46,979 nucleotides of DNA, from NCBI GenBank assembly GCA_005877075.1, contig VBPX01000009.1, forward strand, positions 23,524 through 70,502, read 5' to 3'. This DNA comes from Nitrososphaerota archaeon. GTDB taxonomy: Archaea > Thermoproteota > Nitrososphaeria > Nitrososphaerales > Nitrososphaeraceae. The notes under the pieces are model-generated. The model saw only the letters and a list, made by a program, of their open reading frames with translations. It searched no databases and had not been told where the DNA came from. The translations under genes and the position numbers were made by a program. The stretch's first letter is position 1. The number at the start of each line of letters is the position of its first letter. This document shows positions 1 through 46,979 of this stretch, in pieces.

Positions 1-696
1 ACCTGAACCTTTGAAGGTATTCAAGGATATTGTATTGTCATTTACATCGCCATTTTTAATGTCATCTACTAATTGTTTCAGATCATTATATTTTTCAGGA
101 ACATTAGCTTTAGCAGGAACATTGGCTTTAGACTCAGTAGGAGCTTTAGCTTCAGTGGGAGCTTTAACGTTAGGATATTTGTTTTTGAAATAGTTAGCAT
201 CATCAAAACAGTGCACTATTTCATTGTCATCAAGATTGTGTCCTATTTTTCCTGCCAGATTTATACAATCTTGTATATTTTTATCGGCTCCTCCATAAGC
301 ACCTGAACCTTTGAAGGTATTCAAGGATATTGTATTGTCATTTACATCGCCATTTTTAATGTCATCTACTAATTGTTTCAGATCATTATATTTTTCAGGA
401 ACATTAGCTTTAGCAGGAACATTGGCTTTAGACTCAGTAGGAGCTTTAGCTTCAGTGGGAGCTTTAACGTTAGGATATTTGTTTTTGAAATAGTTAGCAT
501 CATCAAAACAGTGCACTATTTCATTGTCATCAAGATTGTGTCCTATTTTTCCTGCCAGATTTATACAATCTTGTATATTTTTATCGGCTCCTCCATAAGC
601 ACCTGAACCTTTGAAGGTATTCAAGGATATTGTATTGTCATTTACATCGCCATTTTTAATGTCATCTACTAATTGTTTCAGATCATTATATTTTTC
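1..696. repeat. Direct tandem repeat, 300-bp period, 2.3 copies
   Basis: Positions 1-300 and 301-600 are identical base for base, and 601-696 repeats the first 96 bases before diverging at 697. The period is a multiple of three, so the minus-strand reading frame is preserved. The array runs off the left edge, so the full copy number cannot be seen. Perfect identity implies recent expansion, gene conversion or an assembly effect. Confidence 0.97.
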
Positions 697-795
697 CAAA
701 ACTACTTCTTTCAATGCTTCTACTGGAAGGATATTGCCAACCAAAAAGAACGTTTCAAGAGTAATAATTATTACTACAAGTGATGTTTGTTTCAA
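1..795 (-). CDS. Secreted repeat protein, 100-aa tandem units (C-terminal part outside window)
   Basis: The minus strand is open without a stop from a TTG at 795 to the window edge (265 codons). The first ~25 residues are a signal peptide or membrane anchor (hydrophobic LVVIIITLETFFLVG, then PVEA). Each 100-residue unit has a module starting EKYNDLKQLVDDIKNGD, a ~46-residue module with two cysteines (DC and HC) that begins AYGGADKN, and a Lys/Ala/Pro linker made of KAPTEA/KAPTES and KANVPA/KANVPE sub-repeats. TTG is chosen because a TAA lies four codons upstream of GAACAA in this frame and no ATG or GTG follows. An AT-rich box (about 829-841) upstream fits a TATA element. I recognise no family. 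A disulfide-bearing surface protein is inferred. The first module is shared with the small gene at 3989-4180. Confidence 0.72.
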   Translation of the reverse strand, partial: MKQTSLVVIIITLETFFLVGNILPVEALKEVVLEKYNDLKQLVDDIKNGDVNDNTISLNTFKGSGAYGGADKNIQDCINLAGKIGHNLDDNEIVHCFDDANYFKNKYPNVKAPTEAKAPTESKANVPAKANVPEKYNDLKQLVDDIKNGDVNDNTISLNTFKGSGAYGGADKNIQDCINLAGKIGHNLDDNEIVHCFDDANYFKNKYPNVKAPTEAKAPTESKANVPAKANVPEKYNDLKQLVDDIKNGDVNDNTISLNTFKGSG

Positions 796-845
796 TTGTG
801 TTTGTTCACCATTTTAAAAGTCAAAATCATCATAAATAAATTTTT

Positions 846-853
846 ATGAAATA
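846..853. repeat. Left target-site duplication ATGAAATA
   Basis: The 8-mer ATGAAATA directly abuts the left transposon end (GGTTCTGTTCG at 854) and recurs at 3765-3772 directly beyond the right end. Eight bases is the duplication length known for IS6-family insertion. Confidence 0.7.
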
Positions 854-860
854 GGTTCTG

Positions 861-876
861 TTCGATTAAGGGACAT
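861..876 (+). repeat. Left terminal inverted repeat of the transposon
   Basis: TTCGATTAAGGGACAT is an exact reverse complement of 3744-3759. With the preceding GGTTCTG it forms a terminus resembling IS6-family ends. Confidence 0.75.
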
Positions 877-1008
877 TGATTTGGATTTTTCTAGAAAAAG
901 AGGAGAGTCCATTAACAATTCCTACGATCTACTATGATTCCAATAAATAATACCGTCGGTGTAAATTAGCGGAACATGGTATAATAAGTAATAACTCTAA
1001 AAATAAGC

Positions 1009-1500
1009 ATGGTCGAATTTGATGAAATTCAAAATTGGTTACGTAATTCAGGCATTAATATAATATCAGATGACGATGAGATAAGAAAGTATATACAATC
1101 TCGCCCAAATTACTTACATTTACTCAAGGCTGACGTTCCAAATACTGAAGTCAGTTTCAGAGTGCATTATGAAGACCCCTCAGGAGAAAGTTTCGATATT
1201 AGAACCGCTAGATGTTTTAATCAACAAGATGAAGTAAATTTTTCTCGGTTATCGGAGACTAAAAGACAAAGATATTACATGGATTTAAGAAGAATTGCTT
1301 ATCCCTTTGGACTTAACGTGGTGGTATATCCTGACTCTTATGACGCACATTTTGTGAAAACTTTTTTTGTAGTTGGACTGACTAAACAATATTTCTTCGA
1401 TAGGTTATTCGACTTTATACATGCTTCAGAATTTCTGATAATGGCATATCATAATTTAAGTGGAACGAGTTCAGTGGTTGACCCTAAGGATTTAACCTAG
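1009..1500 (+). CDS. Transposon passenger protein, DUF2299-like
   Basis: 163 residues, ATG start, no signal peptide or membrane segment. The layout is a short N-terminal helix (FDEIQNWLRNSGI), a beta-rich middle, a charged segment (LSETKRQRYYMDLRR) and a C-terminal helical stretch (TKQYFFDRLFDFIHASEF). This order recalls the archaeal family of unknown function DUF2299, but the match is from memory and no catalytic motif is visible. It is the only gene on the plus strand inside the transposon, starting 133 bases in from the left 16-mer repeat, so it is likely cargo. Its role is unknown. Confidence 0.6.
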   Translation: MVEFDEIQNWLRNSGINIISDDDEIRKYIQSRPNYLHLLKADVPNTEVSFRVHYEDPSGESFDIRTARCFNQQDEVNFSRLSETKRQRYYMDLRRIAYPFGLNVVVYPDSYDAHFVKTFFVVGLTKQYFFDRLFDFIHASEFLIMAYHNLSGTSSVVDPKDLT

Positions 1501-1659
1501 GTTCATAAATAAAATTATAATCTTCAATTTTATATTTTTTAATATGACGTTCCCTTTCGAATACCTTAAGTTTTTCCATAACTCAGTGATCAATTTCAGT
1601 TTGATATGAACTAAATTAGATTATTCGACTTGAATTTTGTATTATTGTTAACTATTATT

Positions 1660-1965
1660 TTACCCTTTATGTAATTTCTTTTGCACTCGTCTTTCCCATT
1701 CCTCGTGGTTTAATTGTCCTCTTTCTTCTAGGATTTCTGCTAAACTTGAAATCATTACATCATGTATGTCTAATTCAGATGCAATTTGTTCATTACCTGT
1801 AGATTCTTTCTTTCGTCTAGATTTCAACAGGTAACCTTTTTCTATCAAATATGCTAACACCAGATTACGTATGATTTCCGAATCAGCATTACCTAATTGA
1901 GGTCTTAACTCCTTGTCTATTATATCCCAAGCCCCATCAGGTAATGATACTAATGTTCTTCTCAT
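1660..1965 (-). CDS. Ribbon-helix-helix protein co-translated with transposase
   Basis: 101 residues. The N-terminus has the CopG/Arc-like pattern: a short beta strand (RRTLVSLPD) followed by two helices (GAWDIIDKEL and SEIIRNLVLAYLIEKG). The C-terminal half is charged and probably helical. Its ATG overlaps the transposase stop by four bases (1962-1965), so the two are translationally coupled. RHH proteins of plasmids and toxin systems bind short iterated operators as dimers, and a six-copy TATATC array lies upstream of the transposase. Role as autorepressor or transposition accessory factor is inferred, not shown. Confidence 0.72.
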   Translation of the reverse strand: MRRTLVSLPDGAWDIIDKELRPQLGNADSEIIRNLVLAYLIEKGYLLKSRRKKESTGNEQIASELDIHDVMISSLAEILEERGQLNHEEWERRVQKKLHKG

Positions 1966-2810
1966 TTTTGAATCACCTTTAATTCTTGTTTCGTGTTGTA
2001 TATTTGTGATTGTTGGATCAATTCATTCCATCCTTCAATTTCTAAACCTGCCTTTCTTGCTGGTGTAGTCTTTATTGAAGAATGTTTTCTACAAAAATTG
2101 TAATTGATTACATAACCATCTAACAATTCTCGAGATGATTCGTCATTCTTCAATCCGCGAAAAACCCTACCTCGAGTTTTCAATGTGGAATGAGCGCGTT
2201 CTATTATGTTGTTTGTCTGTCTTGCTCTAATCCCTACACGTCTAACCCACTGGACTCTATTTTCTTTATATCGTGTAAAGTATACTTTTCTGAATGCTTC
2301 ATCATACGAATATGAACCATCAGTAAATAACACTTTAGGTCTCTCTTTTCGTAACGCCTGTTGAAATACTTTGATTGCATTCTCCCTAGTTCTGTCGGAA
2401 GTTAGCAAATGTGCTACGATATATCGTGTATCTTCATCTAATGTTTGCCAGAAATATCTACCATCCTCATTTACTTTAAGTTCAGTTTCATCATGGTGAT
2501 ACTTACCAGATAATATCGGGGTTAAACTTTCAACATACTCTTTTGTAAGTGTTGCATACTTATGAATCCAATAATGAATTGTTGATTGTGATACATTTTC
2601 GCCAAAGATATTATTCACTTGTTCGGAAACTTTTCTCATTGATAGTCCATCATAATACAAATTTAGAGCAGTGACAATGACTTTAGCATCTTTTCTCATT
2701 CTGGCAAAATTGATATTATTATCGAAGTTATGCTCACAATCCTTGCTCACAATCCTTGCAAAGATATCTTTGAATATTGAATCTCTTACCATGTTTAACG
2801 ATGTTTTCAC
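1962..2810 (-). CDS. IS6-like DDE transposase
   Basis: 282 residues. An N-terminal helix-turn-helix region (about 40-95, with SMRKVSEQVNNIFG and SQSTIHYWIHKY) precedes an RNase-H-like core. Visible acidic residues are D107 in HHDETELKV, D164 in LFTDGSYS and E204 in NNIIERAHSTLK, the D-D-E order and context of IS6/IS240 transposases, with the family-typical R-FRGLK after the glutamate. The gene looks intact. It catalyses replicative transposition in this family. The RHH gene overlaps its 3' end, and the TATATC array begins 25 bases upstream of its start. Confidence 0.9.
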   Translation of the reverse strand: MKTSLNMVRDSIFKDIFARIVSKDCEHNFDNNINFARMRKDAKVIVTALNLYYDGLSMRKVSEQVNNIFGENVSQSTIHYWIHKYATLTKEYVESLTPILSGKYHHDETELKVNEDGRYFWQTLDEDTRYIVAHLLTSDRTRENAIKVFQQALRKERPKVLFTDGSYSYDEAFRKVYFTRYKENRVQWVRRVGIRARQTNNIIERAHSTLKTRGRVFRGLKNDESSRELLDGYVINYNFCRKHSSIKTTPARKAGLEIEGWNELIQQSQIYNTKQELKVIQK

Positions 2811-2834
2811 CCTGACAAAATTTACATTCCAACG

Positions 2835-2900
2835 TATATCTCTAATATATCATATCTATATCATAATATAAATATATCGTATATATATCAAAAGTATATC
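2835..2900. promoter_or_regulatory. Phased TATATC iteron array upstream of the transposase
   Basis: Six exact TATATC copies start at 2835, 2846, 2857, 2873, 2884 and 2895, with spacings of 11, 11, 16, 11 and 11. This gives two triplets on one DNA face. The array covers 25-90 bases upstream of the transposase start and must overlap its promoter. An RHH protein encoded in the same operon is the natural candidate ligand (inference). AT-rich promoter DNA could yield some TATATC by chance, but not this regular phasing. Confidence 0.65.
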
Positions 2901-2966
2901 ACGTTGAATATAGTAAAGTATTTAGCTAACGCTTAAGTAATACCTGTAGCTCAAATTATTACAAAG

Positions 2967-3023
2967 TAGACAGGGATTCCCTAGGCCTTCAGGTTGAATA
3001 CCCTAGGGGCGTGCCCCTGTCTA
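2967..3023. other. Imperfect hairpin or inverted repeat
   Basis: TAGACAGGG (2967-2975) pairs perfectly with CCCTGTCTA (3015-3023), and inside it CCCTAGG (2979-2985) pairs with CCTAGGG (3002-3008). It is GC-rich against its surroundings. It lies about 75 bases downstream of the 204-aa passenger gene and upstream of the iterons. It could be a terminator, a structured RNA or a recombination site. No U-run follows on either strand, so a simple intrinsic terminator is doubtful. Confidence 0.6.
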
Positions 3024-3095
3024 AATCAAGTGTAAGAACAGCTGGTAAATAAAGTTCTCAGAGGACTGAATATATAACTGATCATTAGAACATGT

Positions 3096-3710
3096 TTAAT
3101 CCTCTTTAATCATTTGCATAGATAGTTCATGCCATTCAGGAGTAACATTAAGTCTGAATTTAGCACTTGTGGAATATCCATGCAATGTAGTTATTACCAA
3201 TTCAAAAACAAAGTTTCCTGTACTGAAAGTATCTTCTTTTCTGGGAAATTCTTTCCCGTTAAGACTCATTTGAGTTCCGACAAAAGCAGATTTACTTTCT
3301 TGTTCTGAGAATACAATGTTTAGAACTGAAAAACCTGTACGTGCACTAATATCTTCTTTTATATTTTTTTCAGTACTCCATTGCAAAATTTTTGGTTCTG
3401 TTTCAGGATTTTCGTTATCATCACTATTATTTTCTAAAACTCTTAATTTTGCCATACATTTTTCAGCGTAACCACGACCTGTGTTTTCAACAGCAACTCG
3501 TAGATACTTTCTCTTTGCAAGTCTTATATCGTATCGATATTCAAAGTCTTTAATGGGACAGTATGTTTTTGGTTCAGCATCTGGTTCGTAAACTATTCTA
3601 AGTTTTGGTTTACTAAAAAAGGGGCAAGTATCCCATAGCCGAAAAGTAGAGCCAATCTGACCAAAACTGTTGTTGCAACTACAGGAATAAGTTCCAAAGA
3701 CACTATTCAC
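3096..3710 (-). CDS. Passenger protein, N-terminal membrane anchor apparently frameshifted
   Basis: The continuous frame gives 204 residues from a GTG, but its first ~35 residues are odd (SCSCNNSFGQ). The neighbouring frame, from a GTG at 3703, encodes a convincing membrane helix (LIPVVATTVL, then RLALLFGYGILAPF) that would join the rest in frame if the T-run at 3615-3620 had seven bases instead of six. The body is beta-rich (KPKLRIVYEP, YLRVAVENTGRG, FRLNVTPEW), like an immunoglobulin-type or CARDB-like sandwich. The likely ancestor is a membrane-anchored beta-sandwich protein. It lies just inside the right transposon end. Function unknown. Confidence 0.6.
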   Translation of the reverse strand: MNSVFGTYSCSCNNSFGQIGSTFRLWDTCPFFSKPKLRIVYEPDAEPKTYCPIKDFEYRYDIRLAKRKYLRVAVENTGRGYAEKCMAKLRVLENNSDDNENPETEPKILQWSTEKNIKEDISARTGFSVLNIVFSEQESKSAFVGTQMSLNGKEFPRKEDTFSTGNFVFELVITTLHGYSTSAKFRLNVTPEWHELSMQMIKED

Positions 3711-3743
3711 TTTAGATGCCTCTTAGTATTTAAAGTTCGGCTG

Positions 3744-3759
3744 ATGTCCCTTAATCGAA
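3744..3759 (-). repeat. Right terminal inverted repeat of the transposon
   Basis: ATGTCCCTTAATCGAA is the exact reverse complement of 861-876. Five bases (GAGTC) separate it from the right copy of the 8-bp target duplication. Confidence 0.75.
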
Positions 3760-3764
3760 GAGTC

Positions 3765-3772
3765 ATGAAATA
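3765..3772. repeat. Right target-site duplication ATGAAATA
   Basis: Second copy of the 8-mer found at 846-853, at the outer boundary of the right transposon end. Confidence 0.7.
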
Positions 3773-3988
3773 TGTAGCTAAAAATACGGAATAAGACGAT
3801 TTTTTCAATAAAAATCGACTATCACGATATTAATAATTTTACTTTTGTAATTAATGTAAATTTATAATGTTAATTTATGAAAATGTTATTTCCTCAAAAC
3901 TTAAATTATAAATAATATCACTAGCGATATTTACATCATAATATTACATATTCATTTAAGTTATATCATAATGATGCAATCACCGCAT

Positions 3989-4180
3989 CTAAAAATACTG
4001 ACTGAACTTTTCCCAATTGATGTTATTATCGTCTTTTTCTCCATTTTTTATTCCGTTTACTAAATCTTTCATATTATCATAGTTTCTCCAAATTGCTTGA
4101 TCAGCAAAAATACTGATATTATTGACAAGAACAATGATTCCAATTGTTATGATTGTTCCTAGAAATAGGTATGTGTTCAA
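3989..4180 (-). CDS. Small secreted or membrane protein with one repeat-protein module
   Basis: 63 residues from a TTG. Residues about 3-26 form a signal or membrane segment (YLFLGTIITIGIIVLVNN). The remainder, YDNMKDLVNGIKNGEKDDN, aligns with YNDLKQLVDDIKNGDVNDN in the first module of the repeat protein at 1-795, with the same signal-then-module order and the same kind of start. It stops after FSQYF, so it lacks the cysteine module and linker. It may be a truncated paralogue or a stand-alone module. The transposon lies between the two genes. Function unknown. Confidence 0.55.
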   Translation of the reverse strand: MNTYLFLGTIITIGIIVLVNNISIFADQAIWRNYDNMKDLVNGIKNGEKDDNNINWEKFSQYF

Positions 4181-4496
4181 TGCTTAGTTGTTGTACATCG
4201 AATACAATTAAAGACAATAATAAATAAATCTTATCCCATTGATTTTTCAAGTCTAATGGAACTAGAGATGGTTCCTTCGAAACACGTCTTAGGATTATCA
4301 CATCTTTCTCCATTTTCTTGGATTCAAATTTCAAAAATTTCAATTGCATTTGACAAAGTTTTGCAAAATCATGCCATTGTCAGTTTTTTAAGAGCTCTGT
4401 TATCTATTGTATAATTGTGGTAATTTTAAAATGTGTCATCCCTCGATTTCTGTGAAAAACATATCGTTAATTAATGTGATATACTTAATTTTTGAT

Positions 4497-4949
4497 ATGA
4501 CTAGAAAGAAGACGTTTTATGTTCTAATCCTAAGTGGCATTGCATTTATTATAATCAGTACCGCTTCAATGATTGATTCAAATATCCCTCGGAAAGTTGC
4601 ATTAGATAGTAAATTGAATCCTAGTTTAACTGACATTGTTACACCAATAATGAATAAAGGGAGTGTTGGAAAAATTATAATTGACGGATCAAAATTTGAT
4701 TTCAAGATTGAAGATCCAGATAAATCAGTAATTGTATCGGTTACTAATCGATCAAATTATGAATACAATTTAATTGCAAATAAAGGAGGAGAATTCAGAG
4801 TTGAAACAAAAAATACAGGGAACTCAGTACTCAATATTGATGGGGAAGTAGAAACTAAAGCCTCTTATTTGGCCTTTGGGGGACAAATGATGTTACTTAT
4901 AACAGGAATCATAGTCCTTGGTATTGGAATAAAGTCCAAGATTGCATAA
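4497..4949 (+). CDS. Membrane-anchored beta-rich protein, unknown function
   Basis: The frame is open from 4407, but the ATG at 4497 is preferred: it gives MTRKKTFYVLILSG, a positively charged N-terminus followed at once by a membrane helix, as in thaumarchaeal two-helix surface proteins. From 4497 the protein is 150 residues: helix 1 (about 7-27), an extracellular beta-rich domain (KIIIDGSKFDFKIEDPDKS and following), and a C-terminal helix (MMLLITGIIVLGIGI). No catalytic motif is visible. Convergent with pheA. Confidence 0.65.
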   Translation: MTRKKTFYVLILSGIAFIIISTASMIDSNIPRKVALDSKLNPSLTDIVTPIMNKGSVGKIIIDGSKFDFKIEDPDKSVIVSVTNRSNYEYNLIANKGGEFRVETKNTGNSVLNIDGEVETKASYLAFGGQMMLLITGIIVLGIGIKSKIA

Positions 4950-4961
4950 ATTGGTTGATAT

Positions 4962-5780
4962 TTAATTTATTGTTCCTCTTTTATACGAACCAAGTATCTT
5001 AAGAAATGTGCATTTCTTTTCAATTTTATTTAATGTTTTTTTAATATTATCCTCTTCAATGTGGCCTTCCAAATCTACATAAAAATTGTATTCCCAAGGT
5101 TTTTCTTTAATGGGTCTTGACTCTATCTTGGTAAGATTTATTTTATTATAATTAAACTCTTGTAAAACTGAAAATAACGAACCTGGTGTATGTTTTAGTC
5201 CAAAAATCAGTGAGGTTCTATCATTTTTAGCAGGACTCGTTTTTTGGTCAGAGAGTACTAAAAATCTTGTGAAATTGTTTTTCCTGTCTTCTATATTTTG
5301 ATCAAGAATTTTCATATCATAAAATTCGGCCGCATTTTTACTTGCAATTGCTGCAGCGTCAAGAATTTTTTTTTCTTTTATTAGTCTTACAGATCCGGCT
5401 GTATCATAAGTTGGAATTGAATTTAAGTTTCTGTTCTTTATATAATTCCTACATTGTGCTAAGGCTTGAGGATGTGAAAGTACCCTGGTAATTGTAGAAT
5501 TATTTGGCAATGCAATTAAACAATGATTGATTTTAAGAAATATTTCTCCGACAATTTTTTTTTCTGTGTCCAATAGGAGGTCGTATATCTCATTCACTGA
5601 ACCCTCAATTGAATTTTCAATTGGTACAACTGCACAATCAATACTAGAGTCATCTAAAGCATCAAAAATATCTTGAAAGAGTTTCATTGGAACAAGATTT
5701 GAGTTTGGAAAAAACTTTCTCGCAGCAATCTCACTATATGCCCCATATTCCCCCTGAAAAGCTACAATTAATTCTCTCAA
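4962..5780 (-). CDS. pheA: Prephenate dehydratase
   Basis: Converts prephenate to phenylpyruvate in phenylalanine synthesis. 272 residues, a normal length for a monofunctional enzyme. The N-terminal periplasmic-binding-like catalytic fold has FQGEYGAYSE (8-17), VPIENSIEGSV (52-62) and the catalytic Thr in NNFTRF (168-173). The C-terminal ACT domain (about 185-270, with PGSLFSVLQEF and the ESRP motif) binds phenylalanine for feedback inhibition. TTG start: the following MRELIVAFQG is the usual family N-terminus. Confidence 0.95.
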   Translation of the reverse strand: MRELIVAFQGEYGAYSEIAARKFFPNSNLVPMKLFQDIFDALDDSSIDCAVVPIENSIEGSVNEIYDLLLDTEKKIVGEIFLKINHCLIALPNNSTITRVLSHPQALAQCRNYIKNRNLNSIPTYDTAGSVRLIKEKKILDAAAIASKNAAEFYDMKILDQNIEDRKNNFTRFLVLSDQKTSPAKNDRTSLIFGLKHTPGSLFSVLQEFNYNKINLTKIESRPIKEKPWEYNFYVDLEGHIEEDNIKKTLNKIEKKCTFLKILGSYKRGTIN

Positions 5781-5930
5781 ATTATTTATTTAAATTAAAT
5801 GAAGGGTCGATTCATATATTTTTATGTTATTAGTATTGATGTCCCTTCATGGAATAGGCGAACCGATGAGGGGATTGTTATCAGGTTGGGATAAAGTATT
5901 TAATGCTTAAGTCTATTGAATTTAACCTAA

Positions 5931-6932
5931 ATGCAATTAGATCAACAGTATATTGATCCTCTAGATAAACAACTTTTAAATGAGATTCAATGGACCTTTC
6001 CTCTATCCAGTCGTCCGTATCTCGAATTAGCAAGTAAACAGGGTCTTACTGAAGACGACGTGATGGTAAGGATTTCTTCAATGAAACGAACAGGACTAAT
6101 AAGACAGATCAACGCGATTTTTGATACAAGGAAACTAGGATATAAAAGTGCTTTAGTCGCATTTGCAGTTGAAAAAGATAAACTTGATTCAGTCGCGTTG
6201 GAAGTTAATAAACATCCCGGAGTAAGTCACAATTATGAAAGAGATCATGAATTCAACATGTGGTTTACTCTGGCTGTTCCCCCTGATGGAGTTTTAAAAA
6301 AAGATCTTGGAGTTATGGCCTCACTTGAAGGTGTAATTAAATTCCGTCTCCTGCCAACTCTAAAACTATACAAAATTGGAGTAAAACTGGACATGGTAAA
6401 TAATGATCCAGCAAATTTAACTCCTGACGATCAAGTAAAAATGATTGACAAAAAAAAATTTGAGCTTACATCAAGAGATAAAGAATTCATAAGGGAATTA
6501 CAAAAAGATTTGGAGGTAACGTCAAGACCGTTTGATACCTCCGCGAGGAATCTTGGAATCACTGTAGATGAATTATTTAAAAAAGCAAATGAGTATGAAA
6601 GCATGGGAGTAATGAGAAGGTTTGCAGCAATATTGCGCCACAGAGATGCTGGATTTACAGCAAATGGAATGATCGTTTGGAAAGTGCCGGAAGATAAGAT
6701 TGACGAGGTTGGATACAAACTAGCATCTTTTCCTCAGGTGAGTCATTGTTATAGAAGACCAGTATATCCTGATTGGCAGTTTAATCTATTTAGTATGATC
6801 CACGCAAGAACAATTGAAGCCGCCAAAAAGATTGCAATTGAATTATCTAACTTTGTAGGAATCAACGATCATAGGATACTGTTTAGCTCCAGAGAGTTTA
6901 AGAAAGAAAGAGTAAAATATTTTGTAGACTGA
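5931..6932 (+). CDS. Siroheme decarboxylase, fused AhbA-AhbB type
   Basis: 333 residues made of two homologous Lrp/AsnC-like halves: a winged-helix segment and a ferredoxin-like segment each. The first half has SHNYERDHEFNMWF (about 99-112), the second SHCYRRPVYPDWQFN (about 265-279), the signature stretches of AhbA/AhbB and NirD/L/G/H proteins. Those enzymes decarboxylate siroheme to didecarboxysiroheme in the alternative heme pathway of archaea. In many organisms the two subunits are separate genes, but here they are fused. A transcription-regulator label would be wrong despite the Lrp fold. Confidence 0.85.
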   Translation: MQLDQQYIDPLDKQLLNEIQWTFPLSSRPYLELASKQGLTEDDVMVRISSMKRTGLIRQINAIFDTRKLGYKSALVAFAVEKDKLDSVALEVNKHPGVSHNYERDHEFNMWFTLAVPPDGVLKKDLGVMASLEGVIKFRLLPTLKLYKIGVKLDMVNNDPANLTPDDQVKMIDKKKFELTSRDKEFIRELQKDLEVTSRPFDTSARNLGITVDELFKKANEYESMGVMRRFAAILRHRDAGFTANGMIVWKVPEDKIDEVGYKLASFPQVSHCYRRPVYPDWQFNLFSMIHARTIEAAKKIAIELSNFVGINDHRILFSSREFKKERVKYFVD

Positions 6933-7208
6933 TTTAAATTTTGTTCTTCATCAATTTGAATTGATCCTGTCCAATTTTTTGAATTAATTAAAACTAATTT
7001 GTACTCAAATCTTGACTAATTCATATTAATTCCTGAAACATTTCAATCTAATTTGTTACCAAATATACTACGCATGCACTCGATAAAATTATATGATTTC
7101 CAACAAAAATTTACCACTGTTTAGATAGTTTCAGGTACATGATCTGAATCAAATTCTTTGAATATTTTGCCTTATTGATGATTTTCAAAGAAGGATAGAA
7201 ATTTATTA
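6933..7208. other. Intergenic region with no gene seen
   Basis: AT-rich spacer between the siroheme decarboxylase gene and the tRNA promoter. No open frame with coding character was found on either strand. Confidence 0.6.
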
Positions 7209-7217
7209 TTTATATAT
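7209..7217 (+). promoter_or_regulatory. TATA box (box A) of the tRNA gene
   Basis: TTTATATAT lies about 20-25 bases before the first base of the tRNA, where an archaeal TBP site is expected. Confidence 0.6.
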
Positions 7218-7233
7218 TTTAATAGGCTTTTAA

Positions 7234-7308
7234 GCGAAGTTAGCCCAGACTGGTTAAGGTACGAGCTTCCCAAGCTCGGGATCGCGGGTTCAAATCCCGC
7301 ACTTCGCA
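7234..7308 (+). tRNA. tRNA-Gly (anticodon CCC)
   Basis: A full cloverleaf can be folded: acceptor GCGAAGT paired with ACTTCGC and discriminator A at 7308, anticodon stem CGAGC/GCTCG around loop TTCCCAA (anticodon CCC at 7269-7271), and T arm GCGGG-TTCAAAT-CCCGC. There is no intron and no encoded CCA. It reads GGG glycine codons. Confidence 0.93.
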
Positions 7309-7520
7309 AATAAAAAATAATTATGTTTATGGACTTGAATCTTACATTATGATTTTATCAACAATTCTCTTCCACGTGAATATTATTCGTTATAACCTAA
7401 CTTGGAATAAAATAGTTCGATTGACTGACATATTAAATCCACTTCAATCTTTGATTAAGTTTTTAGAAATTATTTTACCATATACTTAAAAACATGTATT
7501 TGTCTTTCTTTTAATATACT

Positions 7521-8390
7521 TTGAAGCAGGTTATTACATTCCACTCTTACAAGGGTGGTACTGGAAAAACCACTTTAGCAGCTAACTTGGCCGCATTGTT
7601 AGCTAAAAATGGAAATAATGTATGCATAGTGGACATTGACGTCTATGCTCCTAGTCTCCATGCTTATTTTGGTGATCCTGTTCAAAATAAAATCAAGAAT
7701 ACAATAAATGACTTTATTGTAGGTGCATGTGGAGTTGATGACTTATTGGTTGATGTAACACCAGTACTACAATTATCAGAAATTGGATCTTTACCGGGAA
7801 AAATAATTGGTTGTTTTGCTAGTCCAAAAAGAGAGGATATTCTCAAGATTGAAGGAGTAAAGGAAGATAAGAACAGAATGAGTATGCTAAAAAGGTTCAT
7901 TAACTTTAGAGAGGAACTAATTGAGAAAAATGATATTGATTATATAATCATGGATTCAAGTCCTGGAATCCGATTTTGGGCAATAAATGCGCTGGCATTA
8001 TCAGATATTGTATTTCTCACACTAAAAATGGGGGACATGGATATTGGAGGAACTAAGATGATTGCAAATGAAATATTGGCCCAATTCAAGGAGCAGGGAA
8101 ATACCAAATATTATCTACTGCTCAACAGAATTGCAGGTTACTGTATTCCATATTTTCAACTCGGAGAACCGCACGATAGTCAGTCTGATGCAAATTATTG
8201 TACCTTGACTCCTGTAGCAGATGATTTTGTTAAGAAATTGACTAGCGAGACGGGCATTGACATAATGACATCTATTCCATGTTATTGCGATATACAATTT
8301 GCCCAGAAGGAATTTTTAACTGTTCTTGGATATCCTGATCATCCTTTCTCACAACAGATACATCATTTAAAAAAGTTAATCGAGATATGA
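7521..8390 (+). CDS. ParA/MinD-family ATPase
   Basis: 289 residues, TTG start directly before KQVITFHSYKGGTGKTT. The deviant Walker A is at 11-18 (KGGTGKTT), the A' motif is VDIDVYAPSLH, and Walker B is IIMDSSPG. The C-terminal region has several cysteines (YCIPYF, PCYCDIQFA), unusual for plain MinD. No ParB, MinE or division genes are adjacent, so it is an orphan. The neighbour 75 bases downstream is a KaiC-like ATPase/cyclase-like protein on the same strand, suggesting a two-gene unit that localises or switches a signalling component (inference). Confidence 0.88.
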   Translation: MKQVITFHSYKGGTGKTTLAANLAALLAKNGNNVCIVDIDVYAPSLHAYFGDPVQNKIKNTINDFIVGACGVDDLLVDVTPVLQLSEIGSLPGKIIGCFASPKREDILKIEGVKEDKNRMSMLKRFINFREELIEKNDIDYIIMDSSPGIRFWAINALALSDIVFLTLKMGDMDIGGTKMIANEILAQFKEQGNTKYYLLLNRIAGYCIPYFQLGEPHDSQSDANYCTLTPVADDFVKKLTSETGIDIMTSIPCYCDIQFAQKEFLTVLGYPDHPFSQQIHHLKKLIEI

Positions 8391-8416
8391 GTAAGCATTA
8401 ATTCTTCATAGTAAAC

Positions 8417-8436
8417 ATACCTAAAAAAACAGGTAT
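8417..8436. promoter_or_regulatory. Short inverted repeat between the two ATPase genes
   Basis: ATACCT (8417-8422) and AGGTAT (8431-8436) form a 6-bp stem with an 8-base A-rich loop, 29 bases before the next start codon. It could be an operator or an RNA hairpin. The evidence is only the symmetry. Confidence 0.25.
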
Positions 8437-8464
8437 ATAGATCGAACTTAATATAATATCCAAA

Positions 8465-9882
8465 ATGACCATTCCAGGACTTGCTGAACTAACTGACGGG
8501 GAGGAAAATATTTCACCCACTTTGTTTCTCTTATCAGGTCCACCTGGAATAGGAAAGAGAGATTTCTTGAGGAGGGTTTCAATTCTAGAAAAAAATGCGT
8601 TTTTCTTTCGTCGAAAGTTACAGATAGAGAAAGAATCGAATTATTTAGCCTTAATGAGAAAAAAATCAATTCGTTATTTGTAAACCCAACCCTTCTATAT
8701 GATACGCCAAACGAAAAATCTTTAGATGAAACGTTAAAGCAAATAATTTTTTATCTTTCAGGTATACAAAAGGATGAATCCCCAGATCAAGAAAGTAGGA
8801 GAAACATCGAAGTTGAAGATAATTCTGTCTATTTTGTCATGGATTCATTAAATCACTTTTGTGATATTTTTGAGGTAAGTTTAATTAGAAAATTTTTGGC
8901 AAAACTAATTCTCCAACTGAAAAAGAGAAGAACGATGGGGATATTTACTATTGATTCTCCAATATCCGAAGAATATCATCCGATAGTGTCATTTTGTGAC
9001 GGAATAATGGAGATGAAATTTGAAGAATCTAATGATTTATTGATTAGAAAAATACGAATGCTTTCAGTAGCTGGCCATGCCATGACAAAACCGACTTGGA
9101 TACAATTTAGGATAGATAAAAATGGACGGTTCAATTTTGCCGATGATTTACTTAAATGTACATTGGATGGAAGAGTCATTCAACACCCTCCAGTTTACTA
9201 CCTTGACTTACCATTTCATTCAGAGGGATGCACAAAAACTTATAGAAAATTTATGTCAGTTTTTAAAGAGCTCGATCCAAAATATGAAATTTTAAATTAT
9301 AACTTTTGCTTTATCGATATCGTAGGATTATCCAATCCAGACTTGGCGGTTCACAGGCAGAAGGAAAAGATTGTAAAGTTAAATGAATTTATCAGTTCTT
9401 GTAATTCATTTAGGAAAATATCTGACCACTCGAAGATAATTCTTCCCTCTGGCGATGGAATGGCAATAGGCTATGAAAACAACCCTGAGTTACCATACAA
9501 GTTAAGTGTTGAGCTTCATAGTTTTCTGCGCAAATACAATAAGCGAATGGAAACAGATAATCAGATCAAGGTTAGAATTGGCCTAAGTTCTGGTCCTGTA
9601 TTCACTGTATATGACATATCAAACAAACTTAATGTTTGGGGCCCAGGCATAATAATGGCAAGGAGGGTTATGGATCTGGGGGATAGCTGGCACATACTTA
9701 TTACAGAAAATTTTGCCATGCAACTAAAACCTCTGTATGAAGAATATAGAAATAATATTAGGTTTATAGGATCCTATGAAATCAAACACGGAGAAAAAAT
9801 TAATGTTTATTCTGCATATTCTGACGATTATGGAAATGCAGAGTTGCCAGAAAAATTCAAACAAATCTATACTAGCCCATAA
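8465..9882 (+). CDS. KaiC-like ATPase fused to nucleotide-cyclase-like domain, one frameshift
   Basis: Two frames together encode one protein. Frame 1 (8465 on) carries the P-loop LLSGPPGIGKRDFL and runs off at 8683. The adjoining frame, open across 8581-9882, carries CVFLSSKVTDRE, a Walker B (NSVYFVMDS), a KaiC-like end, and then a class III cyclase homology domain: FIDIVGLS, PSGDGMAIGYE and RIGLSSGPVF, then GPGIIMARR. Adding one A to the A7 run at 8589-8595 joins them. Both metal-binding aspartates are present, but the transition-state Asn position is Ile, so classical cyclase activity is uncertain. Frame loss could be real, a sequencing error or transcriptional slippage on the A-run. Confidence 0.75.
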
Positions 9883-9997
9883 TTTGTCGAAATATCATAT
9901 GTAGAAAGTCAATTCTCTTATTTTTGGAAATTTAGATAAAGATTTCTTTAAATTATCCATTAAAGTTAATGAATAAATCTTAAGTTGATGAATCATA

Positions 9998-10618
9998 ATG
10001 AAGCAGAATAAGAAGGACAATAATATAAAGAAGGATAAAAATCCCGATCCTAAAAAAAAGAGGGAAGATAGAAGTTATTTTGCTGTAACTCGGAAAAGAA
10101 GAAATAGAAACCTCATGATTATTGTGCCGGCAGTGGCAGTACTTATCGCAATAATGGCCTTCGCAGTTAGTATTTATTCTGGAAATTTGACAAAACCGAG
10201 TCATAAATTCGGTGCTCTTGGTTCTGAACATGTCCACGCAGCATTTGCAGTAAAGATTAATGGTATTAAATTAGATTTTAGCCAAGATAAGTACCAGGTT
10301 CGATCTAAGTATATCCATGTGGAAAATAATGATGGAAATACACTGCATAGACATGCAACAGGTGTTCCCGTTGGAGAATTCTTTCGTAGCATAGGTATGA
10401 ATGTTAGTGACAGCTGCTTTATCCTTGAAAATGGAACAAATTATTGCAGTAACGGAAATTCAAATCTGGAATTTTATGTTAACGGAAATAAAACAAACTC
10501 AATCGCAAATTATGTCCTCAAGGATAACGACAGAATATTGATAGTATATGGAAATAAGAACAAAATGGAAACGGAGCAGGATCTGGATGCACTGAGACTC
10601 ACTCAGATAAAGAAATAA
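9998..10618 (+). CDS. Single-pass membrane protein of the thiol-redox operon
   Basis: 206 residues. A lysine-rich cytoplasmic N-terminus (1-38) precedes one membrane helix (about 39-62, IIVPAVAVLIAIMAF). The extracellular domain has conserved-looking histidines (SEHVHAAFAVKING, YIHVENNDG, TLHRHATG) and two cysteines (DSCF, NYCSN) suited to disulfide formation. It lies 147 bases upstream of ccdA on the same strand, so it may be a substrate or partner of the CcdA/thioredoxin pair. I do not recognise a named family. Confidence 0.75.
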   Translation: MKQNKKDNNIKKDKNPDPKKKREDRSYFAVTRKRRNRNLMIIVPAVAVLIAIMAFAVSIYSGNLTKPSHKFGALGSEHVHAAFAVKINGIKLDFSQDKYQVRSKYIHVENNDGNTLHRHATGVPVGEFFRSIGMNVSDSCFILENGTNYCSNGNSNLEFYVNGNKTNSIANYVLKDNDRILIVYGNKNKMETEQDLDALRLTQIKK

Positions 10619-10764
10619 AAGAAATTAAATTTTCAAATACCAATTTTTTGGTCTATCAATTCAAAAATAAATACAATATTTAACATTTTGCTAATTCCAA
10701 ATTGTAAGAAATCTGGTGTTAATCTGGACAAAGGTATTAATCCAAATGATAAAGTGTTATTTGT

Positions 10765-11517
10765 ATGGTCGATCCTGGGATACTTATATCCGCACTTGCA
10801 GGTGCAGGGTCTTTTTTTTCACCATGCATACTACCAATTTTACCTGCCTTTATTTCATATTTATCAGGAACTACACTTAATGAAGTCCAAGATTCATCAG
10901 GACAATCACTTAGGCTAAAAAAAGCGACCAGATTAAACATATTTTTGAATACAGTATATTTTGTTCTAGGTTTCTCTCTTGTTTTTGCTGTATTAGGCGT
11001 ATTTCTAAATAGTGTGTTTATGACTGTTGGTTTAGGATTTCAAAACGTGCTAACTTCTGTGGGAGGACTAGTTATTATAGGATTCGGCGCCTATTTGATA
11101 CTGTCAACAAGACTAAGACGTCTTAATTTTGAAAAAAAACTTTATTCTATTCCTAAATTTAAGACCAGCTACATCACTTCTTTTATATTCGGCGCCGCCT
11201 TTGCAGCTGGTTGGACTCCGTGTGTAAGACCCATATTGGGAAGTACACTTACATTGGCCGCAACTGCGCCTGGAGCTGCTTACAATTTATTATTGGCGTA
11301 TTCAATGGGCCTTGGGGTACCATTTTTAATAACAAGCATATTTTTTTCACAAGCTACAAGTTTAATTAGAGAAATGGTAAAGCATCTAAAATATTTTAAT
11401 CCTGCTATGGGGATCATGCTTATAATACTTGGAATATTAGTGTTTACCAATAATCTCAGCATACTTGGTAATTTTCCTCTAGCCAATCAAATTATTAATA
11501 TTGAAAGAGGGTTTTAA
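10765..11517 (+). CDS. ccdA: CcdA/DsbD-type membrane electron transporter
   Basis: 250 residues, about six membrane helices. The redox-active cysteine motifs of the family are both present: FFSPCILPILPAF (about 17-29) and GWTPCVRPILG (about 150-160). CcdA moves reducing equivalents from cytosolic thioredoxin to extracytoplasmic thioredoxin-like proteins. Its stop is followed immediately by the ATG of the thioredoxin-like gene, so the two form an operon. Confidence 0.9.
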   Translation: MVDPGILISALAGAGSFFSPCILPILPAFISYLSGTTLNEVQDSSGQSLRLKKATRLNIFLNTVYFVLGFSLVFAVLGVFLNSVFMTVGLGFQNVLTSVGGLVIIGFGAYLILSTRLRRLNFEKKLYSIPKFKTSYITSFIFGAAFAAGWTPCVRPILGSTLTLAATAPGAAYNLLLAYSMGLGVPFLITSIFFSQATSLIREMVKHLKYFNPAMGIMLIILGILVFTNNLSILGNFPLANQIINIERGF

Positions 11518-12642
11518 ATGAACAAGGATAACATTAGTGCATTGCTAACTGGGATAGGTGTAGTTACTCTCATAGTGGGATTTGCGATTTATTTTAACAA
11601 TCCTGAACTGAACAAAGTCCCTCTCCAAGGAGGAGGCATCTCAAATGTTCAACTATCAATAGATAAATCTCACTTCAAAAAAGCACCCGAATTTCAGGGA
11701 ATAACATCGTACATTAATACAAATGAGACAAAAATATCCGATCTTAAAGGAAAAGTGGTATTGGTTGACTTTTGGACATATAGTTGTATTAATTGTATTA
11801 GAACGTTACCATACCTTGTCGACTGGAATCAAAAATATTCAGACAAAGGATTGGTTATTGTAGGAATTCATACCCCTGAATTTGAATTTGAAAAAAATAT
11901 TGATAACGTCAAGCAAGCAGTAACAAGATTTGGAATTAAATACCCAGTATTGTTGGATAATGACCACGGCACGTGGAACGCATATCAAAACAGTTATTGG
12001 CCAAGGAAATATCTTGTGGATGCAGAAGGTTACATAAGGTATGATCATATTGGAGAGGGAGGTTATATGGAAACTGAAAAAGTAATACAGAACTTACTAT
12101 CAGAAAGATCCAAGCAGCAAGGGATGAAGATACTCAATCTTAATCAAACTAAATTATCTAATCCAGATTTGCAATCCATTGATTTCAATCAAATCAAAAC
12201 ACCTGAGTTATATTTTGGGTACCAATATGCAAGAGATGGACTTGGAAATATTGAAGGATTTAATCCCGAAAAAACAGTCGACTATAAAATAACTAGTTCA
12301 AACCTAGAGCCTAATATTATTTATCTTCAAGGATTATGGAAAAACAATGCAGACAACATGGAACTTGTTGGAAAAAATGGAAAAATAATGTTAGTTTATT
12401 CTGCAAAGTCTATCAATATTGTAGCAGGCGGAAAAGGGCAGGCAACCGTTAAGGAAGACAGTAAAGCTAGTCAAATTATGAATACTTCTTTTAAGGGTAA
12501 GGACATAAATGTTCAAGGTAAATTCACAATAGACGCACAGAGGCTCTATAATATTGCGGATCATACAAATTACGGAAACCATTACATCGAAATAAATGCA
12601 GAAGGAAGTGGGTTTAAAGCATACACATTTACATTTGGATAA
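11518..12642 (+). CDS. Membrane-anchored thioredoxin-like protein, DipZ C-terminal type
   Basis: 374 residues. One N-terminal membrane helix (about 8-25), then a TlpA/ResA-like thioredoxin fold with active site SCINC (C90, C93) in DFWTYSCINCIRTLPYL and the PRKYLVD cis-proline region, then a ~150-residue beta-sandwich (from TPELYFGYQYARDG to the end). This domain order equals the part of mycobacterial DipZ that follows its CcdA-like half. With the upstream ccdA it forms a split DipZ. It reduces or isomerises disulfides outside the membrane in the family's known role. Confidence 0.88.
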   Translation: MNKDNISALLTGIGVVTLIVGFAIYFNNPELNKVPLQGGGISNVQLSIDKSHFKKAPEFQGITSYINTNETKISDLKGKVVLVDFWTYSCINCIRTLPYLVDWNQKYSDKGLVIVGIHTPEFEFEKNIDNVKQAVTRFGIKYPVLLDNDHGTWNAYQNSYWPRKYLVDAEGYIRYDHIGEGGYMETEKVIQNLLSERSKQQGMKILNLNQTKLSNPDLQSIDFNQIKTPELYFGYQYARDGLGNIEGFNPEKTVDYKITSSNLEPNIIYLQGLWKNNADNMELVGKNGKIMLVYSAKSINIVAGGKGQATVKEDSKASQIMNTSFKGKDINVQGKFTIDAQRLYNIADHTNYGNHYIEINAEGSGFKAYTFTFG

Positions 12643-12802
12643 AATCCATAATACTGATTACCTTATTTAATTAGCCGTACGACTCAATAATTCAAATTAA
12701 AAATTGATAGCATAATCATTTCTACGTTTATTTTCGAAAAATAAAAATCAAAAAATAAAAATAAGAAATAATAAACGTTGATTTGAACAATGTTGACTCA
12801 AT

Positions 12803-13522
12803 TTGAATCCTGAATCGTGTATAGAGGTTAATCTTCCAGATAAAACTATTACAAAGGTAAAATTAATCAGGAGTACAAGAAGCAAACGCATGTGTATTAA
12901 GGCTGATCTTTACGGTATTTCAATAGTATCTCCGATTAAACAAGATATTGACGAAGTGAGAAATTTTGTAAATAACAACAATTCATGGATTTTGGAGAAA
13001 ATAAAATTTTATGAGAAAATAAATAATAAATTAGAATATGGTCCTCTTCAAGACGATGAAATTATTTACCTTGGAAAAAAATATAATTTAAAATTTGTTA
13101 AAGACACTATTCAATATACAGTTATTTCAGAAAATCAAATGAAAATAACATTTCATGTAAAAGATAGACGAACATGTAAGAGAAATCTTGTATATTGGTA
13201 CAAACAACAAACAAAGAAATTGTTGGATGAGAGAATCCCATTTTTTGGGAAAAAATTATCAATATCATATGGCAAAGTAAGAATAAGAAATCAAAAATTT
13301 AGATGGGGTAGCTGTTCGAAAGCAGGCAACTTGAACTTTAACCTGTTTTTATCAGCTCTTCCTATCAACATGATTGATTATATCATAATACATGAATTAT
13401 TCCATATAATCGAATTCAATCACTCAGATCATTTTTGGAAATTATTAGAGCGTGTAGTGCCAACCTACAACGATTGTCGTACTTGGTTGAGAATTAATGG
13501 AAGATATGTACTATTCAAGTAA
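12803..13522 (+). CDS. YgjP/SprT-like zinc metallopeptidase (DUF45)
   Basis: 239 residues from a TTG. The C-terminal zinc site is HELFHIIEFNHSDHFW: HExxH at 197-201 and further histidines at 207 and 210. Upstream, RWGSCSKAGNLNFN (167-180) is the other hallmark of the YgjP family. The N-terminal beta-rich region is typical for the family, whose biological role is not settled. It looks complete and monocistronic. Confidence 0.88.
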   Translation: MNPESCIEVNLPDKTITKVKLIRSTRSKRMCIKADLYGISIVSPIKQDIDEVRNFVNNNNSWILEKIKFYEKINNKLEYGPLQDDEIIYLGKKYNLKFVKDTIQYTVISENQMKITFHVKDRRTCKRNLVYWYKQQTKKLLDERIPFFGKKLSISYGKVRIRNQKFRWGSCSKAGNLNFNLFLSALPINMIDYIIIHELFHIIEFNHSDHFWKLLERVVPTYNDCRTWLRINGRYVLFK

Positions 13523-13661
13523 GCCATATTTTGCATCAATGATCCTATTTTTATGAAGTAAATATCACGACAAGATTATCGAAAAATCAAGGTAGTTTTA
13601 TTTTCTTGTCAAACAATTTTAGACTAAAAAGACATTAGAGAACAACTAAATTGGATAATAA

Positions 13662-13871
13662 ATGGGAATTATATTTGAGATTCATAAATATCAACACGAA
13701 GATTTTCAATATGTTGTTGCTAGGACGAATAAATATTCTGAAATCAAAGTAAAAAACGATGTTGAACGTATGAATTCTATGTTAAATGAATCAATAAAAA
13801 CAATGGGAATAAGGTATGTATTTGCGATTTCTGATACTGCTGATCCTTTAAAGAAGAGAGGCCATAAATGA
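13662..13871 (+). CDS. Small protein, unknown
   Basis: 69 residues from an ATG, charged and soluble, with no cysteines or membrane segment (begins MGIIFEIHKYQHEDF). It has its own AT-rich upstream region and lies between two longer genes on the same strand. Amino-acid use looks coding, but no family is recognised and chance cannot be excluded. Confidence 0.4.
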   Translation: MGIIFEIHKYQHEDFQYVVARTNKYSEIKVKNDVERMNSMLNESIKTMGIRYVFAISDTADPLKKRGHK

Positions 13872-13992
13872 GGTCTAATCCGAGTGAGAAGATAAAATGT
13901 ATACTTAATCCATTGTAACTATTATAAAAATTACTAATATTAAGATTTTTCAATGTTTTTATGTGTGTTAATTTATATTTACACAAATTAAA

Positions 13993-16074
13993 TTGTATCA
14001 AAAATATTTGATATTAGCTTTACTGATATTGATAAGTGGCAATGTCATTAATTTTAGCTTACAATTTTATAACATTTATTATGTTAATGCAGAAGACAAT
14101 CAAGCTCCAAAAGCTGATGATCAAAAGGTATCCGTAGATGCAAATGATAATGTAAAGATTACCTTAAAGGGTAATGATGATGATAAGGGTGATGAAATAA
14201 AATTTGACATTATAGCAGACCCATCTAATGGAAAACTTGATAACTTTGACAAATCAGAAGGTACTGTTACTTATGTTCCAGAGAAGGATTATTCAGGGGA
14301 TGATAAATTTAAATTCAAAGTAAATGATGATAAGGGAGCTGAGAGCGATACAGCAACTGTAGATATAAGTGTGAAGGAAACGAGTCAACTTAATGGAAAA
14401 GAAGAAACTGGGCCGGGTAATTCTGTGGATAAAAGTAGTAACCAGACGAGTATAGAACAAACTGCGGAAGCGAGCTCTGTAGAGGAACCTAATCAAGCTC
14501 CAAAAGCATTTGATCAAATTGTATTTGTAGACCAGAATGGCCAAATTGATATTAAGCTAGTTGCAGAAGACGAGGATAACGATCAGTTGCAATTTGACAT
14601 AACATCAGATCCATTACAGGGAAGCCTTGATAATTTCTATAAAGAAAAAGGTACTGTTACTTACGTGCCCCAGAAAGATTATTCTGGAGAAGATAAATTC
14701 AGTTTTAAAGTTATTGATGATAAGGGAGCTGAAAGTAACGTAGGAACTGTAGATGTAACTGTTGAAGTAGTTAATCAGCCTCAAAATGCTAATGAAAAGG
14801 TAGTTAATCAGTCACTTGGTGAAGAAGCGACACAAAGTACATCTAGTACAACCAATCAAGCTCCAAAAGCCGATGATCAAAGCATATTTGTAGATTCTAA
14901 TAGTAAGGCGGAAGTAAGTTTAGCTGGTAATGATGCTGATAATGATCCCATACAATTTGCAATAGTATCTGAGCCATCTGATGCAACTTTGCATAATTTT
15001 GATATGTCAAAAGGCACTGTTACTTATGTTCCAGAGAAAGACTATACGGGAAATGATTCTTTTACATTCGACGTGGCTGATGACAAGGGGGAGAAAAGCA
15101 ACGTCGCAACTGTGAATGTAGACGTAAAAGAAGTGAATGATACTAATCAGGCTCCTGAGGCTTTTAACCAAAGTACAAATGAATCAAATTCAAATAACTA
15201 TAGATATCTCACATGGAGTGAAGGTGATGAGGAAGATAGGTTCATACTTTTTGCACGCAGTATGGATGGGGGAAACACTTTTTCTTCACCTATTAGTTTA
15301 ACTGGCAATGTTCATTCGACTGTATTCAATCCAAAGGTTTCATCATCAGGGAATAATGTCTACGTAGTATGGCAGGGCCAATCTAAATCAGGCAATCAAG
15401 ATATCTTCTTAAGGAAAAGCTCAGATTATGGATCAACTTTTGGTGATATAGAAAATCTAAGTAACGATCCAGGAGGCTCAGGGAATCCAGAAGTAGCTGT
15501 GGTTGGAAACAGTACACACGTGTCCTGGGAAGGGACAACTCCTGGTAATAACTTTATATTCTATACTAAAAGCAACGATGGATCCGATTTTGAATCCCCT
15601 CAAAAATTAAGCACTAATAATGGAATATCTTACAAACCCGAAATTAAAGTGAAACACAATGATGGTGCTGACAGCTTTACTTATAAGGTAACTGACGATA
15701 ACGGGGCTGAAAGTAACATAGCGACTGTCAATGTAAATATTGGTACGGTCAATCAGTTTCCCGATAAAGTTGATGGAAAAAGTGTATCAATAGACTCAAG
15801 TGATAAGACTGATATTAAATTGAAGGGAATTGATGATGATAAAGATCCCATTAGATATGAAATAGTATCGGCTCCATCTGATGGAAGTTTAAAAGATTTT
15901 GATCCCAATACTGGTACTGTAACCTATGTCCCGAATGAAAATGACAGAGTAGACGTATCTTGGCATAATTACGTAAATGGACATGATAAAATTCTGACTG
16001 AAAATGTAGATAATGGTGATAAAGTTAGCAACTTTGAACAAGCGAATAATGATCCCTTTAAATCAAGGCGATAA
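13993..16074 (+). CDS. Large secreted mosaic protein: Ig/cadherin-like repeats with BNR segment
   Basis: 693 residues from a TTG, with signal peptide (LILALLILISG, about 5-30). Cadherin/Big-type repeats of ~90 residues start with NQAP at about 36, 167, 288 and 384, with a fifth at 587. Shared marks are GTVTYVP(E/Q)KDY and DDKGAES. Repeat 4 is split: only its first and last parts remain around ~150 residues of BNR/sialidase-like sequence (SMDGGNTFSSP, GNNVYVVWQG, SSDYGSTF). Repeat 5 also changes to BNR-like sequence (DRVDVSWHNY) and then ends. No C-terminal anchor is seen. Probably a surface or adhesin-like protein. The mosaic looks recombined. Confidence 0.82.
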   Translation: MYQKYLILALLILISGNVINFSLQFYNIYYVNAEDNQAPKADDQKVSVDANDNVKITLKGNDDDKGDEIKFDIIADPSNGKLDNFDKSEGTVTYVPEKDYSGDDKFKFKVNDDKGAESDTATVDISVKETSQLNGKEETGPGNSVDKSSNQTSIEQTAEASSVEEPNQAPKAFDQIVFVDQNGQIDIKLVAEDEDNDQLQFDITSDPLQGSLDNFYKEKGTVTYVPQKDYSGEDKFSFKVIDDKGAESNVGTVDVTVEVVNQPQNANEKVVNQSLGEEATQSTSSTTNQAPKADDQSIFVDSNSKAEVSLAGNDADNDPIQFAIVSEPSDATLHNFDMSKGTVTYVPEKDYTGNDSFTFDVADDKGEKSNVATVNVDVKEVNDTNQAPEAFNQSTNESNSNNYRYLTWSEGDEEDRFILFARSMDGGNTFSSPISLTGNVHSTVFNPKVSSSGNNVYVVWQGQSKSGNQDIFLRKSSDYGSTFGDIENLSNDPGGSGNPEVAVVGNSTHVSWEGTTPGNNFIFYTKSNDGSDFESPQKLSTNNGISYKPEIKVKHNDGADSFTYKVTDDNGAESNIATVNVNIGTVNQFPDKVDGKSVSIDSSDKTDIKLKGIDDDKDPIRYEIVSAPSDGSLKDFDPNTGTVTYVPNENDRVDVSWHNYVNGHDKILTENVDNGDKVSNFEQANNDPFKSRR

Positions 16075-16236
16075 TGATAGATACTGATTAATCATTATTT
16101 TTAAAGGTAATTAGATTTTGTATAGTTAATTACCCCATAGAAAAAAAACCAAGATATTTTCACTATTACATTTATTGTTGTTTTCGCATCTAAATAATTA
16201 TTATAAAGCACAATTTCTAAAACATAATGAGCATTA

Positions 16237-17204
16237 TTGTCTGAAATCAGATTTGGGATTATTGTTCCACAGGGTTGGAGGAATGATTTGCCAGAAATAT
16301 CATCTGTTGATCAATTCAAGTATTCTAAACATGTCGTGGTTGCGGCAGAAAGAAATGGATTTGATGCAATTTATGCTTATGATCATTTTATTCCACACTA
16401 TAGGTATCACAATACGGGAAACTTTTTTGAATGTTTCACACTGCTATCTGCTATTTCTACATTTACAAAGAAAATGAAAATAGGTCAAATAGTAGCCTGT
16501 AATTCTTACAGAAATCCTGCTCTTCTTGCAAAGATGGTAGCAACACTGGATGTTATTACCAACGGGCGTGTAGAATTGGGAATTGGAGCAGTCTGGTATG
16601 AAGAAGAATATAACTCATATGGCTATCACTACTTCTCAGATATAATACGCATATTGCAATTGGAGGAATCGATTCAAATTATAAAAAAGATGTGGATGCA
16701 AAAAATTGCAAATTTCCGTGGGAAATATTATTCTATTGATGGTGCTATTTGTTTTCCAAAACCTATTCAGAAACCTCATCCGACTGTTATGGTGGGGGCT
16801 CTGGTGAAAAGTATCTGTTAAAAGTTGTTGCGAAATATGCAGATAGATACAATCTTTATTTTGGAACTCCTAAAGAGATGAAAAGAAAAATAGATATACT
16901 AAAAGAATACAACTCCCAAAACAGGGAAATAGAATATTCAATTGTACTTCCTTGTTTAATAGTAGACAAATATGAAGACATGGAAAAAATTATAAATACA
17001 ATGAATAATGGTCGTAAGACTGTAAACCAATTTAAGAAATCGGTTGCAGGGGGATTAACAGTTGGAACCGTTGACGATATCATAAATGGAATAGGTGAGT
17101 ATGTAAATATTGGTGTTAAGCATTTTATATTTCATTTTTTACAGCTGGATGAAAGCGTTTTCAAGAAATTTTCTAAGGTGATCAAGTTTTTCACAACATC
17201 TTGA
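16237..17204 (+). pseudogene. LLM-class F420-dependent oxidoreductase, frameshifted
   Basis: Bacterial-luciferase-like TIM barrel, a family using F420 or FMN. The first frame (TTG at 16237) gives the N-terminal two thirds: GFDAIYAYDHF, ATLDVITNGRVELGIGA and KPHPTVMVG, then runs off at 16821. The second frame supplies GGSGEKYLLKVVAKYADRYN and the rest to 17204. The family motif reads KPHP-x4-GGSGEK continuously if the G5 run at 16794-16798 had six bases. Length after repair (~322) is normal. Either a young pseudogene or a one-base sequence error. Confidence 0.85.
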
Positions 17205-17278
17205 TAAGTGGTGTGTTATGAATGAATTTACAGTAAACAGAATATTTAATTTCATGTTCATTTGATTTCTATTTTGAG

Positions 17279-18655
17279 TTGACCATAATTGAATCCAGAG
17301 TTGATTCAGAAATTGACATACTTACTTTACAACTTCAGCAATTGATCAGAGTTCCTAGCGTCTCTGCAAAAAAACAATCAACAGTAATGGAATGCGCAAA
17401 ACTAGTTTCAGAAATAATGATTAAATCAGGAATAAAATCTGAAATATTGACCTTTGACGACAATTCTGAACAAATTCCTCCAATTGTATATGGCGAGGTC
17501 AGATCCAAAAGTAACCCGAACGGAAAAACAATTTTATTTTATAATCATTATGATGTACAGCCTCCTGAACCTATTGAATTATGGGATGATGATCCTTTTA
17601 GTGGTAAAATTGATGGTAATTTTATCTTTGGGCGAGGTGCTTCGGATGATAAGGGTGAATTAATAACACGTATCAAGGCAGTCGAATATTTTCTCAAGGA
17701 AGTTGGGGATGTTCCTTGTAATGTGAAGTTCATAGTTGAAGGTGAGGAAGAGATCGGCAGCTCTCATCTTCAAGAATACTTGACCAAATATAGAAAAAAA
17801 TTCCACTGTGATGCCGTAATTTGGGAATTTGGATACATAGACGAGCACGAAAGACCAATTATTAGTCTGGGGATGAAAGGATTGCTTTGTGTAGAATTAA
17901 ATGTTAAGTGCGCTAATGCTGATCTTCATTCTAGTTTGGCAGTTTTGGTTGAAAATCCCGCATGGCGTATTGTTCATGCACTAAAAACGATAAGAGATGA
18001 AAATGGGACGATCCTCATCAAAAATTGGCATAATGATATAAGGGATTTTTTACCAGAGGAACTTGATTGTATTAAGCAAGAGGATTTTGATATTTCAGAC
18101 TTTAAGAAAAATTATGAATTAACTAAAATATTCAATGAAAATGATATTGAAAAAATAAAAAAAGCATCTGTTGGAGGAGTAACATCTAATATTAGTGGTC
18201 TGCTTTCAGGTTATATTGACGAGGGTTCTAAAACCGTCCTGCCCAGTACTGCTATGGCCAAACTTGACTTTAGACTAGTGCCCAATATGATACCTCAGAA
18301 ACAATTTCAATTGTTAAGGGAACACCTTTACAAAAATGGATTCAAAGACATTGAATTGAAATTTTTAAGTGGCGAACCTGCTTGTAGAATTCCTGTAGAT
18401 AACGAGTTTGTAAAATTAGTTGAATCGTGTGCGATAGAAGAATATGGTAAAGTGGTTAAAAGTATATCTTCTGCTGGCACCGGACCTATGTGGTATTTTA
18501 ACAAAATATTACAATGTCCATGTGTGAGCATCGGCTGTACTTACAAGTACAGCAGAATCCATTCGCCAAACGAATTTGCTCGAATAGATTTGATTAAAAG
18601 GACGACAAACTGTATTGGAAATATTATAGAAAAATTTGGGGATAGTAAAAAATAA
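17279..18655 (+). CDS. M20-family dipeptidase/carboxypeptidase
   Basis: 458 residues from a TTG. Zinc-site motifs in order: HYDVQPPEP (about 97-105), GRGASDDKG (about 119-127), EGEEEIGS (about 152-159) with the catalytic Glu, and a late His near KYSRIHSPNE. The middle lid domain for dimerisation is present. Family members hydrolyse dipeptides or deacylate amino acids. The long length and DDKG version match the CNDP/DUG1 dipeptidase branch. Substrate not predictable. Confidence 0.9.
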   Translation: MTIIESRVDSEIDILTLQLQQLIRVPSVSAKKQSTVMECAKLVSEIMIKSGIKSEILTFDDNSEQIPPIVYGEVRSKSNPNGKTILFYNHYDVQPPEPIELWDDDPFSGKIDGNFIFGRGASDDKGELITRIKAVEYFLKEVGDVPCNVKFIVEGEEEIGSSHLQEYLTKYRKKFHCDAVIWEFGYIDEHERPIISLGMKGLLCVELNVKCANADLHSSLAVLVENPAWRIVHALKTIRDENGTILIKNWHNDIRDFLPEELDCIKQEDFDISDFKKNYELTKIFNENDIEKIKKASVGGVTSNISGLLSGYIDEGSKTVLPSTAMAKLDFRLVPNMIPQKQFQLLREHLYKNGFKDIELKFLSGEPACRIPVDNEFVKLVESCAIEEYGKVVKSISSAGTGPMWYFNKILQCPCVSIGCTYKYSRIHSPNEFARIDLIKRTTNCIGNIIEKFGDSKK

Positions 18656-18799
18656 TTAATAAGCAAATACTGTAAGTACTTAATTATCTCTGAATTTTAC
18701 ATAGAGGCAGATTATTGTATGTATAAAGACAGGAGGCCTAGGATTTCAGAACATCTAATATTTGAAATAAATATTAATGACATCAATTAATTCGATATA

Positions 18800-18973
18800 A
18801 TGACAATGAATTGTCCAGCGTGCGGTACGATGATGGTATGGTTGAATGGTTCTATAGTGCACGATCAACAAATTAATTACTATGAATGTAGAAATTGCAA
18901 GATCAAATTAAATACTCTATCTGATGGTTCTTACGAAATAACTCAACAAGACAAAGACCAAATATTAGAATAA
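18800..18973 (+). CDS. 57-residue zinc-ribbon protein
   Basis: ATG TGA-free frame of 57 codons with CPACG near the N-terminus and CRNCK at residues 30-34, a four-cysteine zinc ribbon with ~21 residues between the pairs. It ends TAA 29 bases before the next gene on the same strand. Such orphan zinc ribbons are common in archaea and often bind nucleic acid or act in complexes, but the role here is unknown. Confidence 0.62.
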   Translation: MTMNCPACGTMMVWLNGSIVHDQQINYYECRNCKIKLNTLSDGSYEITQQDKDQILE

Positions 18974-19002
18974 ATAAATAAATCTGTAGAACAAACAAAA
19001 TT

Positions 19003-19875
19003 ATGAGTTTGGATAGCCGAAGACTACTAAAGGAGAGAATAAACGAAAGAGAGGAGATTATAGTTCTTCCTGGAGTTTTCGATGCATTAAGTGCAAAAAT
19101 CGCTGAGCATGTTGGATTTCAGGCAATATTTCAGACTGGATATGGATCTGCGGCGTCATTATTAGGGATGCCGGATTTTGGTTTTTTAAATGCAGGTGAA
19201 AATATTGAGAATGCAAGAAGAATAATCAGATCGGTAAATCTTCCAGTAATAGTTGATGTAGACACTGGATATGGTAATCCTCTTACTGTTTGGAAAGTAG
19301 TAAATGATTTAACAGCATATGGGGCAGCAGGGATCTTTCTAGAGGATCAAGTTTGGCCAAAAAGATGTGGCCATATGCGTGGGAAAGAGGTAATTGGCGT
19401 TGATGAATATATCCAAAAACTACGGGCTGCACTTGAAGCGAGCTCCCATAAGAATTTCACTATAGTGGCAAGGACGGATGCGCGAGCACCTTTGGGTTTT
19501 GATGAAGCAATAGAAAGAGGTAAAATGTATCATAAAGAGGGAGCTGACGTTGTCTTTGTCGAAGCCCCTCAATCAGAAGATGAACTTCGTGAGATTCCTA
19601 AAAAAATTGATGCTCCGTTATTGGCTAACATGATAGAAAATGGTGTGACTCCTAATTTCTCCGCTCATGAATTAAAAAGTATGGGATATAGCATGGTGGT
19701 CTTTCCACTTTCTGGTTTGTACGGAGCAACATACGCAATGAAGAAAATATTTGCTCATCTCAAAAAAAATGGAACAACAAAGGGTTGTTCAGACATGATG
19801 CTTGATTTTAACGAATTTAATGATCTAGTAGAATTATCAAAATTCATGCAAATGGAAGAGAAATATCAAAGCTAA
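19003..19875 (+). CDS. Isocitrate lyase/PEP mutase superfamily enzyme
   Basis: 290 residues, full TIM-barrel length. It has PGVFDALSAKIAE, VDVDTGYGNP (metal-binding Asp region, 84-93), the catalytic-cysteine motif PKRCGH (119-124) and ARTDAR. The KRCGH motif places it with carbon-carbon lyases (methylisocitrate lyase, dimethylmalate lyase, isocitrate-lyase-like) rather than PEP mutase, which lacks it. No prpC/prpD neighbours are present, so the substrate is open. Confidence 0.85.
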   Translation: MSLDSRRLLKERINEREEIIVLPGVFDALSAKIAEHVGFQAIFQTGYGSAASLLGMPDFGFLNAGENIENARRIIRSVNLPVIVDVDTGYGNPLTVWKVVNDLTAYGAAGIFLEDQVWPKRCGHMRGKEVIGVDEYIQKLRAALEASSHKNFTIVARTDARAPLGFDEAIERGKMYHKEGADVVFVEAPQSEDELREIPKKIDAPLLANMIENGVTPNFSAHELKSMGYSMVVFPLSGLYGATYAMKKIFAHLKKNGTTKGCSDMMLDFNEFNDLVELSKFMQMEEKYQS

Positions 19876-20156
19876 GTGTTAATTGGGCTAAACACCATCA
19901 ATGAGTATCAGAATCAAATTTAGTTGAATCCCAAACACAGATTAGTTAGAAAACTAGAAGGGATATAGTGATGAATCGCAAATAGCCCTAGTTGCTTTGC
20001 GAATAGAAATAGATCAAATAGCCTAGAGACAAATACATACTAGTTGATTGAATACTCACTAGGAGCTAAATGACTTGAACCAAATAATAAAGTTAAGACT
20101 TTTAAGAACATGAAAAAACCTAAGTAATTTATTGTAGGGAAATATCATACTTTTTA

Positions 20157-21356
20157 TTGATCGACATTCGCAATATGCTAACTTTAAGATATGATCCTAC
20201 AACAGAGATTAAATCACCAATCCCTAAAATTGATATCAATCAAATTAATAATCGAAGCGATGCATATCCATTCCCTAAAGACATAGAAAGGGAATTGAGG
20301 TCTATTATTAAAAATAACGTATCCCGCCTTGATCCAAAAAGAATTTCACTTGCACTAAGTACAGGTGTTGATTCGAATTTAATGCTCTCGTTAATAAGGG
20401 ATGAGTATCCCAAACTGGATATCAAATGTATTTCCGTTAGTTTTGATGAAACAAGTGAAGCGAAGTATGCTAAGAAAATAGCTGAATCAAAAGACACAGA
20501 TTTTTCACATGTTTCTATTGATAATCCAATTAAAGATTTACCTTTATTGATAAGTATCATCAAAGAGCCAAGATGGAATTTATATCAGTATTACTTTATA
20601 GAAAAATCAAAACAGTTTTCAAATGTTCTCTTTACCGGTGACGGCGGCGATGAACTATTTGGTGGTTATACTTTTAGATATAATAAATTTCTGAAATTAT
20701 TCACGCAAGATGATAATTGGAAACAACGTGCATGTTCTTATTTAGATTGCCATGAACGGGATTGGGTACCAGATCAGGAAAAAATTTTTGGAGAAAACGT
20801 CAGATTTGACTGGTCTTCTATTTATGCACTATTTAGGGTGTATTTTGATAATCAGCTGGATCCTTTAGATCAGGTTTTTTTGGCTGATTATAATGGTAAG
20901 CTAATCTATGATTTTGTTCCCACCAATGATAAGTTTTTTAATCATTTTGGAGTAACCGGCCTTTCGCCTCTTTTAGATCATAAAATTATTGATATGTCCT
21001 TTAAAATCCCACCCCATGTTAAATTTGATAGGAAAAGCGGTACGGGAAAAATTCAGCTTAGAGAGATCCTATCCAATCTTAACAGTAAGAATATAGCTGA
21101 TACAAAAATAGGTTTTGGAATGGACTTGAAAAGACTTTGGTCAAGAAACGCAAAAGAAATTGTTACATCAACTTTATCTAAGGCCAGTATATTTCGAGAC
21201 AAAATAATCAACCGAGATTTTTACGAAGGTTCAATCAAGAAAATTGATGAAACGCAGGATGTTAGATACATTAGTAAAATGCTGCAACTTTTAAGTCTTG
21301 AAATATGGTACAAAATGTTCGTCACATTTGAAGTGAGTACAAAATATATGTTGTGA
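20157..21356 (+). CDS. Asparagine-synthase-like amidotransferase (synthetase domain only)
   Basis: 399 residues. The PP-loop is LALSTGVDSN (66-74 region; Thr replaces the usual Gly) and GDGGDELFGGY is the AsnB hallmark. The N-terminal glutaminase (Ntn) domain is missing, so ammonia must come from elsewhere. TTG at 20157 opens the frame; the ATG at 20175 is an equally good start. Lying at the edge of a glycan island, it may amidate a sugar acid rather than make asparagine (inference). Confidence 0.8.
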   Translation: MIDIRNMLTLRYDPTTEIKSPIPKIDINQINNRSDAYPFPKDIERELRSIIKNNVSRLDPKRISLALSTGVDSNLMLSLIRDEYPKLDIKCISVSFDETSEAKYAKKIAESKDTDFSHVSIDNPIKDLPLLISIIKEPRWNLYQYYFIEKSKQFSNVLFTGDGGDELFGGYTFRYNKFLKLFTQDDNWKQRACSYLDCHERDWVPDQEKIFGENVRFDWSSIYALFRVYFDNQLDPLDQVFLADYNGKLIYDFVPTNDKFFNHFGVTGLSPLLDHKIIDMSFKIPPHVKFDRKSGTGKIQLREILSNLNSKNIADTKIGFGMDLKRLWSRNAKEIVTSTLSKASIFRDKIINRDFYEGSIKKIDETQDVRYISKMLQLLSLEIWYKMFVTFEVSTKYML

Positions 21357-21797
21357 ATCAAGTTTGCATCAAAAATTTTAACTTTTCAAGCCTTTTGTAC
21401 CACAAAATTATTTGTATTCGTACTATTTGAATTGCTGCATAGCAAAGGATTTTATCGTGATAGCTACTCTTGTATAGATTTCTTAAAAATTTGAATCCAG
21501 TTTAATTTAATTGGCTACGAAGCATGACACATCCTTTCATTCCGCCGGATCTCGACCAGTAGCTCCATTAGTTTTAGAATAATATGCATATTAAGTAGCA
21601 GAGGAGAAGCGGAGTTCTGTAATTATCATCAGTATTATTAGTGCAATGGAAATTAAGAGGTTCCTTTGTTTAGTAAGATTCTTACCTAAGAATCGTTCTG
21701 TTCCTTATTTAGTATAGTTGCACTAATTTTGAGGTAACAAAACGAATCAAGAGGTTAGTATAAGTTAAATATACCCAATTCACTATTTTAAAGCTAT
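21357..21797. other. Gene-free region
   Basis: About 440 bases without a plausible gene on either strand. Short frames are present but lack coding character. It may be decayed sequence, like the fragments that follow. Confidence 0.5.
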
Positions 21798-21944
21798 TTA
21801 CCAACTAGACGGAATTTTATTCTGTGTAATAACAAAATGGTCTTTTTTATCCATATCTGTGTTCTCATAGCTAGCTCCTATTAATCCCAAATTCTTACCT
21901 GAACTACCTATATCAATATCCAGGTAGCCGTGACTCAAAAGCCA
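21798..21944 (-). pseudogene. Fragment resembling a metallophosphoesterase C-terminus
   Basis: Open 48-residue stretch ending TAA with no start codon of its own, containing HGYLDIDIGSSGKNL and DHFVITQNK. The pattern recalls the C-terminal beta strands of secreted calcineurin-like phosphoesterases. A stop (TAG) bounds it upstream. Identification is tentative. The rest of 21945-22131 shows no gene. Confidence 0.35.
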
Positions 21945-22131
21945 CTATAAAGATCGATCTTTGCTATAGTATCTATCTTCCTGTGGTAATGGATGAGTCA
22001 TTCAAGAAACCCAATACTCGAATAATGACTTTACTTTGGAAAGGGCATAGTCGCTCATTGAACGGCATTTTTTGATTAATTGAACTTCCATGAGGGTTAA
22101 ATTTGTATAATCAATTTGACATATACCTAAT

Positions 22132-23268
22132 TTAAACTGCATTATATGCATCGATAATATTTTTTTCGTATTTTTCCCAGATTAAATTATTTTTAGCGTA
22201 GTTGAATATTCGGAGTCTTTTCTCATATAGTTCATTCATGTTTGACTTAAAATACTTTAATTTTAATACCATATCATCATAATCTTCAAAGGTTAAACAA
22301 TTATCCACCAAAGTGTGAACGACGGAAGTTAAGTCAGAAGTGAGCATGACAAACAATCCTGCGTGCGCATACTCGTAGGCTTTGTTAGGATTCAAAAAAG
22401 GATGAGACCAATGTTTCTTCCAAGGTATCAATCCGATTGAATTTTGGAACATTTCGTAGAACATTTTTTTTCTTGGAAGGAATCCAGTAGCCCTAAATTT
22501 TTTTGATGACTCGGCTTCCCACCCTATTATTGTCAAATTTCCAATCTCTTGGTTCATAAAAAGTTCAGCAAGACCAGAGATATCCCTGTTAGTAACCTGT
22601 TTATGTTTACTATCGCCTCCCGCATAAACACATGACAAATTCTCACGGTCCTGAGGTTCCGTAAACTCAGTCGTTTCTACTTCCATGGGAAAATTAGGTA
22701 CTACAAATATGTCTTTTATGTTGCTATCCATCATTTTGCTTAAATCATTTGCAATCTGTTCTGAAACAGTAATTGTTGGCACTGAAGAAACTAGCTCAGT
22801 CTCCCATTTCGTCCAAGTAGAAATACTCTTTCGAGAAATGAATGATAGTTTCATATCAGAAATAGCCCTACTAAAGCCTGAGTTTGAACCCTTGTTATCA
22901 CGAAATTTTATATTTTCAGCATTGACCAAAGAAAGCATTTTGAAATATTCATGATCATCAAACACTATAGGCAGTTTGAGTTCATGTGAAATCTTTGCAG
23001 ATCCAATATTGTGCGCATGAACAATATCGGGTTTAACTAGGCCCACCAATCTCTCTATTTGTTTCTTAACACGATGATAATAGTACGGAATGCCTATCAT
23101 AGCTCCAGCGCTCCAGTTGATTGAGTGTACTTTTGAAAATACAGAATCAGTAATGGTGTTCAAGCGTCCTGCAAAAAATACCTCATGTCCGTTTTTCCTT
23201 GCAGTCAGTGCAGATTTTTCCACCCTCCAATCAGGGAGTCCATCATCTGAAAGGTGAAGAATCCTCAT
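22132..23268 (-). CDS. Glycosyltransferase family 4 (GT-B)
   Basis: 378 residues. N-terminal Rossmann half with MRILHLSDDG, KNGHEVFFAGR and VKPDIVHAHNIGSAK. The C-terminal donor-binding half has LSCVYAGGDSK, the family-type FLPRKKMFYEMF, LIPWKKHWSH and the NKAYEYAHAGLFV stretch in place of the E-x7-E motif. No membrane segment. It faces away from the epimerase gene. Likely transfers a nucleotide sugar during surface-glycan assembly; donor and acceptor unknown. Confidence 0.88.
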   Translation of the reverse strand: MRILHLSDDGLPDWRVEKSALTARKNGHEVFFAGRLNTITDSVFSKVHSINWSAGAMIGIPYYYHRVKKQIERLVGLVKPDIVHAHNIGSAKISHELKLPIVFDDHEYFKMLSLVNAENIKFRDNKGSNSGFSRAISDMKLSFISRKSISTWTKWETELVSSVPTITVSEQIANDLSKMMDSNIKDIFVVPNFPMEVETTEFTEPQDRENLSCVYAGGDSKHKQVTNRDISGLAELFMNQEIGNLTIIGWEAESSKKFRATGFLPRKKMFYEMFQNSIGLIPWKKHWSHPFLNPNKAYEYAHAGLFVMLTSDLTSVVHTLVDNCLTFEDYDDMVLKLKYFKSNMNELYEKRLRIFNYAKNNLIWEKYEKNIIDAYNAV

Positions 23269-23493
23269 TTAATCATCCCGTTTGTACCATAGCTCAAACT
23301 GCTGAACAGCAACTTAGTACCACGTATATTTAATATTCCAATTATTAGAATCTACTGAATTATAGCAAAGTCATAATAATCGTACTAAATTTTTCAGATA
23401 CGATTGTTTTGAGAATATTACATTTTTAAACGAGGAATATATTGCAAAAGTAAATGAACAGGTTTATCTTCAAAATAGGGTGGAAGTAAGCTT

Positions 23494-24456
23494 ATGAAAA
23501 TCCTCATAACTGGTGCTGCAGGTTTCTTAGGAAGCTACCTATCTGAAAAATATGCACTTGATAAGCACTTAGTATATGGTATTGATAATTTGATGAATGG
23601 AAACCTTAACAATATCCGTACTCTACTACACAAGAAGAATTTTAAATTTATTCGCGGAGATATAACCCAAAATGAAGTATACCTCAAACTACCAAATGAT
23701 TTTGATGCCATAATTCATCTTGCTGCGCAAATTCATGTGGATAGATCAATTGTAAATCCCCAAGAAACTTTTAAAATAAATCTTGGTGGTACTTTGAAAA
23801 TTTTGGAATTTGCTAGAATGAATGATATTAACAAGATATTGTACTCATCAACAAGTGAAGTCTATGGCTCTGCAGAATATGCTCCAATGGATGAGCTGCA
23901 CCCACTATCTGCAAAACATCCGTACGGAGTAAGCAAGATTGCAGCTGATAGATTATGTTATACTTATAACGAAACATATGATCTCGGCGTTGATATAGTT
24001 AGATGCTTCAATTTTTTTGGTCCCCGGCAAAAAGATACTGGTTATGGCGGGGTAATTGCAATTTTCATAAACAGGGTCCTGCAAAATAAACCACCCATTA
24101 TCTATGGTGATGGCAAGCAGACAAGGGATTACATGTTTGTGAAAGATGCTGTATATGCATATGATACGATTTTAAGGTCCAGAGGGAACCCAGGAAGAAA
24201 CGGTATAAACTTCGGTAGTGGTAAGGAAATATCAATAAATGAGATTGCTGATATAGTAATCAAACATGGTGCACCTGATAAAAAATTGAGGGCAATTCAT
24301 GTAGATCCTAGACCGGTTGAAGTGCAAAGGCTCCTTGCAGATATATCAAAAGCCAAGAAATTGCTAAAATTCAAACCACAAGTACAATTTGAAAAAGGGC
24401 TTGCTTTACTGATAGATTGGTACAAAAACTACAAGTCAGAGTTATGGCTATATTAG
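23494..24456 (+). CDS. NAD-dependent sugar epimerase/dehydratase
   Basis: 320 residues, extended SDR. NAD motif GAAGFLGSY (7-15), DNLMNGNLNNI, HLAAQIHVDRS, the catalytic STSEVYGS and YGVSK. Then PRQKDTGYGG and DYMFVKDA as in UDP-glucose 4-epimerase and dTDP-glucose dehydratase relatives. The exact sugar cannot be read from the sequence. A decayed relative begins 17 bases downstream. Confidence 0.88.
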   Translation: MKILITGAAGFLGSYLSEKYALDKHLVYGIDNLMNGNLNNIRTLLHKKNFKFIRGDITQNEVYLKLPNDFDAIIHLAAQIHVDRSIVNPQETFKINLGGTLKILEFARMNDINKILYSSTSEVYGSAEYAPMDELHPLSAKHPYGVSKIAADRLCYTYNETYDLGVDIVRCFNFFGPRQKDTGYGGVIAIFINRVLQNKPPIIYGDGKQTRDYMFVKDAVYAYDTILRSRGNPGRNGINFGSGKEISINEIADIVIKHGAPDKKLRAIHVDPRPVEVQRLLADISKAKKLLKFKPQVQFEKGLALLIDWYKNYKSELWLY

Positions 24457-24472
24457 CATATGCTCACATATT

Positions 24473-24629
24473 ATGAAGATCAAAAAAGTAATTGTTACTG
24501 GAAGTAAAAGGATTTGTTGGAAGACATTTATGTAACCGACTCACGGAAGTTGGGATCAGAATTGTTACTAATAATAGTATACAAAATACAACGGATGTAA
24601 ACAATAAAGATCAGCTACTAACTAGATGA
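24473..24629 (+). pseudogene. Decayed NAD-dependent epimerase N-terminus
   Basis: ATG then KIKKVIVTG, the opening of a Rossmann epimerase. One frame shift later the DNA reads GFVGRHLCNRLTEVGI, exactly the continuation expected, and it ends in TGA at 24627. An extra A near 24512 explains the shift. Only the first ~50 codons survive. The following ~270 bases to the next gene hold nothing recognisable. Confidence 0.72.
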
Positions 24630-24899
24630 TCTGGAACCACTGTCAACATAGACAAAGGTTTGAGGCTAATTTGTAATGATTCATCTATTTGAAAATCTTT
24701 CATACTAAACTATCTATAACCCTCGGCCACCGAATATTTTATGGAATGTTAGAGGATATCACAAATTTCAAATGTCCGCATGATTATAATTCTTGACTGC
24801 AATACTATAATGATCTTTGTAATGTCATAAGATGCAGATACATGATAAGAGCCTTCTAGTGTAATAGATTATTATATCATATTACTGACTGAATAGACT

Positions 24900-25784
24900 A
24901 TGCGCATAGTGCACATATTGGACGCAGCCGGTGTTGCATGTATATATGCAAGGTATCAGCGATTGCAGGGACATGATTCAAAGGTCATCTGGAACATCGA
25001 TGTTGGGGACAAATATGGAATTTATAACTTCTATAAGGATTTCGTAATTAATGTAACGCATAATCAATTTGCAGAAAGATGTATGCAGGAAGGAGAGTCA
25101 GCGGATATAATTCATGTCCATGGATATATTGACATACTGGTTAAATTACGTAAGAAATTCAAGTCAAAGAAAATCGTCTTACACTATCATGGTACGGATA
25201 TACGCGGATTAAACAAACAGCAGCTTCCGCATAGATCACTATTATCGGATGCCATAATTAAAACAAAAATCCTATATAGGAAATTGATTGGACACGTGAA
25301 GGCCCAGAGATTGGCTGATGCAGTATGTGTGTCTACCCCTGATCTGCTATCATTAGTACGAAGAGGGATCTATATTCCGATTCCGATTGATACGGCTCAT
25401 TTTACTTCCTCTTCTTTTGCAAAGGGTGATCGAAAAGACGCATTAACTATAAACTCAGAGGTCACAGACATACAGCGGGCGACTGACTATTGTAAAAAAA
25501 ATAACATTAATCTCAATATTGAAGTTTATGATAGAACCAAAGATCCAATAATGTATGCGGAAATGCCCGACTTTATGAGGGGGTACAGGACATATGTAGA
25601 CATCAGATATGTAAATGATACTGTTTTAAAGAATCTTAGTAGCACAGCACTCCAGGCACTTGCATCTGGACTCAGGGTATTGGACTTTAAGCTAAAGTAC
25701 CATCAAGGTCTGCCCCCAGAACATGATGCCAAGAATGTAGTTTCTCAATTGTCTACAATTTACAAAGATTTAGGTATTTTGTAG
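24900..25784 (+). CDS. Glycosyltransferase family 4-like protein
   Basis: 294 residues. It opens MRIVHILDAAGVACIYARY with QGHDSKVIW, then ADIIHVHGYIDIL, VLHYHGTDIRG and ADAVCVSTPDLL, all matching the N-terminal acceptor half of GT4 enzymes. The C-terminal half is shorter than usual (KNLSSTALQALASGLRVLD is the donor-site E-x7-E equivalent, with Thr in place of Glu). The family is common in thaumarchaeal glycan clusters. Slightly reduced or divergent activity is possible. Confidence 0.8.
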   Translation: MRIVHILDAAGVACIYARYQRLQGHDSKVIWNIDVGDKYGIYNFYKDFVINVTHNQFAERCMQEGESADIIHVHGYIDILVKLRKKFKSKKIVLHYHGTDIRGLNKQQLPHRSLLSDAIIKTKILYRKLIGHVKAQRLADAVCVSTPDLLSLVRRGIYIPIPIDTAHFTSSSFAKGDRKDALTINSEVTDIQRATDYCKKNNINLNIEVYDRTKDPIMYAEMPDFMRGYRTYVDIRYVNDTVLKNLSSTALQALASGLRVLDFKLKYHQGLPPEHDAKNVVSQLSTIYKDLGIL

Positions 25785-25906
25785 TAATCCAATAATTTCT
25801 ACGCTAATCAGTATGTGTTGGAATTTTTGGATTTTGTAATCTAAATTTTTTGTATCTCCAACACTACGTTCTTTACTACAGTAAACTTGATATTTTTGCG
25901 CAATAG

Positions 25907-26533
25907 CTAAACATCCAATTTGCTGGGAGACAACAACCAGCATTGTTGCCATGCCAATAAATTTCGAAATCTCATTAGATGTTTGGGTAAAAAAGTCTTA
26001 AATTCCAAAATACGAATATTTGATTCTTTACAGAAGAGCTCAAAATCTTTTATAGACCAGAAGTGCAAATGTGTAAAAGATTGTCTTGGAACATATCCTC
26101 TTAGCATTTGAATTCTCCATTTTATATAAGCACTATTTGGGATAGTAACGATGACGCCCTTTTTCGCATGATTAACAGCATCCATTAGAATTCTATGAGG
26201 GTGTGCAGTGTGTTCAATTACCTCTAACAACAATATGTAGTCATATGAAGTATCAATGCTCAAACCTAATCCATTGTTTATGTCACGTATTTCCGTTGAT
26301 ATCCCAATTAGTCTTGCTTTTTCGCATGCGGTAGATGATATATCAAGTCCAATTACCTTGACTTGTTTATTCTGGATAAGATATTCTGAAACTATTCCAT
26401 CGCCGACTCCCACATCCAAAACTGTAGAATTAGATTCAATCCACTCTTCCACCAATCTAGCCCTTGATAAATTACCTGTGTTGACTGCAGAGTGGTATTT
26501 TTCATAATCTTCAAACACCTCATGAAAAGCCAT
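25907..26533 (-). CDS. Class I SAM-dependent methyltransferase, 3' end possibly frameshifted
   Basis: The ATG at 26533 gives MAFHEVFEDYEKYHS, the expected opening; the frame is open to 26695 but that extension looks non-coding. SAM motif LDVGVGDGIVSEYL, acidic loop IGLDIS, and LLLEVIEHTAHPHRIL resemble MetW/UbiE-like sugar or lipid methyltransferases. It ends abruptly with PSKLDV. The neighbouring frame from about 25960 reads FIGMATMLVVVSQQIG and continues to 25770, a more natural C-terminus, so a one-base loss near 25958-25964 is plausible but unproven. Confidence 0.75.
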   Translation of the reverse strand: MAFHEVFEDYEKYHSAVNTGNLSRARLVEEWIESNSTVLDVGVGDGIVSEYLIQNKQVKVIGLDISSTACEKARLIGISTEIRDINNGLGLSIDTSYDYILLLEVIEHTAHPHRILMDAVNHAKKGVIVTIPNSAYIKWRIQMLRGYVPRQSFTHLHFWSIKDFELFCKESNIRILEFKTFLPKHLMRFRNLLAWQQCWLLSPSKLDV

Positions 26534-26782
26534 ATTATTTTCAGTTAGGGCTCTAAATGACTCGCGTAATATTGTCAATCCAAGCGATATTCCAAAACGA
26601 GGCGTGGTACGGGATTTCATTACATTGAGTGTGGATGAGGCTATATTTGATTTAAGTGATAATATAATCACTGGGTGGATGGATGATAGTCCCATAAACT
26701 CTACTTTCCGCTATTCCATTTTCGGTCAGGACATTCGTTTTTGGACTTGCGCTCTGGAATACTTAAATTGGACTGAAGAATT

Positions 26783-27880
26783 TCATTTTCCTTTCTTATT
26801 AGTTGTATTGATACTGGAAATAAGTTCATAAATAACTTTTGATGTCCTACCGCTACCGAACACAGATTTATTGTATTGAGAAGTTGGTGACGGGCTTCTG
26901 ATGGCGTTCACTATATTCTTACTATTAACGCCAGTAAGAACATTCCACCGCCCTTTCATAGTTTCAACCCACTCTGTATTGTTTCTCATTGTAATACATG
27001 GAATCTTGAGTAAATACGCTTCCTTTTGAATTCCTCCTGAATCGGTAACGACTTTTGATGCATTTTGAAGTAGTGCTATAAAATCTATATATCCTGATGG
27101 GAGTAACAGTTTAACATTAGAGCATTTTAAAAGTCTATCTAATAAGCCAAAAGTTTTGAACATTTTCTTTGTTCGGGGATGGATTGGAAATACAATTGTA
27201 TTATCACCAAGTGATTCGAAAGCCTTTAACAACTGGATAAAATATTCTCGTAAATTAGTATTTTCAGCTCTATGCATTGTAAGTAGTAAATAAGATCTTG
27301 ATTTTAGGTCCAGTGTGTCAAGAATTTTTGATTGTTTTGAAATCACTTTTATCCTGTTTATAATTTCAACTGATAAATCTCCTGTGTAGAAGACTCTACC
27401 TGTTATTTTTTCATTTCTTAGGTTTGTCACAGCATTTCTCGTAGGAGCAAACAAATAGTCACTCAGATGATCTGTCATTATTCTATTGTTTTCTTCAGGC
27501 ATTGCAGAATCGTAACTACGCAGTCCTGCCTCTACATGTCCTAGTTTTATCTTACACTTGTCTGAACATATGGCACCCGCTAATGTTGAATTAGTGTCCC
27601 CATAAACAAGAACAAGGTCAGCATTAGCCCATATGAGTGTGTTTTCTAGACGTTTTATTATTTCACCAATTTGGAAACATGAACTTCCCGATCCCACGTC
27701 TAGATAAATGTCTGGTTTTGGAAGTCCAAAATCGCTAAAAAATACATCGGACATTTCATAATCGTAGTGTTGACCTGTATGAACTATCATATGCTCTATG
27801 CCTGAGCCAACCAGAGCTTTATGCACAGGTGCCATTTTTACGAAATTGGGCCTAGCTCCTACGACAGAAACTATTTTCAT
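26783..27880 (-). CDS. wecB: UDP-N-acetylglucosamine 2-epimerase (non-hydrolysing)
   Basis: 365 residues, a normal length. It makes UDP-ManNAc from UDP-GlcNAc. Family marks are VVGARPNFVKMAPV (5-18), HTGQHYDYEMSD, VYGDTNSTLAGA, LGHVEAGLRS, MPEENNRIMTDH and the later TDSGGIQKEA. It lies in the glycan island between the GT2 and the methyltransferase on the same strand, consistent with supplying an activated amino sugar for the surface glycan. Confidence 0.95.
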   Translation of the reverse strand: MKIVSVVGARPNFVKMAPVHKALVGSGIEHMIVHTGQHYDYEMSDVFFSDFGLPKPDIYLDVGSGSSCFQIGEIIKRLENTLIWANADLVLVYGDTNSTLAGAICSDKCKIKLGHVEAGLRSYDSAMPEENNRIMTDHLSDYLFAPTRNAVTNLRNEKITGRVFYTGDLSVEIINRIKVISKQSKILDTLDLKSRSYLLLTMHRAENTNLREYFIQLLKAFESLGDNTIVFPIHPRTKKMFKTFGLLDRLLKCSNVKLLLPSGYIDFIALLQNASKVVTDSGGIQKEAYLLKIPCITMRNNTEWVETMKGRWNVLTGVNSKNIVNAIRSPSPTSQYNKSVFGSGRTSKVIYELISSINTTNKKGK

Positions 27881-28013
27881 TTTGTTATTATTAAAATTAA
27901 TTTGAATAAAATATAAGGTTCATTCATTTTCGACTCATGACCCATCATTTACCATCAATTATTATTTATCGTTTTTCAACCTAACAGAATCATCCAAACC
28001 ATGAATTGAGTAC

Positions 28014-28865
28014 TTAACTGCTTTGTCGAGCTCTTATTCCAAATATCTGTTTTATCCTTGTCTTTTGTCTTGTTCTTATCGCTTTTCTAATCTCTAAATC
28101 ATACATACTATCATAGCCATTCTCTTTGGGCTTATATGACAAGTAATAATATAACATGTAAATTGCTCCAAGTCTTCCCATAGGTTTTCCTGACAAAAAA
28201 CATTGTACGAATCTTCCCAACACAAAAAGTGGATGATATCCAAGCGTTCTCATGCTTGCACCAAACTCGTAAAAATGATGGTTTTCCCCTAATTGTCTTG
28301 TATGTGAAAAGCGTGCCTCGTTAATAACTAAATTTTTAAAACCATGATATAGTGACATTTGCAAAATGACAGATTCGTATCCCATCTTCTCCGGATAAAG
28401 ACGAAGAACATTATTAAAGAAAGAATTTCTAACAAATCTTCCTGCCCCATGGGGTGTAACATAATTATTATCATCATAATTTCCTGATGCAACAACTATT
28501 CTGTTATTGTTATCCATATTGTACATTATCTTCTCTGCATAGGATCCTTCGAATTGGGTATCATCTGTACCTATCATGTGATAATCTGTAATTCCCAAAT
28601 TCAAAATCCTTGCAAGATTTATTGCTTTATTCCAATTTAACACGACCCTTCCAATGTCATATCCTAAATCAGGATTTGTGATGAGATGGATGTTATCATT
28701 TCTTGATTTTAGTTCTTTCAGGATACTTGGTGTATTATCAGTTGAACCATCATCAACTATTATTATGTATTTGGGTTTGATTGTCTGTCTTAGCAATGAC
28801 TTTATCGCACTTTCTATATCATTTTCAGAATTCCTGCAAGTTACAATAACATAATAACTACCCAC
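28014..28865 (-). CDS. Glycosyltransferase family 2
   Basis: 283 residues from a GTG. GT-A fold: VIVTCRNSENDIESAIKSLL, IIIVDDGSTDNTPS (donor Asp), and YHMIGTDDTQFEG as the DxD-like metal site. The C-terminus has a basic, possibly membrane-associated region (LFVLGRFVQCFLSGK). It shares strand and order with wecB and the methyltransferase, so an operon-like arrangement is likely, although 133 bases separate it from wecB. Confidence 0.9.
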   Translation of the reverse strand: MGSYYVIVTCRNSENDIESAIKSLLRQTIKPKYIIIVDDGSTDNTPSILKELKSRNDNIHLITNPDLGYDIGRVVLNWNKAINLARILNLGITDYHMIGTDDTQFEGSYAEKIMYNMDNNNRIVVASGNYDDNNYVTPHGAGRFVRNSFFNNVLRLYPEKMGYESVILQMSLYHGFKNLVINEARFSHTRQLGENHHFYEFGASMRTLGYHPLFVLGRFVQCFLSGKPMGRLGAIYMLYYYLSYKPKENGYDSMYDLEIRKAIRTRQKTRIKQIFGIRARQSS

Positions 28866-29021
28866 AATTATAATGAAAATAATGGACTTTAAACATCTTT
28901 TGCTGGAATTTAATTCAATGAAGTAAAAACAGTTACTATTTAAGAACCACTATCTAAATCAAAAACTTTGATTCCATTTTTATTTTAAAGTCATCTAGAG
29001 TTCATTTATCATAACTTTCTC

Positions 29022-29465
29022 TCATTTTCCTTCTGTATCTGATATCTTGCCTGCGCCATATAATCTTGTTTCTCCTTTTGTTATTCTCATTAGTGCTTCT
29101 TTCATTATTTTTTTATCTTCTTCGCTTACATTCCCTTCTATAAGATCAATTACATACATCCACATTATTGCACCCACCTTATTTTCTCTAAATAATGCAT
29201 CTTGTTCAACCTTCCATTGAGTTTTCCTATGCCAATATCCCAGAAATATGCTTAAGGGTACATAAATCAAGATAAATAATAATGCAAAAATCAAAATACT
29301 ATCAAAAATGCCACTAAAATAAGGAATCTTGTCAATCAATAATTTATACTGAATTGTTATAAAATTAGCAAATGTCATTGCAAAGACTAGGTATATAGTA
29401 TGCCCATTGCGGAAGTCTAACCAGCGTCTCCTAAACCAATCTGTGTTGTTTAACGAAACTCTCAT
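29022..29465 (-). CDS. Two-helix membrane protein, unknown function
   Basis: The frame is open from 29549, but the ATG at 29465 gives MRVSLNNTDWFRRRW, a better N-terminus (147 residues). Two membrane helices (IYLVFAMTFANFITI and ILIFALLFILIYVPL) are followed by a charged cytoplasmic tail. The sequence looks like a conserved thaumarchaeal small membrane protein, but I know no function. Confidence 0.65.
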   Translation of the reverse strand: MRVSLNNTDWFRRRWLDFRNGHTIYLVFAMTFANFITIQYKLLIDKIPYFSGIFDSILIFALLFILIYVPLSIFLGYWHRKTQWKVEQDALFRENKVGAIMWMYVIDLIEGNVSEEDKKIMKEALMRITKGETRLYGAGKISDTEGK

Positions 29466-29995
29466 AATTAGAACTAAATGGGTCTCTTTTACAAATACAT
29501 TCCGTTCTATTGCTCTATATTCTTTATTTTTCATAAAATATAAAGACATTATATAAAATTAATCAAAATTTTGGTTCTATTGGTTCATCGGTTATTTTAT
29601 TCCGTTGTTGGGATTCAGTTGATGAAACAAGGCACTATGTTAGTTAGAAAGTTGTTCAATGTGTAGCTAAGTACTTCTAAAAAACGGATTACTGTTCCTG
29701 ACAAGGTATCTAGATAAACCCAGGGCATGTTTGTCATATTCATCCTTACGACTTATAGAGTATTAAACCAGCCAGTCATTGGAAGTAGCTAAATCATTAG
29801 TAGGGAACAACGAATTAAAAAACGGATTGATTTACCATGCAGCTTTGACATGCAAATTTTGACATACGTTTATTGGACAGAAGAAGAATAAAAGATGGTT
29901 CTGTTAAGTTATTTGGGATGCTAATTCATTTTGATGAAATCATCAACACGAATACTGAGAAACGTTGATATAACTTATGAGATTTAAGAGCGATA
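29466..29995. repeat. Gene-free region with a 13-bp direct repeat
   Basis: No supported gene. TAAAAAACGGATT occurs at 29678-29690 and again at 29816-29828, each preceded at some distance by GTAGCTAA. It may be a decayed duplication or a regulatory direct repeat upstream of the secreted protein gene. Confidence 0.4.
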
Positions 29996-30430
29996 ATGGA
30001 TACTAAATCTCTGGTTTTTGTGGTTATATCGTCTTTACTTGTAGCAGGAATTTATAGTTCATCTACATATTTCGTATTTGCTGCAGTTGTTTGCGCAAAT
30101 GCTAAAGGAACTGGTGGAACGGTTAAATTTTGTTATAGAACTGATCCGACTGATAATAATGTTTACAGGTGTGAGAAAGGCAAAAATGGCAAATGGACTT
30201 GCGCTCCAACTGTGACACGCGAAGGGGGAGGTTCCAATATTGTGTCACCTGATCTAAAGAATGCAATAGATAAAGCGTATGCCGGTTATACTAAAGGTGG
30301 TAATAATAACACGAGGGTTTTGGAGGGTAATGTTGTGAAAGGCGGTGAACTTCTGAAAGGCGGTGAACTTCTGAAAGGCGGTGAGACCACAGGCAGTAAT
30401 GAGACGTCTGATAATAACACTTTGCAATAA
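29996..30430 (+). CDS. Small secreted cysteine-containing protein
   Basis: 144 residues from an ATG. Signal peptide about 1-29 (LVFVVISSLLVAGIY, then FAA). The mature part has four cysteines in a compact N-terminal region (VVCANAKG, KFCYRTD, YRCEKGK, WTCAP), probably two disulfides, then a helix and a glycine-rich tail with KGGELL repeats and NET/NNT glycosylation-type sequons. Unknown family. Confidence 0.7.
   Translation: MDTKSLVFVVISSLLVAGIYSSSTYFVFAAVVCANAKGTGGTVKFCYRTDPTDNNVYRCEKGKNGKWTCAPTVTREGGGSNIVSPDLKNAIDKAYAGYTKGGNNNTRVLEGNVVKGGELLKGGELLKGGETTGSNETSDNNTLQ
30337..30384 (+). repeat. 18-bp tandem repeat encoding KGGELL
   Basis: GAAAGGCGGTGAACTTCT occurs at 30337-30354 and 30355-30372, with a third partial copy from 30373. 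In frame, it lengthens the protein tail by six residues per copy. Confidence 0.9.
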
Positions 30431-30767
30431 TTTGATAAAAATGCAGAAAAATCAGATTTTGTCGCAAATAATATTCTAGTGGTTGATAATTTCAATTCCA
30501 CTAAACAACCGAGTATTTTTCAAAACACCAACTGAAAATCAACAACGTTTAAAACTCCTGAAGATTCAGCAGAACCAAAATTTTGATAAACTATTTTTTT
30601 CCCATAATGAGAATATTTTTAAAATAGATAATTCCAATATCAAAGAGAAATTGAAGAAAAAGAATAGTTAATAAAAAAGCAAAATACACCCACCCATCAC
30701 CCATCACCCATCTATCACCAAATAAAAAGCATTATTGATACTAAAGAAAAAAATAAGAGAACAGTTG
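30431..30767. other. Gene-free region with ACCCATC triplet repeat
   Basis: ACCCATC is repeated three times head to tail at 30692-30712 within a C/A-rich tract downstream of the GGR-like gene. A 62-codon frame at 30483-30671 has no convincing coding features. Confidence 0.5.
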
Positions 30768-31796
30768 CTAGAGTGCTTTTAATAGCCTATTCATTTGTTT
30801 AAAATCAATACCAAATCCAAATCTTTTTTCTTCTCTCTTCATATTCCGATACATACTCATAAGTAACTTGAAGTGTTTAATTGAATTAAGTTTCCCGTCC
30901 ATTTTTAGTCTAACTATTCTGTAAACATCGTCATAATATCCGAATTTCTTAAGAATTCTTTTTTTGTAAAGACTTGAATCAAAGGTTGAATCTCTATTTA
31001 ATATGTCTATGAATATATTGCAGCAAATTAGAGAAGGAATGATACCTTCACCGAGTAATGGAAAGACACATCCTATGGATTCACCAACACCTATTATGTT
31101 TTCATTATGGAAGGGGAGCATGCGTTTGGGAGGAGACAGCCTTATAGGCCTTCCAATTTTTCTCAATACCTTTGCATGAGGGTTTTTTTCAAAGAATTCT
31201 GATATTCCGAAATATCTTCTGTCAATATCACCAGCTCCTATATATGCTCGTCCATTTCCCAATGGGAAGAACCAGAAATAACCTCTGGCTCCTTTGTATC
31301 CAATCACGTAAAATTCATCAATTCCTTTGACATTTTCTACAAGAAATTCGTATGACGGTATTATGAAATCTTGAGGGGATCTAGGAAGAAGAGATCTGTG
31401 AAATCCAGTACAATCTATAATATAATCAAAATTTGAAAGAAAATCTGATTCTGGAGTACAGTGAAATCCATAGTTTATCTTCAATCCATGGCAGAGATCA
31501 GCTTCCCATAGATATTTGTCATATGTGACCAATCCCTTAAGATCCAAATATTCTATTTTTTCTTCAGGGAGATCCATTCTTAATTTTTTTCCATAATGAA
31601 GAACATAATTATCGAAATTAAGCCCGGCATTTTTGGAAAAAGTTTCCAACATGTTCTTTGAAGCCCCCCATGCACACACTGGCCAATGAGATTCCTTTTT
31701 TGTGGCTTCAAAGATCTCTATTTGATGTCCAAGTCGTTGAAGACGATTTCCAAGATAGGATCCTGCCACTCCTGCGCCAACGATAGCCAGTTTCAC
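30768..31796 (-). CDS. Geranylgeranyl-reductase-like FAD oxidoreductase
   Basis: The frame opens at 31958, but the FAD motif KLAIVGAGVAGSYLGNRL starts right after a GTG at 31796, the likely true start (342 residues). GGR-family marks follow: WPVCAWGAS, YIIDCTGFHRS, and the PLGNGRAYIGAGD and GESIGCVFPLLGEGI region that binds FAD. GGR enzymes reduce double bonds of archaeal isoprenoid lipids or related prenyl chains. Divergence from core GGR leaves the substrate open. Confidence 0.75.
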   Translation of the reverse strand: MKLAIVGAGVAGSYLGNRLQRLGHQIEIFEATKKESHWPVCAWGASKNMLETFSKNAGLNFDNYVLHYGKKLRMDLPEEKIEYLDLKGLVTYDKYLWEADLCHGLKINYGFHCTPESDFLSNFDYIIDCTGFHRSLLPRSPQDFIIPSYEFLVENVKGIDEFYVIGYKGARGYFWFFPLGNGRAYIGAGDIDRRYFGISEFFEKNPHAKVLRKIGRPIRLSPPKRMLPFHNENIIGVGESIGCVFPLLGEGIIPSLICCNIFIDILNRDSTFDSSLYKKRILKKFGYYDDVYRIVRLKMDGKLNSIKHFKLLMSMYRNMKREEKRFGFGIDFKQMNRLLKAL

Positions 31797-32154
31797 GTTA
31801 TTTTTGATATAAAAATTGTTTATATTTCTTGTTAATAACGGTTCTTTAGGTATAACTATTTCATTTTGGCAAGGGGGTAGATGATTGTAAAATAAATTCA
31901 ATAAACTGCCTGTTAAAAAATAATTGCTTGTTTTAATAATAATTTTATTCTCTCTCAAAATAGACTTTCATGATTGGATTTGGTTAATCGGAAAAAAATC
32001 GTTGAAGGATTATTAAAAAATTTCAGTAAAAGTATACTATTATGAAAGAATTTAATATTTATTGTATCTAGTAGAAGAACTACTTATACTGCAACTTAGT
32101 TACAATAGAAAGATGAGTTCGACTTAAATAGTTAGTAATGTAGCCCTATAATGG

Positions 32155-32934
32155 ATGCAACAAACAATGTCATACATGTTAGCAACAATATTAGTAGCAC
32201 TAGCAACTATTAGTGGAATAGGAATGCAGAGTTCAATGCAAATAGCACTGGCACAGGGCTTACCATTGTCAAGTCCAGCGTGTGGTCAAGTAGTTCATGC
32301 CAACGTGACTTTGACTGCAAATCTTGTCTGCACAGGAGATGGATTAATTGTCGGAGAGGATAACACAACAATTAACTTGAATGGATATTCTATTCAAGGA
32401 CCAGGAGATAATAGTTCTAAAATAGGCATAGGCGTACCCCACTCAAATAATATAGTTATACAGGGTTCTGGCTCTATTCGTAATTTCCAAGCAGGAGTTT
32501 TGATAACTGGCTCTGAAAATACTGAAATAAATAGAATAACATTTGAAGGAAACAAGATAGCTGTCTTCATGACTGGTTCAATTGGAAGTACTATTGAACA
32601 GAACTTTATTGGGCCAAATACAATTGTGGTAGCATCTCACTCATCTACTGGAGCTCAAATACACGCCAATATGATGACTGGTAATGATCTGGCAGGCGTA
32701 ACACTAGTCAATACAGATAAATCACAAGTAGATGCCAATTCAATTGGTGGAAGCAAGAACGGCATTTTCCTGGATGCGCAGAGTACAAAGAACACGATAT
32801 TATATAACAACGTACTAAAGAATGATATCGACATAAATAATGCCGATGGGTTGCCACTCAACATTAATGGAAACGAGTTGCTGAAGAACAATTGTTTCGT
32901 CAGTCAACCAAGCGGTGGATGCAATCCTCAATGA
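32155..32934 (+). CDS. Secreted right-handed beta-helix protein
   Basis: 259 residues. Signal peptide to about residue 34 (ATILVALATISGIGM, then IALAQG). The body is a parallel beta-helix with NosD/PbH1-like rungs: TTINLNGYSIQGPG, NNIVIQGSGSI, TEINRITFEGN and KNTILYNNVL. Cysteines near both ends (PACGQ, LVCTG, NNCFV, GGCNPQ) may cap the helix. Likely an extracellular carbohydrate-related or structural protein. No catalytic residues can be named. Confidence 0.75.
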   Translation: MQQTMSYMLATILVALATISGIGMQSSMQIALAQGLPLSSPACGQVVHANVTLTANLVCTGDGLIVGEDNTTINLNGYSIQGPGDNSSKIGIGVPHSNNIVIQGSGSIRNFQAGVLITGSENTEINRITFEGNKIAVFMTGSIGSTIEQNFIGPNTIVVASHSSTGAQIHANMMTGNDLAGVTLVNTDKSQVDANSIGGSKNGIFLDAQSTKNTILYNNVLKNDIDINNADGLPLNINGNELLKNNCFVSQPSGGCNPQ

Positions 32935-33450
32935 GAGCGACCTCGTCATAGAAGCTGAATAAAAACTACAAACCTCATTTTTTTATTTTAATTTACAAAA
33001 CAATTGTCTTCATTATTTTATTGAAAAATACTTTGCATTAAGCAGTTTCATGGCAGATAATCTCAGAAGAAATTTTCAGTTCTCTTTTCATTAGGATGTA
33101 TTGCAATTCGCTATGTTTATGCCTATCACTTTAGAATAGCATGAAACTTTGTAGAAAAAATATTGATTCAAACAACTGCGATAGAATATGTCTTTTTTAA
33201 CCCATTGTACTTCGTGCAATAGTTCAGTTATCATTATTATTTGTCCCTGTCCAGTATTCGCAATTTTCATTATGCATCCTCGCTAGTATTGGCCGTGCAT
33301 CAATGGGTAACTTTTCACTCAACAAGAAAATTATCTTTAGAGAAAACATTTGGGAATAAGTTTCAAAAGTTCATGTTAGTTTGACCTTTTAAATACTAGA
33401 TGTTCATAATGTTTCGAAATTCATATAATGTAGAAAGGTGTGGATATTAC
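32935..33450. other. Gene-free region
   Basis: About 515 bases without a supported gene. The open frame leading into the next gene starts at 33400 but its first 17 residues look non-coding. Confidence 0.5.
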
Positions 33451-33909
33451 ATGGTTATAGAAAAAAAAAGTATTGTGTTTGTCTTTGCTAGTGCATTTGT
33501 TTTGTTCTTAGTATCGTACTTATACGAAAATTCTCATCAAAATATAATTCTCTATGCACTACCACTAGAAAGCTCAGTAAATAATAACACAAATGGCACA
33601 TCTACTAACAATGTGACAAGTTTTCAAAATGTTACTGGTTCTAATACTACCAATGTGATTCCTTATGTTTTAAACGTAACAAATAGTTCTGATACCACAG
33701 CACAGGTAGTCACCCAACTCATTCAATCAGTTAGCGGCGGCCAATCGACATCTCTGCAAGAAGTACTGGATGCTGCAAGCAGCGGAAATCCGTCGTCATC
33801 GTCCTTTGAGCAAGTAATAGATGCTGCAAGTAATGCACTGAATAACAAGAGTACTAATAATGGTGGTACTAATAATACTACCAATAACGGAGCAGTAGGA
33901 CTCCCTTGA
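33451..33909 (+). CDS. Secreted Asn/Thr/Ser-rich protein
   Basis: 152 residues from the ATG at 33451 (VIEKKSIVFVFASAF is a good signal anchor). The mature protein is rich in N-x-T/S sequons (NNNT, NVT, NNTT), so heavy N-glycosylation is likely in an archaeon with this pathway. A helical stretch repeats a short unit (LQEVLDAASSGN and FEQVIDAASNALN). No recognised family. Confidence 0.65.
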   Translation: MVIEKKSIVFVFASAFVLFLVSYLYENSHQNIILYALPLESSVNNNTNGTSTNNVTSFQNVTGSNTTNVIPYVLNVTNSSDTTAQVVTQLIQSVSGGQSTSLQEVLDAASSGNPSSSSFEQVIDAASNALNNKSTNNGGTNNTTNNGAVGLP

Positions 33910-33965
33910 GGAGTTTCAAATAGTTATCCTGTTGATACTAAAATAATGCTTTAGGTTTTTGTTTA

Positions 33966-34140
33966 TTATTCGTTCAAATACTTTCCTTGAATTCTATACC
34001 TTATGTATTTGTCTTCCAAGGAAAACTTGGGTGGATGGGGATCAAAAGTTGGGTTATTGCAATTTGTACATAGGTTAGAAAGTGTATAGATTTTACATGA
34101 ACTACATTTCTTTAATTGATGTCTAGTAATCTCTTTTCAT
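33966..34140 (-). CDS. nop10: Nop10 H/ACA RNP protein, start codon missing or frameshifted
   Basis: The frame right after the aIF2-alpha stop encodes LKKCSSCKIYTLSNLCTNC, then NPTFDPHPPKFSLEDKYIRYR, unmistakably Nop10 (zinc ribbon, then the HPPKF-xxxDKY signature). Nop10 joins Cbf5 and Gar1 in pseudouridylation complexes. No ATG, GTG or TTG lies in this frame. An ATG overlaps the aIF2-alpha stop (ATGA at 34140) but leads to a stop after five codons. Removing one base near 34131 would join it to the Nop10 frame. An ATT start at 34130 is the alternative. Confidence 0.85.
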
Positions 34141-34937
34141 CTCCTATTTTTCTTAGAATCTTCGCGAACAAAATTAAATAATCCCACTTTTTTTCCTACT
34201 GAGTTTGAAATTTTCTCAATAGCATTATTCAAAGTTTTTTCAGCAATTTTGTAATTTTCTGCTTTGGCGATTATGCGATAGCGTGGTGCAGCTATGTACG
34301 AAATTGCAATAGATATATTGTTCTTATCTAGTTCTGCTGACGATAGGACATTTTTTATAAATTCAACCCCTTGTGGTTCATTTACGTTGATTTCTATCAC
34401 TCCCCGAATCTCCACACTGGGAATTTGAATCTTTTTGCTCTCTTCTGCAATTGCGGTTCTTACCTCATCGGAGATATCAAGAGATTTTATCGAGTCAATT
34501 CCCTTAAAGGCAACTGATTCAAACATATCATACAAATAATCAAATTTTTGCAATATTATTTCTTGAAGCTCTTTAAGCTTGTCATCACTCATGCTTGTTT
34601 TCGTTTTAATCATATGCATAAACGCCGAAGCCTTCTCACTCTTCTTAACTTCGATAAGTTTGGATTTTCTTTCTTCACGTGATACCTGTTTGAGTGAGAG
34701 GTCTACCTCAACTCTTGATTTGTCCACTCTTATGACCTTAAGTACAGTCTTTTGTTTTGGTCTTACATATCGCTCTATATTCCTAATCCATCCAGTTGCA
34801 ATTTCAGATACGTGTAGAAATGCTGTTAAGTCTTGATACTCATCTAAAGAGACATAAGCTCCATGACCCGTAACTTCCTTTATGGTTGCAATTACCAAGT
34901 CTCCGGCTTCAGGCAGTTGTTTGATATCAGTGACCAT
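34137..34937 (-). CDS. Translation initiation factor aIF2, alpha subunit
   Basis: 266 residues. N-terminal S1/OB domain (GDLVIATIKEVTGHGAYVSLDEY, with HVSEIATGWIRNIERYV and KVIRVDKSRVEVDLSLKQV), then the helical middle domain and the alpha-beta C-terminal domain that contacts the gamma subunit. The complex brings Met-tRNAi to the ribosome. The nop10 frame follows with no gap, the usual archaeal gene order. Confidence 0.95.
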   Translation of the reverse strand: MVTDIKQLPEAGDLVIATIKEVTGHGAYVSLDEYQDLTAFLHVSEIATGWIRNIERYVRPKQKTVLKVIRVDKSRVEVDLSLKQVSREERKSKLIEVKKSEKASAFMHMIKTKTSMSDDKLKELQEIILQKFDYLYDMFESVAFKGIDSIKSLDISDEVRTAIAEESKKIQIPSVEIRGVIEINVNEPQGVEFIKNVLSSAELDKNNISIAISYIAAPRYRIIAKAENYKIAEKTLNNAIEKISNSVGKKVGLFNFVREDSKKNRR

Positions 34938-35165
34938 TTAGAAAATACGCACATTGGTACTATACTTTAAGGTTGCTTGAGTCATTTATAATGATGTTTT
35001 AGCTTGACCAAACTTTCATGTATTTCTGTCGAATACTCTAATTTTAAGGGCATAAAGCGTTTCCACCAGTATGGCGTTCAAATTGATCTTCTGATTGCAA
35101 TTTTTTTTCACATTGCCGCTATCTTGCGCCTTATTACATTTATTGATAAATTTGTCATCCGACTG
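34938..35165. other. Gene-free upstream region of aIF2-alpha
   Basis: No supported gene. It contains the promoter region of the aIF2-alpha operon. Confidence 0.4.
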
Positions 35166-35405
35166 CTAGGAATCTGAATCAGCATATCCTGAATTTATTA
35201 GACCGATAGCTTGAACTACAATTGTTGACGTCAAAATTGTTGTCAAGATGACAAATTTTAAACTCTTACCAGAATATTCATTTGGCGTTAATATGGCAGG
35301 CTCAATATAAGCATAATACTGTTCAAGTTGTTCTATATTTAATTCAAACCAGTTTCGATTACTTTTAAGTCGTAACCAGAAAATACCCAGTTAAATAGAC
35401 ATCAT
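35166..35405 (-). pseudogene. Small single-helix membrane protein remnant with in-frame stop
   Basis: Two adjacent ATGs (35405, 35402) open a frame that hits TAA at 35391-35393 and then stays open for 74 codons. The open part includes IEQLEQYYAYIEPAILTPNEYSGK, here abbreviated as IEQLEQYYAY then SGKSL, and a membrane helix (FVILTTILTSTIVVQAIGL). It sits directly downstream of cobO on the same strand. It may be an intact protein with an unusual start or a nonsense-broken gene. No family is recognised. Confidence 0.35.
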
Positions 35406-35429
35406 GTTTGCTTAAAATCTGATTACTTT

Positions 35430-35978
35430 TCAAAAATCTATCCCTCTTTTGGCCTTTAATCCTTGTTTGTAGGGATGCTTTATCTCTTTCATTTCAGTAA
35501 CTAGATCAGCTGACAAGATGATTTCCTCACATGCATAATTTCCCGTAAGAATTAATGACAAACGTTTTGGACGGTATTGAATCACCTTCATGACATCGCT
35601 TAATTGTAGAAGTCCAAGATGCAGTGCATAATTAATTTCATCTAAAATAATAATATCAAAAATATCAAGCGATATCTTTTGTTCTACTATGTCCAGTGCA
35701 GTCTTCGCTGCTTTTACATGTTCCTCAAAAGGATGGTCGTCGTCAATGATTCCTATAAACCCTTTTCCTGCTACTATCAATTCAAAATCTGGTTCTAGCT
35801 TCTTTAAACTATTTAGCTCTCCATAATGCCATTCGCCTTTAATGAATTGAACCATGCAAACTTTGAGTCCATGTCCTATAGCTCTCAGTGCAACTCCCAA
35901 AGAAGCGGTTGTTTTACCCTTCCCATTACCGGTATATACTATGACGATGCCATCATTTGAAGCATTTTGTTTGTCCAT
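35430..35978 (-). CDS. cobO: Cob(I)alamin adenosyltransferase, CobA/CobO type
   Basis: 182 residues. It attaches the adenosyl group of ATP to reduced corrinoids. The P-loop TGNGKGKTTASLG (16-28) is near the N-terminus, then MVQFIKGEWHYGEL and Walker B IIILDEINYALHLG, all CobA/BtuR hallmarks. Length is standard. cbiD and an MtrA-like corrinoid protein lie within 7 kb. Confidence 0.93.
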   Translation of the reverse strand: MDKQNASNDGIVIVYTGNGKGKTTASLGVALRAIGHGLKVCMVQFIKGEWHYGELNSLKKLEPDFELIVAGKGFIGIIDDDHPFEEHVKAAKTALDIVEQKISLDIFDIIILDEINYALHLGLLQLSDVMKVIQYRPKRLSLILTGNYACEEIILSADLVTEMKEIKHPYKQGLKAKRGIDF

Positions 35979-36148
35979 CTATATTACCGCAATCAAATTA
36001 ACGTCATTGGATTACTTAGACATTTTTCAATTATTTTATTTATTTTTGTTTATTATTTTTGAAAAGCAAAGTCTATTTTTATCAACAGGCTATTAACTTC
36101 GTTAGGGCCTTAAAAAATCATAAATTGTATTGATTGTAACTTTCAATC

Positions 36149-36547
36149 ATGAAAGGAATGTCGTTCAGCGAAAAAGAGATCGAATATCTTTGTTCCAACG
36201 AAATTTGAAGAGTTGCAACCTGGAACGAAAGATTACCACATGTAACTCCTGTTTCGTATATTTTCTCTGAAGGCAAATTTTACTTTGTAATGGACTATAA
36301 TACTTTAAAATATACTAATTTGAAAAAGAATAACAAGATTTCGCTATTAGTTGACACGAATGAAGATAATAAGAATAAAGCCGTTGTTGCACAGGGAACT
36401 GCCAAATTCATTCATAGAGGAAAAAATTTTGAAAATTTGTGTAAGCTCTTTCACAATAGATTTGATTGGGTAAGGCAAGATCCATGGAAACAGGGCGAGG
36501 CTCCATTTGTAATGGTAATTCCGAATAGGAAAGTTAGTTGGCGATAG
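36149..36547 (+). pseudogene. Pyridoxamine-5'-phosphate-oxidase-like protein, in-frame TGA
   Basis: ATG at 36149 opens a frame that reads KEIEYLCSNEI-stop-RVATWNERLPHVTPVSYIF and continues intact to 36547 (132 codons). The opening and the RVAT...PHVTPV strand are the standard start of flavin split-barrel (PPOX/F420) proteins. The TGA at 36206-36208 sits where most members have a small residue. Point mutation, sequence error or recoding cannot be told apart here, and selenocysteine machinery is not known from thaumarchaea. Confidence 0.75.
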
Positions 36548-36579
36548 GATAAAAATACGACTTTGGTAGATTTTAATTA

Positions 36580-37065
36580 ATGATTTACAAAAAAATTGAA
36601 AATTCTATTGGAGATTTATGTAAATACTTAATTCCGATTAAACATGAGTATTATTTGGGAAATGGAAAAGAAATTGCAATATGTACCTTATCCAGTATCA
36701 AATTATTATTAGAAATTTCAAATGATATTAAATTGATGAGAAACGTTGCCATTGTCGGAAGATTATTGTCAGAAAATAAAGGAATTGATAAAATCATAAG
36801 ATATTGTCTTTCAAATAAGGAACTTACCTATTTGATTGTATGTGGAAATGATGGTCGTGGACATAGGGCTGGCGATGCACTAATTGCATTATCTAATAAT
36901 GGCATCACAAAGGAAGGTAGAATCATCATGTCAAAAAGCCCTTGTCCTCATATTATATCATCCTTTGAGGAAGTGGTAATGTTTAGAAACCGTATTACCA
37001 TTCATAATCTAATTGAAGAGACGAATCTAGAGTTCATAAGGTCATATTTAGATAGGCTTGGTTAA
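36580..37065 (+). CDS. Soluble MtrA-like corrinoid-binding protein
   Basis: 161 residues with the core of tetrahydromethanopterin S-methyltransferase subunit A: NVAIVGRLLSENKGID (55-70), then VCGNDGRGHRAGDALIAL (88-105), where the His (about 95) corresponds to the cobalt-ligating region of MtrA. The C-terminal membrane anchor of methanogen MtrA is absent, and no mtrB-H genes are nearby. It may be a corrinoid methyl carrier. Its stop overlaps the dUTPase stop by four bases (convergent). Confidence 0.72.
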   Translation: MIYKKIENSIGDLCKYLIPIKHEYYLGNGKEIAICTLSSIKLLLEISNDIKLMRNVAIVGRLLSENKGIDKIIRYCLSNKELTYLIVCGNDGRGHRAGDALIALSNNGITKEGRIIMSKSPCPHIISSFEEVVMFRNRITIHNLIEETNLEFIRSYLDRLG

Positions 37066-37466
37066 TAATTCATTTTCTTTCTTTTTTTGTTTATGTTGTT
37101 CTTATTTGAATAGTATTTTACAACATCTTCAGGTGTCATTTTCAATTCAATTGTTGCCTGAAGGACAAAATGCCAAATATCTATTAATTCCTCCTTTGCA
37201 TCCTCAAGATCGAAATGAGTCGGGTTTTTCCACCATTTCCAATTAGTCAATCTTTGAAGTTCTACGGCTTCATGTATTATTGCAGTACAGAGAAATGAAA
37301 TTCTCTCTTCACTCTTTGAAGGATACCGTGGTGAGGCTAAAACAGAAGCAAGCTCGCTTTGCATCTCAATTAATTTTTCTAGTTTATCCACTTGCAAATC
37401 ATATAAAATGTTTAATATAGATTTTAACCTTCCATTAAGATGGAATGGAGTCGTGCTTCCTATCAA
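37062..37466 (-). CDS. All-alpha NTP pyrophosphatase, dUTPase-2 type
   Basis: 134 residues from a TTG. MazG/dimeric-dUTPase metal motifs: HEAVELQRLTNWKWWKNP and AKEELIDIWHFVLQATIEL, an E-x-x-E and E-x-x-D pair on two helices, with the TNWKWWK stretch of dUTPase-2 proteins. It would hydrolyse dUTP to dUMP and keep uracil out of DNA. The lysine-rich tail (NKKRKKMNY) is short. Confidence 0.8.
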   Translation of the reverse strand: MIGSTTPFHLNGRLKSILNILYDLQVDKLEKLIEMQSELASVLASPRYPSKSEERISFLCTAIIHEAVELQRLTNWKWWKNPTHFDLEDAKEELIDIWHFVLQATIELKMTPEDVVKYYSNKNNINKKRKKMNY

Positions 37467-37750
37467 TAGATAGACTAGATATGGGAGTTCTCCATTAGCA
37501 TCTTTTTATTATATAACTTAAAAAAATACTAATAAATGTTTCTACTGTTGCAGATATAATTTGAAATACATCATTTTATTATATTATTTACACAATTTTA
37601 TATCAGTTACTGTAATAATTAAGCATGCTAATGTAAATCTTATTAACATCGATTTTTCTAATTTTCAAGAATATTAGGGTATTTATCTAAAAGTTCGCTT
37701 ATATCATAGTAGTATCCAATGAAATAGTCCAAAATAAATTAGAAATGTGA
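37467..37750. other. Gene-poor spacer
   Basis: AT-rich. A 24-codon minus-strand frame just after the RadB-like gene (encoding DYFIGYYYDISELLDKYPN) is the only peptide-like stretch, too short to call. Confidence 0.4.
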
Positions 37751-38452
37751 TCAAGAATCGTGAAGCCCATCTGATTTGATTACAAAGTGTGCTTTGCTAT
37801 CGGTCGATGGTTTCATTAGTTTTGCACTAAATTTCGATTCATCAACCTTTACTGCCTTCAGTTCTAAAGTCACGTGAGCAAGACTGGATATTGTCTTATT
37901 CAATAACTCATTATATGGAAGAATTTTCTTTTGAAATATATCAAAATCTGAATCTTTAAATTCTTTTTTTGAGGTACTCGAAGTAGTAATCACTATTGCT
38001 ATGTCATTGGCTATTGCATTTATGGCAAGGTCGTGCATGTGCTTTCTTATACGAATTTGTATTGGCAATGCTTTTTTATTTTCATTCAAGAATAAGTAAC
38101 TAAAATTATCAATAATTACTAAAATCGGATTCAAATTTAGAGCATAGTTGACAAGTACCATCTGAACGTTTGTTGACAAGATCCTCAATCTTCTTATTCT
38201 GCTTAATATCCAACCTGAATCTTGTTTGTCCTTGATGTATGAAAGAATTTTTTCAGGACGAAAAAGTCCCTGTGTGTCACCAAATATTATTGATGAATCT
38301 TTGTAAAAGCGTGAAGCATTGACGCACAAAGAATAGCACAGACTAGATCTTGCTTCTCTCGAATCAGATAGAATATTAGTAATTAACCCTGTTCTGATTC
38401 CTCCACCAAGTATCTCATCAATTGAAGATGATCCCGTTGTGATAATTTGCAT
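37751..38452 (-). CDS. RadB/RecA-like ATPase paralogue with degenerate Walker A
   Basis: 233 residues with the RadA/RadB outline: TTGSSSIDEILGGGIRTGLIT at the start, IRIRKHMHDLAINAIANDIAIVITT (strand and helix of the core) and C-terminal substrate-type strand. Where a P-loop should follow it reads NILSDSREARSSLC, with no G-x4-GK[T/S], while the Walker B-like LVIIDNFSYLF is kept. ATP hydrolysis is therefore unlikely. Probably a recombination-mediator-type accessory protein. It is divergent from the Sm gene. Confidence 0.75.
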   Translation of the reverse strand: MQIITTGSSSIDEILGGGIRTGLITNILSDSREARSSLCYSLCVNASRFYKDSSIIFGDTQGLFRPEKILSYIKDKQDSGWILSRIRRLRILSTNVQMVLVNYALNLNPILVIIDNFSYLFLNENKKALPIQIRIRKHMHDLAINAIANDIAIVITTSSTSKKEFKDSDFDIFQKKILPYNELLNKTISSLAHVTLELKAVKVDESKFSAKLMKPSTDSKAHFVIKSDGLHDS

Positions 38453-38554
38453 AAAATTAATCTCTATAATTATTTATATACAATGTCTTGGATTTTGGGA
38501 GAAACTTTTTATTGTCGATCTTATTTTTTGAAAACAAAAGTGATAACCTAACAT

Positions 38555-38803
38555 ATGTCATCATCCCCACAGCAACCAAAAAGACCGCTAACAATTTTAC
38601 AACGTTCATTAAATATGAAAGTATCTGTCAGACTTAAAAATGAGTTGGAGTACAGAGGTAGGATGAATAATGTAGATTCGTACATGAATTTGATTCTATT
38701 GGATGCCGAAGAATTTAATGGTGCAAATGCCGTTGCAAATTATGGGAAAGTAGTTATTAGAGGAAACAACGTTTTATTCATCAAAATAGAAAAAGATCTT
38801 TAA
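38555..38803 (+). CDS. Sm-like archaeal RNA-binding protein
   Basis: 82 residues. The Sm1 motif (MKVSVRLKNELEYRGRMNNVDSYMNLIL) and the Sm2 motif (KVVIRGNNVLFI) are both present. Such proteins form heptameric rings that bind U-rich RNA. The N-terminal SSSPQQPK tail is variable in the family. metK starts 35 bases downstream on the same strand. Confidence 0.9.
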   Translation: MSSSPQQPKRPLTILQRSLNMKVSVRLKNELEYRGRMNNVDSYMNLILLDAEEFNGANAVANYGKVVIRGNNVLFIKIEKDL

Positions 38804-38838
38804 GAAAAGAGATACAATTGGGATTGACGTAATCAAAA

Positions 38839-39984
38839 ATGGGAAGGCGGTATCTTTTTACTTCAGAGAGTGTAACTGAAGGGCATCCAGATAAGATATG
38901 TGATCAGGTTTCTGATTCAATACTTGATGAGCTTATCAATCAGGATCCAGATTCGAGAGTAGCAGTAGAGGCTATGACTACTACTGGTATAGTATTTGTA
39001 GCTGGAGAGGTAACATCTAAGGCAAGAATTGATTCTCAACAAATTGTTAGAAGCACACTAAAGGATATAGGCTACAATGGATCAAAATATGGATTTGATG
39101 GAAATAGTTGTTGTGTATTAACCTCAATTCATGAACAAAGTCCTGATATATCTATGGGTGTTTCCAAAAATGAAAACGGAGTCCAAGGAGCAGGAGATCA
39201 AGGGTTAATGTTTGGATATGCAACTAGTGAAACTGCGGAGCTAATGCCATTGCCTATTACATTGGCGCACAAATTAACTATGAAATTGGCCATGGTTAGA
39301 AAAGATAAAATTTTAGATTGGATAGGTCCTGACGGAAAATCTCAGGTTTCTGTTATTTATGAAGATTTTATTCCAAAGAAAATTGACACCGTTGTAGTTT
39401 CAACTCAACATACGGAAGATGTATCGATATCCCAAGTGAGGGAAGAGGTAATTTCAAAGGTTATTAAACCAATTTGTGATGAATTGATTAATGATTCTAC
39501 TAAATTTCTAGTAAATCCAACTGGCAGATTTGTAATAGGCGGCCCTGTAGGTGATACTGGGTTAACTGGAAGAAAGATAATAGCAGATACGTATGGTGGC
39601 ATGGGCAGACATGGAGGTGGTGCCTTTTCAGGCAAGGACCCTTCTAAAGTTGACAGGTCAGCTTGTTACATGGCAAGATATGTAGCGAAAAATATTGTTG
39701 CATCAGGATTAGCTTCAAAATGCGAAGTGCAATTGGCATATGCCATAGGAGTGGCGGATCCTGTTTCAATTATGGTTGATACATTTAATACAGGAAAAAT
39801 TAGTGAAGAAGAAATTGAAACTCAAGTAAGAGAAATTTTTGACACTAGACCTGTTGGAATCATAGAAACGTTACAACTAAAAAGACCAATATACAAGAAG
39901 ACCGCCGCATATGGACATTTTGGTAGGAACGAACCCAGCTTTACATGGGAGAAAACCGACAAATCAGATTTATTTAAGCTCTAA
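38839..39984 (+). CDS. metK: S-adenosylmethionine synthetase, bacterial/eukaryotic type
   Basis: 381 residues. It makes SAM from methionine and ATP. Marks: [29 protein letters not shown], and [17 protein letters not shown]. These belong to the bacterial/eukaryotic MetK family, not to the separate archaeal-type MAT family, a point of interest in an archaeon. Length is typical. Its stop overlaps the rio2 stop by four bases (convergent). Confidence 0.95.
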
Positions 39985-40904
39985 AAATTCGTACTATTTA
40001 GGCCATCTGAGATCTGGGATTCAGACTTTTTAATGATGTCAATCGTTTTTCCAATATCTCTTTCAATATTAAATTTCCTTGAAAAGAATTTAAGGATATT
40101 TCTTACGTCTCTCATGAGCACTTCCTCTGCATTAATAGTATCAGTACGAACAGCTTGTGGCCAATCCAGGATAAAAATATTGTCATCATTTACTACAATA
40201 TTATATTCATTCAAATCGCCATTAATGTATCCTTTGTGATAAGCGATTCTCATACTTTCTATAATCTTTTCCAATATAGATTGTGGATTATCAAGATTTA
40301 CAACTTCTGATAGCCTAGTACCATAAATAGGTTCCATAACTATGCAATGAAAAGACCTGTACAATGGATTAGGAAACGAAATACTGGAATTTCTAAGATA
40401 TTTTAATATGTCATACTCCTTTTTTGCTGTTTCGATATTCAATATTAACCAAGTACTAGATCCTGAACTCATATCTCGTTTTCTCTTAATCTGCTTGAAA
40501 CTAGATCTTCCGATTCTAAACAGCTTTACAATCTTGTCATGGTTTAACGAATTACGAGCAAGAAAGACTTCTGCTTCCTTACCGATACCAATTTGGGGTC
40601 CAATTGCGTCAATTACATTTCGATTAGCTAGAATTTTTAGTACATAGATATCCAGACCTGTTACCAATAATGTAAACCCTAGATTGCTTTTGCCTATCAA
40701 TCCAAATTTAACAAGTCGTTCCAAATGATGTTTAACCAAACTTTGACCTAAATTTGAATATTGGCTCAGAGTAGAAAGATTTAAAAATTGATGATTTTTT
40801 AATGAAGATGCGAATACCTTTAATATTTTAAAATCACTTTTATTCAATAATGAAACAACATGTCCTGCCTTTGAAAAAGAAGACAACTGAAGGCTCCTAC
40901 TCAC
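39981..40904 (-). CDS. rio2: RIO2-type serine/threonine kinase
   Basis: 307 residues from a GTG. N-terminal winged helix (about 25-90) then a RIO kinase domain: glycine-rich loop [12 protein letters not shown] (105-116), [12 protein letters not shown] hinge region, catalytic [11 protein letters not shown] (about 247-257) and metal-binding ILDWPQ. RIO2 acts in small-ribosomal-subunit maturation. In most relatives a His precedes the catalytic GD; here it is Asn, probably harmless. Confidence 0.92.
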
Positions 40905-40974
40905 AATATTAGATTAAAATGTTATTGTTTTAATTTACAGATAATAATTAAAATATCCAAGCGACGCAGTAGAA

Positions 40975-41730
40975 GTGTTGTCTCTTGATGGAAAAATAGT
41001 TATAGTAACAGGTAGTACACGGGGACTTGGACTTGAGATTGCAAGAGAAATAGCAAGAAATGGAGCGACTCTTATTATTACTTCTAGGAATAAATCTAAA
41101 TTGAAAGAGGCATGTAAATTGATTGACAGAGATTGTTATGGATTTCAATTGGATGTTTCCAAAAGAGGGAGCCTAACCGCATTTATCAAAAATATTTTAA
41201 AAGAATTTAAAGCTGTTGATGTCCTGATAAATAATGCTGGATTTCCATTTGAAAGGAAAATTTGGTTCAAAAAAATCCATGATATTTCGCAAAAAGAATT
41301 AATGAATATTCTTCAAGTTGATTTGATTGGCTCTTTTTTAATGACTAAAGAAATATTAAAGTTAATGATCAAAAAAAGAAATGGAGTTATCATTAACATC
41401 ACTTCAACACCTGCCATATCCGGACACATTTGCGGTTCTCCATATTCGATAGCAAAGGCAGGACTGATTAGTTTAACAAAACATATTGCTTCCGAATATG
41501 GACAATCTAATATCAGATCTTATTCTGTTGCATTGGGAAACATCTATACAGATTCAATGCGTGTATCTCTTTCAAAAACCGAAATAGTCAAAGCTAAAAA
41601 TGAAAATATCATGAAAAGATGGGGTAGACCAGAAGAAGTTGCAAAAACTATTGTATGTCTTGTCAGTGATAATTTTTCATTCTCAACAGGAAATACTATT
41701 ATTATTGATGGTGGTAAAGTAATTATTTAG
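40975..41730 (+). CDS. Short-chain dehydrogenase/reductase
   Basis: 251 residues from a GTG. Classical SDR: TGSTRGLGLEIA (12-23), NNAGFPF, catalytic Ser in INITSTPAISG, and YSIAKAGLISL with Tyr and Lys. The end SFSTGNTIIIDGGKVII is typical. NAD(P)-dependent, substrate unknown. cbiD starts six bases after its stop, so they are probably co-transcribed, although a role in cobalamin synthesis is not implied by the sequence. Confidence 0.9.
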   Translation: MLSLDGKIVIVTGSTRGLGLEIAREIARNGATLIITSRNKSKLKEACKLIDRDCYGFQLDVSKRGSLTAFIKNILKEFKAVDVLINNAGFPFERKIWFKKIHDISQKELMNILQVDLIGSFLMTKEILKLMIKKRNGVIINITSTPAISGHICGSPYSIAKAGLISLTKHIASEYGQSNIRSYSVALGNIYTDSMRVSLSKTEIVKAKNENIMKRWGRPEEVAKTIVCLVSDNFSFSTGNTIIIDGGKVII

Positions 41731-41736
41731 AAGTGA

Positions 41737-42882
41737 ATGTTAATGTTCCAAAGCATCGATGATATCAAAGATGATAAAGATTTACCTATTAGCAAAAAAA
41801 GAAATCTGAGAACTGGATATACAACTGGTACTTGTGCAGCAGCGGCAACAAAAGCCGCATTGTCGGTATTGATAAATGAAGAAAAATTATTAAAAGTAAA
41901 TGTTTCTCTTCCAAAGGATAAGAACATAGTAATTGATATTGCGTGGATAAAGTATGAAAATCAAAAATCTGTTACTGCTGCAGTAGTCAAGGATGGTGGG
42001 GATGATCCTGATGTCACCAATGGTGCTGAAATATGTGCAACAGTATCTTTTTTGGAAACTGCAAATAAAATAATTATTGATGGGGGTATTGGTGTTGGAA
42101 GAGTCACTAAACCTGGGTTGGGACTTGAAATAGGTAGAGCAGCAATTAATCCAACTCCACTTAGGATGATAAACAAAGCTATTGAAGAAATTCTTGGAGA
42201 ACGAAAAAATAGTTATGGATTAACAGTAATTATTTCAGTTCCTAAAGGAGAGGAAATATCCAAGAGAACCGATAATCCGAGATTGGGAATAATTGGCGGT
42301 ATATCAATATTAGGAACAACTGGGATCGTAATTCCATATTCCACTGCATCATTTGCAGCCTCTATCCGTCAGAGTATTGATGTTTCAAAAGCAATGGGTT
42401 CTGATTCAGTTATCTTGACTACCGGTGGCAGAAGTGAAGATTTTGCACGTAGTATTTTTGGAAACTCAATTGCGAACCACTCCTATATTCAAATAGGAGA
42501 CTTTATCGGATTCAGCATTAGACAATGTGCAATTAAGAAAATTAAGAAAGCGTTTGTTATTGGTTTTATCGGTAAATTAACTAAAATGGCAAAGGGAGTA
42601 AAACAAACACATGTGAAGGGCTCTCATGTGGATATGAATTTTCTTGCTGGTTTGGCAATCAAGTGTGGAGCGAATAATCAGCTTGTAGAAAAGATAAAGT
42701 TGGCAAATACCGCAAGACATGTTGGGGAGTTAATTGATCAATATGGATTGAGTATATTTTATGACGTTCTATGTGAGGAGGTCTATCATCATCTGAGTAA
42801 ATATTCTGCATCTGAATTACAAATAAAAATCATATTACTTGATTTTAATGGCAATACAATAGGAAAATATCCTAAGGACTAG
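41737..42882 (+). CDS. cbiD: Cobalt-precorrin-5B C1-methyltransferase
   Basis: 381 residues. The N-terminal LRTGYTTGTCAAAATKAAL is the CbiD signature, followed by DGGDDPDVTNG, GGIGVGRVTKPGLGLEIG and the glycine-rich PRLGIIGGISILGTTGIV. It methylates C1 of cobalt-precorrin-5B in the anaerobic cobalamin pathway using SAM, which the nearby MetK could supply. Full length. Confidence 0.95.
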   Translation: MLMFQSIDDIKDDKDLPISKKRNLRTGYTTGTCAAAATKAALSVLINEEKLLKVNVSLPKDKNIVIDIAWIKYENQKSVTAAVVKDGGDDPDVTNGAEICATVSFLETANKIIIDGGIGVGRVTKPGLGLEIGRAAINPTPLRMINKAIEEILGERKNSYGLTVIISVPKGEEISKRTDNPRLGIIGGISILGTTGIVIPYSTASFAASIRQSIDVSKAMGSDSVILTTGGRSEDFARSIFGNSIANHSYIQIGDFIGFSIRQCAIKKIKKAFVIGFIGKLTKMAKGVKQTHVKGSHVDMNFLAGLAIKCGANNQLVEKIKLANTARHVGELIDQYGLSIFYDVLCEEVYHHLSKYSASELQIKIILLDFNGNTIGKYPKD

Positions 42883-42905
42883 ACGAACAAAAAACCAATA
42901 TTACA

Positions 42906-43304
42906 CTATACCCCTTCAAGGAAACCATCTTTTTGGAGCTTTTCAGCGTGAGCAGAAATGTATCTCCATACGATGTCTGCCTTGTCTGGTTGAAAATCCC
43001 ATGGTGCAATTAAAACCACATCATGTTCTCTTATCCACATACGTCTCTTTATCTTTCCTCTAATTCTACAAGTCCTGACTTTCCCGTCAGTACATTTCAC
43101 GATAATATTGTCTCCTCCAACTAATTTTATCACGCGCCCAAGTAATTCGCCCTGTTGAGGCATAACTAACTCCTTTAGATCCGATTCGCTCAGTACTTTT
43201 CTTTTTCCTAATTTAAAAACCTCTGTTAAAAGTCCTTTTAAGCAAAATAAAAACCTAATGATCCTGTATAAATTTATAGAATAATTAATTTGTATATTAG
43301 ACAA
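42906..43304 (-). CDS. Translation initiation factor aIF1A
   Basis: The body GKRKVLSESDLKELVMPQQGE, given here in part, is followed by LLGRVIKLVGGDNIIVKCTDG and RMWIREHDVVLIAPWDFQ, clear eIF1A/OB-fold. The first canonical start is TTG at 43304, giving a 31-residue extension foreign to the family. The expected N-terminus MGKRKV falls on a TTA codon (43209-43211), with AGAGGT (43219-43224) seven bases upstream and a TATA box at 43267-43278 inside the extension. So the real start is probably the TTA position. Confidence 0.9.
   Translation of the reverse strand: MSNIQINYSINLYRIIRFLFCLKGLLTEVFKLGKRKVLSESDLKELVMPQQGELLGRVIKLVGGDNIIVKCTDGKVRTCRIRGKIKRRMWIREHDVVLIAPWDFQPDKADIVWRYISAHAEKLQKDGFLEGV
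43267..43278 (-). promoter_or_regulatory. TATA box of the aIF1A gene
   Basis: TATAAATTTATA is a perfect palindrome and archaeal box-A-like. A transcript starting about 25 bases further (near 43245) would exclude the canonical TTG at 43304 and leave a ~35-base leader containing AGAGGT. Confidence 0.5.
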
Positions 43305-43449
43305 GGTTCATTATTCTTTAACATCGTTTTAATTTAATAACAATTGCTCGAATTTCCTAAGTTATGATGGAAAGACAAGGTTAGGTTCTTTTCATGTCCA
43401 GAATAACTTGATAATTCTTTTGTGATATCAGTTCCCTTAAATAATATAA

Positions 43450-44337
43450 CTAATTTCTGGCAGCAAGGTTGTTTAGTTCACAAAATAGTTTCAATATCGC
43501 AGTATAGTCCAATTCAGAGTAACCTCTATTTACCGCAATCCGATAATATTGTTCGGCCAATGATGAAAAGGAAAGACTAGTTCCACTATTTTTTGCACAT
43601 TCATTAAGCAATTGTACGTCCTTGAGCATATTTTTTAGAAAGAATTTTGGCTCAAAATTATTTTTGATCATCTTTGGACCTTTTATTTCGCTTAGACCCG
43701 TTTTAAAATAAGTTGAATTTAGAATCTCAAGAAAGATTGCGGGGTCTACTTTTGATTTCTTTACAAATACTATTGATTCTGACAATGAGATCGCAATTAA
43801 CGCAATGTTAAGATTGAGTGCGAGCTTCATGTAATTGGCAGCCCCATCTGCATTACCTATATAAATTATTTTCTTGCTAAAATTATTCAAAATCTTTCTA
43901 CATTTTTCAAATATTTTCTTGTTACCAGAAACGATGGATATTACATCTCCTTTCAATGTTGCGTCCGGCCCTCCCATTATTGGAGCCTGAATAACTTTGT
44001 ATCCTATTTTTTTCATGCTGTTAGCACAATATATGGAATCTTCTGGCAATACAGTGCTAGTGTCTACGACGGTCAAGTGTTTGTTATTGCAGTGAATTAA
44101 GCCATTCTCACCAAACAAAACTTGTTTTACAGCATAACCGTCCGTAACACTAACAATTACAAAATTGCATTTCTTTCCTAACATCACAGGGTGTTCCATT
44201 CGGATTGCGCCCTCTTTTACTAGTGCATTTGACCTTTCTTTGGATCGGTTATACAAATAAACTTCAAATCCTCTTTTTAATAATCTATGAGCTATTGCAG
44301 ATCCCATCAATCCGTTTCCAACAATTCCAATCTTCAT
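43450..44337 (-). CDS. Beta-hydroxyacid dehydrogenase (3-hydroxyisobutyrate dehydrogenase-like)
   Basis: The ATG at 44337 places MKIGIVGNGLMGSAIAHRLL at the N-terminus; the 13 residues upstream look non-coding. 295 residues. Substrate motif TSTVLPEDS, catalytic-helix stretch KLALNLNIAL with Lys, and GGPDATLKGD (the family GG-x2-A-x-G loop). The family reduces small hydroxy/semialdehyde acids with NAD(P)H. The neighbouring aldehyde dehydrogenase makes succinate-semialdehyde or methylmalonate-type chemistry a fair guess only. Confidence 0.88.
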   Translation of the reverse strand: MKIGIVGNGLMGSAIAHRLLKRGFEVYLYNRSKERSNALVKEGAIRMEHPVMLGKKCNFVIVSVTDGYAVKQVLFGENGLIHCNNKHLTVVDTSTVLPEDSIYCANSMKKIGYKVIQAPIMGGPDATLKGDVISIVSGNKKIFEKCRKILNNFSKKIIYIGNADGAANYMKLALNLNIALIAISLSESIVFVKKSKVDPAIFLEILNSTYFKTGLSEIKGPKMIKNNFEPKFFLKNMLKDVQLLNECAKNSGTSLSFSSLAEQYYRIAVNRGYSELDYTAILKLFCELNNLAARN

Positions 44338-44376
44338 AAAATAATATCTTAACTGTAGAAATTTAAGATTTTTCAA

Positions 44377-44637
44377 AATCGGTGAAGGTACAAACCGCTC
44401 TTAGCTAGTGCATTGTTTGATTTTTATTTAATTAGAATAAGAAAGGTCTCATAATCTCATGTTTAGTAACGAATAAATCAATTATTAGATGTATTGTGAA
44501 ATAATAGCTGTAAGAATGCGCGATTTTCCTAACTAAATTTGAGGTTATTTCTGAATGATCTTAGATATCACTTGTTTGTTATTTAAAACAGCACATATGA
44601 ATATTAATTGCCTCTTTGAATAATTACGTTGTAAATA
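44377..44637. other. Divergent promoter region
   Basis: Gene-free. It separates the beta-hydroxyacid dehydrogenase (minus strand) from the aldehyde dehydrogenase (plus strand), so it holds both promoters. Confidence 0.4.
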
Positions 44638-46032
44638 ATGAATAACAATGTTGTAACCATCAATCCTGCTAATGAGCAGGTTATTTCTGAGTATAAAAAC
44701 ATGACAAATGAAGAAATTACCAAAATTGTCGATAAATCAAGAGACGCATTTAGAGAATGGAAAGGTGATATTCGCACCAGATCGATCATATTGCTTCAAT
44801 TGGCTGAGCAATTAAGAAAAGATAAGGAACGCCTTGCTAGAATTGCGTCTCAAGAGATGGGAAAACCGATTAAGGAATCTCGTTCAGAGATAGAAAAATG
44901 TGCCTGGGCCGTTGAATTTTACTCATACAACGGTGATCTACTCCTCAACAATGAATCACTAAACAGTGATGCCAATAAGACTATGATAACCTTCCAACCT
45001 TTGGGAGTAATCGCAAGTATTATGCCGTGGAATTTTCCATACTGGCAGGCATTACGATTTGCAGCACCTTCGTTAATGGCTGGAAATACAATTGTTTTGA
45101 AACCTGCCAGCGCGACAATGCAATGTGGTATAGAGATAGATAAAATTATACAAAAAAGCGGTGCTCCGGGTGGAGTGTTTAACACTATTATTGGTAACTC
45201 AAAGATTGCAGAAATGTTAATTGATTCCAAGATAGATGGAGTTACCTTTACTGGAAGTATTGAAATCGGAGCCAAAGTAGCGCAAAGGGCTACCTCACGG
45301 CTAAAAAAATGTGTGCTGGAACTTGGAGGGAGTGATCCATTCATTGTTCTGGATGATGCAGATATTGACAAATCCACGTCAGGAGCCATTAAGGGGAGAT
45401 TTCTAAATTGTGGTCAAAGTTGTGTCGCATCAAAAAGATTCATTGTCTCTAAGAATATATCAAATGAATTTATGGAATCCTTCGTTCAAAAAACAGAAAA
45501 ATTAAGAGTCGGAGATCCACTGTCTGACAATACTGACATAGGACCACTATCAAGTATAAAGAGTTTAGATAATATCGATTCAATGGTAAAGGATGCCATA
45601 AGCCATGGTGGAGAGCTATTAACTGGAGGGGAAAGGATTGGTAGTGTTGGCGCATTCTACAAACCTACAGTGATAAAAAATGTCAATCCAAATATGCGGG
45701 TGTCAAAAGAAGAAACTTTTGGACCCGTTGCCCCAATAACGATAGTTGAAGATGAAGTTGAAGCCATAAATGTAGCAAACAATTCTGAATTTGGACTTGG
45801 AGGTAGTATCTGGACTCGGGATTTGGTTAAGGCACAGAAATTATCAATGGAAATGGAATGTGGAATAGTTACTGTTAACAACATGGTTGCTTCTGATCCA
45901 AGAGTTCCTTTTGGTGGTATCAAGCATAGTGGGTTTGGAAGAGAATTATCAAGATATGGTATGCTAGAATTTGTGAATGTAAAATCAGTTAGATTTTACG
46001 ATAAACTTGTTTATGAGCATCATGGTGATTAA
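44638..46032 (+). CDS. NAD(P)-dependent aldehyde dehydrogenase (succinate-semialdehyde dehydrogenase-like)
   Basis: 464 residues, ATG. ALDH marks in order: MPWNFPYWQALR (Asn of the oxyanion site), TFTGSIEIG (NAD loop), LELGGSDPFIV (general base Glu), the catalytic Cys in FLNCGQSC and KEETFGPVAPI. The short ~460-residue form matches bacterial/archaeal GabD-like enzymes. In thaumarchaea a succinate-semialdehyde enzyme would fit the 3-hydroxypropionate/4-hydroxybutyrate cycle, but the cycle itself is not in this window. Confidence 0.88.
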   Translation: MNNNVVTINPANEQVISEYKNMTNEEITKIVDKSRDAFREWKGDIRTRSIILLQLAEQLRKDKERLARIASQEMGKPIKESRSEIEKCAWAVEFYSYNGDLLLNNESLNSDANKTMITFQPLGVIASIMPWNFPYWQALRFAAPSLMAGNTIVLKPASATMQCGIEIDKIIQKSGAPGGVFNTIIGNSKIAEMLIDSKIDGVTFTGSIEIGAKVAQRATSRLKKCVLELGGSDPFIVLDDADIDKSTSGAIKGRFLNCGQSCVASKRFIVSKNISNEFMESFVQKTEKLRVGDPLSDNTDIGPLSSIKSLDNIDSMVKDAISHGGELLTGGERIGSVGAFYKPTVIKNVNPNMRVSKEETFGPVAPITIVEDEVEAINVANNSEFGLGGSIWTRDLVKAQKLSMEMECGIVTVNNMVASDPRVPFGGIKHSGFGRELSRYGMLEFVNVKSVRFYDKLVYEHHGD

Positions 46033-46222
46033 TAATAGATGAAAATACATAATAAAATGTCTTGTTTGAAATATTCGCAAGTCATTTATGTTTTGATAAT
46101 AATTTTCTAATATAATACTACCACATATAATCTGATATAATGTGGACCTGTTTGGTGAAATTGAGATAATAAAATCTAACAGATTGTAAGAGCTATTCAG
46201 TTTTCATACAACTAAGTTTTTA

Positions 46223-46845
46223 TCATAATTGAAGTTCTGCACTTCCAAAAAGTACTGAAAATGCTCTGCACCAGATCAAAAACCAGATTGTACTTGGATA
46301 AATTGACGTCTTGAGGTATTTCATAGTTCTGATTACCAACATTGCCTTTTAATCTTCCAACATTCACTGAATCGGATGCTTTTTTATCTGTTGAAAGATA
46401 TACATACACATCTGGTCAATTTGTAGATTTAAAATCTTCTAGTCTTAATATTGATTTTCCATCAGCAAATATAAAAATTTTGACCATACCACTAACATCA
46501 TGAAATCCATCTCCAGCGCCCCCAAATCTTCCTGTTAATGTGTTGTTTATACTATTGGAATCCATTCCGGTCATATCTTCCGTTACTGTACTATTGTATT
46601 TCGCAGCCATCACCATTATATTATCAATCTGCTCTGATGTCATATTTTTTGCGATTCTTGTTCTTTCATCTTCAGTTAAATTCACGAATTTGCTAAACGT
46701 AATATTTTGATTAATTTCGGTATTCAAGTCCAGTGGAAGTTCATTCACAGTCTTACTTGTAAAAAGAGGTGAAAGTGTAAGTTTCGGTAACAGCAGCAGC
46801 AGAGATAATTGCAATAATTATTCCAATCTTTACAATCTTTTTCAA
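46223..46845 (-). pseudogene. DM13-domain secreted protein, three lesions
   Basis: Reading across lesions gives a signal peptide (KKIVKIGIIIAIISAA from a TTG at 46845), a spacer with LTEDERTRIAKNMTSEQ, and a DM13 domain: FGGAGDGFHDVSGMVKI, ILRLEDFKSTN-x-PDVYVYLS, GRLKGNVGNQNY and LIWCRAFSVLFGSAEL. Lesions: a frame change near 46760-46800, TGA at 46416-46418 where the family has Gly (NGPD), and an extra base in the A5 run at 46278-46282 (T on the coding strand). DM13 proteins are proposed to act in extracytoplasmic redox. Multiple lesions favour a real pseudogene. Confidence 0.8.
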
Positions 46846-46979
46846 GTTTTATGTCAATTCACGACTATCTTATTTTAACTTATTTCAAAAAATATACGGT
46901 TGTTTAGTATTTTTTAGCAAGGTTTGTAACTTAATTTATTTTGAACTCTCATTTTTTTGACATAATACTTTAAGCCAAG

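Follow-up and report, generated by a model that had tools for sequence, protein, structure and literature searches.

A phased GATATA array in the promoter of an archaeal IS6-like transposase operon as a probable operator of the element's own ribbon-helix-helix protein

The array and the transposon that carries it

The 46,979-bp stretch of Nitrososphaerota DNA analyzed here (the window) contains six copies of one hexamer in front of a transposase (Tnp) gene, which raises the question of what these repeats do and which protein reads them. The initial annotation placed TATATC at plus-strand positions 2835, 2846, 2857, 2873, 2884 and 2895, with spacings of 11, 11, 16, 11 and 11 bp, and all six exact matches were recovered at these positions. 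On the transposase strand the hexamer reads GATATA. Followed in this direction, an upstream triplet (sites 1 to 3, 2895..2900, 2884..2889 and 2873..2878, minus strand) precedes a TATA-like box (TTTATATTAT, 2863..2872, minus strand), a downstream triplet (sites 4 to 6, 2857..2862, 2846..2851 and 2835..2840, minus strand) and the start codon; only 2 bp separate the last site from the probable start. The 120-bp promoter was shuffled 20,000 times with its dinucleotide content preserved, and none of the shuffled sequences contained six or more TATATC copies (mean 0.87) or at least four TATATC pairs at 11 bp. With the hexamer left free and spacings from 7 to 20 bp admitted, four such pairs arose in 4 of the 20,000 shuffles. 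At 10.5 bp per turn, the sites drift by 17 degrees per step inside a triplet, while the 16-bp gap rotates one triplet by about 190 degrees relative to the other; the six sites accordingly do not lie on one common face. The helix face originally thought to be shared by all copies is thus shared within triplets, and not between them.

The array resides in a 2911-bp cargo-carrying IS6-like transposon (854..3764), which is bounded by inverted repeats and an 8-bp target duplication (ATGAAATA, plus strand, left copy 846..853, right copy 3765..3772). The left terminal inverted repeat (GGTTCTGTTCGATTAAGGGACAT) spans 854..876 (plus strand), and its right counterpart, the outer tip of which has diverged, spans 3744..3764 (minus strand). 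Two passenger open reading frames, one for 163 amino acids (1009..1500, plus strand) and one for up to 204 amino acids (3096..3710, minus strand), gave no family match. The transposase gene (1962..2832, minus strand) encodes an N-terminal zinc ribbon and matches Pfam DDE_Tnp_IS240 (3.7e-19; 69.7 bits, cut-off 27); its best NCBIfam match, transpos_IS6, scores 118.5, just below the cut-off of 125. Translation of the zinc ribbon (LECKFCQGENIVKHGKRFNIQRYLC) begins at a TTG (2832), in place of which most sisters have ATG, and uses a frame that differs from that of the remaining protein. Because sister proteins start with the zinc ribbon read from this position, the original start is likely TTG 2832 rather than GTG 2810. 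A 13-bp tandem duplication (two copies of TGCTCACAATCCT, 2731..2756) lies between the zinc-ribbon and the catalytic frames. Since the zinc ribbon is split off at this duplication and contiguous with the catalytic part in sister transposases, the enzyme of this copy is probably inactive, unless the assembly is in error. The array and the frame for the ribbon-helix-helix (RHH) protein are intact despite the broken transposase frame. The only other copy found in this genome is a remnant of 606 bp with 84% identity that lacks the promoter; in this remnant (L062, contig C83 of genome G000, 4850-5454), the RHH frame is divided into two ORFs. Outside the element, near-identical 300-bp tandem direct repeats, apparently coding on the minus strand, occupy positions 1-700 of the window.

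The gene for the 101-aa RHH protein (1660..1965, minus strand) overlaps the transposase stop by 4 bp (1962-1965). The initial annotation was therefore right about this overlap and about the location of the array in the transposase promoter; the RHH gene, described there as lying beside the array, is in fact separated from it by the transposase gene and lies some 870 bp downstream. Taken alone, the 101-aa protein yielded no RHH match in Pfam; it aligns end to end with relatives that match Pfam RHH_1 (4 of the 19 aligned, best E 4.1e-6). A profile search of solved structures gave no useful match. In a single-chain structural model of low confidence (mean pLDDT 66.6), helices 10-19 and 27-42 appear as expected and residues 1-8, the expected N-terminal strand, remain below 50. 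The protein looks like the product of a gene fusion because in a sister clade (L070, L071, L073-L077) its C-terminal half is encoded as a separate ORF of 48-57 amino acids downstream of the transposase gene. This separate ORF is weakly SHOCT-like, one member of the fused type matching Pfam SHOCT at E 0.019.

Conservation of the array and parallel change of operator and regulator

Searches of related genomes yielded some twenty tnp-rhh loci. The same transposase family occurs in named records from Nitrososphaera, Ca. Nitrosocosmicus, other Nitrososphaerales, Bathyarchaeota and a Methanolobus. No matches were obtained for the RHH protein among named genomes, for the transposase among viral contigs or for the element among plasmids. 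The twelve sister elements with defined ends measure 1.9 to 3.9 kb, differ in their passengers and in eight cases are flanked by exact target duplications of at least 8 bp (8 bp in the window).

Divergent sisters, with transposases about 60% identical, share the 11-bp GATATA lattice in front of the transposase gene. When five sites are compared over six elements, identity reaches 93% in the hexamers and 41% in the spacers, the former figure being somewhat inflated because the registers were selected on the hexamers. L063 carries an exact 3+3 arrangement, L065 has 3+3 with two sites one base off, L072 has 3+2 with a degenerate first site, and L066 and L078 show the same registers with weaker sites. 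Sites 1 and 2 recur in register, site 3 is kept in five of the six aligned elements, sites 4 and 5 are identical in all six, and site 6 persists in three, unaltered in the window and in L063 and with a single difference in L065. A TATA-like sequence is present in the same gap of sister elements, and part of the conservation could serve the TATA region itself. The comparison of sisters suggested in the initial annotation accordingly bore out the 11-bp steps in several elements and not the spacing as a whole, for the gap between the triplets varies (16, 13, 18, 18, 19 and 18 bp in the six aligned elements). This variation speaks against one continuous RHH filament along one helix face; the out-of-phase gap points to two separate blocks instead. 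Less of the lattice is seen in L068, where the downstream pair alone is kept, and in L069, where the array is degenerate. An RHH gene without a phased array, which the initial annotation regarded as an argument against its proposal, was encountered once in the fused-RHH clade, namely in L064 with its single GATATA; the array is kept in others.

Within 400 genomes of the order, the exact pattern GATATA-N5-GATATA-N5-GATATA occurs four times, and all four occurrences fall in two such promoters, that of the window and that of L063. When one mismatch was tolerated, 14 matches were obtained, eight of them in four such promoters and six elsewhere, the latter number being about equal to the eight matches of a reversed control pattern. 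An 11-bp GATATA pair is found in none of 14 promoters of SWIM-type IS6-like transposases lacking this RHH gene, a group that serves as a control for this RHH gene and the GATATA motif only. Its use as a regulator-free control was abandoned, as several members have repeats of another kind and encode a divergent RHH protein themselves. In L047-L049, L053, L056 and L059, a divergent RHH-like gene for 45-51 amino acids is located upstream of the SWIM-type transposase gene, and intergenic repeats resembling TACCAATAGGTA and TACCTATTGGTA in this group possibly represent a second operator system.

In the phylogenetic tree, a single branch with 100/99 support separates nine transposases accompanied by a fused RHH protein (96-111 aa, N-terminus mostly RRALVSLP) from twelve accompanied by a short one (51-62 aa, KALVALP or RALV(S/T)LP). 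Behind the gene for a short protein there is usually a small helical ORF as a separate unit. Short-type promoters contain inverted sites, ATATCCATANNGATAT (CATATCC/GGATATG), and no direct 3+3 arrays. The inverted site is present twice in L070, L073, L075, L077 and L079, the weaker copy having up to three mismatches, and L074 and L076, likewise of the short type, retain one direct 11-bp pair beside the start codon. Bathyarchaeota and relatives have GGTATC/GATACC sequences in place of GATATA. In the sequences compared, the form of the putative operator thus tracks the RHH type, with direct repeats accompanying fused and inverted sites accompanying short proteins. In Methanolobus vulcani (L132), an AbrB-like 52-aa ORF (named from its sequence) occupies the place of the RHH gene after position 3367 and precedes a similar helical ORF. 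A GATATA array was not seen at this locus, where the DNA-binding module has possibly been exchanged.

Proposed function of the array and competing explanations

These observations lead us to regard the six GATATA sites, with good though not full confidence, as an operator for the RHH protein that the element itself encodes, located in the promoter of an autoregulated tnp-rhh operon. The corresponding proposal of the initial annotation gains in weight from a lattice that occurs in divergent sisters with the same RHH gene, is absent from the 14 promoters without it and changes its form along with the RHH protein. According to the model that we favor, RHH dimers would load side by side and perhaps cooperatively, about one helical turn per site, as two triplets bracketing the TATA-like box. 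Given archaeal promoter geometry, a TATA-like box at 2863-2872 predicts a transcription start among sites 5-6 and a BRE that coincides with site 3. Bound RHH protein would then cover BRE, TATA box and transcription start and shut out TBP/TFB and RNA polymerase. Transposase and RHH protein would be repressed together, and transposition would fall as the RHH protein accumulates. The array is very probably the site occupied by this protein, and its occupation would limit how often the element jumps.

Other origins and users of the array have to be weighed against this model. TATATC could simply recur by accident in an archaeal promoter that is AT-rich and of low complexity; the region is indeed very rich in A and T, and the hexamer is somewhat enriched over the whole window (65 observed versus 46.7 expected). 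However, the dinucleotide-preserving shuffles fail to reproduce the array, diverged elements conserve hexamers and not spacers, and the exact triple is confined to these promoters, which makes an origin by chance barely credible. Use of the sites by a host factor or by an activator, rather than by the RHH protein of the element, appears improbable. RHH proteins can activate transcription, as AvtR does at low concentration (PMC5569661), and RHH binding to GATATA is itself deduced from the comparisons above; yet the exact triple was found in no other promoter of the 400 genomes of the order, and the operator changes together with the element's own RHH type.

The transposase itself could also bind the array and use it, inside the element or near its end, for synapsis or for control of transposition. 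We judge this highly improbable, although a transposition control site had been considered in the initial annotation as well. Such a role would fit L066 and L074, in which the array is close to one terminal repeat, but L066 shows this proximity because its transposase gene adjoins the repeat. Across the sisters, the terminal repeat lies tens of base pairs to more than 1 kb from the array and 15 to 1734 bp from the open transposase frame, and the array remains at the transposase gene. In the window it lies more than 800 bp from the nearer element end, the opposite end is devoid of such sites and the terminal repeats do not contain GATATA. Every element with exact 11-bp GATATA pairs has them at the transposase start; neither the opposite end nor any passenger gene shows such a pair, and a single reversed TATATC pair in L077 is likewise placed just upstream of the transposase. 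The array follows the transposase gene and not the ends, which counts against a role as a transposition end site and leaves the RHH operator as the preferred reading.

Relation to known repressors and IS6-family elements

An RHH autorepressor with repeated operators is an already known kind of regulator. The archaeal RHH repressor F55 of virus SSV1 acts on tandem ATAGATAG repeats (consensus of 11 bases, ATAGATAGAGT; a promoter has at most two sites) that overlap BRE and start site, including those of its own promoter (PMC5569661). By operator layout, the system described here may be likened to F55, as both would involve an archaeal RHH protein of a mobile element and tandem repeats at BRE and start. 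In the tnp-rhh operon, GATATA repeats flank the TATA-like box on both sides, and their placement at BRE and start site as in F55 depends on the predicted start. F55 differs in that it serves a viral lysogeny switch at several promoters with two repeats per site, whereas here a single transposase operon has three repeats per site, with GATATA as the motif. Dimers of the RHH protein omega (ParB) of pSM19035 occupy contiguous 7-bp repeats in direct or inverted orientation, also at the centromere (PMC9499535). The element shares with omega the type of protein and the array of short repeats, presumably its binding sites, and is distinguished by 11-bp steps, exclusively direct orientation and a TATA-like box that splits the array. 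Dimers of the Arc repressor, also an RHH protein, bind half-sites about 11 bp apart, two of which make up one bacterial operator. A similar site spacing of about 11 bp is found in the window, in two direct-repeat triplets and in an archaeal promoter, unlike in Arc.

IS6-family elements encode a DDE transposase and have short terminal repeats with a GG tip and a cTGTt-like motif as well as 8-bp target duplications (PMC7986276). The terminal repeats and the target duplication have their counterparts here, and the DDE transposase resembles that of the family; unlike the family as reviewed, the element possesses an RHH gene and passengers. The review states that little is known about the control of transposase expression and names one passenger-carrying member (PMC7986276). 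A concrete candidate operator and regulator for IS6-family transposase expression, testable in vitro, is now at hand, and the RHH proteins found in nature, each type with its matching operator form, direct or inverted, make up a series from which rules of RHH recognition could be derived. Whether these elements form a group as yet undescribed, i.e., IS6-like archaeal cargo transposons with a built-in brake, we consider an even call. In such a group, an exchangeable DNA-binding protein, fused to a small helical partner or accompanied by it, would act on paired operators on either side of the TATA box, and the form of these operators would evolve with the regulator, and the AbrB-like ORF in RHH place in Methanolobus would belong to it. 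Literature searches that covered few of the subscription journals retrieved no paper combining IS6, archaea and ribbon-helix-helix, nor any that describes, for the transposase operon of a cargo-carrying IS6-like element, an RHH brake with paired TATA-flanking operators and parallel change of regulator and operator. Our findings also point to an archaeal IS6-like group with diverse passenger genes. Among the passengers, an ORF of L063 in minus orientation at 4925 (oriented coordinates) matches Pfam Proteasome (1.2e-11).

Follow-up and report, generated by a model that had tools for sequence, protein, structure and literature searches.

The window, a 46,979-nucleotide stretch of a contig from a Nitrososphaerota archaeon, carries a gene for a ParA-type ATPase from a family with an invariant C-x-C motif and histidine, and members of this family recur beside partners that share one small Cys/His finger. 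In the operon of the window the finger lies between a KaiC-like domain and a degenerate class III cyclase domain; elsewhere it is found on histidine kinases or stands alone. We propose that these genes form a ParA-centred signalling module that responds to a metal or to thiols through its finger-bearing partners, and we give this reading a probability of roughly 0.45. The first-pass annotation had suggested a nucleotide-sensing or positioning switch. It overlooked the frame break described below, the finger, the finger kinases, the stand-alone fingers and the invariant C-x-C and His of ParA. The last four of these hint at a sensor of metal or thiols no less than at a sensor of nucleotides. The features of the locus are collected in Table 1.

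Table 1. Features of the ParA locus and its surroundings, in window positions.
Feature	Position	Strand	Remarks
ParA/MinD-type ATPase	7521..8390	+	TTG start; Walker A HSYKGGTGKTT; IPCYCDI and HPF toward the C-terminus
KaiC-like gene, 5' portion, read in a frame of its own (MTIPGLAELTDG..GPPGIGKRD)	8466..8684	+	homologous to the beginning of L002 711-2138
Frame break, 13 bases of L002 absent	8562..8563	+	alignment with L002
Rest of the KaiC-like domain, in the second frame	8563..9145	+	Walker B FVMDSLNHF; the listed ORF has its first ATG at 8839
Core of the TRASH/YHS-like metal finger, CTLDGRVIQHPPVYYLDLPFHSEGC	9157..9231	+	ligand pattern C, D, H, C; weak L24e/TRASH/YHS-like fold of the finger family
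Class III cyclase homology domain	9277..9882	+	FIDIVG metal Asp; LPSGDG metal Asp; GPGIIMARR with Ile replacing Asn
One-TM protein	9998..10618	+	invariant His and Cys in the outer part; no Pfam family above cut-off
CcdA/DsbD-like membrane protein and redoxin/thioredoxin-like protein	10765..12642	+	order conserved in L002-L006 and L008

The ParA gene and its invariant residues

The ParA gene proposed in the first-pass annotation proved to be a real ParA-like ORF, which matches Pfam AAA_31 with an E-value of 1e-19. With a KGGxGK[TS] Walker A and this ParA-family profile match it belongs to the ParA/MinD deviant Walker ATPases. The best NCBIfam match, for this protein as for its relatives, is AAA_KGGVGR (NF047398). 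Since its score of 77 bits is below the curated cut-off of 90, the protein is not a member of the KGGVGR-variant family, and it differs from this nearest NCBIfam match in having KGGTGK and the invariant CxC and His. The TTG in Table 1 seems to be the real start, because in close loci the Leu codon is retained and the frame opens just two codons earlier or has no ATG there. A tRNA-Gly (CCC) gene is positioned immediately 5' of the ParA gene, at 7234-7308. We discarded a plasmid origin: the protein found no match at E 1e-10 in 72,556 plasmid records.

Across 100 aligned ParA members (98 from the family, together with L157 and L173), neither the P-C-x-C motif nor the HPF His ever varies. The two cysteines and the histidine are residues 255, 257 and 275 in the alignment numbering, which runs one higher than that of the ORF. 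Cys209 is present in 98/100. Five more distant ParA homologues also keep PCxC and the HPF His. We further compared ATPases within three genomes, where 10 of 18 Pfam CbiA loci yielded an ORF with the deviant-Walker pattern: PCxC was present in all five ORFs of the family and absent from all five others, which are of ParA/Mrp/ArsA type. The loop of MinD and Soj that corresponds to the PCxC/HPF region presumably sits at the nucleotide base.

The fusion gene is intact in relatives and broken in the window

The claim that a KaiC-like and a cyclase domain are joined in one polypeptide stands for the relatives and fails for the window itself. In intact relatives KaiC, finger and cyclase form a single protein of ~476 residues encoded by one gene, not by separate unlinked ones. 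In the window, the KaiC-like gene starts with an ATG at 8466, reads through the Walker A motif GPPGIGKR and meets a premature stop at 8684, and the remainder up to 9882 lies in a different frame. The closest intact homologue, L002, is 92% identical across the long ORF. It reads GAGATTATTGTAGGGAATTTCTTG where the window has GAGATTTCTTG, so that 13 bases are absent, and both flanks of this gap align without any further gap. Eight of the nine close loci are open across the break region, and two of these eight (L007 and L010) are truncated by the contig end further on. In L008 the fusion gene (5590-6998) is broken too, elsewhere than in the window.

The codons after the break have an omega of 0.07 between the window and L002, and the same value was obtained for L002 against L003, both of which are intact. 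For the 92 codons immediately after the break, omega is 0.20. Such strong purifying selection downstream suggests that the break is either a recent loss or mutation, or an assembly error. From this copy, the strain would produce at most a finger-cyclase piece of 347 residues. Programmed frameshifting would yield the fusion despite the two frames, and an A-rich stretch does lie immediately 3' of the break. However, 13 bases rather than one are absent between otherwise gap-free flanks, and none of the intact relatives changes frame at this place; we dropped this explanation as hardly credible.

An intact second fusion copy is present on contig C48 of the window genome (G000, 1.97 Mb split over 123 contigs), behind a ParA that is truncated by the contig end. 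We also considered an in-frame TAG seen in this second copy (G000:C48 and others), which turned out to be the gene's own stop: in L031, the 527 codons at 569-2152 hold the whole protein.

The KaiC-like domain and the finger

The KaiC-like part reported in the first-pass annotation is present, although the window fragment matches PF06745 with an E-value of just 0.013, compared with 7e-9 for the intact L002. The KaiC fold with Walker A and Walker B is thus found in the intact homologue, while the window copy is frame-broken. In the structure predicted for L002 (mean pLDDT 82.7, pTM 0.48), residues 1-231 are KaiC-like, with Z about 22 to KaiC and 2.7-2.8 A over 202-203 residues, and a cyclase-like domain is also present. 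The VIA and Foldseek lists for this model are dominated by the KaiC half. Foldseek returned adenylyl and guanylyl cyclases as well, the cyclase half being seen only in rows like 5o5l and 3et6.

The Walker A Lys is kept in 39/40 fusions (there is a gap in the remaining one) and the Walker B Asp in 36/40. The catalytic Glu of KaiC/RecA-like ATPases follows strand 2. In the corresponding column, which was assigned by eye, none of the 40 fusion rows has a Glu, and L157 and L173 have ESP. Since the Glu is missing from the fusions, though it is kept in the KaiC-finger proteins of the other class, the ATPase of the fusion may be dead.

Between the KaiC-like and the cyclase domain we found a finger with the motif C-x2-C/D ... 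H/D-x2-3-C/H, followed by Y..KL...YG. Over the 40 fusions the first ligand is always Cys, the second Cys (35) or Asp (5), the third His (33), Asp (6) or Cys (1), and the fourth His (23) or Cys (17). The replacement of the second Cys by Asp in 5/40 fusions of the window's family counts against the proposed module. In the PDB, the model of a stand-alone finger (pLDDT 80) has weak matches to ribosomal L24e, the ZMYM5 TRASH domain and part of toluene monooxygenase, with Foldseek E-values no better than 0.05 and VIA Z about 5, and Pfam matches to YHS and VATC are under the cut-off. The weakness of these matches likewise counts against the module. Both L24e and toluene-4-hydroxylase are named as TRASH/YHS members in PMC4626032.

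The same finger is found outside the fusion. Upstream of ParA copies without an adjoining fusion there is often a histidine kinase, recognised by Pfam HisKA and HATPase_c and frequently bearing the finger at its N-terminus, and hhalign of the fusion finger with the finger of these ParA-linked kinases gave a probability of 98 and an E-value of 1e-13. Stand-alone finger ORFs of ~60-90 residues, with little beyond the finger, lie near ParA/kinase loci. The regular expression for the finger hit 44/48 fusion ORFs and 17/30 ParA-near kinase ORFs, compared with 1/557 other ORFs. In L151 of the window genome (580-1433), a finger-histidine kinase is apparently divided between two frames, with Tyr in place of the first Cys of its finger.

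The cyclase domain

ORF 8839-9882 comprises the second KaiC half, the small Cys/His finger and the class III cyclase domain. The latter agrees with the first-pass annotation and matches Pfam Guanylate_cyc above the cut-off (E 2.5e-7), and its relatives in the PDB include the Ma1120 cyclase. It had been noted from the window that both metal aspartates are kept and that the catalytic Asn is replaced by Ile, and this holds throughout the family. Both metal Asp residues (D289 and D335) and the transition-state Arg are present in all 40 fusions. At the Asn site we observed Ile in 38 and Val in two, and Asn in none. The base-specifying Asp site is Asn in 40/40, and the base-specifying Lys site is Leu in 39 and Phe in one. 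The Asn, Arg and base-specifying positions were assigned after the usual motif of class III cyclases. Most of the invariant columns of the fusion alignment fall within this domain.

Since the transition-state Asn is missing, we do not class the domain as an active cyclase. It probably binds NTP and metal and makes cAMP poorly if at all. The earlier view that this is no plain cAMP enzyme fits the loss of Asn and the change of both base-specifying positions in every fusion.

ParA, the fusion and the finger occur together

The intact fusion protein matched 93/300 genomes of the class, with full-length matches only in the window's family (f1), and ParA was found in 40/45 genomes of this family. 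The two-gene order of the window recurs in other genomes; its absence there would have refuted the first-pass annotation. ParA is located within 600 bp in 34 of the 43 f1 fusion segments, upstream on the same strand in 32 and inverted in two. Two further segments have ParA 2.1-2.5 kb away, and the other seven, three of which are at a contig edge (G183:C11, G255 and G222:C35), have none on the contig. Several genomes carry two ParA-fusion operons.

In 17 whole genomes, the scan with finger alignments, whose query contained no stand-alone ORFs, placed a family ParA no further than 4 kb from 17/18 fused, 14/16 stand-alone and 1/3 other fingers, where about 0.6% of the genome would be expected by chance. 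The two stand-alone exceptions are both in the window's genome, on other contigs. That this genome has other finger copies away from ParA also counts against the proposed module. Seen from the ParA side, a finger lies within 4 kb of 65/98 copies; the lack of one near the other 33/98, some of them at contig ends, is a further point against the module. Fourteen of the 33 directly adjoin a one-TM protein like that of the window. Five loci (L045, L048, L062, L083 and L092) line up a kinase, ParA and the fusion (or a finger-cyclase) one after another, together with a stand-alone finger. In one of them, L062 of genome G015, the partner of ParA is a 255-codon finger-cyclase that has no KaiC part. The partner type clusters on the ParA tree, with 14 changes compared with a mean of 48.6 after shuffling (0/200 shuffles were as low), and near-copies contribute to this clustering. 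In L037, where an orphan ParA and a stand-alone finger lie, we noticed by eye a separate small cyclase-like ORF of another kind close to them (3133-3840, MMVDMVNST).

ParA together with a KaiC-finger protein also occurs without the cyclase. In another class, ParA of G609 (L157) is followed by a KaiC-finger frame of 291 codons that lacks the cyclase, and ParA of G762 (L173) overlaps a KaiC-finger frame of 283 codons, after which there is another KaiC. At E 1e-15 the KaiC-finger protein matched 89/250 genomes of this class, mostly via KaiC alone. After G609 itself, the best matches were G762 (349 bits, full length) and G652 (186 bits, ending before the finger), followed by matches of 109 bits or less. 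No ParA of this family was found in the stretch retrieved around the G652 match. We retrieved ten stretches around other ParA homologues of the phylum. One of them is L157, and in the other nine (L158-L166) no such finger, KaiC-finger or kinase adjoins ParA. In L159 a KaiC-like gene lies ~3.5 kb from ParA.

Cyclase matches in family f2 were rejected as members of the same system. Those retrieved are mostly proteins of 400-490 residues that combine the cyclase domain with another part and have no KaiC, and their stretches contain no ParA of this family. Only G015 (L062), with ParA and a finger-cyclase, was kept.

Neighbouring genes

The one-TM protein downstream of the cyclase domain has an invariant HxH, IH and HxH together with two Cys, and in other genomes of the family its homologues are positioned directly 3' of ParA. 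Together with the CcdA-like and redoxin-like neighbours it would suit a metal or thiol theme, though these genes may be unrelated to the module. In passing, we noticed no gene of named metal function, for example a copper ATPase or chaperone, close by, which speaks against a metal response. Further away, 5931-6932 encodes a two-copy AsnC-type protein with a Pfam NirDL-like (siroheme decarboxylase) HTH match (5e-28), and 13993-16074 encodes a protein of 693 residues with four Big_9/cadherin-like repeats.

Discussion

In the module that we propose, a distinct ParA-type ATPase with its invariant C-x-C and His would act as the hub. Its partner carries a TRASH/YHS-like finger, putatively a treble clef, with the KaiC-like domain on the N-side and the degenerate class III cyclase on the C-side, and in sibling loci the same finger is borne by a histidine kinase or stands alone. 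The gene order, the common finger, the conserved residues and the KaiC and cyclase folds are observed here, and the working of the module is proposed as follows. The finger would bind a transition metal or report the thiol state. Copper would be the likeliest metal by analogy with two proteins, both from outside this family: Cu2+ switches on a class III cyclase through the YHS domain in Mycobacterium phlei (PMC4626032), and CopR senses copper via a TRASH domain (PMC7830388). On binding, the KaiC part may change its oligomeric state or its ATP state, and the signal would be passed on to the fused output, either the cyclase domain or the kinase. ParA, switched by ATP, would then bind the complex and place it in the cell or gate its output.

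A fuller version of this model is possible but rather unlikely to hold in all its parts. ParA, with a metal site of its own made of CxC and His, would be the hub, and the TRASH-like finger an exchangeable plug. The KaiC-finger protein would be the original partner; a non-cyclising cyclase would have joined it later as an NTP-sensing output, and kinases and free fingers would compete for the hub. All of them would sense the status of transition metal (copper) in ammonia-oxidising archaea and position the cellular response or gate it.

The finger is the sole part common to the fusion, kinase and stand-alone partners of ParA, so it could also be a mere docking tag with a structural metal. ParA would then be an ATP-driven positioner that spaces the kinases and the KaiC-cyclase clusters, as might be expected from its nearest homologues of solved structure, among them Soj and MinD, all of which are of ParA type. 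Plain positioning would not need the invariant CxC and His of ParA, however, and a third of the ParA copies (the 33 counted above) have no finger nearby. We regard positioning as a tentative alternative, on the doubtful side. We find it improbable that the cyclase is active after all and makes a cyclic nucleotide, perhaps other than cAMP, under the control of KaiC and ParA. The invariance of the metal Asp residues and the Arg over 40 sequences and the concentration of invariant columns in this domain would suit such an enzyme. Nevertheless, Asn and both base-specifying residues are gone from all 40, and the KaiC-finger proteins of the other class do without a cyclase.

Much less probable still is a role in biological conflict, as an anti-virus system in which the cyclase or the KaiC part would serve as sensor or effector. 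NTP-dependent conflict systems contain cyclase and MinD/ParA domains (PMC7159879), and the KGGVGR-variant domain is the top NCBIfam match of our ParA. On the other hand, ParA is not patchy in the family (40/45 genomes), we saw no toxin-like partner, and PADLOC gave just weak matches to ParA or mad8 and none for the L002 fusion or the kinase.

To our knowledge, the inputs and partners of archaeal KaiC-like ATPases are mostly unknown. With the proposed metal- or thiol-responsive module, one class of KaiC now has a genomic partner (ParA), a candidate input (the TRASH-like finger) and exchangeable outputs (the cyclase domain and the histidine kinase). The ParA/KaiC/finger system is conserved across a family of soil archaea and can be traced to another class. 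It makes directly testable whether a ParA can serve as a metal-gated signalling hub rather than as a partition motor.

Each part of the system is a known family or near one, and their combination is possibly undescribed: within the open-licence PMC literature we found ParA neither with a KaiC-cyclase nor with this finger, and the combination may have been mentioned before. A role as archaeal signal transduction hubs has been proposed for KaiC-like ATPases (Makarova et al. 2017, cited in PMC5847659). As in the protein described here, those hubs have a KaiC-like domain, partly without the catalytic Glu ('iKaiC'), fused to signalling domains; unlike here, the word cyclase is absent from PMC5847659, and its available text mentions neither a TRASH-like finger nor a ParA partner. 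CopR, too, is an archaeal signalling protein and senses metal by a TRASH-type domain, but the accessible part of its report (PMC7830388) presents it as an HTH transcription factor with no ATPase or cyclase. Another close system is the YHS-domain class IIIc adenylyl cyclase of M. phlei, which combines a TRASH/YHS-type finger and a class III cyclase in one protein. As far as the available text of PMC4626032 describes it, the M. phlei enzyme has a C-terminal finger and all six catalytic residues, and no KaiC or ParA. In contrast, the fusion described here has its finger N-terminal to the cyclase, has lost the catalytic Asn and carries a KaiC-like domain ahead of both.
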